Source: Bacteroidota bacterium (GTDB lineage: Bacteria; Bacteroidota; Bacteroidia; Chitinophagales; LD1). From it: a stretch of 64,000 nucleotides of DNA. The position numbers were made by a program, and so were the translations under genes. The first letter of the stretch is position 1. Each line of letters begins with the position of its first letter. The stretch is taken from assembly GCA_026391075.1 (NCBI GenBank), contig JAPLES010000080.1, positions 1 to 64,000 of the forward strand. The letters are read 5' to 3'. Of the stretch, positions 1 to 64,000 are shown piece by piece. Below the pieces are notes generated by a model. The model was not told where the DNA came from. It did no database searches and worked only from the letters and a program-made list of their open reading frames with translations.

Positions 1-509
1 TTGCTGCCCTTTACAATTACCCTACCGTTTTGTACATCCACCCCAGCTTGCATGCTGAGTGTTTCATTCAATGAGCGAGTAATATTGCCACCGCCATTTT
101 CGGTCACCTTAATATCGGTTGAGCTAACTGAACTCATCAAGTTCTCCTTCATTTCAAGTTCTACATTCAGTGGCAGGTTCTCATTATTACTTACCATAAA
201 ATTTATTTCAGAAGTGTAACTGTCATAAACACGCACTTTATTCATAAAAAAAGTGCGGTCGTTATAAGCTATTCGCATTTGATATTTGCCGGTCGGAAGA
301 TGGTTGGCATAGTAATAACCGTATTCATTTGCGGTTACTGTAATTCTTTCCATGTTATTTTCAAAAGTAATTTCGGCATAAGCCACCGATTTCATATTCT
401 CTTTTTGAAAAACTTTACCTACTACACTGCCCATTGAAATAGCTTTTACATAATGAGAAGTAAAAAGGAGGGAGATACAAATAATGCTTGTAAGGCTTAT
501 CGTTTTCAT
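1..509 (-). CDS. TonB-dependent receptor-like protein, N-terminal part (cut by window edge)
   Basis: The reverse strand is open from an ATG at 509 to the window start, giving about 169 residues; the C-terminal part lies outside. The first 23 residues (MKTISLTSIICISLLFTSHY then VKA) form a signal peptide. Residues 27 to about 110 look like a carboxypeptidase-regulatory-like beta-sandwich (GKVFQ, YAEITF, YANHLPTGKYQMRIAY). The last visible stretch (TRSLNETLSMQAGVDVQNGR, then VIVKGS) matches the start of a TonB plug domain. This domain order is that of SusC/CirA-like outer-membrane receptors of Bacteroidota. Substrate cannot be judged. It is divergent from dnaB. The receptor assignment is likely but rests on the N-terminus only; a carboxypeptidase-like-domain protein without a barrel is the alternative. 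Confidence 0.72.
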   Translation of the reverse strand, partial: MKTISLTSIICISLLFTSHYVKAISMGSVVGKVFQKENMKSVAYAEITFENNMERITVTANEYGYYYANHLPTGKYQMRIAYNDRTFFMNKVRVYDSYTSEINFMVSNNENLPLNVELEMKENLMSSVSSTDIKVTENGGGNITRSLNETLSMQAGVDVQNGRVIVKGS

Positions 510-583
510 AGTATCAGGATTTAACCCTAAATATAAACTACAAAGCTGAAGTTGTCAATCTTTATGCGGTTTTTGAAACAAAA

Positions 584-591
584 TAAATTTG
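584..591 (+). promoter_or_regulatory. Candidate -7 promoter box (TAAATTTG)
   Basis: TAAATTTG matches the Bacteroidota housekeeping -7 consensus TAnnTTTG and faces dnaB. No convincing -33 TTTG element sits 19-21 nt upstream. It would give a leader of about 140-210 nt, long for this window. Confidence 0.3.
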
Positions 592-765
592 CACCAAAAT
601 GAAGTCCTAAACTTTGGGTTCGGGATTGATTTAGCTTACCTTCCCAAAAAAATTGTTGAAAACTAGCGAGGAACTGTTAGTGGAACAGTGAAGAAAAAAA
701 AAAGAGAGATTGTTTTTGATTGAGTTTTCAAAAATGAATGTTTGCCTCCCATTTAAAAAAACAGC

Positions 766-784
766 AACGGCATGATATGCCGTT
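766..784 (+). promoter_or_regulatory. Hairpin in the dnaB leader
   Basis: Perfect 8-bp stem AACGGCAT / ATGCCGTT with a 3-nt loop. It lies inside the longest possible dnaB reading frame but just upstream of the start at 804, which is one reason to prefer the later start. A regulatory role is not shown. Confidence 0.3.
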
Positions 785-803
785 TCAAAATAAGAAAACA
801 GTT

Positions 804-2378
804 ATGGCAGATGTAGAATTAGTGAAGAAATCACTTATCAGAAAATCGACTTCGGATGTTAACCCGCTTGATTACGGCAAACTTCCGCCACAGGCAAAAG
901 AACTTGAAGAAGCGGTGCTGGGCGCAGTAATGATTGAGCAAAACGCCATCAACGAAGTAATTGATATTCTAAAAGAAGATTCGTTTTATGTTGATGCACA
1001 TCAGCGAATCTGGCGCGCCATTCTTTCGCTTTATCAAAATCAGGCACCAATAGATTTGCTTACGGTTACCGAACAGTTGCGAAAGAACGGTGAATTGGAT
1101 GCCGCTGGCGGTCCTTTCTTCGTTGCACAACTAACCAACAAAATTGGCTCGGCTGCCAATGTTGAATATCATGCACGCGTGTTGGCTGAAAAATTTATAC
1201 AACGCAGATTGATTTCAACATCTTCTGAAATTATAAGAGATGCGTACGAAGATACCACCGATGTCTTCGAACTTTTGGATAAGGCCGAAAAAAATCTTTT
1301 CAGTATTGCAGAAAATAATTTAAAGCGCGATTCTTCGGATATTCAATCGCTGGTGTTTAAAGAGTTGGAAGAGTTGAACATTCGAATGAATAACGACCAG
1401 GATCATTTGAACGGTGTGGCATCGGGCTTTGTTGATTTAGATAAAGCTACAGGCGGTTGGCAAAATTCAGATTTAATTATTGTGGCGGCTCGTCCTGCCA
1501 TGGGAAAAACGGCTTTCACTTTAGCACTTGCACGCAATGCCGCTATTGATCATAAAAAACCCGTGGCTATATTTTCACTTGAAATGAGCAGCGCACAATT
1601 AGTGCAGCGTTTAATTTCTATGGAAACGCATATTCCTTCTGATAAAATCAGAAAAGGAAATTTGGAACCTTACGAATATCAGATTCTTACGTCAAAAATT
1701 GACCACTTAAAAAACGCTCCTATTTTTATTGATGATACTCCGGCTATAAATGTGTTTGAGTTGCGTAGCAAATGCCGCAGACTGAAACAACAGCACGATA
1801 TTAAAATGGTAGTAATTGATTATTTGCAATTGATGAGCGGAACGGTAGATGGCAAAGGTGGCGGAAACCGCGAGCAGGAAATCAGCCAGATTTCGCGCTC
1901 GTTAAAAGGTATGGCGAAGGAGTTGGGAATTCCTGTGATTGCACTTTCGCAATTATCGCGCGCGGTAGAAACCAGAGGTGGTGATAAGCGTCCTATACTT
2001 TCTGACTTGCGTGAATCGGGAGCTATTGAGCAGGATGCCGATATCGTTATCTTCTTGTATCGCGCTGAATATTATCAGTTAGATCAGGATGCAGAAGGAA
2101 ATCCAACCAAAGATATTGCTGAAGTAATTATTGCAAAACATAGAAACGGCCCGGTAAGAACGGTGCGCACACGATTCATTAATCGTTTTGCAAAATTTGA
2201 AAACTTAGATGAATTAGGGGCAGGCGACCAATACTTGGAGATGAATGATAGCGGAGAAAAGCGCAAGTTCAAGAAATTTCAATCGAGAATAAACGAAGAT
2301 GAAGCAGGCGATAAAGACAATAACTCTTTTGAGAAACGTCACAAGCCCGAAGATTTCAACGAGGATACTCCTTTCTAA
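804..2378 (+). CDS. dnaB: Replicative DNA helicase DnaB
   Basis: Hexameric ATP-dependent helicase that unwinds DNA at the replication fork. The N-terminal primase-interacting domain begins around LPPQAKELEEAVLGAVM. The RecA-like C-terminal domain carries Walker A (ARPAMGKTAF, near 1490), Walker B (MVVIDYLQLMSG, near 1805) and the conserved DLRESGAIEQDAD motif (near 2000). No intein interrupts the P-loop or other motifs. The frame is open back to an ATG at 738, with a further ATG at 777. I chose 804 (MADVELVKK) because it leaves about 24 residues before the conserved core, as in other Bacteroidota DnaB proteins, and keeps the 766-784 hairpin untranslated. The 3' end lies 7 bp from the end of the convergent alkB gene. 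Confidence 0.96.
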   Translation: MADVELVKKSLIRKSTSDVNPLDYGKLPPQAKELEEAVLGAVMIEQNAINEVIDILKEDSFYVDAHQRIWRAILSLYQNQAPIDLLTVTEQLRKNGELDAAGGPFFVAQLTNKIGSAANVEYHARVLAEKFIQRRLISTSSEIIRDAYEDTTDVFELLDKAEKNLFSIAENNLKRDSSDIQSLVFKELEELNIRMNNDQDHLNGVASGFVDLDKATGGWQNSDLIIVAARPAMGKTAFTLALARNAAIDHKKPVAIFSLEMSSAQLVQRLISMETHIPSDKIRKGNLEPYEYQILTSKIDHLKNAPIFIDDTPAINVFELRSKCRRLKQQHDIKMVVIDYLQLMSGTVDGKGGGNREQEISQISRSLKGMAKELGIPVIALSQLSRAVETRGGDKRPILSDLRESGAIEQDADIVIFLYRAEYYQLDQDAEGNPTKDIAEVIIAKHRNGPVRTVRTRFINRFAKFENLDELGAGDQYLEMNDSGEKRKFKKFQSRINEDEAGDKDNNSFEKRHKPEDFNEDTPF

Positions 2379-2385
2379 AATTTGC

Positions 2386-3453
2386 TTAAGCTAAATCTAC
2401 TCCTTCAGCCGTAGCACGATATTTCGCAATTTGCTTGTGCATTACATTGAACCACAAAGGCGGAAAAAGCGAAAGCACCATCATACCTGGATAGCCGGTT
2501 GGCATTTGAGGACTATGGTCAAAATGACGAAGTACTTGATATTTTCTTGATGGTAAATAATGATGGTCGCTATGGCGTGTTAATTCAAACAACATAATTC
2601 TGCCAATAGGGTGATTTGAATTCCATGAATGAACCGGAAGTACTTTCTCATAATATTCACCATCAATTTTTTTGCGTCTTAAACCATAGTGCTCTATGTA
2701 GTTTACTGTTTCAAGCAAAAGAAAACCAATAGTAGCTGAGGCAATAAAACACAACATCACTTTCCAGTTCCACACGTAACAGATGGTTGCAAGCATGCTA
2801 ATCTGAATGATTTGATAAATCAACATTTCGTTATGGTAGCTCCAAAAATTTTGGTTCGCTTTCTTTAAACGTTCCCCTTCAATATGCCATGCCGAGAGCC
2901 AACTATCGCGCACCGAACGAACGAAAAACGAATAAATATTCTCGCCATATCTTGACGATGCCGGGTCTTCATCGGTAGAAACATTTTTGTGATGGCCGCG
3001 GTTATGCTCAATGAAAAAGTGCAGATACAACGAAGTAACTAAAAGCATTTTGCTCATGAGTTGTTCATACCAAGTATTGCGATGGCCAAGTTCATGTGCC
3101 ACGTTAATTCCTAAAACACCACACGCCATACCAAAAGCGAAAATCATTCCGAGCTTAACCCAAAGTGGCATGCTGCCATCATCTACCCGATTCAAAAAAT
3201 AAAACATGAGGGTGAATTGAAGTGGCACCACACTCCAAACAATAAAATCATAAGTCCAATCTTTCTTTGCCATTTCTTCTTCGGCCTTTTCCATATTCCA
3301 GGTACTGCCTTTAAAAAATAATTCAAGCAACGGAATCAATCCAAAAATATAGAGTGGAGCAATGAAAATAAACTTGCCACCAAAAACTAGCGAGGTCATA
3401 ATAATGCCAATGCTTAGATAAACCGAAGCGTATTTGAAAAATCGTAGTGACAT
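2386..3453 (-). CDS. alkB: Alkane 1-monooxygenase (AlkB family)
   Basis: Integral-membrane di-iron hydroxylase that inserts oxygen at the terminal carbon of alkanes or related chains. All family signatures are present in 355 residues: HELGH at 120-124, EHNRGHH at 149-155 followed by DEDPASS, the AlkB-specific NYIEHYG at 251-257, and RHSDHH at 293-298. Hydrophobic segments around 8-45, 70-86, 100-118, 135-148 and 215-250 fit a multi-spanning topology. No rubredoxin, rubredoxin reductase, alcohol dehydrogenase or AraC/LuxR regulator is next to it, so electron donors must be encoded elsewhere, and n-alkanes as substrates are inferred from the family. Bacteroidota AlkB proteins of this size are known. 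Confidence 0.92.
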   Translation of the reverse strand: MSLRFFKYASVYLSIGIIMTSLVFGGKFIFIAPLYIFGLIPLLELFFKGSTWNMEKAEEEMAKKDWTYDFIVWSVVPLQFTLMFYFLNRVDDGSMPLWVKLGMIFAFGMACGVLGINVAHELGHRNTWYEQLMSKMLLVTSLYLHFFIEHNRGHHKNVSTDEDPASSRYGENIYSFFVRSVRDSWLSAWHIEGERLKKANQNFWSYHNEMLIYQIIQISMLATICYVWNWKVMLCFIASATIGFLLLETVNYIEHYGLRRKKIDGEYYEKVLPVHSWNSNHPIGRIMLFELTRHSDHHYLPSRKYQVLRHFDHSPQMPTGYPGMMVLSLFPPLWFNVMHKQIAKYRATAEGVDLA

Positions 3454-3563
3454 AATTTTTGATTTTAGAAAAGCAATTTAAGAACTGTTAGCAGAAACAA
3501 AAAAACAAGATATCCGTGTAATGAACGTTTTCATTCTAAACTTAAAAATGTACTTTCATTTTT

Positions 3564-5804
3564 ATGAAGTTCATCAGCATCAGTTGCTTTCTGTTTTTGT
3601 GTGTCAACGTGTTTGCCCAATCTGTTGGCGAATTAAAAGGAAATGTTTCTTCGTTAATCTTCTTGGACAAAGCATCTGTTACACTTTTAAAAACTTCTTT
3701 TACCGCAATAACCGATAACAGCGGGAATTTTCAAATCAAAAATATTCCCGAAGGGAAATATCAATTGCGCATTAGTTATATCGGTTACGAAAATTTTCAA
3801 CAGACCATTGCTATTCAAACTGGAAAGCAAACTGTGTTACGCGCCACACTAACTCCTTTCAATTCGCATTTAAAAGAAATTGTAGTTACAGGAACGTTGA
3901 AAGATGTGAAGAAATCGGAGAGTGTTACACCGGTAGAAGTTTATACGGAGAAGTTTTTTCAGCGAAATCCGGCTTCCAATATTTTTGATGCATTGAAAAA
4001 TGTCAACGGAGTTTTTGCCGATGTAGACAACGGAGTTTCTAATACCACCGATGTTCAACTCAATGGGCTCGAAGGGAATTACACCATGATTTTAATTGAT
4101 GGAGTTCCGTCCATGAATGGACTTGCAGGCACGTATGCGCTCAATACTATTCCCATGAGTATGATTGACCGAATTGAAATTTTAAAAGGGGCTTCATCTA
4201 CTATCTATGGTTCCGATGCTATAGCGGGTGTCATTAACATTAAAACAAAAAACCCAACTAACGCTCCACGTTTTTCGTGTAATGTTTCACTTACCTCTAT
4301 GCTTGCCGCAAATGCAGATTTTACGTTTGCGTTTAAACTTAAAAAAGCTAGTTCGCTGATGAGTGTAAGTGGCGAAAGCAATAACTACCGCTGGGATTTG
4401 AACGCAGATAATTTTATGGATGTGCCATTGATCAATCGCATCAACTTTTTCAACAAGTGGAGTTTTGACCGAAAGGAAAACCGTGTGGCAGATATTTACG
4501 CGCGTTATTTATTTGAAGACCGCATAGGTGGCGAAATGCATTCAGCAAAAGTGTTGCGCGCAAGTTCACTGTATTACAGCGAGTCTATTCGCACGCATCA
4601 ATGGCAACTGGGTTTACATTATCAATTACCTGTTCATGAAAAAGTGATGCTACAAATCGATTTCAGCGAGCATCGTCAACAGGCTAACTATGGCACAAAT
4701 ATTTTTGATGGTTTGCAGCGCAACGGTTTTTCTCAATTATCGTGGAGCAAAAAAACTGATGCTGTTAATGAATTGTTGCTTGGAGTTTCTTACCGCGTCA
4801 ATTATTACTGCGACAATACAGGACTTTCAATTGATTCAATTTCGGGGCATGGAAAGTTATTGCACATAGCTGGAGCATTTATGGAAGATGAATTATTACT
4901 TCCAAAAAATAACCAATTGCTCATTGGTGTGCGCTTCGATTACAATAATCAAAGCGGGCCTATCTTTACTCCGCGTATCAATTACAAGTGGCACTCGAAT
5001 GATGAATTGAATACCATTCGCATTGGAGCCGGCACAGGTTATCGTGTTCCAAATTTGTTGAACGAAGGATTTGCTGCACTCAATGGTTCACGACAAATTA
5101 TTGTAAAAGAAAAACTGAACACGGAAGTGGCGCTTAATACAAACGCATCTTACGCGCGCATACAAAAACTTACCAGCGGAATTTTAAACGCAGAGGTAAA
5201 CGCATTTTATACTTACTTCTTCAACTTTATCAATCCTGATTATTCAGAACCAGGAAATATTATTTACAAAAACAATAAACTCGGGGCAATGGCAGCGGGC
5301 TTCAGTTTGAATGCCGATTTAACTTTCAATTATCCGCTCAAGATTGGTGTAGGATTTACCTACTCGCATGTTTTTGCAAAAGAAAAAAATGCGGATGACG
5401 AAATAGAGAAAGAAATTCCTACTCACTCTCCTCCTTTCGTTGCCAATTTTTTTCTGAGTTATACTTTTCCTGCTCCGCAACTTTCTATTGACTGGACTGG
5501 AAACGTAGTAAGTCCAATGTTACTTTCTACTGTGCCGAATGATTTCCGACCATCGCATTCACCCTGGTTTACGATTCAGAATATTCAACTCACAAAAAAG
5601 TTCAACAGCGGAATTGAGATTTATGCGGGGTTAAAAAACTTCTTCAACTTTATGCAGAAAGAACCTATTCTTCGTCCCTTTGACCCATACAACAAAAACA
5701 CTTCGGTTGATAATCCTTACAATTATCGCTTCGACACTACGTACGGTTTCACTTCTACCGAAGGCATAAAAGGTTTTATTGGTTTGCGCTACTCCATCCA
5801 ATAA
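3564..5804 (+). CDS. TonB-dependent outer-membrane receptor (likely metal-related)
   Basis: A 746-residue receptor for energised uptake across the outer membrane. Residues 1-18 are a signal peptide ending FAQ. Residues 20-102 form a carboxypeptidase-D-like domain (KGNVSS, DNSGNFQIKNIPEGKYQLRI). The plug follows at about 115-225 (LNGLEGNYTMILIDGVPSMN, RIEILKGASSTIYGSDAIAG). The rest is a beta-barrel with alternating strands, ending in an aromatic-rich strand (GFIGLRYSIQ). An HMA-domain secreted protein starts 80 bp downstream, which suggests transport of a heavy metal such as copper, but that is inference from context. The start at 3564 is chosen because it yields the signal peptide. Confidence 0.9.
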   Translation: MKFISISCFLFLCVNVFAQSVGELKGNVSSLIFLDKASVTLLKTSFTAITDNSGNFQIKNIPEGKYQLRISYIGYENFQQTIAIQTGKQTVLRATLTPFNSHLKEIVVTGTLKDVKKSESVTPVEVYTEKFFQRNPASNIFDALKNVNGVFADVDNGVSNTTDVQLNGLEGNYTMILIDGVPSMNGLAGTYALNTIPMSMIDRIEILKGASSTIYGSDAIAGVINIKTKNPTNAPRFSCNVSLTSMLAANADFTFAFKLKKASSLMSVSGESNNYRWDLNADNFMDVPLINRINFFNKWSFDRKENRVADIYARYLFEDRIGGEMHSAKVLRASSLYYSESIRTHQWQLGLHYQLPVHEKVMLQIDFSEHRQQANYGTNIFDGLQRNGFSQLSWSKKTDAVNELLLGVSYRVNYYCDNTGLSIDSISGHGKLLHIAGAFMEDELLLPKNNQLLIGVRFDYNNQSGPIFTPRINYKWHSNDELNTIRIGAGTGYRVPNLLNEGFAALNGSRQIIVKEKLNTEVALNTNASYARIQKLTSGILNAEVNAFYTYFFNFINPDYSEPGNIIYKNNKLGAMAAGFSLNADLTFNYPLKIGVGFTYSHVFAKEKNADDEIEKEIPTHSPPFVANFFLSYTFPAPQLSIDWTGNVVSPMLLSTVPNDFRPSHSPWFTIQNIQLTKKFNSGIEIYAGLKNFFNFMQKEPILRPFDPYNKNTSVDNPYNYRFDTTYGFTSTEGIKGFIGLRYSIQ

Positions 5805-5860
5805 AAATCAAAAAGAAGTTAAAGGATTCTTCTCACAAACTATTTCCGTTGTTCAATCGT

Positions 5861-5868
5861 TATCTTTG
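5861..5868 (+). promoter_or_regulatory. Candidate -7 promoter box (TATCTTTG) for the HMA gene
   Basis: Exact match to TAnnTTTG, ending 16 nt before the ATG at 5885, so the transcript would have a very short leader. No clear -33 box at the usual spacing. Confidence 0.4.
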
Positions 5869-5884
5869 AAACAAATTCTAAATC

Positions 5885-6238
5885 ATGAACAAGAACCTCA
5901 AATCATTTTTTTGTGCAGTAGCAATCATTCTAGTTTTATCAGTAGGTGTTAGAGCTTCTGAAAAGCAAAAAAGCCAAACAGTAACCATTCAAACTTCGGC
6001 TATTTGCGAAACGTGCAAAGCACGTCTTGAAAAAAAGTTGAAAGCTGTAGATGGCGTGGAGGAAGCAATGCTGAATTTGAACAACAAGAAAATCAAAATA
6101 AAATTTGACCCAACTAAAACGAACGCAATAGCTCTTCGCGAAATTATTGCGAGCACCGGTTATGATGCCGATGCTTTAAAGAAAAATGCCGAAGCTTTTG
6201 AAAAACTTCCGCAGTGCTGTCAAAAGCCAATGGAATAA
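5885..6238 (+). CDS. Secreted heavy-metal-associated (HMA) domain protein
   Basis: A 117-residue protein with a signal peptide (about residues 1-24) and one ferredoxin-like HMA domain (about 31-95). The metal site is C41-x-x-C44 in ICETCKARLEKKL; the usual Met before the first Cys is replaced (AIC). The fold signature continues with VDGVEEAMLNLNNKKIKIKF and STGYDAD. A second cysteine pair, C111-C112, lies near the C-terminus (LPQCCQKP) and could add ligands. The signal peptide places the domain in the periplasm or outer membrane, unlike cytosolic CopZ. It follows a TonB receptor gene by 80 bp in the same direction but has its own promoter-like box. The likely metal is Cu(I) or another soft cation. 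Confidence 0.88.
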   Translation: MNKNLKSFFCAVAIILVLSVGVRASEKQKSQTVTIQTSAICETCKARLEKKLKAVDGVEEAMLNLNNKKIKIKFDPTKTNAIALREIIASTGYDADALKKNAEAFEKLPQCCQKPME

Positions 6239-6260
6239 ATTTTCGGTTTCAACTTCTATA

Positions 6261-6292
6261 AAAATGCCATCGTTAAGAACGATGGCATTTTT
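6261..6292 (+). terminator. Intrinsic terminator after the HMA gene
   Basis: Perfect 14-bp inverted repeat (arms 6261-6274 and 6278-6291, core ATGCCATCGTT) with a 3-nt loop, flanked by A-run and T-run. It lies 22 bp after the stop codon and would work on either strand. Confidence 0.85.
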
Positions 6293-6350
6293 GTTTCCAA
6301 ATCTCGTTTACAAAAACTAAGATTGCTTTTCAGAATAAATAAAGTAACCC

Positions 6351-7148
6351 ATGAGATTTACAGGCGTACTCAATAAAATGCAAACCAGTTTTATTAACCC
6401 CGTTCAATATTTCTTGAATTTAGGTAACGAACAAATAGCCGTAAACGATTTAATAGGAAATAAAATTCAATTGCGCTGGACAGGAAAAATTTTCTGTACC
6501 ATTTGCGGCAAAAAAACTTCCAAGAGTTTTGGTGAAGGCTTGTGCTACAATTGTTTTGCAAACGCGCCTGAAAATGCCGAGTGCATTCTTCGCCCCGAAT
6601 TATGCGAAGCGCATTTAGGAAAAGGACGAAATCCGGAATGGGAAGAGCGCGCACATAACCGCCCGCACTTTGTTTATCTGGCACTCACCAACACAGTGAA
6701 AGTTGGTGTAACGCGCGAAGATCAAATTCCTACCCGTTGGATAGACCAAGGCGCACATCAAGGAATTATTCTTGTAAAAACTCCTTACCGCCAATTAGCC
6801 GGATTCATTGAAGTGCTGTTGAAAGAACACTTGAGCGATAAAACCAATTGGCAAAGAATGTTGAAGAACGAACCAGCCGATGGAATTGATTTGTTGAAAG
6901 AAAAAGAAAGAGTAATTCAATTGCTTCCTGAACAATTTCAGCAATACAAATCAGTGGATGATGAAGTGGTTGAAATTATTTATCCGGTTCTTGAATATCC
7001 TACCAAAGTAACTTCTCTTTCGTTCGAAAAAATTTCAAGCATAGAAATGGAATTGAAAGGAATTCGCGGACAGTATTTCATTTTCGAAAACGGAAATGTG
7101 ATGAACATTCGCAGCAAAAGCGGATACGAAGTAGAGTTAAGCGCTTAG
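6351..7148 (+). CDS. DUF2797 family protein
   Basis: A 265-residue cytoplasmic protein of the DUF2797 family, with no established function. Two CxxC knuckles (C49/C52 and C65/C68) plus C78 and C85 suggest a zinc-ribbon region. Family-typical motifs follow: FVYLAL, KVGVTREDQIPTRWIDQGA and PYRQLAGFIEVLLKEHLSD. The VGVTR...RW segment recalls GIY-YIG-type folds, but nuclease activity is not shown. There is no signal peptide. Its stop is 1 bp from the end of the convergent DUF4197 gene, with no terminator between them. A second Met lies at residue 10 (MQTSF); the first start is kept because the TGVL segment is common in the family. Confidence 0.82.
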   Translation: MRFTGVLNKMQTSFINPVQYFLNLGNEQIAVNDLIGNKIQLRWTGKIFCTICGKKTSKSFGEGLCYNCFANAPENAECILRPELCEAHLGKGRNPEWEERAHNRPHFVYLALTNTVKVGVTREDQIPTRWIDQGAHQGIILVKTPYRQLAGFIEVLLKEHLSDKTNWQRMLKNEPADGIDLLKEKERVIQLLPEQFQQYKSVDDEVVEIIYPVLEYPTKVTSLSFEKISSIEMELKGIRGQYFIFENGNVMNIRSKSGYEVELSA

Positions 7149-7149
7149 C

Positions 7150-8352
7150 TTATTTCTTAAACGCACCAAACACTTTGTTTATTATTTCGCTTCCCTGATT
7201 GATAGGGTCTTTACGAATTTTTGCTTCTTCTTGCGCAACCATGTAGAATAAACCGGTGATGGCTTTACGTGTTACGTAATCGGGCAAGTCTGTATTTACA
7301 GGCGATACAAATGGAATTTTATTGTAGTAACCTGTAATATCTGTCCAGTATTTTGTGGCTAACGATTTATCTAAAGCCGTTTGAATAGCTGGTTTAAAAG
7401 CCGACACCAAAGATTCTGTAGTAGTGCGTTGCAAAAACTGAGTAGCAGCATCGGGTTGTTTGTTGCTCACAATACTAATAGCATCGTTCAATGTCATTTG
7501 TTTAATTCCATTCAAGAAAATTGGAGCCGCCTGGCCTGCAGCGTTTTCAGCAGAACGGTTTAACGACATCACCAGGTTATCAATCATGCTACCCATTCCG
7601 AAACTACGCAAGGTTGATTCTACAACTTGCACATCTTGCGGAAAAGGAATTTTAATAAAACTGTTTCCAAAGTAGCCATCGGTTATAGCAACTTTAGCAA
7701 CACCCGTAGCAACCCCTTTCATCAACGCTTCTTTAATAGCGCTTGCTGCATCGCCCTGAGTTATATCGGTAATTATATTTCCTCCGTTTGTGTTTGTGTT
7801 ATTTGCATCGTTGTTACCACCGCGTGTATGTGGTGTGGTAGGATTAGTAGGTGTAGTATTCGTGTTTGTATTGTCTGTATTCGTTCCTCCACCTCTAGTA
7901 TGCGTATTTGTAGTAGGTGTATTGCCAGGTGTAACAGTTGCCGGTACAGGAGTTAACTGAATAGTTTTATCAAAAGTAGGTGCTGGAGCTATAGGACTAA
8001 CAGGCGTAGGATTTGTTTTAGTGGTATTGGTTAAAGAAGGTTTTGGAACAGCTGGAGTTACAGGTGCAGGCGTAGTTTTGGTTGTGGTGGTTTGCGTTTT
8101 TACAACAGTAGTAGTTGCTTTTTTAACCGTGGAAGTCTTCGTAGTTGATTTGGTTGATTTCTTTTTCGTTCCGGTTTTTGCAGGTGTAGTAACTGTTGTT
8201 TTTGCAGTAGTAACCACAGTAGTTTTTGCTTTAACAGGTACGGTAGTTTTTGCAACAGTAGTAGTTACAGTTTTAGTGCTTGTTTGTGCTGATAAGAAAG
8301 TTATAGATAAAAGTAAAAGAACTAGGATAGTTAAAATGGATTTCAATTTCAT
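7150..8352 (-). CDS. DUF4197 domain protein with Thr-rich linker
   Basis: A 400-residue secreted or outer-membrane-associated protein. Residues 1-22 form a signal peptide ending LSAQ. Residues 23 to about 195 are low-complexity Thr/Lys/Pro/Val then Asn/Thr/Gly, with two HTRGG motifs, and look disordered. Residues about 200-400 match DUF4197 (IKEALMKGVATGVAKV, YFGNSFIKIPFP, MNRSAE-like LNRSAENAA, ending NKVFGAFKK). DUF4197 proteins have no established function. The long linker is unusual, since most family members have the domain directly after the signal peptide, and its Thr-richness may reflect glycosylation, which is common in Bacteroidota secreted proteins (inference). Confidence 0.82.
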   Translation of the reverse strand: MKLKSILTILVLLLLSITFLSAQTSTKTVTTTVAKTTVPVKAKTTVVTTAKTTVTTPAKTGTKKKSTKSTTKTSTVKKATTTVVKTQTTTTKTTPAPVTPAVPKPSLTNTTKTNPTPVSPIAPAPTFDKTIQLTPVPATVTPGNTPTTNTHTRGGGTNTDNTNTNTTPTNPTTPHTRGGNNDANNTNTNGGNIITDITQGDAASAIKEALMKGVATGVAKVAITDGYFGNSFIKIPFPQDVQVVESTLRSFGMGSMIDNLVMSLNRSAENAAGQAAPIFLNGIKQMTLNDAISIVSNKQPDAATQFLQRTTTESLVSAFKPAIQTALDKSLATKYWTDITGYYNKIPFVSPVNTDLPDYVTRKAITGLFYMVAQEEAKIRKDPINQGSEIINKVFGAFKK

Positions 8353-8436
8353 GTGTAGAATATTTGTTTTTAAAATTAAGCAGTCAAAGCCAATAACAAT
8401 GCCAGTCGAAAATAAAAAAGCCTATAACATGGTTCT

Positions 8437-9246
8437 TCACAAATTTTTTAGCGTTTCTTTCATCACAATAAAGATTGCCATGAGCATCATAAACCCACCA
8501 AAATATTTTTTGAGTTTATGCCCATCGGTAAAACGGTGTAAATAAAACCCGGTAAAAACTCCTGTTACCGAAAATGCTGAAAACGCTAACAGAAATTTCC
8601 AATCCATGTTTTGGTTGGAGTGTATATCACCTAAAAACCCTATGGAAGAATTTAATGCTACCAGCACAAGCGAAGTTCCCACTGCTTTTTTCATAGGCAA
8701 ATGCGCCAAATAAACAAGTGCGGGTATCATTAAAAATCCTCCCCCTGCTCCCACCAAACCAAGGAAACAGCCAATAAGAACTGCATAAAACATGAGCATA
8801 ATAAAATGAGTGGGTTCTTTTCCGAAATTTTCTTCGGTGGGCGACTGGGCAGTAAACATTTTGTAACCGGCCCCCATCATAACTATAGCTAGCAGAAATA
8901 AAATAAAGTGATTTTTATCAACGGCATAATTTCCAAAAGTCAAAATCACATCGGGCAGATTTGGCATTACAAACCTACGCACGACATACACCGTAATAAC
9001 TGAAGGAATACCATAATATAGTGCGGCATGATAATCGACCATTTGCTTGCGAATATTTTGTACCGCTCCTATAGATGCAGTAACCGCCACTAAAAACAGC
9101 GAATAGCCGGTGGCCACAGATGCATCGAGATGAAATAAATAAACCAAGACCGGAATAGAAAGCAATGCGCCCCCTCCGCCAAGCAAGCCAAGAACCAAAC
9201 CGGTTAACAAAGCTCCTGTAAATCCTACTAGTTGATAAATATCCAT
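8437..9246 (-). CDS. Sulfite exporter TauE/SafE family permease
   Basis: A 269-residue inner-membrane protein with about eight hydrophobic helices in two homologous halves. The repeated glycine-rich loops are LGLLGGGGALLSIPVLVYL near residue 20 and GLVGAGGGFLMIPALVYLA near residue 160, each followed by an AVGTS/ATGYS-type segment; this duplication defines the TauE/SafE family. Members move sulfite, sulfoacetate or other organosulfur anions, and the true substrate here is unknown. It is divergent from the Cys/His-rich gene at 9333 and probably monocistronic. Confidence 0.9.
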   Translation of the reverse strand: MDIYQLVGFTGALLTGLVLGLLGGGGALLSIPVLVYLFHLDASVATGYSLFLVAVTASIGAVQNIRKQMVDYHAALYYGIPSVITVYVVRRFVMPNLPDVILTFGNYAVDKNHFILFLLAIVMMGAGYKMFTAQSPTEENFGKEPTHFIMLMFYAVLIGCFLGLVGAGGGFLMIPALVYLAHLPMKKAVGTSLVLVALNSSIGFLGDIHSNQNMDWKFLLAFSAFSVTGVFTGFYLHRFTDGHKLKKYFGGFMMLMAIFIVMKETLKNL

Positions 9247-9320
9247 TCGTCAAATATTCGAATAGAAAGTGAAAAGATGTAAAGAATTAACCAACAACTT
9301 CTACTCCACAACTCTTTCCT

Positions 9321-9328
9321 TATTTTCG
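9321..9328 (+). promoter_or_regulatory. Candidate -7 box (TATTTTCG) upstream of the Cys/His-rich gene
   Basis: Variant of TAnnTTTG ending 4 nt before the ATG at 9333; transcription would start at or next to the start codon. Similar boxes sit at the same position before several genes in the window. Confidence 0.35.
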
Positions 9329-9332
9329 TTGC

Positions 9333-9728
9333 ATGTTTATCAAGCGGTTCGCAGTTTTATTTCTAACGTTTCTATTGAACTTTGCCGATAGCGGGCAAAT
9401 GCTTTATGCGCATACCTGTTTAAAAACAAATCATACTCACTATAGTATTTCTTCTCCTAAACATTGCTGTGTTAATGAGAAAGACGAAAGCCATTGTTCT
9501 ATAAAAAAATCGAATTGCTGTGAGGTGAGCTCAAAATATTTGAAACAAAATTTTGTTCGTCAGGAAACGGAAACGAACGAAGCATCTACTTTGCAACAAA
9601 ATTATTTTCCGGTTCATGTATTTTCTTTTGCGATTACACCAGTAACAAAAACCTCTTCAGGTTTTGTTCAATCGCCTTCTCTCCTGCTACAATCGAGTAA
9701 TGCATTTACTCAAAGCTTCCGCATTTAA
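9333..9728 (+). CDS. HYC_CC_PP-like small secreted Cys/His protein
   Basis: A 131-residue protein with an N-terminal signal or anchor sequence (FAVLFLTFLLNFADSG). It has a cysteine/histidine-rich segment: H27-x-C29, HTHYSISSPKHCC (C45, C46), C55 and C62-C63. The H-Y-C ... CC pattern matches what I recall as the Bacteroidota HYC_CC_PP family; this is from memory, not a search. The gene lies 45 bp upstream of a TonB receptor in the same direction and is probably co-transcribed. The arrangement suggests metal (copper or zinc) capture or sensing at the envelope. The C-terminal 60 residues are polar and unremarkable. Confidence 0.72.
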   Translation: MFIKRFAVLFLTFLLNFADSGQMLYAHTCLKTNHTHYSISSPKHCCVNEKDESHCSIKKSNCCEVSSKYLKQNFVRQETETNEASTLQQNYFPVHVFSFAITPVTKTSSGFVQSPSLLLQSSNAFTQSFRI

Positions 9729-9773
9729 AATTCATCGCGTTACTGTTTTATTTTTTAAACAAAAATTTATGCG

Positions 9774-11756
9774 ATGAAGTACGTCTGTCTGCTTATTCTT
9801 TTTACTCTATCCTCCATCCAACTGCTGGCGCAGAGCGATACTGTAAAGCACGTAGAATTGAAAGATGTAGAAATTAATACCCGCAAAGCCACGCGGCTCG
9901 ACATGAGTTCGCGCGATGTGGAAGTGATTAATAGTGGTGACTTAGTCAAAGATGCTTGCTGCAATTTGAGCGAGAGTTTTGAAAATTCAGCCACCGTTGA
10001 TGTAAATTTTACCGATGCGGTTTCGGGTGCAAAGGAAATTAGAATGCTGGGGCTTGATGGTGTCTATACGCAAATTATGATAGAGAATATTCCAAGCATT
10101 CGCGCGCTGGGAAATACTTTTGGCTTGAATTATATACCCGGACCATTGATGAGTTCTATACAAGTGAACAAGGGGGCAGGTAGTGTAGTGAACGGTTATG
10201 AAAGCATGACGGGACAAATAAATGTGGAGATAAAAAAACCGCAAACCGCTGATAGATTATTTGCAAACATATACATCAATCAGGATTTGCGAACAGAATT
10301 GAATTTGATTTCAGCTACCAAAATAAATACAAAGTGGAGTACACTTACTTCGTTGCAAGGACAGTTCTCCCTGTTGAAGATGGATTTTAATAAGGACCGT
10401 TTTCTCGATAATCCACTGGTAAAAAATATCAATCTGTTCAACCGTTTTACTTATATGAGTCAAAAGGTCTTCAGTTTTTGGTTAGCTGTTTCTGCTACAG
10501 TGGAAGATAGAATTGGCGGCTCCATTCATTTTAATCCTGACGTTGACCGCATCATTCAAAATGAGTGGGGCTTGAGATTAACCACTCATCGCGCGGAGGT
10601 GTTTGCGAAGACAGCTTTCAATTTACCTAACGAAAGATTTATTGGCATTCAATACAAATACATTTATCAAAATCAATTTGGTTATGCGGGCAGAAGAGAT
10701 TACAGTGGGCTAGAACATTTTGGTTACGTCAATTTTATTTATCAGAAGAATCTGAATGAGAGAGAAGATGCTATAAAAGTGGGTACTTCTTTTCTGGTAG
10801 ATAATGTGAACGAACGGTTCGATTCGTTTGCGCGCAAGCGAACGGAGATTGTGCCGGGCGGATTTATCGAAGGCAATTTCAGTTTCGGAAAAGATAAGAA
10901 GGTAGCGCTCATTGCTGGTTTGCGCGTTGACCAGCATAATATCTACGGCACGCTACTTTCTCCGCGCGTAAATTTGAAGTGGAATATTCTTTACGATTTT
11001 AGTTTGCGTGTTTCGGCAGGTAGAGGGTTCAGAACACCTACGCTATTTGCTGAAAATTTTGGTTTGCTTTCGAGTAACCGTGAAATTGAAATTGATTCGA
11101 AAATTAAAATGGAGGAAGCGTGGAATTACGGAGCTAGTTTGAATTATAAGTTCTTCCTGAACTTTAGGGAAGGAACAATTAGTGTGGACTATTACCGCAC
11201 CGATTTTATTCATCAGGTGGTCATTGATATGGAAAACACACGACAACTTCAACTGTATAATCTGCAAGGAAAATCTTTTGCAAATGCTGTGCAGGCAGAA
11301 GCAAGTTATGAAGTGGTAAAAGGTTTTGATGTAAAACTGGCTTATAAATATGAGCAGGCGAAAACTGATTTTAAAAGTGGTAGAAAAATAATTGCACTGC
11401 GACCGCAGCATCGCGGTTTGGTTTCGCTGCAATACACTACTAAAAATAAGCACTGGCGGTTTAATACCAGCTTAAATTGGTTTGGCAAAACGCGCATTCC
11501 CGATACTTCGCCAAATGATTTAGTGAATCAACGCAATATGCAATCGAAAGATTTTTTTCAACTGAATGCCCAAATAACTTTCAAATGGAAGAAGTGGGAG
11601 GTGTATGCAGGCGGTGAGAACATGCTCAACTTTACGCAAAAGAATCCCATCATCGGTGGCGATCAGCCGTTCAGCAACCAGTTTGATTCGAGTTTGATTT
11701 GGGGACCGCTGCGTGGGGCCATGGCTTTTACGGGGGTAAGGTTTACGTTGAACTAG
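9774..11756 (+). CDS. TonB-dependent receptor, putative metal (copper-type) receptor
   Basis: A 660-residue receptor with a 20-residue signal peptide (ending LLAQ). It lacks the carboxypeptidase-D-like domain and goes straight into the plug. A vicinal cysteine pair, C62-C63 in KDACCNLSESFENSA, is followed by SGAKEIRMLGLDGVYTQIMI and QVNKGAGSVVNGYESMTGQI. I recall this CC-containing plug from Bacteroidota receptors found next to HYC_CC_PP and HMA genes, here preceded by such a gene 45 bp upstream. The barrel fills the rest and ends in a typical terminal strand (GAMAFTGVRFTLN). The stop codon lies inside a heptamer repeat array (11751-11792). The metal specificity is inferred from context only. 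Confidence 0.9.
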   Translation: MKYVCLLILFTLSSIQLLAQSDTVKHVELKDVEINTRKATRLDMSSRDVEVINSGDLVKDACCNLSESFENSATVDVNFTDAVSGAKEIRMLGLDGVYTQIMIENIPSIRALGNTFGLNYIPGPLMSSIQVNKGAGSVVNGYESMTGQINVEIKKPQTADRLFANIYINQDLRTELNLISATKINTKWSTLTSLQGQFSLLKMDFNKDRFLDNPLVKNINLFNRFTYMSQKVFSFWLAVSATVEDRIGGSIHFNPDVDRIIQNEWGLRLTTHRAEVFAKTAFNLPNERFIGIQYKYIYQNQFGYAGRRDYSGLEHFGYVNFIYQKNLNEREDAIKVGTSFLVDNVNERFDSFARKRTEIVPGGFIEGNFSFGKDKKVALIAGLRVDQHNIYGTLLSPRVNLKWNILYDFSLRVSAGRGFRTPTLFAENFGLLSSNREIEIDSKIKMEEAWNYGASLNYKFFLNFREGTISVDYYRTDFIHQVVIDMENTRQLQLYNLQGKSFANAVQAEASYEVVKGFDVKLAYKYEQAKTDFKSGRKIIALRPQHRGLVSLQYTTKNKHWRFNTSLNWFGKTRIPDTSPNDLVNQRNMQSKDFFQLNAQITFKWKKWEVYAGGENMLNFTQKNPIIGGDQPFSNQFDSSLIWGPLRGAMAFTGVRFTLN

Positions 11757-11792
11757 ATGTTAGACGTTAGATTTTATACCTTAGATTCTAAA
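11751..11792 (+). repeat. Degenerate heptamer array (unit near NNTTAGA)
   Basis: Six consecutive 7-mers: AACTAGA, TGTTAGA, CGTTAGA, TTTTATA, CCTTAGA, TTCTAAA. The first one carries the TAG stop of the upstream receptor gene. It occupies most of the 78-bp gap between convergent genes, and no terminator hairpin is visible. Confidence 0.6.
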
Positions 11793-11834
11793 CAACAGAC
11801 TTTAGAAAATCACAAAAGGGGTATTGCTTCAAGT

Positions 11835-13073
11835 TTAATTCTGTTTTTCTGTTTTAAAAGGATTTCTAAATGTGTATTGCTGCGGAACCAAATTAGCTGT
11901 ATAGGGTTTTACTAAAAGAAAATTGAACAAGGCATTTTTGTGTTTCAGATAGCCATACATAGCTGAAGGCACTGCACCAATTGTACTTTTAATTTCGGGA
12001 GCTGTGCGACCAAAATGAAGTTGTGCTACGCGGTTTTCAATGCCAAACTGAATCATATCATACATCATGTGCTGATATAAATGGATAGGCTTGGTGAGCT
12101 CATGTTCCATTCCTGTGTAGTGAACTTCCATACGTTTGCCAAATACGAAGGCTGAAATAAACCCAAGCATTTTTCCTTCTTTGAAATATCCGAAAACATG
12201 ATACTGGCGAGGCAATGATTTTTTTTGTTCTGCAAAAAACTCTTTGTTGAGTTCGCTTAACTTAAATTCGGCACCGCGCATCACATGGTTGTAGAGCTCG
12301 TAGATACGTGCGCTGTGTTCTTCAATTTCAGCAACATCTAAATTTTTGCAAGTAACACCGGCATCTTTACAAAGCGACAAAACTTTTTTAGCGCGAACGC
12401 GATATTTTGAAGAGAGCGCATTCATGTAATCATCAAATGTTTCCCAATTTGGATTTAGCTGAATGCTCATGTCACTCTCCACTGTAATTTGATGGTAGTT
12501 GTTTTGAAGAAATTGCGAATCGAAATCTGTTTTAGGTTCATACAAATCGGAAATCAAAACCGCCTGAATATTTTTTTCTTGTTGCTGAATTCTTGCTGCC
12601 GCCTGTCGAATCAATTTTGCATGAACAGCTTTGTCGGTTTCGTGCGAAAAATAAAAACCGTTTTCGCCTGTCATAAAAACATTGCCGCTTACCAGTAACC
12701 TAAGGTTAATAGCGTTCAATACTTTTTCAGTTATGCTTTTTAGCGGGCGCATGATAAAAGCAGGGGAAGCGTTATCAGGAAAATAATTTATGAGTTGATT
12801 AGCGTGAAACATAACCACCTGAAAATAAATGACCCCAATGGTGTTGTTCTCCTTTTGCACCAGTACATACTTGAACTGCATTTTGTCTTTATGCAATTGT
12901 TCGAGCAGTTGCAAACTTTCGTGTTGCATGAGCACATTGCGCTCAGGAACGTGATGGTTCCATTGCAAGGCATTTACTTCATCGGCAGAATGATGAATAA
13001 TGAATTGGTAATTTTTTATGCTTTCGCATTCGACTTTGTCGCTACAGGGGCAAGGCACAGATACTGTCATCAT
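11835..13073 (-). CDS. GNAT/FemAB-like acyltransferase-fold protein
   Basis: A 412-residue soluble protein without signal peptide. The C-terminal half resembles the acyl-CoA or aminoacyl N-acyltransferase fold of FemAB-like proteins: SKYRVRAKKVLSLCKDAG, YELYNHVMRGAEFKLSELN, YHVFGYFKEGKMLGFISAFV, HYTGMEH and LYQHMMYDMIQFGIEN. The N-terminal half may be a second, diverged copy. Possible substrates range from peptidoglycan precursors to small amines; none can be named. The N-terminus has a Cys cluster (CPCSDKVEC at 8-16), unusual for the family. An alternative start is Met2. It ends 78 bp from the convergent TonB receptor. Confidence 0.6.
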   Translation of the reverse strand: MMTVSVPCPCSDKVECESIKNYQFIIHHSADEVNALQWNHHVPERNVLMQHESLQLLEQLHKDKMQFKYVLVQKENNTIGVIYFQVVMFHANQLINYFPDNASPAFIMRPLKSITEKVLNAINLRLLVSGNVFMTGENGFYFSHETDKAVHAKLIRQAAARIQQQEKNIQAVLISDLYEPKTDFDSQFLQNNYHQITVESDMSIQLNPNWETFDDYMNALSSKYRVRAKKVLSLCKDAGVTCKNLDVAEIEEHSARIYELYNHVMRGAEFKLSELNKEFFAEQKKSLPRQYHVFGYFKEGKMLGFISAFVFGKRMEVHYTGMEHELTKPIHLYQHMMYDMIQFGIENRVAQLHFGRTAPEIKSTIGAVPSAMYGYLKHKNALFNFLLVKPYTANLVPQQYTFRNPFKTEKQN

Positions 13074-13209
13074 TTATATATGACGAACAAGATGAAAAAT
13101 AATTTTTAAAAAGTGAGATACTTCATACGCAAGAAAATAGACACAAGACAAAATACAAACAGCCTCAATTTTTTAAGGCCGTTTGTTATCTATTCGAACA
13201 ATGATTGAT

Positions 13210-14658
13210 TTAGAAATAAACCAATCTTCTTACATCTGCCAAATATTTTGCAAGGCGAATTACCTGTGCGGTGTAGCCGTATTCGTTATCGTACCATGCG
13301 TAAACAACTACGCGTAAACCATCTTCCGAAACTATAGTTGCTTTGCTGTCAATTTCGCAGGCATGCGAATTGCCAATTACATCGCTCGAAACAATTTCAT
13401 CAGAAATAGAGAAATCAATTTGCTCTACCAATTTACCGTAGAGCGAAGCATTTCGAAGAAAATTATTGACTTCTTCTACCGATGTTTTACGTTTTACTGT
13501 TAAACTCAAAATAGCCAGCGATACATTGGGCACCGGCACGCGCACCGCGTTTGAAGTCAACTTCCCTTTCATGAAAGGAAATATTTTTGTTACTGCTTTG
13601 CCTGCACCTGTTTCGGTAATCACCATATTGATTGGCGCACCACGACCTCTACGCGATTTTTTGTGATAGTTGTCCAGCAAATTTTGGTCGTTGGTATAAG
13701 CATGAACGGTTTCAATATGCCCTTGTTCAATACCCAATGAATTTTCAATAACATCAATAACCGGAACAATGGCATTGGTAGTGCATGAAGCCGCAGAAAA
13801 AAGTTTAGTAGAGGAAGCATTATACTTTTCATGGTTCACACCATAAACAATATTCGGAATATCGCCTTTGCTTGGGGCAGTTAGAATAACCATGTCGGAA
13901 CCTTTTGCTTTCAGGTGTTCCCCCAAAGCAGCTTCATCGCGCCATACTCCCGTGTTATCAATAATAATAGCGTTGTCAATACCATAAGCTGTATAATCAA
14001 TTTCGGCTGGCGATTTTGCCGAAATCATTTTAACAGTATGTCCGTTAATGTTTATAGCGTTGTTCTCAGCATCCGGAATAACCACCCCACCAAATTTTCC
14101 ATGCACCGAATCTTTGCGCAATAAACTTGCGCGTTTAGGCAAATCATCAGCCGCTCGTTCGCGAGTAACAATTCCTTTTAAGCGCAGCTGATGACCACTT
14201 CCGGCATGGTCCATTAATATGCGTGCGGCCAGTCTTCCTATTCGGCCAAAACCATACAACACCACATCGCGAGGAACGAGTTTTCGTTTATCAACGCCTA
14301 TAAACTCAGCCAGTTTTGCTTTCACAAATTCTTCAAGACTTGAAAAATTTTTGCCTTCGCTATTGTATTCGTTCGACAGGCGACCCAAATCAATTTTAGA
14401 AGGTGCAATGTTGAGTTTAGAAATGGCCAAAGCCAAATCGCGCGATAGGGAAATGGAAAGTGTAACCCCTGCAAACTGCGAGAGGTAATTGTGGTCGTGA
14501 ATGATTTCACTCAGCTTTTTATCAAAAAATTTTCTGCGGAACAAAACCAATTCAATATCTTTTTCGAGCAAAAGTTTACTCGCGGTGTTTTGTAATTCAA
14601 GCGTGGCTTTTTCACTTTCTACCCACTGCTTTAGTTCTTTTTCGTAGTTGTCTGCCAT
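13210..14658 (-). CDS. gapdh: Glyceraldehyde-3-phosphate dehydrogenase, long form
   Basis: NAD(P)-dependent oxidation of glyceraldehyde-3-phosphate to 1,3-bisphosphoglycerate. The core is complete: nucleotide-binding GFGRIGR at 136-142, catalytic C292 in SAASCTTN, and the substrate-binding segment HAYTNDQNLLDNYHKKSRRG with GAAK-like GAGKAVTKIFP. At 482 residues it is about 150 longer than the standard enzyme because of an N-terminal extension (1-125) rich in charged helices. Long GAPDH forms of this kind are known in Bacteroidota and some proteobacteria, alongside a standard copy; this may serve a gluconeogenic or anabolic role (inference). It is monocistronic, with a 183-bp gap upstream. Confidence 0.93.
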   Translation of the reverse strand: MADNYEKELKQWVESEKATLELQNTASKLLLEKDIELVLFRRKFFDKKLSEIIHDHNYLSQFAGVTLSISLSRDLALAISKLNIAPSKIDLGRLSNEYNSEGKNFSSLEEFVKAKLAEFIGVDKRKLVPRDVVLYGFGRIGRLAARILMDHAGSGHQLRLKGIVTRERAADDLPKRASLLRKDSVHGKFGGVVIPDAENNAININGHTVKMISAKSPAEIDYTAYGIDNAIIIDNTGVWRDEAALGEHLKAKGSDMVILTAPSKGDIPNIVYGVNHEKYNASSTKLFSAASCTTNAIVPVIDVIENSLGIEQGHIETVHAYTNDQNLLDNYHKKSRRGRGAPINMVITETGAGKAVTKIFPFMKGKLTSNAVRVPVPNVSLAILSLTVKRKTSVEEVNNFLRNASLYGKLVEQIDFSISDEIVSSDVIGNSHACEIDSKATIVSEDGLRVVVYAWYDNEYGYTAQVIRLAKYLADVRRLVYF

Positions 14659-14815
14659 TGTAATAAATGTTTATTGATGAACAATTTTTTTTAGCGTGCG
14701 CGAATATGAAAAGAATTCGCAAATGAGGGAATGGTGAAGGTTGGAACGTTGTTTATTCCGAAGCTTCTTGGTTTCATCCATTTGAAATAGCTGTTTACGC
14801 CTTCTATTATTTCCT

Positions 14816-14823
14816 TACTTTCG
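14816..14823 (+). promoter_or_regulatory. Candidate -7 box (TACTTTCG)
   Basis: TAnnTTTG variant ending 17 nt before the ATG at 14841. It is identical to the box before surE at 33952. Confidence 0.35.
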
Positions 14824-14840
14824 CGGTTCAAATTCCAACT

Positions 14841-16901
14841 ATGAATAAATTTCTTCTCTGCTCTATAAGTGTATTATTTTTCAATGCAGCTTCCTTTGCT
14901 GCAATAGGTGATACAACTATTCTTGTAACACACACTAAAACAAAACTCAAGAGTCCGCCAAAAAATTATGATTTGTGGACGGTTATTCCTGACTCGGGAA
15001 AAACCTATCAGAAAATTCTAATGACCTTTACGTTAGGATGCGATACCCCATGTTCGCATTGGGACTATACCGTTAATGCAGATTTTGGAAAGAAGAGCGG
15101 AGCAATTGATTCGAGTATTGCCGCTGTTGACTCGGTAACCCTCGATACTACATGGGCTTACACAGAACATGTTGATTATATTGAAACAGGAAGATTGATT
15201 ACTCCTTATGGAACTTACATGGATGCAAGCCAGCAGGGATTTAACCGCGCATGGAATCAGCCTTTTTATTATGATGTGACCGACTATGCCGAATTTTTAA
15301 AAGACTCGGTGGCTATTCGCGTTCATTACGATGGATGGAGCGATGGGTTTACAGCTACCGTTACTTTTATGTTTATTGAAGGACCACCAACACGAACGGT
15401 GCAAAGCGTGCGCGAAATTTATCACAGCTATTACGGTTATTCTACTTCTGCCGATTTTGAATCACAGGTGGCTGCAAAAACTTTTTTTATTGACAGCAAT
15501 GTTACTTCGGCAAAAGTGATTGTGAATATGACAGGGCATGGTTCGCAGGGAGAATTTGACCCGCATACTTTTTTTATAAAAGTAAATAATGCGGAAGTCT
15601 ATAGTCACTTACTTTGGAAGGATGATTGCGATGTAAATCCTGTTTCGCCACAAGGCGGCACCTGGATTTTTCACCGCGCTAACTGGTGCCCTGGCGATAA
15701 AGTTCCTATTTATGAAACAGATATTTCTCCTTACATCACTGCGGGGCAAAACGTAACGCTCGATTTAGATTTTGATGATTTTGCTATTCAGAGCGGGCAG
15801 GGTGCGGGCTACGGAATTTCAGCACATTTGATTACGTATACTTCACAAAAAACGAATGATGTGAAGATGGAAGAAATCATAGCCCCTAATTCGGATAAGA
15901 CGTATCTGCATTGGAATCCGATAAGCACCAAGCCGAAAGTGAAAATCAAAAACATGGGAAGCAATAATCTTTCCTACGCTGAAATTTCCTATTGGGTAAA
16001 AGGCGGCAGCAAATGGTATTACGAATGGCACGGAAATCTTCCGCCATTTGAAACAGAGCAAATTACTTTGCCTGCTTTTGACTGGGGAGGTTTAGATACA
16101 ACTGATAGAGTATTTTATGCAGAAGCCAAATGGCCTAATCAGGTTCCTGATGAATATGCTTACAATAATAAGTTGCAATCGGGTTTTGATATAACCCCTA
16201 AACTCGATTCTGTTTTCTTCATTTATTTTAAAACCAACAATCATCCTGAAGAAAATTGGTACATCGTTCAAAACGAAGATGGCGATACAATGGATATTAA
16301 AACTACATTTCCTGTAAACACTATACTTCGCGATACGCTTCATTTAGCTCCCGGCAGTTATACTTTCGATATGAACGACTACGACAATGTAAGTTGGGGT
16401 TGTGGCGATGGATTGAAGTTTTTTTTAAATCAGCAAGATCCGCCTTGTCCTTCAACTGACCCTTGTTACGAAACAACCGGTTTAATTAAACTTTACAAAA
16501 TGACTGGTGCTGTATCAAAAAATTTCACGAGCGAATTTGGCGCAAACATTCATTATGAATTTACGGTGGGTTATAACTTGGGTTCAAATCCATATAAAGT
16601 TCCGCCAGTAGAACCGGTGCATAACACAGGTATGGTTGATTTGAATTTGCTTGATGCTGCTATGAATGTATTTCCGAATCCTGCTAAAGAGCTAATCAAT
16701 ATTCAAATTGATTTGAATCAAGATGCTGATGGGATGATTATGATGAGTGATGTTTCAGGAAGAACTATTCGTGAGTTTCACGTTAGCGGCTCTTCGAAAT
16801 ATTTTGTGACAATACCTTCAAACGAATTAGCAAAAGGAATGTACTTCGTCAATTTTATTTCGAACGGAAAGCATCTTACGCGAAAGATTGTAGTGCAGTA
16901 A
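14841..16901 (+). CDS. PNGase F-like secreted protein with T9SS type A sorting domain
   Basis: A 686-residue exported protein: signal peptide about 1-20, then a peptide-N-glycosidase F-type beta-sandwich pair (about 25-335), with typical segments DLWTVIPDSGKTYQKILMTF, CDTPCSHWDYTV, GRLITPYGTYM and QPFYYDVTDYAEFLKDSV. A linker with cysteines follows (GCGDGLKFF, CPSTDPC). The T9SS sorting domain is at about 612-686 (MNVFPNPAKELINIQI, SGRTIREF, ending LTRKIVVQ). PNGase F cleaves N-glycans from glycoproteins. Whether this homolog is catalytically intact cannot be decided without alignment of the acidic active-site residues. It likely acts on the cell surface or is released after CTD cleavage. Confidence 0.83.
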   Translation: MNKFLLCSISVLFFNAASFAAIGDTTILVTHTKTKLKSPPKNYDLWTVIPDSGKTYQKILMTFTLGCDTPCSHWDYTVNADFGKKSGAIDSSIAAVDSVTLDTTWAYTEHVDYIETGRLITPYGTYMDASQQGFNRAWNQPFYYDVTDYAEFLKDSVAIRVHYDGWSDGFTATVTFMFIEGPPTRTVQSVREIYHSYYGYSTSADFESQVAAKTFFIDSNVTSAKVIVNMTGHGSQGEFDPHTFFIKVNNAEVYSHLLWKDDCDVNPVSPQGGTWIFHRANWCPGDKVPIYETDISPYITAGQNVTLDLDFDDFAIQSGQGAGYGISAHLITYTSQKTNDVKMEEIIAPNSDKTYLHWNPISTKPKVKIKNMGSNNLSYAEISYWVKGGSKWYYEWHGNLPPFETEQITLPAFDWGGLDTTDRVFYAEAKWPNQVPDEYAYNNKLQSGFDITPKLDSVFFIYFKTNNHPEENWYIVQNEDGDTMDIKTTFPVNTILRDTLHLAPGSYTFDMNDYDNVSWGCGDGLKFFLNQQDPPCPSTDPCYETTGLIKLYKMTGAVSKNFTSEFGANIHYEFTVGYNLGSNPYKVPPVEPVHNTGMVDLNLLDAAMNVFPNPAKELINIQIDLNQDADGMIMMSDVSGRTIREFHVSGSSKYFVTIPSNELAKGMYFVNFISNGKHLTRKIVVQ

Positions 16902-16913
16902 GAACACGAATAT

Positions 16914-16969
16914 GTCATCCTGAGCTTGTCGAAGGATTTTTCAATACGCTTCGACAAGCTCAGCGTGAC
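16914..16969 (+). repeat. REP-like palindrome (CTTCGACAAGCTCAG family)
   Basis: Inverted repeat with arms near 16914-16935 and 16948-16969, core CTGAGCTTGTCGAAG / CTTCGACAAGCTCAG, 12-bp spacer, GTCAT...GTGAC at the ends. The same core arms recur at 35150 and 35350. It lies between two convergent-independent plus-strand genes and may act as a terminator, but has no T-run. Confidence 0.75.
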
Positions 16970-17067
16970 AACTCCCGTAAAAGCTAAAACCTGTCAGCGT
17001 ATTCAATGCACAACACCGCGTTAGTATTGTGATACCTTTTTGAATTTATCATGCACATATTTGTTGC

Positions 17068-18408
17068 ATGAATTCTTCTATCCTCATTATCGAAGACAAC
17101 CCCGAGTTTCTATCGCTTATTTCGCGCATCATTACGAAAGAGGGATTTCAAACTCAACCTGCACATGATGCCACAACAGGTTTAAAAATTTTAGACAAAG
17201 AAGAAATTGCAGCGGTGATTTGCGATGTGAGTCTGCCTGATTACAACGGAGTGAAACTGGTTGAAACTATCAAATCGAAATTTCCTTTCATTGAAATTAT
17301 TGTGCTTACCGGTCACGGAAGTATTGAAGACGGAGTGCAGAGTATGAAGAATGGTGCGTTTGATTACTTAGTAAAAGGAACAGATAACATGCGGCTGATT
17401 ACAATCTTGAATAAAGCGATTGAAAAATCGGAAATGCAGAGACGCATTTATCAATTGGAAAAAACCGTTTCAGAGAAATACAGTTTCGAAAATATTATTG
17501 GCGAATCGGCTGCTTTAGAAAAATCAAAAACACTTGCCAACAAAGTAGCGCAAACAGATGCGAATGTTTTATTGCTTGGTGAAACAGGTACCGGTAAAGA
17601 AGTTTTTGCGCAGGCAATTCATTATGCCGGAAAAAGGAAACTGAAACCATTTGTGGCGGTTAACTGTAGTTCGTTTGGGAAAGAAATTTTAGAGAGCGAA
17701 TTGTTTGGCCACAAAGCTGGTGCGTTTACTGGAGCTATAAAAGACAAGCGAGGCTTTTTAGAAGAAGCAAACGGAGGAACTATTTTCTTAGATGAGATTG
17801 GCGAAATGAATATTGACTTGCAGGCAAAATTATTACGTGTGTTGGAGTCGCAGGAGTTTTACAAAGTAGGCGATTCGAAGCCAACGAAGGTAGATGTGCG
17901 CATTATTGCGGCTACCAATCGCAATCTTGAAGTTGAATCAACCAAAGGAAATTTTCGTTCTGATTTATTTTATCGTTTGTCGGTTTTTCAAATTCAATTG
18001 CCCTCGCTTAACGAACGCATGGAAGATTTGGAAGCGCTGGTGAAATACTATTTGAAGTACCACGCCACCAAAGCAGCAATGAAAATTCCGAAGACGGGTA
18101 AGGAATTTATGGAAGTCCTAAAGAAGCACCAATGGAAAGGAAACATTCGTGAACTAAAAAATATAATTGAACGTGCCATGATACTTTGCGAAGGTGAATT
18201 GCTACCCGAGCATTTACCTTTTGATTTTACTTCGCCTGTAAGCGATACGCAAATCACTTTCAACTTAGCCGATATAGAGCGTCAGCATATTATTAAAGTG
18301 CTTAGGCACACAAGTAATAACAAAACAGAATCAGCGCGATTGATGGGAATCGGCTTAACAACGCTTTATCGCAAGTTGCAGGAGTATGGATTGGAAGTGG
18401 CTTCTTAA
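17068..18408 (+). CDS. Sigma-54-dependent response regulator (NtrC family)
   Basis: A 446-residue transcription activator with all three NtrC-type domains. Receiver (1-120): acidic pocket E9-D10 and phospho-acceptor D53 in VICDVSLPDYNG. AAA+ ATPase (about 140-380): Walker A GETGTGKE at 171-178, sigma-54-contacting GAFTGA at 218-223, Walker B TIFLDEIGE at 238-246. The Fis-type helix-turn-helix is at about 400-446 (TESARLMGIGLTTLYRKLQE). No histidine kinase is adjacent (the nearest is 40 kb away at 57947), so it is an orphan here. It starts 166 bp after the PNGase F-like gene, and a T9SS cargo gene follows 17 bp downstream and may be co-transcribed. Target promoters are unknown. Confidence 0.94.
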   Translation: MNSSILIIEDNPEFLSLISRIITKEGFQTQPAHDATTGLKILDKEEIAAVICDVSLPDYNGVKLVETIKSKFPFIEIIVLTGHGSIEDGVQSMKNGAFDYLVKGTDNMRLITILNKAIEKSEMQRRIYQLEKTVSEKYSFENIIGESAALEKSKTLANKVAQTDANVLLLGETGTGKEVFAQAIHYAGKRKLKPFVAVNCSSFGKEILESELFGHKAGAFTGAIKDKRGFLEEANGGTIFLDEIGEMNIDLQAKLLRVLESQEFYKVGDSKPTKVDVRIIAATNRNLEVESTKGNFRSDLFYRLSVFQIQLPSLNERMEDLEALVKYYLKYHATKAAMKIPKTGKEFMEVLKKHQWKGNIRELKNIIERAMILCEGELLPEHLPFDFTSPVSDTQITFNLADIERQHIIKVLRHTSNNKTESARLMGIGLTTLYRKLQEYGLEVAS

Positions 18409-18425
18409 ATCATTTTAACTACTCA

Positions 18426-20048
18426 ATGAAAAATCAATTCAAATTTCTTCTTGTCGCGTTTAGTCTTTTGTCAATTACAATTTCTGCGCAGCAAAATGTG
18501 GTAGTTGTTAGCCGTTGTGGGGGAACAGATACAGTAACTATTCCTTCGATAGTTGATAATGATGCTGATGGAATGGACGATGCGCTTGAGCAGCAATTGC
18601 TAAATTATTTCATGCCTACTGTTATTCAATTTGATGATGAAAGTTGTCCGGGTCCTGCCTTAAACGGCACAGGTGATTCTAATTTAATTGTGTGTCACAT
18701 TTATCCTTTGCCACAGCAGTACAGTTTTTCAAGTAGTCTTGATTCAGTGCTTACACATCCTACTGCAATTGTTCCAAAGAAGGGTTTGGCTATTGGAATG
18801 ATTTGGTACGCGCCATTGATAAAAGTGAATACCGCTTTGCTTTATGGCAAAGATTGCGGAGCAGCAGGACATACTGCCGATGTGGAAGGATTTAATTTTT
18901 CGTTGAAATATATAGGAGCAGATACCGTGGCAGGATGGATGTATGATACCGACATGCAGCATTGGATGGGCGGAACAATTCAAACTGTTTCACATGCAAG
19001 CACGTTGTGTGAACACGTAGAAACGCTTCCTTACAAGAGCGCTTTAGTTCCGAGCGGAGTTGATACTGTTTATGCTTCGCCCGATAAGCATGGAAATTAT
19101 TTAAGCATTGGCGCTTGCGGAAGTTCGTTCATCTGCAATCCCGGTTGCGGAGGAATTCCTTCAAAGAAAAATGTGCAGAACATAAACATAGGCGAACCGA
19201 ATGCCTCACTGGTTAGCGACCTTGGAAATATTTATGCGGCATACAGCGGCAATGATCCATGGGGGAATTCAAATTTTCTTTCAGCTAACAGCGGAAATGC
19301 CGGAACTATTAAAGCTAAAATGTTGTTGCCGCTAACAAGTGATTTTGAAACTGGCAGCACGCTTACTTCACAAATTCAGATTTGCGATATCTACAGTGGA
19401 TGTTTTTCGGCAGGTTCAGCCGGTCTTGTTTATACCTGTCCTGGTGCTTCGTATACTTTCTACGGTGATACTTTAAACACAGCTGGCACATATTACCATA
19501 CTCTTACCACTACTTACGGCTGCGATAGTTTAATTGCGTTAACGCTGCGGATTGACACTTTACCTACTGTAAGTTTCAATTTTTCGAACGGTACCATTCC
19601 ATTGGGAAGTGGGGCAATAATGCTGACAGGAGGAACCCCTACCGGTGGAGTGTATTCAGGTAATGGAGTTAACGGAATTTTTTTTTATCCTGATTCGGCC
19701 GGAGTAGGCACGCACATTATTTCTTATACCTATACTGATTCACTTGGTTGCAGCGATTGGGCAACTGCCGCACTTCAAGTTGTTATTACAGGAATTGAAG
19801 CGCAAGGGGCAGAACACGCTGTTTTATTTTATCCGAATCCGGTAAGGCAAATTTTGCAACTGCTTTCACCTAAAATGAATGAAGCATTTACACTTTCATT
19901 CTTCAACGTGGAAGGTTCGCTGCTTAAGAAAGTTCAGTTGCAAAACAATCAGCAAACCGTTGATGTATCAGCATTACCGAAAGGTTTGTATGCCGTGCAA
20001 ATTACTTCGCCTAATAAAAGTTTGGTGAAAAAATTGGTGATACAATAG
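18426..20048 (+). CDS. Secreted protein, possible Vps62-like domain, T9SS type A sorting domain
   Basis: A 540-residue exported protein with signal peptide 1-21 (ending ISAQ). Residues about 35-300 contain pieces that recall Vps62-like domains (LLNYFMPTVIQFDDE, CEHVETLP, ASPDKHGNYLSIGACG), but I am not sure. Residues about 325-380 form a Cys-containing repeat (CPGASYTFYGDTLNTAGTYY). Residues about 385-445 hold a glycine-rich module (TGGVYSGNGVNGIFFYPDSA) that recurs three times in the protein at 30244. The T9SS sorting domain is at about 470-540 (VLFYPNPVRQILQL, ALPKGLYAVQI, ending VKKLVIQ). The function is unknown; a carbohydrate or protein-binding surface role is a guess. It is probably in one transcript with the regulator gene 17 bp upstream. 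Confidence 0.72.
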   Translation: MKNQFKFLLVAFSLLSITISAQQNVVVVSRCGGTDTVTIPSIVDNDADGMDDALEQQLLNYFMPTVIQFDDESCPGPALNGTGDSNLIVCHIYPLPQQYSFSSSLDSVLTHPTAIVPKKGLAIGMIWYAPLIKVNTALLYGKDCGAAGHTADVEGFNFSLKYIGADTVAGWMYDTDMQHWMGGTIQTVSHASTLCEHVETLPYKSALVPSGVDTVYASPDKHGNYLSIGACGSSFICNPGCGGIPSKKNVQNINIGEPNASLVSDLGNIYAAYSGNDPWGNSNFLSANSGNAGTIKAKMLLPLTSDFETGSTLTSQIQICDIYSGCFSAGSAGLVYTCPGASYTFYGDTLNTAGTYYHTLTTTYGCDSLIALTLRIDTLPTVSFNFSNGTIPLGSGAIMLTGGTPTGGVYSGNGVNGIFFYPDSAGVGTHIISYTYTDSLGCSDWATAALQVVITGIEAQGAEHAVLFYPNPVRQILQLLSPKMNEAFTLSFFNVEGSLLKKVQLQNNQQTVDVSALPKGLYAVQITSPNKSLVKKLVIQ

Positions 20049-20059
20049 GAGAAGAAAAA

Positions 20060-20965
20060 TCAGAGACTACTTTTCTTTCCGTTTAAATATTCTTTGTAAA
20101 CCTCGCGCACAATTCCATCGCCTAAACCAACTTTAGGAATGAAAATCTTTTCTGCCTTCATCCATTTCATGACCGTTAAAAATATTTCTCCGGCAGGAAC
20201 AATAACATCGGCACGGTCGGGATTCAAATCAAATTTTTTGATGCGGTCGTCAAAACTGTATTGCTTCAACTCTTCCACAATGTCGTTCAGCTTATCGATG
20301 GTGAGCGGCTTATCGGTTTTTAGCTGCGCCATTTTCGAAATGCGATTGATGTTTCCACCTGACCCAATCATACTCACCTCGCGCATGCGCAAGGTTTTAT
20401 CGTGCAGCCAGTCTTTCATTTTTTTCCACTCAAGTTTCGAAACTGTTTTTTGCAACAGTCGAATAGTGCCTATGCGAAAAGATTTTGCACAATCCACTTT
20501 TCCGTTTTTGAAAACGGTAATTTCTGTGCTACCACCACCTACATCCACGAACACACAGTTCTTCGCCATTTTTTCACGCACTGCTATTTGGCTATTGAAA
20601 ATGATATGCGCTTCGGTATTTCCGCTGATGAGTTCAATGTTGATGCCTGTTTGCTTTTTTATTCTGCGGAGAATTTGTGCTCCGTTGCTGGCTTCGCGCA
20701 TGGCACTTGTTGCACAACCTTTATAATGCAACACTCCGTTTGCACGCATGAGATGTTTGAATGCAATCATTGTATCTACGAGTTGCCTGATGGTAATTTC
20801 AGGAATGTTGTGATTGCGAAAAGCATTTCCACCTAAACGAACGGGCACGCGAATGAGCGCGCTTTTTTTGAAGATAGGTCCTTCGCCATTTTGCAAAACA
20901 TTTTCAATCAGCAAACGAACTGAGTTGGAACCGATATCAATAGCTGCAAACCGCCTTATTTCCAA
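20060..20965 (-). CDS. ppx: Ppx/GppA family exopolyphosphatase
   Basis: A 301-residue cytoplasmic phosphatase of the ASKHA fold. The phosphate-1 motif is FAAIDIGSNSVRLLI near the N-terminus, and the second nucleotide or phosphate loop is CVFVDVGGGSTEITVF around 138-153. It has only the two ASKHA lobes and lacks the HD-like C-terminal domain of long E. coli Ppx, as do many bacterial members. It sits just downstream of ppk1 on the same strand, which supports a polyphosphate-hydrolysing role over pppGpp hydrolysis, though dual activity is possible. A 160-bp gap with an inverted repeat separates the two genes. Confidence 0.88.
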   Translation of the reverse strand: MEIRRFAAIDIGSNSVRLLIENVLQNGEGPIFKKSALIRVPVRLGGNAFRNHNIPEITIRQLVDTMIAFKHLMRANGVLHYKGCATSAMREASNGAQILRRIKKQTGINIELISGNTEAHIIFNSQIAVREKMAKNCVFVDVGGGSTEITVFKNGKVDCAKSFRIGTIRLLQKTVSKLEWKKMKDWLHDKTLRMREVSMIGSGGNINRISKMAQLKTDKPLTIDKLNDIVEELKQYSFDDRIKKFDLNPDRADVIVPAGEIFLTVMKWMKAEKIFIPKVGLGDGIVREVYKEYLNGKKSSL

Positions 20966-21054
20966 GTGGAATTATTTTTTTGAAAAGTAGTTTCAGTTGG
21001 GAGAAATTGAAAGAGGAGTTTTCAACTATGAAATGTGCAAGTGATAGAACTTGG

Positions 21055-21117
21055 TCTGCACCGAAGGTTAGACCGAGCTATGGTGCAAACTAAATTTCGT
21101 CTAACCTTCGGTGCAGA
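21055..21117. repeat. 19-bp inverted repeat between ppk1 and ppx
   Basis: Arms TCTGCACCGAAGGTTAGAC (21055-21073) and its exact reverse complement (21099-21117), with a 25-bp spacer. There is no T-run, so it is more like a dispersed palindromic element than an intrinsic terminator, although it sits in the ppk1-ppx intergenic gap where it could attenuate transcription of ppx. Confidence 0.7.
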
Positions 21118-21124
21118 AGTAGTG

Positions 21125-23161
21125 TTATTTCTTGAGATAATTATAGATAGCCTCCTGCGAGCGCAAAGGTCTTTTGTTTAAAGTAACGCGATGTTCATTT
21201 TTGAGTAAAGGGTCTATAACGCGCGCTTTCACATTATCCTTCCACTGTATTTCCATCGTGTCACGAATTTCCTTTTGAATTTTCCTATCATAAACAGGGC
21301 AACTTACTTCAATACGCGAATCAAGATTTCGCGTCATCCAGTCAGCAGAAGAAAAATAGTAAAGCGGTTCGCCTTCGTTTTCAAAAATGAAAATGCGCGA
21401 GTGCTCCAGGTATTTATCGACTATGCTGATTACTTCGATGTTCTCACTCATTCCTACCACACCGGCAACAAGCGCACAAATACCGCGAACAATAATTCTG
21501 ATTTTTACTCCTGCTTTAGATGCTTTGTAGAGTTGCTCAATCATTTCCTCATCAACCAAACTATTCATCTTTAAAAAGATGGAAGCGTGTTTTCCTTTTT
21601 GTGCCACATCAATTTCATTTTCAATGAAACGTAGAAATTTTTTGCGTGTAGAAAGAGGAGAAAGAATCAAATGTTTGAACGAATGCACCTTGTAATTACG
21701 TTCAAAAAATTCAAAGGTGTGTTCTACTTCATTAGTAATTTTAGTATCGGCAGTAAACAGAGCATCGTCTGAATAAACCTGAGATGTGGACTCGTTGTAA
21801 TTTCCTGTAGTGAGATTTGCGTATCGAACATTTTTTCCGTTTTCGTTGCGCGAAATCAAACAGAGTTTTGCATGTACTTTCAAACCAGGCACACCGTAAA
21901 TAACTTGGATACCTTCGTCTTGCAATTGTTTAGCCCAACGAATGTTGGCTTCTTCGTCAAAGCGCGCCTGCACTTCTACCACGGCAACAACGTGTTTGCC
22001 ATTTTTTGCAGCATTAATCAAAGCGTTAATCACACGTGAGTTTCGCGCTACTCGATACAAAGTAATTTTTATGCTCTTCACATTCGGGTCAATGGCAGCT
22101 TCGCGTATCAATTCAATAAAGTGCGCGAAGTTTTGATAGGGATAATGCAACATCACATCCTGTTTTTTCAAAACTTCGAAATAACTTTTGTTGATAGGAA
22201 GAAGCGGATGTGCAAGCGGTTTTTGTTTTTCATATAGCAGGTTTTTATCGCCCACTCTCGGAAAGTTCATGAAGTCTTTAAAGTTGTGGTAACGACCCCC
22301 CGGAATCAGATTATTCAAATCCTGTAATTTCATTTTCGATTTAATGAAGGCAAGCAAATCGCGCGAAATACGATTGTCGTAAACAAAGCGAACCGCTTTT
22401 CCTTTCTGCCTTGCTTTTACACCTTTCGAAATTTTATCAATGAAGCTTTGCGAAATATCGTTGTCAATATCCAACTCGGCATCGCGCGTTACTTTAATAG
22501 TGAACGCTTCAATAGTTTTAAACTGAAAGGTTGAAAACACTTCAGGCAGGTTATAACGAATAATGTCATCGAGCAAAATGATATACTGATTCTGATTGTG
22601 CGAAGGAAGAATCACGAATCTATCAGTAGAATCAGAAGGAACTTCTACCAGTGAATATTGTTTGGTTTTTCCATTGGTTAGTTTAATGGCAAGGTAAATT
22701 ACTTTATCGCGCAGATAAGGAAACTGTTTCACCTGATTGAGCATTATAGGCACCAGTGAAGGACGAACATGTTCACCGAAATAACTTTTTACAAACTCTC
22801 CTTGTGCTTTAGTAAGTTGCGTTTCGTTAATGATAAAAACTTTGTTGCGTCTTAACTCTTGCTGAACAGAATTGTAAATTTCATCAAAACGTTTTCCTTG
22901 GCGTACTACTTCATCGTGCACTTCCTGCAAAACCTTTTTGGGTTTGCTGTACACATCGCGCACTTTTTTGCCGAGTTGCGAAATGCGTTTCACGGTGGCT
23001 ACACGCACACGAAAAAACTCATCCTGATTGTTGCTGAAAATTCCGAGAAAGCGCAAGCGCTCCAACACAGGAACAGAATTGTCTGTAGCTTCCTGCAATA
23101 CACGTTCATTAAAACTGAGCCAACTTATTTCGCGGTTTATTAACCTGTTCTTCTTTGCCAT
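21125..23161 (-). CDS. ppk1: Polyphosphate kinase 1
   Basis: Makes inorganic polyphosphate from the ATP gamma-phosphate. The 678-residue length and motifs fit PPK1: N-terminal RLINREISWLSFNERVLQEA, IFSNNQDEFFRVRVA, the autophosphorylated histidine H430 in GLKVHAKLCLI, and the second active-site histidine H587 in YLEHSRIFIF. The four domains (N, head, C1, C2) are all covered, with no truncation. It is first in a ppk1-ppx pair on the minus strand. Polyphosphate turnover supports stress survival and phosphate storage. Confidence 0.96.
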   Translation of the reverse strand: MAKKNRLINREISWLSFNERVLQEATDNSVPVLERLRFLGIFSNNQDEFFRVRVATVKRISQLGKKVRDVYSKPKKVLQEVHDEVVRQGKRFDEIYNSVQQELRRNKVFIINETQLTKAQGEFVKSYFGEHVRPSLVPIMLNQVKQFPYLRDKVIYLAIKLTNGKTKQYSLVEVPSDSTDRFVILPSHNQNQYIILLDDIIRYNLPEVFSTFQFKTIEAFTIKVTRDAELDIDNDISQSFIDKISKGVKARQKGKAVRFVYDNRISRDLLAFIKSKMKLQDLNNLIPGGRYHNFKDFMNFPRVGDKNLLYEKQKPLAHPLLPINKSYFEVLKKQDVMLHYPYQNFAHFIELIREAAIDPNVKSIKITLYRVARNSRVINALINAAKNGKHVVAVVEVQARFDEEANIRWAKQLQDEGIQVIYGVPGLKVHAKLCLISRNENGKNVRYANLTTGNYNESTSQVYSDDALFTADTKITNEVEHTFEFFERNYKVHSFKHLILSPLSTRKKFLRFIENEIDVAQKGKHASIFLKMNSLVDEEMIEQLYKASKAGVKIRIIVRGICALVAGVVGMSENIEVISIVDKYLEHSRIFIFENEGEPLYYFSSADWMTRNLDSRIEVSCPVYDRKIQKEIRDTMEIQWKDNVKARVIDPLLKNEHRVTLNKRPLRSQEAIYNYLKK

Positions 23162-23245
23162 AGTCGTGGTCTGCCACTAAAATAGAAGAATACCTGAGAG
23201 CATAAAACGATTTAAATCAGCTGTAGTAAAAATTTAACGCAAGGT

Positions 23246-23374
23246 TCATATCCAAATGCCATTGGATAAGCGGTGTTTAGTGCGACCACGACAGTCCTTT
23301 TTTACGTTGCATGATTCAGATGCAAAGAGGATTAGTGCGAGAGAAAGAAGAAGAACTGCCTTTAGCTTTTTCAT
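23246..23374 (-). CDS. 42-residue envelope-type micropeptide with KKDCRGRTKHRLSNG motif
   Basis: A short frame from ATG at 23374 to TGA at 23246. It has a hydrophobic N-terminus (KAVLLLSLALILFASESC) followed by a basic tail with a second cysteine (NVKKDCRGRTKHRLSNGIWI). It fills the otherwise unexplained gap between ppk1 and the SixA-like gene, and coding direction agrees with both. The cysteine at residue 22 could be lipidated, but the residues before it (SES) are a poor lipobox. I recall small Bacteroidota proteins with a similar Lys-Asp-Cys-x-Gly ... Asn/Gly tail, but cannot confirm this without a search. The function is unknown. Confidence 0.6.
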   Translation of the reverse strand: MKKLKAVLLLSLALILFASESCNVKKDCRGRTKHRLSNGIWI

Positions 23375-23401
23375 TGCAATTATTTAACGAAGCTAACTGC
23401 C

Positions 23402-23896
23402 TTAAATTGTTTTTGGAGTTAAAAATTGCTTGAGTTGGCAAGGCGTTTTTCGTTGAAGTTCCCAATCATCATTTTCGAATTCTAACCAAACTACTCCGGT
23501 GGTTGGCACGATATCAATCTCCTTTTTCAAAAAATGATTAGCAAGAAGAGTGATACTCGGATTGTGACCTATAACAATCAACTTTTCAATTTCCTTATTG
23601 GTTTCACGAACAACTTCCAGATAATCTTCGGCACTTGATTCATACAGGCGCATATCAAAAACAATTTTGTTGAAATCGTATTTCAGTTTCTCGCAAAAGA
23701 ATTCAGCGGTTTGTTTGGTGCGCAACGCAGGCGAACACAAAATTAAATCGGGCTGAAGCCCGAGTTCTTTCAAATGATTCGCCATGTTTTTGGCATCATC
23801 GGTTCTGTCTTTTCTAAGCGCGCGGTCAAAATCGCGCTGACCTAATTCAGCCAGATTTGTTTTGGTATGACGTATTAAAACGAGTTCTCTTTTCAT
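23402..23896 (-). CDS. SixA-like histidine phosphatase
   Basis: A 164-residue member of the histidine phosphatase (phosphoglycerate mutase-like) superfamily. The catalytic RHT motif is at 9-11 (LVLIRHTKTN, with H10 phospho-accepting), and the second conserved region is LILCSPALRTKQTAEFF. The C-terminal catalytic His is in VIGHNPSITLLAN. The size fits SixA-type phosphohistidine phosphatases, which act on phospho-His proteins. The specific target here is unknown. It is on the same strand as ppk1 and the micropeptide gene, but gaps make one operon uncertain. Confidence 0.88.
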   Translation of the reverse strand: MKRELVLIRHTKTNLAELGQRDFDRALRKDRTDDAKNMANHLKELGLQPDLILCSPALRTKQTAEFFCEKLKYDFNKIVFDMRLYESSAEDYLEVVRETNKEIEKLIVIGHNPSITLLANHFLKKEIDIVPTTGVVWLEFENDDWELQRKTPCQLKQFLTPKTI

Positions 23897-23927
23897 AATT
23901 GATAACAGTTCGATAATTGAAAGTAAT

Positions 23928-23935
23928 TATTTTTG
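23928..23935 (+). promoter_or_regulatory. Candidate -7 box (TATTTTTG)
   Basis: Exact TAnnTTTG match ending 6 nt before the ATG at 23942. It overlaps the TTG codon that would extend the downstream frame, so it supports 23942 as the start. Confidence 0.45.
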
Positions 23936-23941
23936 AAGCGA

Positions 23942-24271
23942 ATGAAACGCACCTCTTTCATACAGAAAAATTTTGCTTTTGTCTTTACAGCAATTGTATT
24001 GTTTACTGTGAGTGTGCGCGAAACTCACTTTCTGTTTGCGGAACATCATGAAACTGATGAACACTGCCAAAATCACTTACACAGTCAAGACGAACATTCG
24101 CACTGTTCGGTTTGTAAATTTGACATTTCCTTTTTTACCGATGAAATTCTTGCTCCCGAGAATACAACTTTAGTTCTTGTTGAAACAAAACAGATGGATG
24201 GCTATCTGTCGATTCATCTCCTATCTTCTTCCCTTCAAGTTTCATTGCGCGGACCGCCAGCATTGGCTTAG
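23942..24271 (+). CDS. Small His/Cys-rich secreted protein upstream of a TonB receptor
   Basis: A 109-residue protein with one N-terminal hydrophobic segment (FAFVFTAIVLFTVSV), then a dense metal-ligand stretch at about 35-58: HHETDEHCQNHLHSQDEHSH, then C55-S-V-C58. The C-terminus ends SLRGPPALA, and an RGPP or RAPP ending is a feature I associate with small Bacteroidota and proteobacterial metal-related DUF2946-like proteins. The TonB receptor at 24332 starts 60 bp downstream. A role in zinc or copper handling at the envelope is inferred from the ligand content and the neighbour. The ATG at 23942 is preferred over the TTG nine bases earlier because of the promoter-like box. Confidence 0.7.
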   Translation: MKRTSFIQKNFAFVFTAIVLFTVSVRETHFLFAEHHETDEHCQNHLHSQDEHSHCSVCKFDISFFTDEILAPENTTLVLVETKQMDGYLSIHLLSSSLQVSLRGPPALA

Positions 24272-24331
24272 TCCGTCTCAATCAGCGCATTTACGCGCTA
24301 TTATTTTTTACTTCTTATAAAATTTGATGCA

Positions 24332-26764
24332 ATGAAAAATATTTTATTGCTCTTGATGTGCCTGTTCACTTCAATGGCAAACTCTCAAATAAAACTAAGC
24401 GGAACTATTCAAGATAAAGCCACCAGCGAAAAATTGGAGGGGGCTGCTGTATCCATTCCTGAATTAAAACGCGGCAACACAACTGATGTAATCGGTAATT
24501 TTTCGTTCACCAATTTGCCCGCAGGAAATTATTTGCTCAATATAAAATATGTGGGCTATGCTTCACTCAACATTCCGCTCAAACTTTTTCATGACACCGC
24601 AATTCAAATTTCGATTTCATCTACAGCTGCCGAACTAAGTGATGTGGTAGTGACTGGCGTTTCAAAAGCAACCGAAGTGAAAGAATCGCCTGTGGCAATT
24701 ACTTTAATCAACGAAAAAGATTTACAGGCAACTACTGCCACCAATATTGTGGATGCTATTTCGAAACTGCCGGGTGTTTCTTCTATTTCAACAGGTGCGG
24801 CAATTTCAAAACCTGTTATTCGAGGGCTTGGATATAATCGGGTTGTTACGCTCAATGATGGTTTTAAACAGGAAGGACAACAATGGGGCGATGAACACGG
24901 AATTGAAATTGATGAAGCAAGCGTGGGGCGTGTAGAAATTTTGCGAGGTCCCGGAAGTTTAATGTACGGTGGTGATGCTATTGCTGGAGTAATCAATTTC
25001 CTTCCCCACGAACCCGTAGCAGAAGGAAAAATTGCATTAAATGCTTTGCTTAATTACCAATCGAACAACAATTTGATTAGCTCGAGTTTAATGACAGCCG
25101 GAAATATAAATGGCATTAACTGGAACATTCGAGGCAGCAATAAAACAGCGGGTAATTATTCAAACCGCTATGACGGAAAAGTTTGGAACAGTGGTTTCCG
25201 TGAATGGAATGTGAATGGCGGCTTCGGCTTTTCAAAAAGCTGGGGCTATTCGAATATTTCTTTCAGCACTTTCAATCAGCAAATTGGCTTTAATGGGGGC
25301 ACACGTGATAGCACAGGAAACTTTCTTCACGAAGTTGCGCTCAACGATTCTACTGTGAATTCTGTAGCGGTAACCAAAAATGATTTAAGCAGCTACAAAA
25401 TTTTTACGCCCTATCAGCGCATCAATCACCACCGTGTTTCTATTCAAAATAAAATTTTCATTGGCAGAGGAAGTGTAGTAGTAAACGCAGGATGGCAAAT
25501 GAATGAGCGCAGAGAATTTGGTGATGTATTGAATCCTACTGTTGCAGGTTTACATTTTCAAATGCATACGGCTACGCTCGATATGCAATATCATTTGCCC
25601 GAAATGAAAGAATGGAACACGAGTTTCGGCATCAGTGGAATGTATCAGTTGAGTAGGAACAAAGGCGCTGAGGTTTTGATTCCTGCTTACAATATTTTTA
25701 ACTACGGCATTTTTGCGGTAACACAAAAGCGTTTCAAAAAAATATTGTTCGAAGCAGGTTTGCGTTTCGACCAGCAGTTTTATCATTCACAAAGTTTGGT
25801 TGCTGATAGCGTTGAACGTTTTGCTGATTTGAAAAAGACCTTTTACAATTTTTCAGGGAGCATTGGACTTTCATTTCGCCCCAATGAAAGTTGGGTGTTG
25901 AAGTTAAATGCAGCCAAAGGTTTTCGTGCGCCTGTGGCGGCTGAGTTGGCAAGCAATGGAAGTCACGAGGGAACTTTTCGGTATGAATACGGCAATGCGA
26001 ATCTGAAACCCGAATCGAGTTATCAGCTAGATGCTGGTGTTTCTTATTCGAGTGAACACGTAAATGTGAATCTTGATGTATTTGAAAACACGATTCTGAA
26101 TTTCATTTACATTGAAAAACTAAACAGCGTGAACGGTGGTGATAGTCTTCGACAAACGACTGACGGCAATTTGCTCACCGCTTTTCAATTCAAACAAAAC
26201 AATGCTTTGCTTACGGGTACAGAAATTACGATGGATATTCATCCGCATCCTGCTGACTGGCTTCACTTCGAAAATTCCTTTGGTTATGTGTATGCTTTTA
26301 ATCTGCATCAAGCCGACAGCGCAAAATATCTTCCGTTTACTCCGCCTGCCCATTACCGAAGCGAGTTGCGTTTTGATATTCCTAAAACAGGCGATGTTAT
26401 CCGCGGTTTGTTTGCAGGCGTTCACTTTGATTATTATTTCGCGCAAAACCATGCGCTGTTGCAAAACAATACAGAAACGCCTACGCCCGATTATGCTTTG
26501 TTAGGAGCAAGTGCCGGTTTCGATTTGTATGCACATAGAAGTTCCACTTCTTTAAGAAGTGGAACTTCTTTTCTTAAAATCTTCACGTTTGTAATTGCTG
26601 CTGAAAATTTAACCAACACAGCTTATCAAAGTCATTTGAGCCGCTTCAAACATTTGGATATGAATTACGCGAATGGAAAACGTGGTATCTGGAATCAAGG
26701 AAGAAACATCAGCGTGAAAATTATTTTTCCCCTGGAGTTTAGTGCGAGGAAGAAAGTTGAATAA
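24332..26764 (+). CDS. TonB-dependent receptor, ZnuD-like
   Basis: An 810-residue outer-membrane receptor: signal peptide 1-19, carboxypeptidase-D-like domain about 21-100 (LSGTIQDKATSEKLEGAAVS, NLPAGNYLLNIKYVGYA), plug about 110-235 (GVSSISTGAAISKPVIRGLG, QQWGDEHGIEID, RVEILRGPGSLMYGGDAIAG), then the barrel. The EHG/EID plug segment and the His/Asp-rich character recall zinc receptors of the ZnuD type. The preceding gene encodes a His/Cys-rich secreted protein, in line with zinc or copper traffic. An odd stretch near residues 736-748 (RSSTSLRSGTS) is encoded by a palindrome (26537-26569) that looks like an in-frame insertion just before a barrel strand. Its stop abuts the convergent gene with no gap. 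Confidence 0.9.
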   Translation: MKNILLLLMCLFTSMANSQIKLSGTIQDKATSEKLEGAAVSIPELKRGNTTDVIGNFSFTNLPAGNYLLNIKYVGYASLNIPLKLFHDTAIQISISSTAAELSDVVVTGVSKATEVKESPVAITLINEKDLQATTATNIVDAISKLPGVSSISTGAAISKPVIRGLGYNRVVTLNDGFKQEGQQWGDEHGIEIDEASVGRVEILRGPGSLMYGGDAIAGVINFLPHEPVAEGKIALNALLNYQSNNNLISSSLMTAGNINGINWNIRGSNKTAGNYSNRYDGKVWNSGFREWNVNGGFGFSKSWGYSNISFSTFNQQIGFNGGTRDSTGNFLHEVALNDSTVNSVAVTKNDLSSYKIFTPYQRINHHRVSIQNKIFIGRGSVVVNAGWQMNERREFGDVLNPTVAGLHFQMHTATLDMQYHLPEMKEWNTSFGISGMYQLSRNKGAEVLIPAYNIFNYGIFAVTQKRFKKILFEAGLRFDQQFYHSQSLVADSVERFADLKKTFYNFSGSIGLSFRPNESWVLKLNAAKGFRAPVAAELASNGSHEGTFRYEYGNANLKPESSYQLDAGVSYSSEHVNVNLDVFENTILNFIYIEKLNSVNGGDSLRQTTDGNLLTAFQFKQNNALLTGTEITMDIHPHPADWLHFENSFGYVYAFNLHQADSAKYLPFTPPAHYRSELRFDIPKTGDVIRGLFAGVHFDYYFAQNHALLQNNTETPTPDYALLGASAGFDLYAHRSSTSLRSGTSFLKIFTFVIAAENLTNTAYQSHLSRFKHLDMNYANGKRGIWNQGRNISVKIIFPLEFSARKKVE
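26537..26569 (+). repeat. In-frame palindrome within the TonB receptor gene
   Basis: Near-perfect palindrome: arms of 16 bp (AGAAGTTCCACTTCTT and its reverse complement) around a single T. It is translated as part of RSSTSLRSGTS in a predicted extracellular loop or turn of the barrel. The length keeps the frame open on both sides. Confidence 0.7.
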
Positions 26765-27832
26765 TTATTCTTTCACAAACTTCGAAGTAAACGAATGGTT
26801 CTCATCGGTAACGAAATAAATGCCGCTAGGTAAATCAGCTATATCAATTGTTGTAGATGAAGCGAAGTTCTGTTTGCGAATGGTTTCACCTAAGACATTT
26901 ACAATAGAAATAGATAGCGTTTCTTCTGTTGGCATCTGAATATATGAAGTTGCAGGATTGGGGAAAACACGGAAGATATTTTCATTCAGTAGAGAAGGAA
27001 TATCGCTACTGTGTATGTTGGAAATAAAAATATTTTTATCGCGAACGCTACTGCTGAGTAAACGCCCGTTACGAAATTCGCGAACAAGAATAGCAATGGT
27101 AAAAACGCCTTGACCACAAGGGTTATCCCAGCTAACAGAGCCTGTATTTGGATCCACCGTATATGGACTTGTTTCACTTAATATTTGACAGTACGCCTGC
27201 GGAGTGTAATACTCGAACGTAGATAAATCATGATCAATTAAGGGAGTAATATTGTCGAATGTTACGCTATCACCATCTGCATCATATACCACCATATTGT
27301 CGTGGAAACTATTTCCTAAAGTAGAAAAACCAATGGTAGAAAGATTAAGCACCGGTGCATGATTCACAAAACCTGCACTTGTATCTGCGGTAATTATTGT
27401 TTCGATATAAAACGAAAGACTTTGCCCTTGCGAAGCAATATTGGTTACTTCCGACATGCGAAATTGACTGGCCAAACCCACTACAAACTGCCCGTTAGCA
27501 GGAAAAGCAGCATAGGTATGTGTACCTTCGTACACGTGCGTAAAATAACGCTCGTAACCTAAATAGTTTTTGGCTGCAGTATCCACTCGGCTTGAAGTAG
27601 CAAAAACGGCACTAGTTTCGTTATCGCCCCAATTCAACAAGATAGAGTCAGTCGGCAGACTATCCAATAAATCAAAATCGAGAGTTACGTAAATTGTATA
27701 GGTAAGTGGGTTGGCAGTACTTTGGCTATAGGTCATTTCTCCGCTGTATACCACCTGACTTAAACCGCCACAAGCAAATGAGCCTATTTGTAGTAACAGA
27801 AAAGGAAATAGAAAAAGCAATTTATTTTTCAT
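26765..27832 (-). CDS. Secreted protein with T9SS type A sorting domain
   Basis: A 355-residue exported protein whose main domain I do not recognise. Residues 1-19 are a signal peptide. Residues 20-265 look like a beta-rich region found in other Bacteroidota surface proteins: TLDFDLLDSLPTDSILLNWG, YVGYE-like LGYERYFTHVYEGTHTYA, then NHAPVLNLSTIGFS and VYDADGDSVTF, which resembles cadherin or Ig-like repeats (DADGDS). The region PYTVDPNTGSVSWDNPCGQG, then IAILVREFRNG, is typical of such proteins. The T9SS domain is at about 283-355 (FRVFPNPATSYIQM, DLPSGIYFV, ending TSKFVKE). It abuts the TonB gene and is divergent from the next cargo gene. Confidence 0.72.
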   Translation of the reverse strand: MKNKLLFLFPFLLLQIGSFACGGLSQVVYSGEMTYSQSTANPLTYTIYVTLDFDLLDSLPTDSILLNWGDNETSAVFATSSRVDTAAKNYLGYERYFTHVYEGTHTYAAFPANGQFVVGLASQFRMSEVTNIASQGQSLSFYIETIITADTSAGFVNHAPVLNLSTIGFSTLGNSFHDNMVVYDADGDSVTFDNITPLIDHDLSTFEYYTPQAYCQILSETSPYTVDPNTGSVSWDNPCGQGVFTIAILVREFRNGRLLSSSVRDKNIFISNIHSSDIPSLLNENIFRVFPNPATSYIQMPTEETLSISIVNVLGETIRKQNFASSTTIDIADLPSGIYFVTDENHSFTSKFVKE

Positions 27833-28028
27833 GAAAAATATATTTTGAAGTTCTGAACACGAAGATAAAAATTATGTTTTTGTTTTCCGGTTGGTTTTTT
27901 CTTCAACCTTTATTTAGCACATTTACGCTCTGGCTCTTACGTCAAAATTATTTGCCATAACACCGGTAGTTCAATTTGACTCGCTCACGTCAACAATCAG
28001 CGAAGGCACTGCTACGCTGGTCATTTCG

Positions 28029-30161
28029 GTGAGCATTCAAAATGCTGATGCTAATCCAACTTCGGTAGATGTAAATATTATGGGTGGTGCCTCGGCTACT
28101 TCAGGAATTGATTTTGGTTATGCACCTGTCACCATAACTTTCCCGGGTGGTTCTTCTGCCCCGCAAAATATGGTGGTTACGTTGAACGATGATGCAATTG
28201 CCGAAGGCAATGAATCGTTCACATTACAATTGGCTTTTCCAACCAACAGCGCAACTATAGGAACGAACGCACAGCATACAGTTACTCTTATAGATAACGA
28301 CACATCGAAATTGAACATTGATTTTGCATCGTTCACACGAAGCGAAAATGCAGGAATTGTTTTCGTTCCTGTAACACTTACTACTGCAAATGTGGCAACC
28401 ATAAATACCACCGTTCATTTCAACGCGGCTGGTAGTTCTGCTACAATGTCAAGCGATTTTGATTTTACAGACACCACGCTGACTTGGCTTGCCGGAGATA
28501 CAGGAACCAAAAATTTTTCGTTGACTATTTTTGATGACAACAAGTATGAGCTGACTGAAACAGTGCAGTTGCACTTGCTGAATACAACTGGAGCAGCCGT
28601 TTTACTTATGGATACTTTCTTGCTTAGCATACTCGATAACGAAACCTTGCCAAGCGGCAATTGTTCCGATTTGTATTTCAGCGAATACATACACGGTTCC
28701 GCCAACAACAAAGCCATTGAAATTTATAATCCAACTAACACTACCATTGATTTAAGCGATTACAAAATTTTTAAATCGCAAAACGGAAACACCGGTTCTA
28801 TATACAATCTAAGCGGGTCGCTTAACGCTAACGCTGTTTACCTGTTAGCAAATCCTTTGGCCGTTTCTGCTTTAACTAATCTGGCATATGCTACTTCTTC
28901 ATTTTTCGATTTTGATGGTAACGATGCTATTTATCTTTTGCATTTGAATGATACTATTGATGTTATTGGTCAGTCGTGGATTGACCCGGGTGCAAACGGT
29001 TGGGCGATTGGTACCGGCTCTACTAATCAACATACACTCATCCGCAGTTTTTATCATTACCATGGCAATAATAATTGGGATAGTGCCGCACTTTGGTGGA
29101 ATTCATTTGCGGTAGACATGTTTGATTCATTAGGCGCACATCATACTGCAGCATGCGGCACAGGTGTTCCTTTCATTCCTGCCACTATTCGTTTTACAAA
29201 AGGTTCCGATACTATAATGGAACAAAACGCTACTTACTATTTTGGAGCAATCGTTGAAAATCAAAGTGGTTACATAGTTCATTACTCCTTATTTCGAGAT
29301 GATGCAGCCTCTACTTCAACACAAGGTTATGCCACTTACTTTGATTATGAATTTGCTGGAGGATCTTATAACACAGATACTTCGAGCAATATGCACTACG
29401 ATAGTTTGCACATCGTATTACATGATGATGCTATAGTAGAAGGCACCGAGAAAATTATTATTCGAGTTGAAAACGTAAGCCCTAACGGTATAGCTATTTC
29501 TGATTCTGTATTTACACTCTATATTTTAGATAACGATTCCCTCACCTCGTCTTTTTATGGTGCAGGCTTTGGCTATGTAGAAAAAGATACTGATGTTTTA
29601 GTGCCTATTATTCTTTCCTCTTATTGTGCCGATTCTTTGTTTTGCACCGATACCATAGCACAAGTACGTATTACGTTGGATATAGGTAGCGCTATACCGG
29701 GTGTAGATTTTTTATTTGTAGATACCATCATTACGTTTAAAACAAATAGAGCCGATACCTTAGGCGCACGCGTTCATATTTTTGATGATGCTGCAGTAGA
29801 AGGCAACGACCAAATCAATTTCAATCTCACGAACCTAAATCCCGGCATTCATACCAATATTATTGGTTACACACTGACTATCATTGACAATGATACTCCA
29901 GTAGGTTTTTCGGAAGAAGCCTTTGATGTCAATATGAAATTGTATCCTAATCCGGCTTCGAACTTTATTATTATTTCAACCGAGAAGGAGTTCAGTGATG
30001 TTCGCATAACTGATTTGATGGGAACTGAAGTATTAAACATTGAAAAATTAAGCTTAGGGAAAAATCAAATTGACATCAGTATGCTTGCGAGCGGAATGTA
30101 TTTTGTGTGTGTAAATGACTCGGGTCAAATCATGAGCAAACGATTGGTGAAGAGTGAGTAA
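28029..30161 (+). CDS. Calx-beta / lamin-tail protein with T9SS type A sorting domain; 5' end unclear
   Basis: A 710-residue frame with a GTG at 28029. The first Calx-beta module (TSTISEGTATLVISVSI ... IAEGNESFTLQLAFP) begins before that codon, and the frame is open back to 27918 without ATG, GTG or TTG giving a signal peptide. A hydrophobic start lies in another frame (ATG at 27874, ending TAA at 27961), so a frameshift or a broken 5' end is likely. Further domains: second Calx-beta about 93-200, lamin-tail domain about 205-370 (LYFSEYIHGSANNKAIEIYN), two more Calx-like repeats about 385-625 (DDAIVEGTEKIIIRVENV, DDAAVEGNDQINFNL), and the sorting domain about 640-710 (KLYPNPASNFIIIS, ending SKRLVKSE). 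Likely calcium-binding surface protein; function unknown. Confidence 0.72.
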   Translation: MSIQNADANPTSVDVNIMGGASATSGIDFGYAPVTITFPGGSSAPQNMVVTLNDDAIAEGNESFTLQLAFPTNSATIGTNAQHTVTLIDNDTSKLNIDFASFTRSENAGIVFVPVTLTTANVATINTTVHFNAAGSSATMSSDFDFTDTTLTWLAGDTGTKNFSLTIFDDNKYELTETVQLHLLNTTGAAVLLMDTFLLSILDNETLPSGNCSDLYFSEYIHGSANNKAIEIYNPTNTTIDLSDYKIFKSQNGNTGSIYNLSGSLNANAVYLLANPLAVSALTNLAYATSSFFDFDGNDAIYLLHLNDTIDVIGQSWIDPGANGWAIGTGSTNQHTLIRSFYHYHGNNNWDSAALWWNSFAVDMFDSLGAHHTAACGTGVPFIPATIRFTKGSDTIMEQNATYYFGAIVENQSGYIVHYSLFRDDAASTSTQGYATYFDYEFAGGSYNTDTSSNMHYDSLHIVLHDDAIVEGTEKIIIRVENVSPNGIAISDSVFTLYILDNDSLTSSFYGAGFGYVEKDTDVLVPIILSSYCADSLFCTDTIAQVRITLDIGSAIPGVDFLFVDTIITFKTNRADTLGARVHIFDDAAVEGNDQINFNLTNLNPGIHTNIIGYTLTIIDNDTPVGFSEEAFDVNMKLYPNPASNFIIISTEKEFSDVRITDLMGTEVLNIEKLSLGKNQIDISMLASGMYFVCVNDSGQIMSKRLVKSE

Positions 30162-30243
30162 ACAATTTAACAACACAAATAAAACTTCCGTTTAGTTTCG
30201 CCTCGCATTTTTAAAATATTTTGAATTCATCAAATCAATAGCC

Positions 30244-32628
30244 ATGAAAAAGTTTTCTGTTCTTCTGCTTCAATCATTCATCGCATTTTTTGCAACCGCA
30301 CAATTGCCGCAACTTAATTTAGTGCAATTAGCCACAGGTTATGCCAGCCCGGTTGACATAAAATCGTGTGGCGACCAACGTATTTTTGTAGTAGAGCAAA
30401 AAGGAATTATTCGTATTCTGTATAAAGACGGAAGCAAACAAACCAATCCGTTTTTAGATATAGATGCTCGTGTAAATAATGCACAAGATGAGCAAGGCTT
30501 ACTCGGTTTGGCATTTAGTCCAAACTATAAACAAGACGGATGTTTTTATGTGCAATACACCACCGGACCCGGAGTTGATTCCATTCGTATTTCGCGCTTT
30601 CATGTAATGGCTGGCGATTCTACTCAAGGCGATGCAACAAGTGAGCAGGTATTGATTTCATACAAAGATTTATACTGGAATCATAATGGCGGAAATTTAA
30701 TGTTTGGCACCGATGGCTATTTGTATGCCACCGAAGGAGATGGTGGAAGTGGCGATGACCCGAATGGAAATGGACAAAACAAAAACACCTTTTTTGCCAA
30801 AATGCTTCGCCTTGATGTAAACAATCAGGCCGGCTATTCTATACCTCCTTCGAATCCTTTTGTAGGAGTGGCGAATACAAAACCCGAAATATGGGCGTAT
30901 GGTTTGCGTAATCCTTGGCGCTGCAGTTTCGATAAAATTACTGGCGATTTGTGGATTGGTGATGTAGGACAGAATACTTATGAGGAAATAGATTTTCAGG
31001 CCGCAGGAAGTGCAGGAGGACAAAATTATGGATGGCGTTGTCGCGAAGGATTGCATGTATGCCCTACCAGTAATACTTCCGGTTGCCCTTCGAGCGGATT
31101 TGTAGACCCGGTAGCCGAAATTTCTCAAGGTAGTGGCAGTTGTTCTGTAACTGGTGGTTATGTTTATCGCGGCACGCAATACAGTAAACTCTTCGGCTTA
31201 TATCTCTTCACCGATTATTGTGACGGTAGTTTTTGGACCATCAAAAAAACAGGAAATACTTTTGATGTAGATACACTTCAAAATTTTTCGAATTATCAAT
31301 ACACCACTTTTGGTCAAGATGATTTAGGTGAACTCTATGTGGGTTATCGTGGGTCACCATCAGGCAGTCCGACTCCTGGTAGAATTTATAAAATCACAGA
31401 AACTACCGATTGCAATCCTGTGGCGTTTATCACTTATAAAGATACAGTGGAAGGCTGCCAGCCACTTACTATTTCTGCTTTGCAAGGCGATACACTTGCT
31501 TATCAATGGTATAATACTAGCGGGGCAATTGGCGGTGCTAGTTCTTATCAATTAAATGTGCCGCAAAGCGGATGGTATAAAGTAAAAGTTTCGAAAACTT
31601 TACACGCAGGCTGCGAAGCTATGAGCGATTCGGTTTATGTGAATGTGTTTGACACTACCGCATTAACCGTAAATCTTATTACCTCTTCGCACTGTGTAAA
31701 TGAAGCACCATTCAGTTTAGATAATTTTGTTTCGCCAAGTGGTGGAATTTTTTCAGGCAATGGAGTGAGCGGTACAAATTTCACGCCTTCTGTGGCTGGT
31801 GTAGGAACAACAAATGTGGTGTATGAATACACCAATAATTTGACTTGCCGCTCAAGCATTAATTTTTCAATGCCCGTGGTAGATACGGTAGCCCTGTTTG
31901 CTACCAGCCCTTTAAATTATTGTGTAGATGCCATCACGGTTTCATTGACTGGAGCAGTGCAACCAATTGGCGGTATTTATGTTTCCAATTTTACTTCCAA
32001 CGATTCTTTGTTTAGCCCAAATGCCATTGGTGTAGGCACAAGTCAGGTTGATTACACGTTTACCTCTGCTACATTACCTGTTTGCATTTCGCACAAAACA
32101 ATCAATGTAAATGTGGGTGGGCATACTGCATTGACAAAATTAATTACCGATAGCATTTACTGCAACAATGCAACTGCAGTTTCTATGACTTCTTTTGTTT
32201 CGCCAACCGGTGGAGTTTTTTCGGGCACAGGAGTAAGCGGAAACAACTTTGACCCGGCTACAGCTTTTGTTGGCTACAACAAAATTTGGTATCAATACAC
32301 CAATAATTTTGGTTGCACGTCAATTGATTCGTTTGAGTTGCGCGTAGATAATTGTGTAGGCATTAAAGAAGTAGAAAACGAAATTTCCTTCCGTGTGTTT
32401 CCTAACCCGAGCAAAGGAAATTTCAATTTAGATGTAAAAGTAAATACCACGCAACTGGCAGAAATTATAATTACAGATGCAGTTGGAAAAATAAGCTATC
32501 GAAAAAATCAATTACTTGAACCTGGTAAACCGGTTATAGCTTTGCATCTTTCATTAGCAAGTGGTGTTTACGCTATTCAATTGAAAGGTACCAAAGAAAC
32601 TGTTAGCAAAACTTTGGTAGTGGAGTAA
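30244..32628 (+). CDS. Secreted PQQ-dependent sugar dehydrogenase-like protein with T9SS type A sorting domain
   Basis: A 794-residue exported protein. Signal peptide 1-19; glucose/sorbosone dehydrogenase six-bladed beta-propeller about 22-385, with family motifs RIFVVEQKGIIRILYKDG, NNAQDEQGLLGLAFSPNYKQ, WNHNGGNLMFGTDGYLYATE, AYGLRNPWRCSFDKITGDLW and DVGQNTYEEIDF. It then has Ig-like modules about 395-710, three of which share a PxGGxFSGxGV ... C pattern (VSPSGGIFSGNGVSGTNFTP, VSPTGGVFSGTGVSG), also seen in the protein at 18426. The sorting domain ends SKTLVVE. PQQ enzymes of this family oxidise aldoses in the periplasm or on the surface; electron acceptors are unknown. Confidence 0.86.
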   Translation: MKKFSVLLLQSFIAFFATAQLPQLNLVQLATGYASPVDIKSCGDQRIFVVEQKGIIRILYKDGSKQTNPFLDIDARVNNAQDEQGLLGLAFSPNYKQDGCFYVQYTTGPGVDSIRISRFHVMAGDSTQGDATSEQVLISYKDLYWNHNGGNLMFGTDGYLYATEGDGGSGDDPNGNGQNKNTFFAKMLRLDVNNQAGYSIPPSNPFVGVANTKPEIWAYGLRNPWRCSFDKITGDLWIGDVGQNTYEEIDFQAAGSAGGQNYGWRCREGLHVCPTSNTSGCPSSGFVDPVAEISQGSGSCSVTGGYVYRGTQYSKLFGLYLFTDYCDGSFWTIKKTGNTFDVDTLQNFSNYQYTTFGQDDLGELYVGYRGSPSGSPTPGRIYKITETTDCNPVAFITYKDTVEGCQPLTISALQGDTLAYQWYNTSGAIGGASSYQLNVPQSGWYKVKVSKTLHAGCEAMSDSVYVNVFDTTALTVNLITSSHCVNEAPFSLDNFVSPSGGIFSGNGVSGTNFTPSVAGVGTTNVVYEYTNNLTCRSSINFSMPVVDTVALFATSPLNYCVDAITVSLTGAVQPIGGIYVSNFTSNDSLFSPNAIGVGTSQVDYTFTSATLPVCISHKTINVNVGGHTALTKLITDSIYCNNATAVSMTSFVSPTGGVFSGTGVSGNNFDPATAFVGYNKIWYQYTNNFGCTSIDSFELRVDNCVGIKEVENEISFRVFPNPSKGNFNLDVKVNTTQLAEIIITDAVGKISYRKNQLLEPGKPVIALHLSLASGVYAIQLKGTKETVSKTLVVE

Positions 32629-32638
32629 ATTAATTCCG

Positions 32639-32693
32639 TTTCTAAAACACAAAGAAGAATTCTGTAACAGAATTCTTCTTTGTGTTTTAGAAA
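32639..32693. terminator. Bidirectional intrinsic terminator
   Basis: A 25-bp perfect stem (arms 32639-32663 and 32669-32693) with a 5-nt loop GTAAC. It starts with TTTCTAAAAC and ends with GTTTTAGAAA. It lies between the convergent stops of the PQQ-like gene and purM, so it can end transcription from both sides. Confidence 0.75.
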
Positions 32694-32706
32694 GTCAGCG
32701 TAACTT

Positions 32707-33870
32707 TTATGAATACATAAAGTCCCCAAACTCACTCTTCACCTCCACCACATTTTTTTCAGAGGATTCAACGTAGCCAATGATTTGCGCATCTACTTCA
32801 AACGATTTTGCAGTTTCAATAACCACCGAAGCGTATTTTTCTTCTACATAAACTTCGAGGCGAGTGCCGCAGTTGAGCACTTTGAACATTTCTTTCCAAT
32901 CGGTTTTCGATTCGTGTTGAATCAATTTAAAAAGTGGAGGAACAGGCAGTAAATTATTTTTTACGATGCGAAGATTTTCGATGTAATGCAACACCTTGGT
33001 ATGTGCGCCACCTGTGCAATTCACCAAACCCTGCACCTGACCGGGAATTTCTTTCAGTAATTTGTTTAGTATAGGTGCATAAGTTCGCGTGGGCGAAAGC
33101 ACCGCTTTACCAATGTTGAGCAAGGTTCCTTCTAAAGCATCGGTCATTTTTTTTGTTCCGCTGTAAACGAGCTTACTATTAATTGCAGTGTCAAAACTTT
33201 CAGGATATTTTTCGGCATAAAACTTTGCCAGCAAATCGTGGCGTGCCGAAGTAAGCCCGTTACTGCTGATGCCGCTGTTGTATTCATCTTCATAACTCGC
33301 TTTGCCATAACTCGCTAAACCAACAATCACATCGCCAGGTTTTATGTTTTGTGTAAGCACTAAACTTTCTTTTTTCATGCGCACAGTCATTGTCGCGTCT
33401 ACGGTAGTTGTGCGAACACAATCACCTAAATCGGCAGTTTCACCACCCATAGCATGAATGTGAACACCAAAATCATTCATCCGCTCAATAAATTGTTTAC
33501 TTCCTTTAATGAGCTCGGCTATTACATCACCCGGAATTAAATTTTTGTTGCGGTTGATGATACTTGTATAAAGAAAATTATCGGTGGCACCCACACAAAG
33601 CAAATCATCTAAATTCATCACAATAGCATCCTGGGCTATGCCACGCCATACCGAAATATCTCCGGTTTCTTTCCAATACAAATAAGCTAAAATAGATTTA
33701 GTGCCACTTCCATCACTACTCATCACATTGCAAAACGCATCATCGTTGCCTAAGTAATCGGGATAAATTTTGCAGAAAGCTTTTGGATAAAGCCCGTGAT
33801 ATAAATCCTTCACTGCCGCATGAACTTCCTCTTTGCCGGCACTTACCCCACGTTGTAAATATTTTTCCAT
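32707..33870 (-). CDS. purM: Phosphoribosylformylglycinamidine cyclo-ligase
   Basis: AIR synthetase: ATP-driven ring closure of FGAM to aminoimidazole ribotide in purine synthesis. The 387 residues show the ATP-grasp-unrelated PurM fold: YLQRGVSAGKEEVHAAVKDL, MSSDGSGTKSILAYLYWKET, DDLLCVGATDNF, GGETADLGD and LVNCTGGAHTKVLHY. It has the extra length typical of the Bacteroidota type. The frame is open to 33912, but the Met at 33870 (MEKYLQRG) is chosen because family members begin there and a promoter-like box sits directly upstream at 33875-33882. It is divergent from surE. Confidence 0.95.
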   Translation of the reverse strand: MEKYLQRGVSAGKEEVHAAVKDLYHGLYPKAFCKIYPDYLGNDDAFCNVMSSDGSGTKSILAYLYWKETGDISVWRGIAQDAIVMNLDDLLCVGATDNFLYTSIINRNKNLIPGDVIAELIKGSKQFIERMNDFGVHIHAMGGETADLGDCVRTTTVDATMTVRMKKESLVLTQNIKPGDVIVGLASYGKASYEDEYNSGISSNGLTSARHDLLAKFYAEKYPESFDTAINSKLVYSGTKKMTDALEGTLLNIGKAVLSPTRTYAPILNKLLKEIPGQVQGLVNCTGGAHTKVLHYIENLRIVKNNLLPVPPLFKLIQHESKTDWKEMFKVLNCGTRLEVYVEEKYASVVIETAKSFEVDAQIIGYVESSEKNVVEVKSEFGDFMYS

Positions 33871-33874
33871 GAAG

Positions 33875-33882
33875 CGAAAATA
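33875..33882 (-). promoter_or_regulatory. Candidate -7 box (TATTTTCG) for purM
   Basis: Reverse-strand TATTTTCG ending 4 nt before the purM ATG at 33870. It forms a divergent pair with the surE box at 33952. Confidence 0.4.
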
Positions 33883-33951
33883 AAATAAAGGTGATGCGCT
33901 TGGCAATAGCACCTTTCAACCGTCATGCACATTTGCTTTCAAAACTGTTTT

Positions 33952-33959
33952 TACTTTCG
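33952..33959 (+). promoter_or_regulatory. Candidate -7 box (TACTTTCG) for surE
   Basis: TACTTTCG ending 4 nt before the surE ATG at 33964. The same box precedes the gene at 14841. Confidence 0.4.
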
Positions 33960-33963
33960 TGCC

Positions 33964-34788
33964 ATGAGTAAACCTTTAATTTTAGTAGTCAACGATGATG
34001 GCATTACTGCACCGGGTATTAAAGCATTGGTGAATGCTGTAAAAGATTTGGGCGAAGTGGTGATAGTAGCTCCTGACTCCCCTCAAAGTGCTATGGGGCA
34101 CGCCATCACAATCAACAAACCTTTGCGCCTTAAACAGGTGAATTACTTTGGCGATATTAAAGCGTTTCACTGTTCGGGCACACCGGTTGATTGTGTAAAG
34201 TTGGCAGTGGACAAGGTGCTGCACCGCAAACCCGATTTGTGTGTGAGCGGCATTAACCACGGCAGCAATTCGAGTATCAATATTATCTATTCGGGAACCA
34301 TGAGTGCGGCAGTGGAAGCCAGTTTAGAAGGCATTCCATCAGTAGGTTTTTCGTATTGCGATTATGGAATGGAAGCTGATTTTACAGCAGCGGCACATTT
34401 CGCAAAAATAGTTTCGGAGTCGTTATTGAAATTCGGAATTCCAAAACACAGTTTGCTCAACGTAAACATTCCTAAACTTCCACTTGCCGAAATTAAAGGG
34501 ATGAAAATTTGCAGGCAGGCAATTGCAAAATGGGAAGAAGAATATCTGGAGCGCACCGACCCTTTCGGTCGCCCATATTACTGGCTCACTGGTAAGTTTG
34601 TAAACTATGACCACGGACAAGACACCGATGAATGGGCACTTGCCAATGGATTTGTAAGTGTGGTGCCAGTGCAACACGATTTAACGGCTCATCATGTTAT
34701 TCCTTTCATTAACGAAAACTGGAACTTCGATAATGTTGCTAATGCCGAAGAGATACCACAAAACGATAACAAGCGTTTTAATATCTGA
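33964..34788 (+). CDS. surE: 5'/3'-nucleotidase SurE
   Basis: Metal-dependent phosphatase of nucleoside monophosphates and short polyphosphates, with stress-related roles. The 274 residues contain the N-terminal metal motif VVNDDGITAPG (D11, D12), VVIVAPDSPQSAMGHAIT (the Ser ligand), YHCSGTPVD-like AFHCSGTPVDCVKLAV, and SGINHGSNSSINIIYSGTMS (with the Asn ligand). The frame extends to 33925, but the ATG at 33964 is the family start and follows a promoter-like box. A small membrane-protein gene follows after 21 bp and is likely co-transcribed. Confidence 0.95.
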   Translation: MSKPLILVVNDDGITAPGIKALVNAVKDLGEVVIVAPDSPQSAMGHAITINKPLRLKQVNYFGDIKAFHCSGTPVDCVKLAVDKVLHRKPDLCVSGINHGSNSSINIIYSGTMSAAVEASLEGIPSVGFSYCDYGMEADFTAAAHFAKIVSESLLKFGIPKHSLLNVNIPKLPLAEIKGMKICRQAIAKWEEEYLERTDPFGRPYYWLTGKFVNYDHGQDTDEWALANGFVSVVPVQHDLTAHHVIPFINENWNFDNVANAEEIPQNDNKRFNI

Positions 34789-34809
34789 GTTACCAAACAA
34801 AACAAAACC

Positions 34810-35133
34810 ATGTTAGACAGAATTCTAAACCCCGCTCCTACTATTTACAAATGGGATAATTTTTTTGTTGGCTTTGTGCCCGGATTAATTTGTCCGTTGT
34901 TGGCGTTCCTCTTTTTCTATACTTTACAAATGAAGGAGATGAGTTTCGAAACCTTTCTTCATCATTCCATGATTCCCGATATTTTTTCAAAAATCATCAG
35001 CTTCGGTTGCATCATTAACCTAGGTGTATTTTTCATTTTTATTACCCGTAACTATTACAATGCCGCGCGTGGAGTAATTGGTGCTACTATTCTTTGGGGC
35101 ATTCCTATTATCTATATCAAAATTTGCATGTAG
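34810..35133 (+). CDS. Small membrane protein, unknown function
   Basis: A 107-residue protein with two to three hydrophobic segments: about 22-42 (FVGFVPGLICPLLAFLFFYT), about 63-80 (IISFGCIINLGVFFIFIT) and about 88-105 (GVIGATILWGIPIIYIKI). There is no signal peptide and no recognised family. It begins 21 bp after surE and precedes lpxB, with a repeat element in between. The conserved-looking NYYNAARG segment lies between helices 2 and 3, likely cytoplasmic. It could be an envelope-stress or lipid-related accessory protein because of its neighbours, but there is no direct evidence. Confidence 0.65.
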   Translation: MLDRILNPAPTIYKWDNFFVGFVPGLICPLLAFLFFYTLQMKEMSFETFLHHSMIPDIFSKIISFGCIINLGVFFIFITRNYYNAARGVIGATILWGIPIIYIKICM

Positions 35134-35149
35134 AAGAATGATTGTCCCC

Positions 35150-35364
35150 CTGAGCTTGTCGAAGGGTCAATAAACAAATAGGATGGGTTCTTAAATATCA
35201 TTTAAATAAAAAGTAGAAAATAGAACGCTTATTTTCATTATTCAGCCGCTAAAAATGATTCAAAATCAGGTTTTCAATAATGATAATCATGATAATAAGC
35301 GTTCTATTCATTTGTGTGATTTAAACGCCTGACCCTATAAAGAAAAATGCTTCGACAAGCTCAG
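35150..35364. repeat. Nested palindromic element: REP-like arms around a 185-bp structured insert
   Basis: Outer arms CTGAGCTTGTCGAAG (35150-35164) and its exact complement (35350-35364) are the same REP-like core as at 16914. Between them lie further nested inverted repeats: AGGGTCA / TGACCCT (35163-35169, 35330-35336), a 15-bp pair around TAGAACGCTTATT (35219-35233, 35294-35308), and TCATTATT / AATAATGA (35235-35242, 35276-35283). No reading frame of note. It fills the gap between the small membrane-protein gene and lpxB. Confidence 0.75.
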
Positions 35365-35407
35365 CATGACATTTCGCAATGAGCATGAGAAACAACTAAA
35401 GAACGAA

Positions 35408-36505
35408 ATGAAATATTACATTATAGCAGGCGAAGCAAGCGGAGATTTACACGGTGCTAACCTTATCAAAGAACTGAAGGCGCAGGATGTCACTGCCGAT
35501 GTGCGCTGCTGGGGTGGCGATAAAATGCAGGCTGCCGGTGGTGTGGTGGTGAAGCACATCAACGATTTGGCTTTTATGGGTTTTTTTGAAGTGGTGAAAC
35601 ACCTTCCCACTATTCTCGGAAATATTTCGTTTTGCAAAAAAGATATACTCGCTTTTCAGCCCGATGTAGTGATACTGATAGACTACCCGGGCTTTAATTT
35701 CCGCCTATTTGAGTTTTTGAATAAGCAGAACATCAAAATTTTCTACTACATCTCGCCACAGCTTTGGGCTTGGAAGAAAGGAAGAGTAAAAAAGGTGAAG
35801 CAATATGTTCACCGCATGTTTGTCATCTTTCCTTTCGAAAAAGATTTTTATGAAAAGAACGGAGTGCAGGTGGATTATGTGGGACACCCTTTACTGGACG
35901 AATTGCGAATTGCGAATTCTGAATTGCGAATTGAACAGCCGAATAATATTGCTTTAGTTCCCGGCAGCCGCAAGCAGGAAATAGCGTATCTGCTTCCCGA
36001 ATATTTAAAAGTAGTGGATGAATTTCCGCAATACAAATTTATAGTCACCGGCATGAGCGGCATTGGCGAAGCGTTTTACCGTAACATCATCCGCAATAAA
36101 AATGTGGAGTTGATAATGGATGATACCTATGGCGTGCTCAAAAAATCGAAAGCGGCAATAGTTACTTCGGGCACCGCTACCCTCGAAACCGCTTTGCATA
36201 ACATACCCGAAGTAATTTGCTACAAAGGCAGTCCCATTTCTTACTTTATCATCAACGCTCTTATTGATAAAAGCATTGGCTTCATTTGCATTGTCAATCT
36301 CATTTGCGGTAAACGCGTGGTGGAAGAATTGATACAAACCGATGTAAATAAAAACCGCTTAGTGGCGGAACTCAAAAAAATTACCGAAGGTGAAGAACGC
36401 CAGCGCATCTTAAGCGACTATGAACTGCTTCGCCAAAAATTAGGTAATGCAGGCGCATCTAAACGCGCGGCTGAGTTGATGATTGAGTATCTAATCCTTC
36501 GCTAA
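35408..36505 (+). CDS. lpxB: Lipid-A-disaccharide synthase
   Basis: Condenses UDP-2,3-diacylglucosamine with lipid X to form the lipid A disaccharide (GT19). The 365 residues have the N-terminal YYIIAGEASGDLHGANLI, PQLWAWKKGRVKK, VGHPLLDE, LVPGSRKQEI and TSGTATLETAL motifs. The ATG at 35408 is used; the frame runs up to 35366 but that extension begins within 2 bp of the repeat element and is not conserved. An in-frame heptamer array (35900-35934) encodes ELRIANSELRIE between VGHPLLDE and the LVPGSRKQ motif, a spot where the family varies. The 3' end overlaps the convergent pruA gene by 15 bp. Confidence 0.95.
   Translation: MKYYIIAGEASGDLHGANLIKELKAQDVTADVRCWGGDKMQAAGGVVVKHINDLAFMGFFEVVKHLPTILGNISFCKKDILAFQPDVVILIDYPGFNFRLFEFLNKQNIKIFYYISPQLWAWKKGRVKKVKQYVHRMFVIFPFEKDFYEKNGVQVDYVGHPLLDELRIANSELRIEQPNNIALVPGSRKQEIAYLLPEYLKVVDEFPQYKFIVTGMSGIGEAFYRNIIRNKNVELIMDDTYGVLKKSKAAIVTSGTATLETALHNIPEVICYKGSPISYFIINALIDKSIGFICIVNLICGKRVVEELIQTDVNKNRLVAELKKITEGEERQRILSDYELLRQKLGNAGASKRAAELMIEYLILR
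35900..35934 (+). repeat. Heptamer array inside lpxB (unit GAATTGC)
   Basis: Five 7-mers in a row: GAATTGC, GAATTGC, GAATTCT, GAATTGC, GAATTGA. It is translated in frame as a short hydrophilic helix-like stretch in a variable loop of LpxB. Both strands of this unit are free of stop codons. Confidence 0.75.
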
Positions 36506-38122
36506 AAAAGGATAGCGGTAATCAACAGGCGAAACAAAAGTTTCTTTAATAGTGCGTGGCGAAACCCAGCGCAGCAGGTTAATCATACTTCCCGCCTTAT
36601 CGTTAGTGCCCGAGCCGCGGCTGCCGCCAAACGGCTGCTGGCCCACCACAGCACCGGTAGGTTTATCGTTGATGTAAAAATTACCCGCAGCGTTCTGCAG
36701 TTTTTGTGTAGCCAGTTCAATGGCATATCTGTCCTGCGCCAAAATAGAACCCGTAAGCGCATAAATAGAAGTGCTGTCCACCGTTTTCAAAATCTCTTCA
36801 AACTTATCTTCCTCATACACATAAACCGTAAGCACCGGTCCAAACAATTCCTCACACATGGTTACATAGTTAGGGTTAGTAGTTTGAATGATAGTTGGCT
36901 CAATAAAATAGCCCTTGGTTTTATCGCATTTGCCGCCCGCTATAATTTTTGCGTCCTTATCTTTTTTTGCCTGCGCTATGTATGCGGCAAGTTTATCGAA
37001 ACTCTTTTCATCAATCACCGCATTTATAAAATTGCCGAAGTCTTCGGTGCCGCCCATCTTCATACTCGCCAAATCTTCGAGCACCTGTTTCTTCACTGCG
37101 TTCCAGATATTAGCCGGCACATAAGCCCGCGAAGCAGCCGAACATTTTTGCCCCTGATATTCGAACGCACCTCTTGAAATTGCGGTAGCCACTGCTTTGG
37201 CATCGGCACTCTTGTGAGCGAGTATGAAGTCCTTGCCTCCCGTTTCGCCCACAATACGCGGATATGTTTTATACAGATGAATATGGTCGCCAATGTTTTT
37301 CCAGATGTTTTGAAACACTTCGGTTGAACCCGTAAAGTGAATACCCGCAAAATCGCGATGCGAAAAAATTACATCAGCCGCATCGGGTCCGCCCGGGTAA
37401 ATCAAATTGATTACGCCATCGGGCACTCCCGCTTCGCGGAAAATTTTCATGAGCACATAAGCCGAATACACCTGTGTGTTCGAAGGTTTCCAAACTACCA
37501 CATTGCCCATCATGGCACAGCTTGAAGGAAGATTTCCTGCAATAGCCGTAAAGTTGAAAGGCGTAAGCGCATACACAAAACCCTCGAGCGGTCTCCACTC
37601 ACTGCGGTTCCAGATACCTGCGCTGCTTTGCGGCTGCATCGAATAAATTTCGGTCATAAACTGCACATTGAAGCGCAAAAAATCTATGATTTCGCAAGCC
37701 GAATCTATCTCTGCCTGATAAGCATTCTTCGATTGACCAAGCATAGTTGCCGCGTTCAATTCAGCACGATAAGGACCTGCAATTAATTCTGCAGCTTTCA
37801 AAAATATAGAAGCGCGGTGCTCCCAACTTAAAGCCACCCATTTTTTACGCGCAGCCAAAGCAGCGGTAACCGCCTGTTGCACGTGTTTCTTTTCGCTCTT
37901 ATAATAATGCCCCAGTAAATGTTTATGGTCGTGTGGCGGATTCAGCGAAGTCTTTTTGCCGTCACGAATTTCTTTGCCGCCAATAAACATCGGAATGTCG
38001 CGCACTTCTTTGCGCATAGCGGCAATTTTCTTTTTCAGTTCATCTCTTTCTTTGCTTCCCGTTGCGTATTGCTTAATCGGTTCGTTATTCGGTGCGGGAA
38101 CTTTAAAAAAACCTGTAGCCAT
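36491..38122 (-). CDS. pruA: L-glutamate gamma-semialdehyde dehydrogenase (1-pyrroline-5-carboxylate dehydrogenase)
   Basis: Oxidises glutamate semialdehyde to glutamate in proline and arginine breakdown. The 543-residue single-function form carries ALDH motifs: ALTPFNFTAIAGNLP, MGNVVVWKPSNTQ, FTGSTEVF, IVGETGGKDFILAH (the general-base Glu), and the catalytic Cys in GQKCSAASRAYVP. EELFGPVLTVYVYE follows. No proline dehydrogenase domain is fused, so PutA-type coupling is absent and a separate ProDH is expected elsewhere. Its 3' end overlaps lpxB. A heptamer array of the AGATTGA type lies directly upstream of the ATG. Confidence 0.95.
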   Translation of the reverse strand: MATGFFKVPAPNNEPIKQYATGSKERDELKKKIAAMRKEVRDIPMFIGGKEIRDGKKTSLNPPHDHKHLLGHYYKSEKKHVQQAVTAALAARKKWVALSWEHRASIFLKAAELIAGPYRAELNAATMLGQSKNAYQAEIDSACEIIDFLRFNVQFMTEIYSMQPQSSAGIWNRSEWRPLEGFVYALTPFNFTAIAGNLPSSCAMMGNVVVWKPSNTQVYSAYVLMKIFREAGVPDGVINLIYPGGPDAADVIFSHRDFAGIHFTGSTEVFQNIWKNIGDHIHLYKTYPRIVGETGGKDFILAHKSADAKAVATAISRGAFEYQGQKCSAASRAYVPANIWNAVKKQVLEDLASMKMGGTEDFGNFINAVIDEKSFDKLAAYIAQAKKDKDAKIIAGGKCDKTKGYFIEPTIIQTTNPNYVTMCEELFGPVLTVYVYEEDKFEEILKTVDSTSIYALTGSILAQDRYAIELATQKLQNAAGNFYINDKPTGAVVGQQPFGGSRGSGTNDKAGSMINLLRWVSPRTIKETFVSPVDYRYPFLAKD

Positions 38123-38127
38123 AAGAT

Positions 38128-38162
38128 AGATTTAAGATTTTAGATTGAAGATGTAAGATTGA
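38128..38162 (-). repeat. Heptamer array upstream of pruA (unit near AGATTGA)
   Basis: Five degenerate 7-mers on the plus strand: AGATTTA, AGATTTT, AGATTGA, AGATGTA, AGATTGA. It lies 6 bp upstream of the pruA start codon, so it would be in the leader or promoter. The same unit class occurs upstream of yraN at 43006. Confidence 0.6.
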
Positions 38163-38223
38163 ATACAGTCCATGCTTCCTGTTTCTTTTCGCAGTTAACT
38201 ACTTATTCCAATTACTCCAAAAT

Positions 38224-39582
38224 TTATTTGCCTAAAAGCGCGCGGTAAATATCCATGCCATTGGCGTAAACTATGAGCACAATTACAATTACAAACCCAA
38301 CGCGGTTAATGTATTCTAAAGCCTGGTCGCTCACTTTTTTTCTCGTAATCATTTCAAACAACAGCAGCAAAACATAACCGCCATCGAGCATAGGAATAGG
38401 AAGAAGATTAGCCACAGCAAGCATAATAGAAATAAAAGCCGTCAATTGCCAAAAAGCAACCCAATCCCAGGTAGCAGGAAATAAAGAACCGATGGTTCCC
38501 ATGCCGCCAATTTGTTTGTACGCTTTAATATCGGGATTGAACATCAACTTCAATTGCTTCAAATAATCGGTCAAACGGTGGTAAGCTAATTTACCTCCCT
38601 GCGCAAACGAAGCAAAGAAACCGTATTTGGTTTCTACAATATCCATATACCCTTTGAGGTCGTGCATATCGCTTGGCGAACGAAACCCAAGTAAACCTGT
38701 AACCGGAACTTTAACCGAAGTAGTCAACGTATCTTTTCCGCGAAGAAATTTGATTGTTACATCTGTGCCTATGAAATTCGCAAGTATCCCTTTTGCTTCC
38801 TGAAAATAATGAACCGTTGAATCGTTGATAGAAAGAATGATGTCACCTTTCTTCAACTTATCCTTTATCACGCTCTCCTCACTAAACTCTCCTACCATAC
38901 AAGGAATACGGAAATCAATAAAGTTCTTCGCTCGTGAAGCCACAACCACCTTTACAAAATCAGCAGGTATAGAAATCGTAAACGGTTCGCCATTGCGAAG
39001 TATTTCAACCTTCTTTACACCATCGAGCAAAATTTCTTTGGGCACCGATTGAAAACTTGCAAACTTAGTTCCGCCATCGTGCGAAAGAATTACATCGCCA
39101 TCTCTAAAGCCCGCATACATAGCCACTGAATCGCAACTGATTCCATACTTCGCATTTTCCGCAGGTAAATAGGCTTCGCCCTGCCAAAAAGAAAGTTGAG
39201 AGTAAATCAACCACCCCAAAATCAAATTCATAATAATACCACCAAGCATGATGATGAGCTTCTGGTAATTTTTCTTCGAGCGGTATTCATCGGGTTTCGG
39301 TTCACTGGCTAAAAAAGTTTCGTCCATGCTTTCGTCAATCATGCCCGCTATTTTTACATAGCCACCTAGTGGAAACCAGCCAATACCGTATTCCGTATCG
39401 CCAATTTTTTTCTTAAACAATGCAAAATTCAACAAGGTTGGAATAGGGAAAAGGAAATCGAAAAAGAGATAGAATTTTTCGACTCTCGTTTTAAACGCAC
39501 GAGCGGCCAAAAAATGCCCTAACTCGTGAATGATAACCAATATAGAAAGCGAAAGAAGTAACTGAACTGTTTTAATGAGCAT
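38224..39582 (-). CDS. rseP: RIP metalloprotease RseP (site-2 protease)
   Basis: Intramembrane zinc protease that cleaves anti-sigma factors and remnant signal peptides. The 452 residues have the zinc-binding HELGH at 19-23 ([12 protein letters not shown]) in TM1, a central periplasmic PDZ region (about 205-275: [20 protein letters not shown]), a second less complete PDZ-like stretch near 145-195 ([13 protein letters not shown]), and the third-ligand motif [11 protein letters not shown] in a C-terminal helix. The C-terminus has two more membrane segments. It is divergent from guaA, with a TAGGTTTG box upstream. Confidence 0.94.
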
Positions 39583-39607
39583 GTAAACCTTATTTTAAAA
39601 TTGGGCG

Positions 39608-39615
39608 CAAACCTA
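39608..39615 (-). promoter_or_regulatory. Candidate -7 box (TAGGTTTG) for rseP
   Basis: Reverse-strand exact match to TAnnTTTG, 25 nt upstream of the rseP start at 39582. Confidence 0.45.
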
Positions 39616-39668
39616 CACGAATTTACGATACAGGAAAGATGCCACACCCACGCATGATGTGGTATTTT

Positions 39669-39676
39669 TATATTCG
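39669..39676 (+). promoter_or_regulatory. Candidate -7 box (TATATTCG) for guaA
   Basis: TAnnTTTG variant ending 4 nt before the guaA ATG at 39681, matching the short-leader layout of surE and purM. Confidence 0.35.
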
Positions 39677-39680
39677 CGCC

Positions 39681-41222
39681 ATGACCGAAAAAATTCTCAT
39701 CCTCGATTTTGGTTCACAGTACACGCAACTAATTGCACGCAGAGTAAGAGAGTGCGAAGTGTATTGCGAAATTCATCCGTACAATAAAATTCCTGAGTTA
39801 ACCAACGATATCAAAGGCATTATTCTTTCAGGCTCACCGGCAAGTGTTCGTGATATAGATGCTCCACGTGTTGATGTAGAAAAACTGATTGCCTTTAAAC
39901 CCCTGCTCGGAGTTTGTTATGGCGCTCAACTCATGGCTCAAACACTTGGCGGAAGTGTAGAAAAAAGCAATACCCGCGAATACGGTCGTGCACATTTGCA
40001 AGTAAAAAACACTGACGATGCATTGCTTAAAAACGTTACCGACAACTGTCAGGTTTGGATGAGTCATGGTGATTCGATTAAGAGCATTGGCGATAAATTT
40101 GAATTAATTGCAGGAAGCGATTCTATTGACGTAGCTGCCTTTCGCGGAGTGAAAAATGTTTTTCCTAATCCTGTTTATGCCTTACAGTTTCACCCTGAAG
40201 TTTATCACAGCACCGAAGGGCAAAAAATTCTTTCGAATTTTCTGTTTGATGTGTGCGGTTGCTCCCACAAATGGACCGCTGCAAGTTTTGTAGAAGAAAG
40301 CGTGAAGAGTTTGAAAGCGCAAATAGGAAATGAAAAAGTAATTCTTGGTTTGAGCGGTGGTGTTGATTCATCGGTAGCAGCATTGTTGTTGGAAGAAGCA
40401 GTTGGCGACAATCTGCTTTGCATTTTTGTTGACAACGGCTTGCTGCGCAAAGATGAATTTGAAACCGTAATGAGTAAGTATGTAGAAATGGGATTGAATG
40501 TGCAGGGGGTGAAAGCCGGTCATAAATTCTTAAAAGAATTAGCAGGTGAAAGTGACCCCGAAAAGAAACGCAAAATAATTGGTCGTGTATTTATTGAAGT
40601 ATTTGAACACGAAGCCAACAAACATCCCGAAGTAAAATGGTTGGCGCAGGGAACTATTTATCCCGATGTAATTGAAAGTGTTTCGGTGAATGGTCCGTCA
40701 CAAACTATTAAGTCGCACCACAACGTTGGTGGCTTGCCCGATATTTTGAAATTGAAAATTGTAGAGCCGCTGCGCAATCTTTTTAAAGATGAAGTGCGCA
40801 AAGCTGGAAAAGAATTAGGGCTTGTTCCCGAAATTCTTTACCGTCATCCTTTCCCAGGGCCCGGTTTAGCGGTGAGAATACTTGGAGATATTACCGAAGA
40901 GAAAGTGAAAATATTGCAGGAAGCCGACCACATTTACATTGAGAATTTAAAGAAATTCAATTTGTATAATGATGTGTGGCAGGCGGGTGCAATTCTTACT
41001 CCTATTAAAACCGTTGGCGTAATGGGCGATGAAAGAACGTATGAGCACGTGGTAGCTTTACGCGCAGTAAATTCAACCGATGGCATGACAGCCGACTGGA
41101 GTCATTTGCCTTATGAGTTTCTTGCAAAAACTTCGAACGACATTATCAACCATGTAAAAGGCGTGAACCGTGTGGTGTATGATATTTCTAGTAAACCACC
41201 GGCAACTATTGAATGGGAATAA
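39681..41222 (+). CDS. guaA: GMP synthase (glutamine-hydrolysing)
   Basis: Converts XMP to GMP with ATP and glutamine. The 513-residue protein has an N-terminal class I glutamine amidotransferase domain with the nucleophile C79 in LLGVCYGAQ and the His-Glu pair in LQFHPEV, then the ATP pyrophosphatase domain (P-loop [15 protein letters not shown] near residue 225) and the C-terminal dimerisation domain ([25 protein letters not shown]). The frame reaches 39639, but the ATG at 39681 ([13 protein letters not shown]) is the family start. The neighbouring gene downstream encodes a periplasmic binding protein. Confidence 0.97.
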
Positions 41223-41223
41223 A

Positions 41224-41269
41224 CCCCTTCCCGCTAAAAAAGCGGGATGAAACAAAATCCCTAAAGGGG
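41224..41269. repeat. Dispersed hairpin repeat, copy 1 (GCGGGATGAAACAA)
   Basis: Nested inverted repeats after guaA: TCCCGCT / AGCGGGA (41229-41235, 41241-41247) inside CCCCTT / AAGGGG (41224-41229, 41264-41269). It shares GCGGGATGAAACAA and AAATCCCTAAA with the copy at 42544. It may also terminate guaA transcripts. Confidence 0.6.
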
Positions 41270-41289
41270 ACTTTAAAGGCAAATACAAA

Positions 41290-42534
41290 ATGAAAAAAAC
41301 GTTTTTGTTTTACTGTTATCTGCGAACCGCGAACCGTCAACTTGCATTGTCTGTTGTCTGTTGTCTATTGTCTCTCATCTGTTCTGCTCAAGCCGATTCC
41401 GTTTACCGCATTAGTTTAATTCTTCCTTTTCAAACAGAAAGTACTGTTGAGAAATTAGATGGCTTTACTAACGCACGTGATTTTTTTACCGCTAGCCGAA
41501 TTCACTTAAATGAAGATGCCGTAATAGCTTTAGATTTTTATGAAGGCGCGCTTGAAGCATTAAGAGAAACAACCGATAGTTTTAAAATTGAATTGAAAGT
41601 TTACGATTGCTATAACAGCGATTCTGTTACCACCGAACTTTTGAAAAAAGAGGAACTGAAAAAATCGCATGTGATTATTGGAGCCATGTCAGTTTCTGGT
41701 TCTAAGTTGGTGGCTGATTACTGCAAGCAGAATAAAATCATAAACGTTCAGCCCTTTTCTCCTTCTAAAAGTTTAACGGCCGATAATCCTTATCACCTTA
41801 AACTTTCGCCCACCATTGATGCGCATGTTGATGCTCTGTTCAATTCTATTATTGATTCGTTTGCCGGTGGCAACATTATCATCTACACTCCTGATGCAGA
41901 AAAAAGCTGGAGTGTAGCGCAGCGATTTGATTCGCTGTTTCGTGCTTTCAATAAAACTGCTTCACAAAAATTTACCGTTGCTTTGCTCAACACAAAAACC
42001 ATGTTGGTGAATGGAAAGAAAACATCTGCGGTAGAACAACTAAAAACCGACAAGCCGAATATTTTGATCATCACTTCTTTCGAAGAATCTTTCGTGAATG
42101 GAAACTTGCGCGTGCTACATGACGATTTGAAAACAAAGAGAATTATTGTTTACGGCATGCCAACGTGGTTAAATGGCGATATTCTTCGATTAGATTACGT
42201 TAACGATTTCTCTACTCGAATTTCCGATGCATTCTATCTTGATTCTGCCCGTAACGAAACCTTGAGTTTCAAAAATAACTTCAAAACAAATTTCAGTCAG
42301 GTACCCTCGAAGTTTTCCTTTCTTGGCTTTGATGTGCTCAACTTCATTCTTGAAAACTTAAACTATTATGGAAAAGATTTCATCAACAATGTAGCCACTC
42401 AACACTTCAACGGCACCGGTTATAAATTCGACATTAGCAAAAATTCGAAAGACGGCAAGCTGGTGAACTACTATGAAAATCGAAATGTTTCCGTGTTTAT
42501 GGTAGAGAACTATCTGTTGAAGAAAGTGAAGTAG
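41290..42534 (+). CDS. Periplasmic ligand-binding (type I PBP-like) protein
   Basis: A 414-residue exported protein of the Leu/Ile/Val-type periplasmic-binding fold: YRISLILPFQTES, YEGALEALRE, GAMSVSGSKLVADYCKQNKI, NVQPFSPSKSL, AFYLDSAR and FLGFDVLNFI. In Bacteroidota, LysM-carrying relatives are often found next to guaA; this one lacks LysM repeats. Its signal peptide is odd: the hydrophobic core (ALSVVCCLLSLICSAQA) is encoded by the heptamer array at 41322-41374. Ligand unknown (peptidoglycan fragments or amino acids are possible). It starts 68 bp after guaA, with a hairpin repeat between, so it may be a separate transcript. Confidence 0.75.
   Translation: MKKTFLFYCYLRTANRQLALSVVCCLLSLICSAQADSVYRISLILPFQTESTVEKLDGFTNARDFFTASRIHLNEDAVIALDFYEGALEALRETTDSFKIELKVYDCYNSDSVTTELLKKEELKKSHVIIGAMSVSGSKLVADYCKQNKIINVQPFSPSKSLTADNPYHLKLSPTIDAHVDALFNSIIDSFAGGNIIIYTPDAEKSWSVAQRFDSLFRAFNKTASQKFTVALLNTKTMLVNGKKTSAVEQLKTDKPNILIITSFEESFVNGNLRVLHDDLKTKRIIVYGMPTWLNGDILRLDYVNDFSTRISDAFYLDSARNETLSFKNNFKTNFSQVPSKFSFLGFDVLNFILENLNYYGKDFINNVATQHFNGTGYKFDISKNSKDGKLVNYYENRNVSVFMVENYLLKKVK
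41322..41374 (+). repeat. Heptamer arrays forming a signal peptide (GCGAACC, then TTGTCTR)
   Basis: First array: GCGAACC, GCGAACC, GTCAACT (41322-41342). Second: TTGTCTG, TTGTCTG, TTGTCTA, TTGTCTC (41347-41374), followed by TCATCTG. Both are read in frame in the signal peptide of the binding-protein gene. The TTGTCTR unit recurs in the lipoprotein gene at 62907. Confidence 0.75.
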
Positions 42535-42543
42535 GTAGCCAGT

Positions 42544-42606
42544 AGCTCCCGTTAAGGAAAGCGGGATGAAACAAGTAAGCAGCGGCAGTTGCAGTCAATA
42601 CAAAAT
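42544..42606. repeat. Dispersed repeat, copy 2
   Basis: Contains AGCTCCCG, GCGGGATGAAACAAGTAA and CAATACAAAAT, with an imperfect hairpin (TCCCG / CGGGA). It shares these blocks with the inverted copy at 43050-43100 and, in part, with 41224. Confidence 0.6.
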
Positions 42607-42620
42607 CCCTAAAATCACAA

Positions 42621-42989
42621 TTAGTCGTTCGTGTGAAAGAAAGCATCTTCAATGTGCTTGATTTTAATTTCGTTTTTGTGATTGATGGTGATGGAAATAA
42701 TATCGAACCGCACTTCGGTTTCTAAGTGGTGCTCATAAAGAAATTCTTCAGCCGCTTCTTTGATTAAACGAATCTGTTTATCGCTCACAAACTCTTCAGG
42801 AAAACCAAATTGATTACTGCTTCTGGTTTTAACTTCCGAAAAAATTATGATGCCGTTTTCTTTTGAAATAATATCTATCTCAGCGCGGCTATACCGATAA
42901 TTTCTCGTCAAAATTTCGTGTCCTTTGTTTTGAAGAAATTCAACGGCAGCATCTTCGCCTTTTTTACCAAGTTCGTTATGAGAAGCCAT
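42621..42989 (-). CDS. YraN family (UPF0102) endonuclease-like protein
   Basis: A 122-residue protein of the UPF0102/YraN family, which has a PD-(D/E)XK-type fold. The presumed site is visible: E37, D39 in RAEIDIISKENG, then E52 and K54 in FSEVKTRSS. GKKGEDAAVEFLQNKGHEIL at the N-terminus and FDIISITIN near the end are typical. The biological role is not established; family members are often near rnhB or replication-repair genes. The gene upstream on the same strand encodes a DNA/RNA non-specific endonuclease, 148 bp away. Confidence 0.9.
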   Translation of the reverse strand: MASHNELGKKGEDAAVEFLQNKGHEILTRNYRYSRAEIDIISKENGIIIFSEVKTRSSNQFGFPEEFVSDKQIRLIKEAAEEFLYEHHLETEVRFDIISITINHKNEIKIKHIEDAFFHTND

Positions 42990-43005
42990 GAGTGATTTAA
43001 AAATT

Positions 43006-43026
43006 AAGATTGAAGATTTAATATTG
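43006..43026 (-). repeat. Heptamer array upstream of yraN (unit AAGATTG)
   Basis: Three 7-mers on the plus strand: AAGATTG, AAGATTT, AATATTG. It lies 17 bp upstream of the yraN start codon and has the same unit class and orientation relative to the gene as the pruA array at 38128. Confidence 0.55.
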
Positions 43027-43049
43027 AATACAACTGTTCTGCTTACTGT

Positions 43050-43100
43050 ATTTTGTATTGGCCGTTTACTTGTTTCATCCCGTCTGTTTCAGCGGGAGCT
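43050..43100. repeat. Dispersed repeat, copy 3 (inverted)
   Basis: On the reverse strand reads AGCTCCCGCTGAAACAGACG, then GGATGAAACAAGTAA and CAATACAAAAT, matching copy 2 block by block. It lies between yraN and the endonuclease gene. Confidence 0.6.
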
Positions 43101-43136
43101 GCTGCCAAGTGCTGCTAAAAATACTGCAGTTTATCT

Positions 43137-44159
43137 TTATAACACCATGTTCATTTTCGCCACCGTCCTCTTTACCGCCTTCACTCCTCTTCTGCGCGCA
43201 TCGCGCGAAACAGCTTTGGCTTCATCGCTGGTGGCAGTGGCGGTAATTGTTTTCAATTGTAGTTTATCATCAGGCACCGCAACTCGTTTTACTTTGCTCC
43301 ATTTGAATTTATGCCCTGTAAGTTTCTCCACCAACTCAAGATTAACCTGAAAAACTTTTTTGTATGGGAAATCCAGAAATGCTTCTTCATCATCGGGTGC
43401 AGTAACATCACGAATCAGTTTTTTCTTTTTGTCTTTCACCAAATTCATTTCGCGTAAACGTTTTTCGTGGCTCATGACAAAAGCAGTTGTGTAAATGCCA
43501 TCCTTCTTTTTAAACACCACAACTTTCCAAAACATAAGCGGCACCTGAAACGTTTCATTTTTTACATAGAGCGGGTCGTTAATATCCAACACGGGACCGG
43601 TGAAAACACAAATTTTTTGATTGCGCTTTTTTGCTTTTGCTTCATCTAAAATGTAGCTCTCCAAACTGCTCCACAATCCTCTGTTTAGCTTTGGTGCTTG
43701 CGGTACGCTATTTGGAAAATGAAAAGTTTCAGAGGCAAATGTCCGTGCCTCATCACTCCAGCACATTTCATTATTCGAAGTCATGTGCCCAATGTCAAAT
43801 TCTGTTTCCCCACCTTTAATGAGGTCGTAAAATTTATCGTCTAGCTGAATTGAAGATTCTATTCGTGGGTCGGTTTGGAAATTTCCTTTTCGTTCTAACT
43901 GCACTTTCAAATTTCCATCAATGTTGGCAGCAGAAACAAAAGGAAGTTTACGAGGCTTGCTATATAACACACTAAATCGTGAGTACTTCAGTATTCCTTT
44001 CATATCGCCCGAAACTTTTGGTAAATTTTTTTGCTGCTTTTGATTGAGTACATCCAACGTAATGGCTGTAATACCGTCTATAAATTTAGGATCGTAACCT
44101 TTACAGCTTTTTAAGTGCTCAATGGAAAAAACATCGGTTTCAATGGTAGTGTTTGGCAT
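43137..44159 (-). CDS. DNA/RNA non-specific endonuclease
   Basis: A 340-residue enzyme of the beta-beta-alpha-metal (NUC1/Serratia nuclease) family. The general-base His is H125 in FDIGHM; the canonical DRGH is here DIGH. The metal-binding asparagine is N159 in APKLNRGLWSSLE. RKLPFVSAANIDG and YKVGV-like VPLMFWKVVVFKK strands follow. There is no signal peptide, so unlike secreted Serratia-type nucleases it would stay in the cytoplasm unless exported by another route. Some cytoplasmic members belong to toxin or phage systems; no immunity-like gene is adjacent. Confidence 0.85.
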   Translation of the reverse strand: MPNTTIETDVFSIEHLKSCKGYDPKFIDGITAITLDVLNQKQQKNLPKVSGDMKGILKYSRFSVLYSKPRKLPFVSAANIDGNLKVQLERKGNFQTDPRIESSIQLDDKFYDLIKGGETEFDIGHMTSNNEMCWSDEARTFASETFHFPNSVPQAPKLNRGLWSSLESYILDEAKAKKRNQKICVFTGPVLDINDPLYVKNETFQVPLMFWKVVVFKKKDGIYTTAFVMSHEKRLREMNLVKDKKKKLIRDVTAPDDEEAFLDFPYKKVFQVNLELVEKLTGHKFKWSKVKRVAVPDDKLQLKTITATATSDEAKAVSRDARRRGVKAVKRTVAKMNMVL

Positions 44160-44262
44160 AGCATATTTTAAAGCATGAATTTAATTGGATGCATAAAAAA
44201 ATCAAATTAAGCGTGGTATGATTTTACCTGAAATACCAATGCTAATTCCATTCATAGTTTTG

Positions 44263-44270
44263 TAAATTTG
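44263..44270 (+). promoter_or_regulatory. Candidate -7 box (TAAATTTG) for the giant surface protein
   Basis: Exact TAnnTTTG match, 32 nt before the ATG at 44303. No clear -33 partner. Confidence 0.4.
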
Positions 44271-44302
44271 ACCTTCTATTTTGTAACACACACATTCACG
44301 GC

Positions 44303-47300
44303 ATGAACATTCGAATTTTATTATTAGCAACAGCTATGCTGCTTGGCACTATAGGAACATTTGCTCAAGCTCCGGCAAATGATGACCCTTGTGCAGCTAT
44401 TCCATTAACTGTTAGCGCTACTTGTACCTACGCTACTTATACCAATGCCAATGCCACAGCTACCGCAGGTGTTCCTGCACCGGGTTGTGCCAGTTATTCA
44501 GGAGGCGATGTATGGTTTACTTTCATTGTGCCGGCATCGGGTGCGGTAACTATTGATGCTATACAAGGAGTAATTACCGATGGTGGTATGGCCGTTTATT
44601 CTGCTACTGCCTGCAATGGAACTTTTAGTTTGATTAGTTGCGATGATGATAATAGCGCAAACGGATTGATGCCCTTCTTGAATATTGCGGGGCAAACTCC
44701 GGGAGCTACACTTTACATTCGTTTTTGGGAATATGGAAATAACGGAAACGGAACTTTTGGAATTTGCGTAACCGGTTTTTCTCCTCCAACTCCCCCTGTA
44801 AATGACAATCCTTGTACTGCTATACCGGTTACTGTAACTAATTCTTGCGCTTACACACAGTATTCGAATGCCAATGCTACAGCAACCGCAGGTATACCGG
44901 CACCAGGCTGTGCCAGTTATTCAGGAGGCGATGTGTGGTTTAGTTTTACAGTACCTGCTTCGGGCAATGTTACACTTGATGGTAACACTGGTGTTATTAC
45001 CGATGGTGGAATGGCGGTATACTCTGCTACCGCTTGTAATGGAACTTTTACACTTATACAATGTGATGATGATAATAGTGCTAATGGATTAATGCCTAGT
45101 TTAAATTTGACAGGATTGGCCCCGGGAGCTACAATGTATGTACGTTTTTGGGAATACGGCAACGATAATAACGGAACCTTTTCATTATGCATTTTCGACA
45201 ACTCGCTTCCGCCTCCGCCTCCTAACAACACTTGCCTTGCCCCTATTCCAGATATCTGCTCTTCTGCCTGTAATTTGGGTGCGCTACCCACTCCCGCTCC
45301 ATGTACCGCAGGAGCTACTATTTCCACCGGAGCACTAACTTCATTTGGAATGAGTAATGTAGGAGCCATTGCCGAAAATCCCTATAACGCGGTTGTTGGA
45401 TGCGCTATCCCCGCTACCGATGTTTGGTACCGTTTTCAAGCTACAGGAACGCAGTTGGCAATGTCTATTACCAGTTTGGCTAATGCGCTTAACAATCCAA
45501 ACATAAGTTTATACAATGGAAATAATTGCAACGCCTTACTTCCTTTAGGTTGTTTTACCGGTGCAGGTGGTAGTTTAGCTGCTACTTTTTCGCCCACTAC
45601 ACCCGGAGATTTTTATTACCTGCAAATTTCGGGAGGCAATGCTGCCGATGTAGGTGATTTTATTTTGAACATTCGCAACAATCTTGATTGTGCTACTTGT
45701 TTGCTTGCACAAGATTTGCAAGTAACTCCTCCCCCGGTAAACGGAACTTATGCTGCGGGCCAAACCGTAAATTTTTGCTTCACGGTTTCAAATTATAATC
45801 AAACATCAGTTAACTGGTTACATGGTATTGATTTAAATTTTGGCGCAGGTTGGAATGTGGCAACACTTGCACCAACTTCAATTCCTGCAGCCTGCGCAAC
45901 TACGCCTCCGGGAGGATTTTGGGGATTTTATAATAGCGTAACCAGTTCGCACACTCCTTTTGGTACTTATGGTCCGGGATTTTTCTTTGAAACAAGTTCA
46001 GGTAATCCATCTGTACCTGCTGTAATAGACGGAAATCCGGGGAATAATTTTGGTGACCAAGGCGTAGGCTTAACCTGTCCAAGAACTTTTTGCTGGCAAA
46101 TAACTACTCAACCTCCAGGTGCTTGCACACCGGGGGCTAGTTTACAAGTTGGCATTAATACACTTGGAGATTCTGAATCGGGTATTTGGAGTAGCAATGG
46201 CTGCGGTACCGACCCTGTTGTAAATTTTTTAGCAGCACTTGCTTGTTGCGCGCAACCAATCATTACTACCACTAATGCTTCGTGTGGTTTAAATGATGGA
46301 GAAATAGCAGCCACCGGTCAAGGCTCGGCTCCGTGGGATTATGTTTGGGCAAATTCAGTAGGAACTGTTATTGCTACACATAACAATGTGAATGGGACAG
46401 ATTCAATTGGAAGTTTAGCAGCAGGAAATTATTCATTGACGGTTACTGATAATCTCGGTTGCTCGGTTGCTGTTTCAATTACTGTAAACGGAGTAGCTAC
46501 AGCCACTGCGGTAGCCGCTAATTCAGGACCATTTTGTGCGGGGCAAACTATTGCGCTAACTTCTTCGAATGGTGGAACAGGTTATAGTTGGAATGGCCCC
46601 GGTGGTTATACATCAACCGCACAAAACCCTACGCTTGCCGGTGCTACCGGAGTTATGGCAGGAAATTATTCTGTAACCGTTACTTACGGTCCGGGTTGTA
46701 CAGCAACAGATGTAACTAATGTGGTAGTAAATGCAGTGCCTGTGCCTGCCATTGCGCCTGTTACAGTTTCTATTTGCAATGGCGCAAGTGCAACGCTTAC
46801 TGCTAGTGGAGGAAATACTTATGCCTGGAGTAATTTGGCTAATACAGCGGCTGTAACGGTTTCGCCTGTTCTTACAACAAGCTATTCGGTTACAGTAACC
46901 GATGCTAATTTTTGTACCGCAAGTATGTCGCGAACAGTTACAGTTAATTCACTTCCAACGGCAATTATTAATCCTGCTGTAGTAGCTATTTGTAATGGAG
47001 CTAGTGCCACCCTCACCGCAAGTGGAGGCACTTCTTATTTGTGGAGCAATGCGGGTAACACTGCAGCAATTTCTGTTTCGCCAATTATTACAACTTCTTA
47101 TACGGTTACTGTTACAGATGCTAATACTTGCACTGCAACAGCCACACGAACAGTAACGGTAAATCCACTTCCAATACCAGTAATAAATCCTGCTGTTGTT
47201 GCTATTTGCAATGGTGCAAGTGCAACGCTTACAGCGAGTGGAGGAACTAGTTATTTGTGGAGCAATGCGGGTAACACTGCGGCAATTACTGTTTCTCCTG

Positions 47301-50300
47301 CAATTACAACTTCATACACCGTAACTGTTACAGATGTAAATACATGTACTGCCACGGCCACAAGAACAGTAACGGTAAATACACTTCCAACAGCAATTAT
47401 AAATCCTGCTGTAGTTGCAATTTGCAATGGAGCAAGCACAACATTAACAGCAAGCGGAGGCACTTCTTATTTATGGAGTAACGCGGCAAACACAGCAGCA
47501 ATTACTGTTTCGCCAATTATTACCACCACGTATGATGTAACAGTGACAGATGCAAATGCATGCACAGGAAACACGAGCAGAACAGTTACCGTAAATACCC
47601 TTCCAACAGCAATAATAAATCCTGCAGTTGTTGCCATTTGCAATGGTGCTAGTGCAACATTAACTGCAAGTGGTGGAACAAGTTATTTGTGGAGTAATGC
47701 GGCTAACACAGCAGCAATTTCGGTTTCGCCAGTTACTACAAGTTCATATACTGTAACAGTAACCGATGCTAATACATGTACCGCTACAGCTACAAGAACA
47801 GTAACAGTAAATTCACTTCCAACAGCCATAATAAACCCTGCGGTTGTAGCCATTTGCAATGGAGCAAGTGCTACACTCACTGCAAGTGGAGGCACAAATT
47901 ATTTATGGAGCAATGCGGGTAACACTGCTGCAATTACTGTTTCACCTGTTATTACAACTTCTTATACTGTTACCGTAACAGATGCAAATACTTGCACAGC
48001 CACAGCTATCAGAACGGTAACTGTAAATACACTTCCAACAGCAGTTATTAATCCTGCAGTAGTGGCCATTTGTAATGGAGCAAGTACAACACTTACAGCA
48101 AGCGGAGGAACTTCTTACTTGTGGAGCGATGCTTCGATTACTGCGACAATTACCGTTTCGCCAATCGCAACTACTACCTATGATGTTACAGTGACTGATG
48201 CCAATGCTTGCATAGGTACAACCAGCAGAATAGTTACTGTAAATCCACTTCCAATTCCAATTATTAATCCAGCGGCCATTGCCATTTGCAACGGTGCAAG
48301 CGTAACTATAACTGCTGGTGGCGGAACAAATTATTTGTGGAGTAATGCTGCAATTACTGCAGCCATTTCTGTTTCTCCAATCACTACCACCACTTATGAT
48401 GTTACGGTGACCGATGCAAATTTATGTACGGCAACTACCAGTAGCACTGTAACGGTAAACCAATTACCAACTGCGATAATTAACCCTTCAACATCCACTA
48501 TTTGCAATGGAACAAGTGCTACTTTAACTGCAAGCGGAGGAACTACTTATTTATGGAGCGATGCTTCTTTAACGGCAGCTATCACTGTTTCGCCAATAGG
48601 AACTTTCAGTTATAGTGTTACGGTAACCGATGTAAATAACTGTACCGCTACAGCAAGCAGAACAGTAACTGTTATACCTACTATGATACTTGTTACCGCT
48701 GTGACCGATGTTGCTTGCAATGGAGGGAACACTGGGGCCATAGATTTAACTGCGAACAGCGGACAATCGCCATATACTTTTTTATGGAACGATGCGGTAC
48801 TTACCGAAGACAGAAACAATATTCCTGCTGCTAATTATTTGGTTACGGTAACTGATAACGCAGGATGCACTGCTACAACAGCAGCTATTATTTCAGAACC
48901 TACAGTTTTAATTTTTACAGAAACACATACAAATGTTTTGTGCAATGGCGGAAGCAGTGGTTCTATTGATGTAACAGCAAACGGAGGAACTTCGCCTTAT
49001 ACTTATTTATGGAGCGATGCTGTAGTTTCTGAAGACAGAAATAATATTCCCACGGGAAATTATTCGGTTACTATTTCAGATAATCAATTGTGTACTGCAG
49101 CAATCGCTGTAAATATTTCTGAACCAACCGCACTTGCAATTTCTGAAACACATGTGGATGTGCCATGCGGATTGGTGAATGCAGGAAGCATTGACATAAC
49201 TGTGAGTGGAGCTACTTTGCCTTACACTTATTTATGGAACGATGGCGTAATTACTCAGGACAGAACAAATATTCCGGTAGGAAATTATTCGATAACCGCA
49301 ACCGACAACAATGCTTGCTCTATTTCTCTTTCTGCTACAGTTTCAAGTTTGGCGGGCTTAGTAATTTCTGAAACACATGCTGATGCAACATGCAATGCGG
49401 GCAATAGCGGAACTATTGATGTTACACTCGTGGGCAATGCACCACCGTTTACCTATCTATGGAACGATGGTATTGCAACGCAGGATAGAACAAATCTTTT
49501 AGCCGGTGTTTATTCGGTTACTGCAACAGATGTGAACACGTGTATCATTACTTTATCGGTCACCATCAACCAGCCTTCGGCATTAGTGGTAACCGAAACC
49601 CATACCAATGCTTTATGCAATGGCGGAAGCAGTGGCACCATAGATGTTACAGCTACGGCTGCTACACCGCCTTATACTTATTTATGGAACGATGGTATAA
49701 CAACCGAAGACAGAAATAATATTGCAGCAGGAAATTATTCGGTAACGGTACGCGATTTGAATTTGTGTTCGGCTTCTATTACTCTAAATATTTCGGAGCC
49801 AACTGCACTTGTAGTTACTGAAACACATTTAGCTGCTTTGTGCTTTGGTGCTGCCAGTGGTTCAATCGATATTACTGCTTCGTCTGCTACACCACCTTAT
49901 ACTTATTTGTGGAACGATGCTATTACTGCTGAAGACAGAACAAACATTGCTGCTGGAAATTATTCGGTAGTCGTAAATGATTTTAATTCTTGCATTACTT
50001 CTATAGCTATTTCTATTTCGCAACCTACTGCTGTAACAGTAAATGAAACGCACACTAATGCGTTATGCAACGGAGCAAGTGATGGCTCTATTAATATTAC
50101 GAGTGCCGGTGGAACTCCTGGTTACATTTATTTATGGAACGATGCAGTTATTACTGAAGACAGAACAAATATTTCGGCTGGAAATTATTCGGTGGTAGTG
50201 AATGATTTAAATAGTTGCACGGCAACCTTATCAATTGTTATTTCAGAACCGGCTGTGCTTACCGCTGTTGAAATGCACTCGAATGCAAGTTGTTTGGGTT

Positions 50301-51235
50301 ATACCGATGCTGTGATTCTCATTACCGTTTCGGGCGGAACTTCACCATATAGTTATTTGTGGGATGACGGAACAGTTAACCTCAACCGAAATAATTTAAG
50401 TGCAGGAGCATACTCCATAACTGTAACCGATAATAATTCGTGCACCACCTCCACTACAGCAATAGTTAGTGAACCTGCCGGTATGGCGTTGAGTTCTTCT
50501 TTCAACCACCCTACTTGCGAAACCAATAATTTTGACGGAAGTATTTTATTAAATGTAACAGGCGGCTCGCTTCCTTATCACTTTGATTGGTCGAATGGTT
50601 CGGTGCAAAGTAATTTGCTGAGTGTGGCTCCGGGAAATTATTCAGTTACAGTGAGCGATGCAAATAACTGTACCATTGGTTCTACTTTTTCACTTGCTTA
50701 CATTTATGATTTTACGGTTCAGGCTACTCCAATGGCAACTATTAATATTGGAGAAAGCACTACGCTTGGTTATACGCTTAACGGCAACGCAGGAAATTAT
50801 GTGAGTGTTTGGTCACCTGCATCTACGCTTAGTTGTGCTGATTGTGTTTCTCCAATTTCGGCTCCTAACGTTACTACACTGTATCAAATTGAAATTAGAA
50901 ATGATGTGGGTTGTGTGGCGAGCGATACGGTTACCGTTTTAGTCATTCCCGATTATTCCATTTTTGTTCCTAATGCTTTTACTCCAAACAACGATGGCAA
51001 CAATGATGTGTTTCGTTTGTTTGGAAATATTAAAACCATCTCTTACCTCGACATTCAAGTTTTTAATCGCATAGGCGAAAAGGTTTTTGAATCGCAAGAC
51101 CATAATTTTGGTTGGGACGGAACTTACAAAGGTGTATTACAAAATCCTTCGGTATTTATCTGGCAAATGAAACTCGCTTTTATTGATGGGCACCGCGAAG
51201 AATTAAGAAAAGGTTCCGTGACCTTAATGCGATAA
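44303..51235 (+). CDS. Giant SprB-repeat surface protein with T9SS type B sorting domain
   Basis: A 2310-residue secreted protein. Order: signal peptide 1-21; three pre-peptidase-like beta domains (about 23-165, 166-308 and 309-475; the first two are near duplicates with CASYSGGDVWF and CDDDNSANGLMP); a divergent SprB-like module and a PKD-like module (about 650-810); nine Ig-like repeats of about 72 residues (ICNGASATLTASGG ... YLWSN ... VTVTDANTCTA); nine SprB repeats of 75 residues (CNGGSSGSIDVTA ... YLWNDG ... RNNI ... NYSVTVTD); C-terminal gliding-motility-associated type B domain (about 2215-2310: VPNAFTPNNDGNNDVFRLFG, FNRIGEKVF, GWDGTYKG). Likely a surface adhesin; SprB-type repeats are known from Flavobacterium gliding adhesin. 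T9SS genes are not in the window. Confidence 0.92.
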   Translation: MNIRILLLATAMLLGTIGTFAQAPANDDPCAAIPLTVSATCTYATYTNANATATAGVPAPGCASYSGGDVWFTFIVPASGAVTIDAIQGVITDGGMAVYSATACNGTFSLISCDDDNSANGLMPFLNIAGQTPGATLYIRFWEYGNNGNGTFGICVTGFSPPTPPVNDNPCTAIPVTVTNSCAYTQYSNANATATAGIPAPGCASYSGGDVWFSFTVPASGNVTLDGNTGVITDGGMAVYSATACNGTFTLIQCDDDNSANGLMPSLNLTGLAPGATMYVRFWEYGNDNNGTFSLCIFDNSLPPPPPNNTCLAPIPDICSSACNLGALPTPAPCTAGATISTGALTSFGMSNVGAIAENPYNAVVGCAIPATDVWYRFQATGTQLAMSITSLANALNNPNISLYNGNNCNALLPLGCFTGAGGSLAATFSPTTPGDFYYLQISGGNAADVGDFILNIRNNLDCATCLLAQDLQVTPPPVNGTYAAGQTVNFCFTVSNYNQTSVNWLHGIDLNFGAGWNVATLAPTSIPAACATTPPGGFWGFYNSVTSSHTPFGTYGPGFFFETSSGNPSVPAVIDGNPGNNFGDQGVGLTCPRTFCWQITTQPPGACTPGASLQVGINTLGDSESGIWSSNGCGTDPVVNFLAALACCAQPIITTTNASCGLNDGEIAATGQGSAPWDYVWANSVGTVIATHNNVNGTDSIGSLAAGNYSLTVTDNLGCSVAVSITVNGVATATAVAANSGPFCAGQTIALTSSNGGTGYSWNGPGGYTSTAQNPTLAGATGVMAGNYSVTVTYGPGCTATDVTNVVVNAVPVPAIAPVTVSICNGASATLTASGGNTYAWSNLANTAAVTVSPVLTTSYSVTVTDANFCTASMSRTVTVNSLPTAIINPAVVAICNGASATLTASGGTSYLWSNAGNTAAISVSPIITTSYTVTVTDANTCTATATRTVTVNPLPIPVINPAVVAICNGASATLTASGGTSYLWSNAGNTAAITVSPAITTSYTVTVTDVNTCTATATRTVTVNTLPTAIINPAVVAICNGASTTLTASGGTSYLWSNAANTAAITVSPIITTTYDVTVTDANACTGNTSRTVTVNTLPTAIINPAVVAICNGASATLTASGGTSYLWSNAANTAAISVSPVTTSSYTVTVTDANTCTATATRTVTVNSLPTAIINPAVVAICNGASATLTASGGTNYLWSNAGNTAAITVSPVITTSYTVTVTDANTCTATAIRTVTVNTLPTAVINPAVVAICNGASTTLTASGGTSYLWSDASITATITVSPIATTTYDVTVTDANACIGTTSRIVTVNPLPIPIINPAAIAICNGASVTITAGGGTNYLWSNAAITAAISVSPITTTTYDVTVTDANLCTATTSSTVTVNQLPTAIINPSTSTICNGTSATLTASGGTTYLWSDASLTAAITVSPIGTFSYSVTVTDVNNCTATASRTVTVIPTMILVTAVTDVACNGGNTGAIDLTANSGQSPYTFLWNDAVLTEDRNNIPAANYLVTVTDNAGCTATTAAIISEPTVLIFTETHTNVLCNGGSSGSIDVTANGGTSPYTYLWSDAVVSEDRNNIPTGNYSVTISDNQLCTAAIAVNISEPTALAISETHVDVPCGLVNAGSIDITVSGATLPYTYLWNDGVITQDRTNIPVGNYSITATDNNACSISLSATVSSLAGLVISETHADATCNAGNSGTIDVTLVGNAPPFTYLWNDGIATQDRTNLLAGVYSVTATDVNTCIITLSVTINQPSALVVTETHTNALCNGGSSGTIDVTATAATPPYTYLWNDGITTEDRNNIAAGNYSVTVRDLNLCSASITLNISEPTALVVTETHLAALCFGAASGSIDITASSATPPYTYLWNDAITAEDRTNIAAGNYSVVVNDFNSCITSIAISISQPTAVTVNETHTNALCNGASDGSINITSAGGTPGYIYLWNDAVITEDRTNISAGNYSVVVNDLNSCTATLSIVISEPAVLTAVEMHSNASCLGYTDAVILITVSGGTSPYSYLWDDGTVNLNRNNLSAGAYSITVTDNNSCTTSTTAIVSEPAGMALSSSFNHPTCETNNFDGSILLNVTGGSLPYHFDWSNGSVQSNLLSVAPGNYSVTVSDANNCTIGSTFSLAYIYDFTVQATPMATINIGESTTLGYTLNGNAGNYVSVWSPASTLSCADCVSPISAPNVTTLYQIEIRNDVGCVASDTVTVLVIPDYSIFVPNAFTPNNDGNNDVFRLFGNIKTISYLDIQVFNRIGEKVFESQDHNFGWDGTYKGVLQNPSVFIWQMKLAFIDGHREELRKGSVTLMR
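46742..48685 (+). repeat. Nine Ig-like tandem repeats (216-bp period)
   Basis: Nine coding repeats of about 72 codons, spaced 213-216 bp, each starting near INPAVVAICNGAS. Neighbouring copies are nearly identical in protein but differ at many third codon positions. Confidence 0.9.
48686..50702 (+). repeat. Nine SprB-type tandem repeats (about 225-bp period)
   Basis: Nine 75-codon repeats, with ETHTNALCNGGSSGTIDVTA and YLWNDG anchors, more diverged than the upstream Ig-like set. The last copy is the most divergent. Confidence 0.88.
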
Positions 51236-51294
51236 ACCGGTTTTGCAACTGCTGAAACAAGTTGGCTACTTTTAGTTGGATACATTCGGCACTT

Positions 51295-52602
51295 ATGAAA
51301 AGAGGAATCCTCTACATTTTACTTTCCTGTTTGATACATCAAACTTATTCGCAAACATTAGCCACGCAACGTTGCACCGCTTTTGAAAAAGGAATGAATC
51401 TTTCTAATTGGCTGGAGGCTGCATGGCAACCAAATTGGCCTACCTCCAATGGTTATTCAAAAGCTGATTTACAAAAAATGAAAGATGCAGGAATAAAATC
51501 ATTGCGACTTCCCATTTGCTTTGCACGCGTTGTTGATTCTATTGCTCCTTATTTTGTAGATACCAATCATGTTCTCTTTTCGCGCATTGATTCTGTTATA
51601 CAATGGGCCAACGAATTGCAAATGAATGTGATCATTGATAACCATCACGAATGGTCTTTTACCAACGAACGGTGGCGAGTAAATCGTGAACGCTTTGCGC
51701 ATTTGTGGGCAGTGGTTGCCGCTAAATATAAATACCTAGACCCCAATCGTTACACCTTTGAATTGTTGAATGAGCCGCCTTTATTCTTTGCGCTCGATTC
51801 GCTAAATAATGTTTTTAACGATGCCATTGATTCTATTCGTCAACACAGTACTTCGCATACCATCATCGTTACGCCAAACGCATCAAGTTTAGGAATTGCT
51901 TACAACACTAACTACACTCCTCTGCCCGATACTAATTTGATTTACACCTGGCATTGCTACGACCCTGTTGATTTTACCCATCAGGGTTTTACCTGGACAA
52001 ATCCGGTTTTCCCTACCGGCACACCCTTCCCAATTATTCCTACCAGTTTTTATGAATCAATTTTATACGAAGGCATTACCCGCCTTAATCATTGGCGCGA
52101 TACGTTCAATCGTCCGGTTTTTTTAGGCGAGTTTGGTGTGGGAGAATTTGCCGATGATGCCAGCCGCTGCAACTGGATGGAGTACATGGGACACCAATTA
52201 GATTCTACACATACTTCCTGGTTTTATTGGGACTGGCGTTGGGATTTTAGCCTATTCAATTCACACGTAGTTTCTGCCGATAGTGTAATTCCTTGCTTTG
52301 CTCATGCGCTGCATTTGTATGGCGATACTGTTTTTAGTTCAATGAAACAAGAACAAAGTTTAGTTCCGTTTAACGCGAATGTTTATCCAACTATTATTTG
52401 TACTGGAAACAGTTTTCACATTTCAGTTGAAGGAGTTTCGAATTTTAATTGCAAAATATTTGATAGCACCGGCCGATTAGTGCAACAACAAAATTTTACG
52501 CAAAGCGAAACCAACGTTTCGTTTCCCTATGAATGTGGAATTTATTTTGTGCAAGTAATGGCAGATAATAAAATGGTGGTAAAAAAATTAGTGGTGGATT
52601 AA
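51295..52602 (+). CDS. Glycoside hydrolase family 5 (cellulase-like) with T9SS type A sorting domain
   Basis: A 435-residue exported enzyme: signal peptide 1-19, GH5 (beta/alpha)8 barrel about 25-335, sorting domain about 365-435. Catalytic acid/base E160 lies in TFELLNEP and nucleophile E279 in VFLGEFGVGE; NHHEW and TWHCYDP supply further subsite residues. GH5 members hydrolyse beta-1,4-glucan, mannan or related chains; the subfamily is not assigned. The ATG at 51295 gives the signal peptide (the frame reaches 51262 with TTG). The sorting domain is somewhat divergent (NVYPTIICTGNSFHISV, ending VVKKLVVD). It follows the giant protein by 59 bp and overlaps the convergent amidase stop by 4 bp. 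Confidence 0.88.
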   Translation: MKRGILYILLSCLIHQTYSQTLATQRCTAFEKGMNLSNWLEAAWQPNWPTSNGYSKADLQKMKDAGIKSLRLPICFARVVDSIAPYFVDTNHVLFSRIDSVIQWANELQMNVIIDNHHEWSFTNERWRVNRERFAHLWAVVAAKYKYLDPNRYTFELLNEPPLFFALDSLNNVFNDAIDSIRQHSTSHTIIVTPNASSLGIAYNTNYTPLPDTNLIYTWHCYDPVDFTHQGFTWTNPVFPTGTPFPIIPTSFYESILYEGITRLNHWRDTFNRPVFLGEFGVGEFADDASRCNWMEYMGHQLDSTHTSWFYWDWRWDFSLFNSHVVSADSVIPCFAHALHLYGDTVFSSMKQEQSLVPFNANVYPTIICTGNSFHISVEGVSNFNCKIFDSTGRLVQQQNFTQSETNVSFPYECGIYFVQVMADNKMVVKKLVVD

Positions 52603-54239
52603 TGCTCCGTAATTTTATTTGCTACGAGCGTGCTTTTGAATTCAGGTTTTTTTCTAGCTCCAAACAACTGTTCAAAAGCGTACGCTATTCCCAATAATTT
52701 AGGTTCGCTGTAAGCTTCCGAAAAAAACGAAACACCTACGGGCAAGTCGTAAACAAAACCAGCCGGAACAGTAATGTGAGGATAACCCGCCATTGCCGCA
52801 GGAGCCGAAAAACTAATATCGCCCCAGTGGTCGCCATAAATTAAATCGGTAGTGCAAGCCGGACCCGAAGTAAGGCCCATAATAGCATCCAAATTATTTT
52901 TGCTCATTACTTCATCAATAATTTTGCGCGAATTGTCGCGGCTGAGCGATAACGCATTTAGGTAAACATCTGTTTTTAGACCATCTGTTTTTTCTGCATT
53001 CTCAAAAATTTCTTGTTGAAAGAAAGGCATCATTACGTTTTCTTCTTTTTTGTTGAAGGCAATCAAATCGGCCAGCGTTTTAATTTTTGCATTGCTTTTA
53101 GAAAGATACTTGTTCAAGCCATCTTTGAACTCGCACAACAACACTTCCAATTCTGCATCACCTAATTTGCTTAGTGGTTCCAAGATTTGAATTTCAACCA
53201 CCACCGCTTCTGCGCTCTTTAGTTGTTGAATAATTTTGTGAAAGAGCAAATTCAGTTTTGTGTTTTTGCTTGACCAAACCGCTTCTACTCCTATTCGTTT
53301 TCCTTTCAATAAACCTGCCTGCAAAAATTTAGTGTAATCGGAAAATGTTTTTCCCTTACTTAATGCTGATGCATTATCGTTCTCATCTATGCCAGTTATT
53401 ACCCCTAATAAAATGGCAGCATCTTTTACGGTGCGTGCAATTGGGCCGGCTGTATCTTGCGTTTCTGAAATTGGAATGATTCCCGTTCTGCTTATTAAGC
53501 CCACAGTAGGTTTTAATCCTACCACACCATTAACCGAAGCCGGTGCCACAATGGAACCATCCGTTTCGGTTCCTATAGCTACTGCACAAAGATTAGCCGA
53601 TACCGCTACTGCAGAACCGGAACTTGAGCCGCAAGGATTTCTATCGAGGATATAAGGATTTTTTGTTTGTCCGCCTCGGCTGCTCCAACCAGAAGATGAA
53701 TTTTCTGAACGAATATTTGCCCACTCGCTCAAATTTGTTTTACCCAATATAACTGCACCTGCTTGGCGCAATTGCTTTACCAGAAAAGCATCTTGCGCTG
53801 GTTTATTGCCATCCAATGCTAATGAACCCGCAGTGGTGTTCATATTTTCTACATCCATATTATCTTTTATCAAAACCGGAATTCCATGCAACAGGCCTCG
53901 TGTAGTACCGCTTTTTCTTTCTTCATCTAGAATAGTCGCTTCCTTTATGGCTGTAGGATTAATTTCAATCACCGACTTTAAAGCGATTCCGTTTTTATCA
54001 ATGCCATCAATGCGTTTCAAATAAATTTCTGCAAGCTGCAAAGCGGTTAATTTACCCGAGCTCATTTTTTGCTGCAGTTCATCTATAGTAATTTCATTCA
54101 ACTCAAATTCGTCAACATAATTTTGCATGTTCTGTTTGTTTGCTTCGCCAGCCGATAATTTAGTAAATGATTCTATTGACAAAGTGCCGGCTACCAAGCC
54201 AAGCAGAGAACCGTTTGAAATGAATTTTTTCCGTTTCAT
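52599..54239 (-). CDS. Amidase signature family hydrolase
   Basis: A 546-residue amidase with the Ser-cisSer-Lys triad: K125 in PVLIKDNMD, cis-Ser S206 in NPCGSSSGSA and nucleophile S229 in GTETDGSI. The GLKPTVGLISRTGIIPI segment is typical of the family. The N-terminus (MKRKKFISNGSLLGLVAGTL) looks like a signal or lipoprotein leader, so it may be periplasmic. Substrate is unknown; members of this subgroup act on amides, peptides or acyl amides. It is not GatA, which is shorter, cytoplasmic and lacks this leader. The frame extends to 54308 but 54239 is the better start. Confidence 0.85.
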   Translation of the reverse strand: MKRKKFISNGSLLGLVAGTLSIESFTKLSAGEANKQNMQNYVDEFELNEITIDELQQKMSSGKLTALQLAEIYLKRIDGIDKNGIALKSVIEINPTAIKEATILDEERKSGTTRGLLHGIPVLIKDNMDVENMNTTAGSLALDGNKPAQDAFLVKQLRQAGAVILGKTNLSEWANIRSENSSSGWSSRGGQTKNPYILDRNPCGSSSGSAVAVSANLCAVAIGTETDGSIVAPASVNGVVGLKPTVGLISRTGIIPISETQDTAGPIARTVKDAAILLGVITGIDENDNASALSKGKTFSDYTKFLQAGLLKGKRIGVEAVWSSKNTKLNLLFHKIIQQLKSAEAVVVEIQILEPLSKLGDAELEVLLCEFKDGLNKYLSKSNAKIKTLADLIAFNKKEENVMMPFFQQEIFENAEKTDGLKTDVYLNALSLSRDNSRKIIDEVMSKNNLDAIMGLTSGPACTTDLIYGDHWGDISFSAPAAMAGYPHITVPAGFVYDLPVGVSFFSEAYSEPKLLGIAYAFEQLFGARKKPEFKSTLVANKITEH

Positions 54240-54298
54240 AAAAAATAAATTGGTGAATAAATGTGAGCGGTGGCTGTAATTCAATGATAGAAAATTAT

Positions 54299-54853
54299 TC
54301 ACGCACATCTAGGATTATAATCCCATTGCATCACCAGAAAATTATCGGGTTGCAAACCAAAATCAAGTGCAGCGGCCAGCCATTTAGTTTTTGTTTCGCT
54401 TAATAAATCTTTGTTGTTTCTTTTTGCTTGCGCAAAAAGTATTTCGCCATTCTTCCAAGCCAACACATCCCAGCAGCCTTCGTAAGAATGACTGTTCAAC
54501 TTTGCTATTCCGTTAAGCAACGCGTTAATTTTTAGTTCTGCGATAGGTTCATGCTTTTGGTTTTCATACTTCTCATCTTTCCATTCTGCAATTAAAACGG
54601 GTGGTTTATTTCTTCGGTTATAGTTTAGTAGCCATCGCGCTTGCCAACCGTCATCTATCAATTGTTTTAGCAAAGCAAGTTCGGCAAACATGGGTTTGTC
54701 GTCAACCGAAACAATCACTTTACCACCAAAACTTTCTTTCAGCGGTATGCCTTTCCATTTTTGAAACTGCACTACACATTTAGGAATTTCAATTTCGCTT
54801 TCGCTTAATTGGAAGATTTCGGCATAGGCAGGATTTAAAAACGTTGGATACAT
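54299..54853 (-). CDS. Hypothetical protein, possible VRR-NUC/PD-(D/E)XK-like domain
   Basis: A 184-residue protein without signal peptide or clear family. Residues 125-165 resemble the core of VRR-NUC-type nucleases: CWDVLAWKNGEILFAQAK with D129, then LSETKTKWLAAAL. In the classic motif a Glu-x-Lys follows; here it is Q142-A-K144, so if the fold is right the second acidic ligand is missing. The first 120 residues contain a strand-rich part with YNRRNKPPVLIAEWKDEK. The start at 54853 (MYPTFLNP) is preferred over 54889. It is 60 bp upstream of the amidase gene on the same strand, but no functional link is evident. Confidence 0.6.
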   Translation of the reverse strand: MYPTFLNPAYAEIFQLSESEIEIPKCVVQFQKWKGIPLKESFGGKVIVSVDDKPMFAELALLKQLIDDGWQARWLLNYNRRNKPPVLIAEWKDEKYENQKHEPIAELKINALLNGIAKLNSHSYEGCWDVLAWKNGEILFAQAKRNNKDLLSETKTKWLAAALDFGLQPDNFLVMQWDYNPRCA

Positions 54854-54924
54854 ATTTTTGAATACCGCAAAGAGAAAAAAAAGAAGCAAGATGAGTTACT
54901 GAAAGAAATGCATACAACTTCGTT

Positions 54925-54999
54925 GATGATTACGCAGATAACAGCTATTGATTTCAAAGATTTAATCCAAAAATCAATGAATTTATCTGCGTAATCATC
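54925..54999. repeat. Palindromic element (GATGATTACGCAGATA)
   Basis: Arms of 16 bp, GATGATTACGCAGATA (54925-54940) and its complement (54984-54999), with a nested 8-bp pair ATTGATTT / AAATCAAT (54947-54954, 54971-54978). No T-run. It fills the divergent gap between two hypothetical genes. Confidence 0.65.
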
Positions 55000-55108
55000 C
55001 GCCAGGTAATGGTTTTGTATTTAAGTGACTAAACCAGAAATGGAAAAGTATCGCCATCTCTTTTATCGACAGCAACCGTAATCTGTGCGAGAGTATTATT
55101 TTGGTCGC

Positions 55109-55579
55109 ATGAAAGCCGCTACCGTTAACGAACTAAAGAAAGAGTTGAGTCATCTTTCTGCAAAAGACTTGGTAGAATTATGCAATCGACTGGCACGCTT
55201 TAAAAAAGAAAACAAAGAACTGCTCACCTATTTGCTTTTCGAAGCCCACGATGAAGCCGCCTACATTAAAGGCGTAAAGAGCGAAATAGATTTTGGCTTT
55301 AGTGAAATACCGAAAGGGAATAGTTTGTATTTAGTAAAGAAAAGTGTTCGCAAAATTTTGCGCAGCACCAATAAATATATTCGATACACCGGTTCTAAAA
55401 CTGCCGAAGCAGAATTGTTGATTCATTTTGCACTAACCCTAAAGCATTCAGGAATTCCTATTGATAAAAGCACAGCACTCACCAATTTGTATCAAACGCA
55501 ATTGAAAAAAATAAATAAAACGATACTCACCTTTCACGAAGATTTGCAACATGATTATCGTTCGGCCTTAGCCAGCTAA
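55109..55579 (+). CDS. Conserved-looking hypothetical protein, helical
   Basis: A 156-residue soluble protein, alpha-helical by composition, with no signal peptide. Segments include VNELKKELSHLSAKDLVELC, then NRLARFKKENKELLTYLLF and KKSVRKILRSTNKYIRY. I recall similar Bacteroidota proteins (possibly the DUF6155 group), but cannot confirm. No catalytic motif is visible. The ATG at 55109 is preferred to the GTG at 55085. It is divergent from the nuclease-like gene and convergent with the gene at 55617. Confidence 0.65.
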   Translation: MKAATVNELKKELSHLSAKDLVELCNRLARFKKENKELLTYLLFEAHDEAAYIKGVKSEIDFGFSEIPKGNSLYLVKKSVRKILRSTNKYIRYTGSKTAEAELLIHFALTLKHSGIPIDKSTALTNLYQTQLKKINKTILTFHEDLQHDYRSALAS

Positions 55580-55616
55580 TTATATCAGGCAAGGGGATAG
55601 CTACCTAAATGAAATT

Positions 55617-56249
55617 CTACTTATCCTTTTTCTTAAAATCTCCGCGCTTCCAGGCTCTAATGAATTCGGCCCAAGCCAGCGGATTGAAAATATTTTGTGG
55701 CGGTGTTTGACCGTAGTAATAAGTTTTTGCCGAAGTATTTCTAAGCGCAATACTGCTGGCTTCTCCCCCATCCATTTCTAAACGTTCGCCTAATTCAGCT
55801 AAACGCTCTCTATCCATGTTCTTTTTTGCACGCTGCAAATCATCATCGGGCAAATGTAAATCAATAAAGGCCCGAGGGAATTGTTCGCGCCCGCCCCAAG
55901 GATAAATAATAGTACTAGGCAAATAGGTTTCGCTCTTAGTCATTATTTGAATGACAGAAAATTTTTCAAGTTCCAACCGGGCAGGAATTACATATCTAAC
56001 AGGTGTAAATCCTACACAAGTAAAATAAAGTGTGTCGGCTTCATGAGCAGCAAAAGAGAAAAAGCCATCGGGTCCTGCTGTGGCTACTCTTCCGCGATTG
56101 AGAATGGTAATGTGCGCGAACGGAACGCCCATTAAACTATCTGCTGTAAGTGTGTATCCCGAAAACTGAATTAGTCTTTCTTGTTTTTGCGAAAAGCAAA
56201 TATTGAAAACCGTCAGACTAATGATAATAGTTAGAGTTATTTTTTTCAC
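55617..56249 (-). CDS. Carboxypeptidase-regulatory-like domain protein, exported
   Basis: A 210-residue exported protein with signal peptide 1-20 (ending CFSQ). Residues about 28-105 form a carboxypeptidase-D-like regulatory domain (GYTLTADSLMGVPFAHITI, GPDGFFSFAAHEADTLYFTC, GFTPVRYVI). The C-terminal 90 residues are charged and end KRGDFKKKDK. No TonB plug follows, so it is a stand-alone member, a type often found in Bacteroidota. Function unknown; envelope location is likely. It is followed on the same strand by no close partner. Confidence 0.75.
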   Translation of the reverse strand: MKKITLTIIISLTVFNICFSQKQERLIQFSGYTLTADSLMGVPFAHITILNRGRVATAGPDGFFSFAAHEADTLYFTCVGFTPVRYVIPARLELEKFSVIQIMTKSETYLPSTIIYPWGGREQFPRAFIDLHLPDDDLQRAKKNMDRERLAELGERLEMDGGEASSIALRNTSAKTYYYGQTPPQNIFNPLAWAEFIRAWKRGDFKKKDK

Positions 56250-56330
56250 GTAGCGAATTTATGAATCAAGAACTCTTTTGTATCGAAATATTGTTTGCGC
56301 CTGTAAATGATTGAGAATAATTAACAGCGA

Positions 56331-56373
56331 CAAAAAAAACAAAACCCGCTGACTCACGGAGTCAGGCGGGTTT
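56331..56373 (-). terminator. Intrinsic terminator of the AONS-family gene (minus strand)
   Basis: Hairpin AACCCGC-TGACTC / GAGTCAGGCGGGTT with one bulge and a 3-nt loop, followed on the minus strand by a run of T (plus CAAAAAAAACAAAA). It lies 23 bp past the stop of the gene at 56396. Confidence 0.85.
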
Positions 56374-56395
56374 GTGAATGACAAAACCAAAAAGG

Positions 56396-57694
56396 TTAAG
56401 CCACTTTCAATCTTGTGAAAGGCTCCATTTCAATAGCCTTGTCCATTTTCTTTATCCCAAAATCAGTATACAGTTCTTCCATACTGTAGTTTTCTTCCTT
56501 CATAAATTTGGGAATGGCGTAAGCAATGCGTTCGAGTATGTTGTTTATGTCTTGCAACGAATGGTGGCGTGTAAGGGTAATGCGCATACCCGAATTTTTC
56601 ATTGGCACCGTAGGAAACATCATGTGATTACTGAAGTACCCTTCGTTTTGCAAAAACTTACAAGTTTTGTAACCAACTTCTTGTTTTCCGGTTCCTATGT
56701 AAAAGATAGGAGTGAGTTCATCATTGATAAGAGGAATATTGTACTTAGCGGCAGTTTGCGTAAAGAAAAACATGCGCTCATACAAATCATCTTGCAGCGT
56801 TTCAATCTCATTGCTTAGGTGAATCTTTGCCGAGGCAATACTTGCACCCAACACAGCGGGTTGAATGGGTCCCGAAAAAATACTTGAACTACCGCAATGC
56901 TGAATCAACCGTTTCTGCTCTTCATTGTAGAAAGCTAATACACCACCATTACTTCCAAATCCTTTTGCTAGTGATGAAGTAACAATCATGCGCGGGTGAA
57001 AAGGCATTTGACTTAAAGCATATCCTCTACCGTGTTTGCCCGTCCAACTCATGCCGTGTGCATCATCTACATACAAGTGAAACTCTTCGTACTTATTTAA
57101 AAAATCGTTGAGCACACCAAAGGGAGCGGTGTCGCCATAGATGGAGTAAATACTATCGCACATATACCATACGCGTTTGTGATTCTGTCGCAAAATCTGA
57201 ATGCACGTTTCCAAATGCTCCATATTATTGTGCTTCACAATTTCAGTGTACACACCTTCCGGTTTCACCATTTGAACAGCGTTTTTCACGCTGTTATGAA
57301 CTTGTTGGTCCATAATTATGGCATCATTCTCATCCATAATAGTTGGGATAGTACTGATGTGACCTAACGAAGTTGTTGGTGCCAAATAAACAGGCTTGCC
57401 CATAATTTGCGCAAGCAATTCTTCCAGTTCATCATACAGCTTTAAGGAACAGGAAGTTCGCGAGGTGGAAAATTGTGTTCCGTACCGCTGCACGGCTTCG
57501 ATTGCTGCAGCTTTCATTTTTTCGTTTGTTTCCAAACCCATGTAACTGCATGAGCTAAAATAAATGTAGTCCTTCCCTTTTACCCTAAGGTGTTTGCCAT
57601 CGAATTCATCAAGTTCGTTGACTAAGTGGAGAAGACCGAGTTCGCGCCCTTGTGAGGCGATCTTGTTGATAATTTCTGCAAATTCTTTTTTCAT
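56396..57694 (-). CDS. Pyridoxal-phosphate AONS-family acyltransferase (alpha-oxoamine synthase)
   Basis: A 432-residue PLP enzyme of the alpha-oxoamine synthase family (AONS/KBL/SPT). PLP lysine K244 is in SSLAKGFGSNGG; D211-A-H-G214 is the cofactor-contacting motif; GSSSIFSGPIQPA and MRITLTRHHS are typical. Such enzymes join an amino acid to an acyl thioester with loss of CO2. It is too short of neighbours to be called BioF, Kbl or Spt, and is somewhat longer than BioF (about 385). Start 57694 (MKKEFAEIINK) is chosen over 57775 because the extension is not conserved. The sensor kinase lies divergently upstream. Confidence 0.85.
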   Translation of the reverse strand: MKKEFAEIINKIASQGRELGLLHLVNELDEFDGKHLRVKGKDYIYFSSCSYMGLETNEKMKAAAIEAVQRYGTQFSTSRTSCSLKLYDELEELLAQIMGKPVYLAPTTSLGHISTIPTIMDENDAIIMDQQVHNSVKNAVQMVKPEGVYTEIVKHNNMEHLETCIQILRQNHKRVWYMCDSIYSIYGDTAPFGVLNDFLNKYEEFHLYVDDAHGMSWTGKHGRGYALSQMPFHPRMIVTSSLAKGFGSNGGVLAFYNEEQKRLIQHCGSSSIFSGPIQPAVLGASIASAKIHLSNEIETLQDDLYERMFFFTQTAAKYNIPLINDELTPIFYIGTGKQEVGYKTCKFLQNEGYFSNHMMFPTVPMKNSGMRITLTRHHSLQDINNILERIAYAIPKFMKEENYSMEELYTDFGIKKMDKAIEMEPFTRLKVA

Positions 57695-57946
57695 AGTCAG
57701 GGGGATTTTAGGACAGCAAAAGACAAGGAATAAAATTAGACTTCCATCATCGAAAAATCTGTTTGTTACAAACACTTTCTTGTGTTGTGTGAAATATAGA
57801 GTGGACAGTGAATCTTTTTGCCTGTGTAGTGGTTTACATAGTACAGTTTAGCTAGTGCACGGTGCAAAAAGAATTGAGGGAATACTCATGAACGGATTCA
57901 TTGCTCGTATTTTTGAGTTACTAAAAATGAAACTCCTTATTCCATT

Positions 57947-60469
57947 GTGGTGAAGAAAATTTTGAATCTTTTTACGGCAACATCCTATTGGAAGGAAAAA
58001 ATGATTTCTGCCCTTGCGCTCACCATGTATGTGGCAGGCAACATTATTGAATACTGTTTTACCGATACCAAAGAACACGACCCGCCTGCTATTTGGGCAA
58101 CTGCTATTGTCCTTTGCATTTTAGTGATTGTTGTTTCGGCTACTAAATGGAAAAGATTTACGCCCGATTTTTTTAAAGCCGTGGTGGTTATTATAAACGC
58201 TCATGTGATTTATGTGTACGGTACTAAAACCGGTTCTACCACCGAGGAGCAAGCTTTTTATCTCATGTTTAGCTATGCTGTTTTCATTGTTACCAGTCAA
58301 ATGGTAGATAACCGTAAGCAATTGATTTTATACACGCTTCTTGAAGTAGGGTTTTATGTTGGTATTGTGTTGTTGTTTTTAAATAATCACCCTATGCTGC
58401 TAGACCCTTTGCAGCAGTTGATGTTTTCCTTGGTGTTAGTTGGAAATTTTTTGGTGGGCACACAACGGCTTCAACTAACACAAGTGAGCGGAGGAAGCAG
58501 TCTTCAATTTAAATCGTTAAGTGAAAACGCACGCGATATTCAAAGCGTTATCAATTTGCAACTCGATTTTATTTATCTCAATCCAGCGGTGCTCGATATT
58601 TCGGGATATACCTTTGCCGAATTGCAGGGTAAGAATTTTTTAAGCATGGTGGCCGATTTGGATAAAGAATCCGTTTCATTGGTCATAAACCAACTCAAAG
58701 AGCAAGAAGAAGGAAGGCAAAGTGTGGAATACAGAATTAATGTGAAGGGTGGCAACCACCTTTGGGTAGAAAGTATTTTCAGTTTGTTTAAACCAGATCC
58801 TAACTCAAACACAAAATTAATTTTTACAGAAACGCGTGATATTGAAACACGTAAAATGTTGGAAGCCGAAATTCAACAGCAAATGAAGGTGGAAGAAATG
58901 TTGATTAAGCACTCTAACCAATTCATTAATGTGGAGCGCTCAGAAATTCAGCAAAACATTGATACTGCATTGGGTGAGTTTGGTGGTATGCTAAAAGCTG
59001 AAGGTGTTTTGGTTTATCGTATGCACGGAAAACTGCAGGATGAGTTTCGTTCAACCAACCAATGGTTTTCAAAACCCGAAGAGAAATTGAATTCGCAATT
59101 CAATTTGGTGGTAAAAATTAATCAACAATTATTAGTGTTTTTAAGAAGCATGCGAGGCAGTCAGTCATCGCACGGTAATTTTATTCCAACTCCTCAGCTT
59201 CATCAAATACAAATAATACCAAACGAAACACTGAGCGGCAAAATGTTTTATCTCATTCCGTTGCAGAGTGGAAACATTGTGAACGGATTCGTCATTTTCA
59301 TTTTCGATGAAAATATAAACCACATTCAGCGCAGCTTCTTTGGTTTGGTGGGTAACATGATTGCCAGTGCTTTCTCGCGCCTTCGTACCGAAATGAAATT
59401 GCATGAGTTGCAATTAACCAACGAATTTATCCTGCGCGCCTTACCCGATTGGTTGTATATCGTCAATAAAAAATCGCAGTTCTCTGGCAGTAATAATTAC
59501 TCTTCACTTGAGCCTTATATACCAGATTATGATTTGATGGGCAAAACTTTTCAGGAAGTTTTACCTGCCGAAACAGCTCAACTTTTTGCTAATGCTCTTG
59601 ACTTTGTTATTGATAACGATATGCCTTCGGGTTTCGAATTTTATGATACCACTATCAAGAAGGATAAATATTTCAAGGTAATTATAGCTCCGTTTAAGGC
59701 AAACGAATACCTCGTTATCATGAGAGATATTACTGACTTGAAGGAGGCACAAAATGAAATTGCAAACAAGGCGCGCAAACTTGAACTTTCGAATAAAGAG
59801 TTGGAAGAGTTTGCTTATGTGGTTAGTCACGACTTGAAACAACCTACAAAAACTATTGTATCGTATTTACAATTGCTTAAGAAAAAACATGCTGCTGTAC
59901 TTACTCCAGAAGCAAACGAGTTTATTGATTATTCTATTGAAGGCGCAAATAAAATGACAGTGCTTATTGGCGATATTCTCAACTACGCGCGTATGGAACA
60001 GGATTTAGTTATTAATCCTGATGTTGATTTCAATATTCTGGTTCAAAAAGTTTGTGGTGTATTAAAAGATCACCTCGATAAAAACAGCGCTACAGTTACC
60101 GTAGCTGATTTACCAAAAGTTTCGTGTAACGAAGTAATGATAGGGGAGATATTCCAAAACCTTCTCGAGAACGGTATTAAATACAACATGAGCGAAAAGA
60201 AAACAGCTGACATCAGTGTGATTGAGCATCCTACTGAATGGGAGTTTCTAATAAAAGATAACGGAATTGGGTTCGACCAAAAAGATGCTAATGATATTTT
60301 CAAAATCTTCAAACGCTTACCCACTGAACAGGAATTTCAAGGAACCGGAATTGGTTTAGGTATTTGCAAGAAAGTAATGGATAAACATGCCGGTAGAATA
60401 TGGGCTATATCTGAAAAAGGAAAAGGAAGTACGTTCCATTTTACCTTGCCTAAGAAAGCAGTGAGTTGA
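57947..60469 (+). CDS. Membrane PAS/GAF sensor histidine kinase
   Basis: An 840-residue two-component sensor. The N-terminal 180 residues hold about five to six hydrophobic helices, then PAS (about 200-320: INLQLDFIYLNPAVLDISG, TETRDIETRK), a GAF-like region (about 325-500), a second PAS-like part (about 515-610: FILRALPDWLYIV), HisKA with phospho-acceptor H628 in YVVSHDLKQPTK, and HATPase_c (N-box QNLLENGIKYN, DNGIGFDQKD, GTGIGLGICKKVM). No partner regulator is adjacent. The start is uncertain: GTG at 57947, or ATG at 58001 with AAGGAAAAA in front. The former keeps an amphipathic pre-helix. Confidence 0.88.
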   Translation: MVKKILNLFTATSYWKEKMISALALTMYVAGNIIEYCFTDTKEHDPPAIWATAIVLCILVIVVSATKWKRFTPDFFKAVVVIINAHVIYVYGTKTGSTTEEQAFYLMFSYAVFIVTSQMVDNRKQLILYTLLEVGFYVGIVLLFLNNHPMLLDPLQQLMFSLVLVGNFLVGTQRLQLTQVSGGSSLQFKSLSENARDIQSVINLQLDFIYLNPAVLDISGYTFAELQGKNFLSMVADLDKESVSLVINQLKEQEEGRQSVEYRINVKGGNHLWVESIFSLFKPDPNSNTKLIFTETRDIETRKMLEAEIQQQMKVEEMLIKHSNQFINVERSEIQQNIDTALGEFGGMLKAEGVLVYRMHGKLQDEFRSTNQWFSKPEEKLNSQFNLVVKINQQLLVFLRSMRGSQSSHGNFIPTPQLHQIQIIPNETLSGKMFYLIPLQSGNIVNGFVIFIFDENINHIQRSFFGLVGNMIASAFSRLRTEMKLHELQLTNEFILRALPDWLYIVNKKSQFSGSNNYSSLEPYIPDYDLMGKTFQEVLPAETAQLFANALDFVIDNDMPSGFEFYDTTIKKDKYFKVIIAPFKANEYLVIMRDITDLKEAQNEIANKARKLELSNKELEEFAYVVSHDLKQPTKTIVSYLQLLKKKHAAVLTPEANEFIDYSIEGANKMTVLIGDILNYARMEQDLVINPDVDFNILVQKVCGVLKDHLDKNSATVTVADLPKVSCNEVMIGEIFQNLLENGIKYNMSEKKTADISVIEHPTEWEFLIKDNGIGFDQKDANDIFKIFKRLPTEQEFQGTGIGLGICKKVMDKHAGRIWAISEKGKGSTFHFTLPKKAVS

Positions 60470-60485
60470 TATTTTTCGGAACCTA

Positions 60486-62140
<1,655 letters not shown>

Positions 62141-62234
62141 TGATATTTCTATAAACAGCGAACTTGTTTTTTAAGAGGCGCGAATGTAAAATTTTGAAAG
62201 GAAAATTAGCGCAGATGAGCGCGAAAGGATTTGA

Positions 62235-62972
62235 TTAATTATGTCCCGCAATTTTCATACGAATACGGAAGCCCGATTCGGGACCTGTTTGCCAATCGCG
62301 CAACACATTTCCTTTTTCAAGATGTTCCCATTCCTGATAAATCATGCCGGTGTGCAAGGCATAAACTTCTTTGCGAAGTACTTTCTCTAAAAGATTTGAA
62401 TCATTTACTTCCGAAACAGTTAGGGTGCGATCGAAACTAAAACTACCATACATACGCGGATAGTTAACCTCGGTGTATTTATAATCCCAGTTTTGAAAAA
62501 GTTGGTAAGGAGTGGTAGTGGGTAAATACGAATTACCATTCCAGGAATCGCCATAACGTGGAGGGAAAATAAGTTTTACAAACTTGAGGTCGAGTTCTGT
62601 TTTTTCAAAAGCGGTGGGTGTTCGCTTCACTAACCATCTGCGGTCGAATGACCAGGCAGCATTACTATCTGCTCTACGATACAAATCGAGTTGATAGCAA
62701 AGTTGATTCAGGTTATCGTAAGTGGTATCGCCAATTTCTTCCTTCAATTGATAGCGCGCAGTGTCGCGCGTGTAAACGGGATTGGCGTAGTGATAGGTAA
62801 TGGAATCTACATCGTAAATTACGTAGTGACCGGAATCAAGCGGTGCATATTCAGTGAGATAGTCGATGGTGTAATCATCTTTTTTGTCTTTGCAGGAAAA
62901 GAGAGAGAGACAATAGACAATAGACGATAGACAACAGATGAAAGGCAAAATGCCTTTTATTGATTTGTTCAT
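62235..62972 (-). CDS. Lipoprotein, unknown function
   Basis: A 245-residue lipoprotein: residues 1-27 are a lipoprotein signal with lipobox LFSC (the cleavage Cys is C27), followed by an Asp/Lys-rich stretch (KDKKDD), then a mixed alpha/beta globular part (YAPLDSGHYVIYDVDSITYH ... TELDLKFVKLIFPPRYGDSW). I do not recognise the fold. The hydrophobic core of the signal (FICCLSSIVYCLSL) is encoded by a TTGTCTA-type heptamer array (62907-62934). The start overlaps the mnmA stop by 4 bp (ATGA), so translation is probably coupled to mnmA. Confidence 0.75.
   Translation of the reverse strand: MNKSIKGILPFICCLSSIVYCLSLFSCKDKKDDYTIDYLTEYAPLDSGHYVIYDVDSITYHYANPVYTRDTARYQLKEEIGDTTYDNLNQLCYQLDLYRRADSNAAWSFDRRWLVKRTPTAFEKTELDLKFVKLIFPPRYGDSWNGNSYLPTTTPYQLFQNWDYKYTEVNYPRMYGSFSFDRTLTVSEVNDSNLLEKVLRKEVYALHTGMIYQEWEHLEKGNVLRDWQTGPESGFRIRMKIAGHN
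62907..62934 (-). repeat. Heptamer array in a lipoprotein signal peptide (unit TTGTCTA, reverse strand)
   Basis: Four 7-mers on the reverse strand: TTGTCTA, TCGTCTA, TTGTCTA, TTGTCTC. It is translated as part of CCLSSIVYCLS and shares the unit with the signal peptide of the gene at 41290. Confidence 0.75.
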
Positions 62973-64000
62973 TTAATATCGAAATTAGAAAAGATTATTC
63001 CTCCTCCAATCATGTCGTTGCCTTCGTAAAAAACAGCACTTTGACCGGGAGCAATGGCAGAAACCTTTGTAGCAAATTCAACTTTAATTCTACCGTCAAT
63101 TTGCGAAATAATGCTTTGCTCACCATCGTGTTTATAGCGCACTTTAGTAATAGCTTCCATGGGTTCGCTTATCGTTTCATATTTCTGTAAATTCAGTTTG
63201 CCCACCCACATGCCATTGCGGTCGAGTTCTTCTTCTTCACCAAGTGTCACCGTATTTGTATCAGGATTTATTGCGGTAACAAACATTGGTTTGCCGAAAG
63301 CCATTCCTAATCCTCTGCGTTGACCAATGGTATAAAACGGATAGCCTTCATGCTTGCCAACTACTTTGCCTTGCGTATCTACAAAATCACCTCCATCTAC
63401 TTTCTTTTCTAATTCGGGAATTCTGCGTTTGAGAAAACCACGATAATCGTTATCGGGCACAAAACATATTTCATAGCTCTCACTTTTGTTAGCGAGTTCG
63501 ATATAACCCATGTCGCGTGCCATTTGTTTGATAGCAGGTTTATGAAATTTGCCCACCGGAAAAACAGTTCTGCCCAAACAACGTTGACTAACTCCCCATA
63601 GCACATAGCTTTGGTCTTTATTGTTATCTAAACCTTTTGAAATAATGTTACGACCCGCCTCATTACGCAATTGCGCGTAGTGACCTGTGGCAATAAACTC
63701 GCAGTCCATCATATCGGCACGCTTTAAAAGGGCTTCCCATTTAATGTGGGTATTACAAAGCACGCAAGGATTTGGTGTGCGCCCCGCCATATATTCATCC
63801 ACAAAATTATTGATAACGAAATCGCCAAACTCTTCGCGTATATCAATTATGAAATGACTGAAACCCAAATCAACCGCTACCTGACGCGCATCGTTAATCG
63901 AATCGAGTGAACAACAACCGGTTTCTTTTTTTGTTCCTCCACTGGTGGCGTAATCCCATGTTTTCATAGTAATACCAACCACTTCGTAACCTTGCTCGTG
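62969..64000 (-). CDS. mnmA: tRNA-specific 2-thiouridylase MnmA (N-terminus cut by window edge)
   Basis: Thiolates uridine 34 of tRNA for Lys, Glu and Gln. The visible 344 residues lack the N-terminal P-loop (GMSGGVDSS), which lies beyond the window; the frame continues to the last base as HEQGYEVVGITMKTWD. Visible motifs: GRTPNPCVLCN (first catalytic Cys), FIATGHYAQL, DQSYVLWGV, ESYEICFVPDNDYRGF (second Cys, C-terminal to the usual GxICF), and the C-terminal beta-barrel domain (YTIGQRRGLG, VRYKHDGEQ). It overlaps the lipoprotein gene by 4 bp. Confidence 0.95.
   Translation of the reverse strand, partial: HEQGYEVVGITMKTWDYATSGGTKKETGCCSLDSINDARQVAVDLGFSHFIIDIREEFGDFVINNFVDEYMAGRTPNPCVLCNTHIKWEALLKRADMMDCEFIATGHYAQLRNEAGRNIISKGLDNNKDQSYVLWGVSQRCLGRTVFPVGKFHKPAIKQMARDMGYIELANKSESYEICFVPDNDYRGFLKRRIPELEKKVDGGDFVDTQGKVVGKHEGYPFYTIGQRRGLGMAFGKPMFVTAINPDTNTVTLGEEEELDRNGMWVGKLNLQKYETISEPMEAITKVRYKHDGEQSIISQIDGRIKVEFATKVSAIAPGQSAVFYEGNDMIGGGIIFSNFDIK

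Follow-up and report, generated by a model that had tools for sequence, protein, structure and literature searches.

A MITE-like palindromic element within a REP pair of a Bacteroidota bacterium and its association with GxxExxY genes

Introduction

The described systems closest to the locus reported here are MITEs, REP/BIME repeats, and the REPtrons and TIRtrons. In TIRtrons, inverted repeats enclose a small nuclease gene, and some of these elements have dispersed copies; the nucleases concerned are the RAYT/TIRYT HUH transposases (PMC3733652). The present locus lies in a 64,000-nt window (the whole stretch of DNA that was analysed; contig JAPLES010000080.1 of a Chitinophagales bacterium), in which a REP pair encloses a palindromic insert. 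To our knowledge, no mobiliser is known for many of the dispersed palindromes of bacteria, and the common annotation GxxExxY has no function attached to it. Linking the two would supply a testable function for GxxExxY as well as a candidate mobiliser for the repeats.

Layout of the locus

The interval and its neighbours contain the following features.

34810–35133, + strand: upstream neighbour, a 107-aa ORF with conserved synteny
35143–35167, − strand: left REP unit TGTCCCCCTGAGCTTGTCGAAGGGT, with its 15-bp arm at 35150–35164; a matching unit is present in the empty-spacer REP of relative G015
35170–35178, unstranded: left copy of the 9-bp target duplication, ATAAACAAA, read from the sequence; collapse gives the 18-nt spacer length of G015
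35179–35336, unstranded: inserted 158-bp palindromic element in its extended form, without an ORF, delimited from sequence, copies and relatives
35220–35307, unstranded: core palindrome ATAGAACGCTTAT...ATAAGCGTTCTAT, 88 bp, a dispersed repeat family with ends common to GxxExxY-bearing elements
35220–35232, + strand: left 13-bp end motif ATAGAACGCTTAT, from the motif count
35295–35307, − strand: right 13-bp end motif, inverted, from the motif count
35337–35345, unstranded: right copy of the 9-bp target duplication, ATAAAGAAA, identical to the left copy at 8/9 positions
35346–35371, + strand: right REP unit AATGCTTCGACAAGCTCAGCATGACA, with its 15-bp arm at 35350–35364; also in the G015 comparison
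35408–36505, + strand: downstream neighbour, an ORF that we take to be lpxB-like, with the conserved start MKYYII at 35408
16920–16963, unstranded: second REP pair of the same family, without an insert, 14 nt between arms

The initial annotation had described exact arms with 185 bp between them, a nested symmetry of the insert and the lack of an ORF, and all of these are confirmed; the arms are 15 bp long and lie on opposite strands. The pair AGGGTCA/TGACCCT lies at 35163–35169 and 35330–35336, and the inner pair is also present (35219–35242 and 35285–35308; 24 nt, 92 % complementary, with the outer 15 bp perfect). No ORF of at least 60 aa overlaps 35165–35349. The 12 bp given between the arms of the earlier REP pair has to be corrected to 14 bp (arms 16920–16934 and 16949–16963).

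An ATG at 35366 lies inside REP-derived sequence, and relatives lacking the REP start the lpxB-like ORF at the equivalent of 35408. Because this first ATG is within REP-derived sequence (35366–35407 of the window), automatic start calling would lengthen the ORF by about 14 spurious residues.

Insertion of the 158-bp element

The lpxB-like gene was located in all 18 of the 18 genomes of the genus, and the interval was compared in the two closest relatives, G004 and G015. G004 lacks both REP and insert. G015 carries the same REP pair as the window, with a spacer of 18 nt that holds no insert, and in the window the REP arms are 185 bp apart. These 185 bp consist of the 18-nt spacer, one additional 9-bp repeat copy and the 158-bp element, which is bounded by the near-identical direct repeats ATAAACAAA and ATAAAGAAA. 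Since collapsing the 9-bp repeats gives back the 18-nt spacer, the window state is an insertion. The earlier suggestion that one palindromic element had grown within another is thus borne out, as the naive site and the uninterrupted REP are seen in relatives and the interrupted REP in the window. At the level of sequence, both the gain of the REP and the insertion of the 158-bp element are demonstrated, and the locus cleanly documents how a mobile palindrome landed inside another, sister species having kept the intermediate states. On the other side of the lpxB-like gene, G004 carries a tandem array (L203:1108–1461) of 8.4 copies of the 42-bp unit TTTCACTTAAGTAAAACTGGCTTCCGAGTTTTCGGATGTTGA with 89 % matches.

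Two further extended copies were found. The second, C84, is missing from both relatives and has the 9-bp duplication CAAAAACAT on each side (9/9, offset by about 2 bp), with one copy of CAAAAACAT at the empty site. The third, C60, sits in an older GAACGC palindrome, the simple form of which is still present in G004. At the orthologous site (G000:C60:163159–163346; G015 locus L263) the GAACGC palindrome of G004 has ATCAT-type units, and a palindrome in G015 has similar GGAAC..GCGTTCC ends with CACAGAT/CGGAT-type units, as if arm units had been swapped and the ends retained.

Core-only copies such as C15 and C44 have empty sites in relatives and no clear duplication. The 9-bp duplication was seen in extended copies only (8/9 in the window), and target-site duplication together with an empty site, the MITE criterion, was found for the extended form only. 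As core-only copies show no duplication, the extended form may have a different mobiliser. One unlikely, but not negligible, reading derives the 158-bp element, as a MITE, from a conventional DDE insertion sequence; it would contain a GAACGC palindrome by chance, and GxxExxY would have had no part in its insertion into the REP. The 9-bp duplication at two extended copies, its lack in core-only copies and the inverted repeat that the extended ends form by themselves (TAGGRT..GGCGTTTAAAT) would all agree with such an origin. However, the GAACGC core is present in every extended copy, and genome BLAST, which might overlook an IS with short terminal repeats, found the extended ends only in the short copies.

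The core repeat family

The core ATAGAACGC...GCGTTCTAT occurs in about 11 copies in the genome at 70–89 % identity, mostly without REP arms, and these copies show that it belongs to a dispersed repeat family. Among the signs that the initial annotation had counted against its reading were a single-copy insert and unrelated sequence at this locus in relatives; the insert is instead a dispersed multicopy family, and the relatives show an empty site. The label 'MITE-like' is likewise apt for an element that is short, non-coding and multicopy, with inverted ends and with empty sites in relatives.

The end motif ATRGAACGCTKAT is present 21 times in this genome, 62 times in G012, 40 in G011, 39 in G014, 31 in G006 and 16 in G008. 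The remaining congeners have 0–7, and the reversed control gives 0–2. Inner units of the insert subfamily are TCATTATT, where gene-bearing copies have TATGAT, and one element of G012 (L084) is a hybrid with one arm of the insert type and one of the gene-bearing type. As the inner units differ, the insert is linked to the gene-bearing copies by the shared ends and this one hybrid. Solo palindromes in congeners share about 30–50 bp per arm with gene-bearing copies at about 80–100 % identity; only arms are shared, and no gene remnants are present. Another locus of G012 (L289; G012:C549:3600–4300) holds three half-palindromes with GCGTTCTAT ends in tandem at 81-bp spacing, an arrangement that suggests one-ended or tandem amplification.

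The nested symmetry and RNA folding

A structured RNA had also been proposed for the insert. Folded as RNA it is very stable (z −7.4; 0/200 shuffles as stable), and a DNA fold of the other strand gives z −6.9. The proposal is not upheld. No Rfam family was matched at gathering score, the best match being a plant miRNA family (E 0.018, score 26.5 vs a cut-off of 90). Nor was within-element covariation found, a lack that the initial annotation had itself counted against its reading: complementarity between the two arms of one element does not exceed that between arms taken from different elements of a subfamily (p 0.96–0.99 and 0.81–0.93, tested per subfamily). The symmetry therefore comes from each arm keeping its consensus and not from compensatory change, a pattern that is as expected of putative paired DNA ends. 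That the nesting was selected as the fold of a structured RNA, terminator or attenuator is extremely improbable; the very low folding energy speaks for it, yet the subfamilies show no covariation (p 0.8–0.99), Rfam offers no family and the element is missing from the same locus in relatives.

The REP layer

The REP arm has 4 matches in the window with up to 2 mismatches, vs 0.05 expected, and the REP 15-mer has 82 copies in the 3.6-Mb genome (reversed control, 0). Most copies are inverted pairs of the hairpin unit TGTCAyyCTGAGCTTGTCGAAGrr with variable spacers, mostly of 6–20 nt. The outer layer therefore has the high-copy short palindromic units in alternating orientation that define REP/BIME elements. 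No GTAG or CGTC tag was seen in the REP units examined here. A search of the open-access literature with the REP 15-mer in either strand returned no paper.

The genome encodes four Y1_Tnp matches. These were considered as the REP-linked transposase and rejected, as no REP or GAACGC palindrome lies within ~1.5 kb of any of them, and the arrangement of a RAYT-associated REPtron, an HUH Y1 transposase gene flanked by the repeat, was not found. It is accordingly very unlikely that the palindromes are moved by an HUH tyrosine transposase in a RAYT/TIRtron-type system: the genome has the four Y1_Tnp matches and the outer layer has REP/BIME-like anatomy, but the repeats are not near those matches, and any gene enclosed by GAACGC arms was GxxExxY in the loci surveyed.

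GxxExxY genes of the genus

Insert-type ends flank a GxxExxY gene (TIGR04256, PF13366) at one conserved site in G006, G008, G011, G012 and G014. The site has a gap in G011, where the upstream end only is readable, and the G008 copy looks frameshifted. G010 has a different GxxExxY gene with GAACGC arms built of other units. Wherever GAACGC arms enclose a gene in the surveyed loci, the gene is GxxExxY; gene-bearing relatives with insert-type ends are found in congeners, and they enclose GxxExxY and no known transposase. One gene-bearing element of G012 (L226; G012:C175) has its outer arm duplicated, so that versions of 522 and 649 bp are nested. For the conserved-site gene, dN/dS is ~0.05–0.08 with dS near saturation, which points to probable purifying selection.

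Five of the six genomes with at least 16 end motifs carry the conserved-site gene, the exception being the genome studied here. The probability that all five carriers (5/5) fall within the top six of 18 genomes is 6/8568 (calculated by hand), which is no independent test given the shared ancestry of the carriers, and the copy-number correlation is confounded. None of the three GxxExxY genes in the present genome has GAACGC arms, and no gene-bearing copy with the arms of the insert was found in its 98 %-complete draft assembly. The arms of the three local genes were rejected as dispersed families, being single-copy or nearly so in this genome. No empty site for any gene-bearing element was found in the genomes compared.

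Association of GxxExxY with flanking palindromes across phyla

The association was assessed in 106 GxxExxY genes (from the family and from 80 loci of many phyla), collected by protein and not by repeats, with inverted repeats between the two flanks counted at a score of at least 20. Such repeats flank 61 % of the 106 genes; the corresponding figures are 1.8 % for 275 control ORFs and 5 % for mismatched flanks (p ~1e-31). Outside Bacteroidota/Ignavibacteria, the share is 82 % in 22 loci. The arms are inverted repeats of ~9–10-bp units, and their association with the gene is, for the sequences compared, demonstrated. A wider count of ORFs flanked in this way gave 85 with the GxxExxY motif and 19 others, several of the 19 being divergent or truncated GxxExxY proteins. 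Loci with these inverted-unit arms, defined here as the GxxExxY-flanking palindrome class, include the insert-type ends in five congeners.

At non-orthologous sites, the more similar two proteins are, the more 6-mers their arms have in common (Mantel r 0.36, 0/2000 permutations); for the outer flanks r is −0.04, and GC content does not account for the arm signal. Such tracking would be expected if the protein recognises its own arms, or if the unit is inherited whole. AATACA upstream and TGTATT downstream of GxxExxY are enriched 6–8-fold in the loci of this family (L091–L120, L219–L258). The pair was rejected as a universal terminal motif; it is unenriched in a broad set of loci from other groups and is therefore lineage-specific.

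A rather improbable alternative accepts GxxExxY and its arms as a genuine unit and regards the arms as operators or as protective sites that serve autoregulation or a control of the restriction or addiction type, with solo palindromes as decayed copies spread by recombination. The coevolution of arm and protein fits any DNA-recognition role, and this alternative also agrees with the long vertical retention of the gene-bearing copy, which five species keep at one site under purifying selection. The solo copies, however, are numerous, at unrelated positions with empty orthologous sites, which asks for mobility, and have arms but no gene remnants in common with gene-bearing copies.

The GxxExxY protein

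Seven residues are invariant across 72 sequences: G17, E22, Y25, D62, E72, K74 and Q86 (E72xK74). The family matches TIGR04256 and PF13366 (PDDEXK_3) at E ~1e-36 to 1e-42, with a conserved D...ExK, and its predicted structure is confident (pLDDT 96). Both Foldseek and VIA-align group it with PD-(D/E)XK nucleases. VIA-align placed the Cas4-like Sso0001 first (Z 10.4) and gave Hjc resolvases Z 6–8, where matches below Z 8 may reflect just a common arrangement. Foldseek returned no structural match at E 0.001 or better, and no sequence homologue was found among solved structures (best E 0.74). The predicted model and the conserved residues make GxxExxY a protein of PD-(D/E)XK fold with a D...ExK active site, and a putative nuclease.

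No paper tying GxxExxY to such repeats was found in the open-access literature, and in the text examined GxxExxY is mentioned only as an annotation. A search with PDDEXK_3 returned no paper, and other searches gave only REP/MITE background.

Proposed origin and mobilisation

The account that we favour, and consider moderately probable, is that the locus is a three-layer nest in which a MITE-like palindrome of a GxxExxY-associated family lies inside a REP, with solo copies mobilised or maintained in trans. A REP pair entered the intergenic space before the lpxB-like gene, and the 158-bp non-autonomous MITE-like palindrome then inserted in the REP spacer, duplicating 9 bp of target. Its core, ATAGAACGC...GCGTTCTAT, represents a repeat family of GxxExxY-associated elements with paired inverted arms of ~9–10-bp units. 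In gene-bearing copies the arms enclose the gene for the small PD-(D/E)XK-fold protein. These three layers, and the association of arms with the gene, are visible in the sequences. GxxExxY-type nucleases would mobilise or maintain the solo palindromes in trans, recognising either DNA ends or cruciforms in the unit-built arms. Binding and cutting of the arms by GxxExxY, through which copies without a gene would be mobilised in trans, is our inference. The data suggest that GxxExxY and its flanking palindromes are an overlooked kind of mobile element. A broader and more tentative proposal, which we hold with less than even confidence, is that GxxExxY could be the mobiliser of the whole palindromic class in many phyla, each paralogue having its own arm family and gene-less palindromes spreading in trans.

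Comparison with known systems

Like MITEs, the element is short, ORF-less and multicopy, has inverted repeats, is located intergenically with empty orthologous sites and, in its extended form, has a 9-bp duplication. Unlike in MITEs, nearly the entire core is one palindrome of ~9–10-bp units, the gene between matching ends encodes a PD-(D/E)XK-fold protein and not a DDE transposase, and core-only copies show no duplication.

GxxExxY itself (TIGR04256, PF13366) is annotated only as a protein of unknown function, and the descriptions consulted do not include flanking arms. The PD-(D/E)XK core is common to GxxExxY, Cas4 Sso0001 and the Hjc Holliday junction resolvases; the likeness is of fold only, at ~13–21 % identity, and a shared fold shows no function.

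With REP/BIME elements and the REPtrons and TIRtrons (PMC3733652) the locus shares its outer layer, a REP-like inverted hairpin pair. It differs in that no GTAG or CGTC tag was seen in the REP units here, which have no HUH gene beside them, and in that GAACGC arms enclose GxxExxY. RAYTs are thought to spread REPs in trans; should GxxExxY be the mobiliser of the palindromic class, it would act likewise, but through a nuclease fold unrelated to theirs and by another chemistry.
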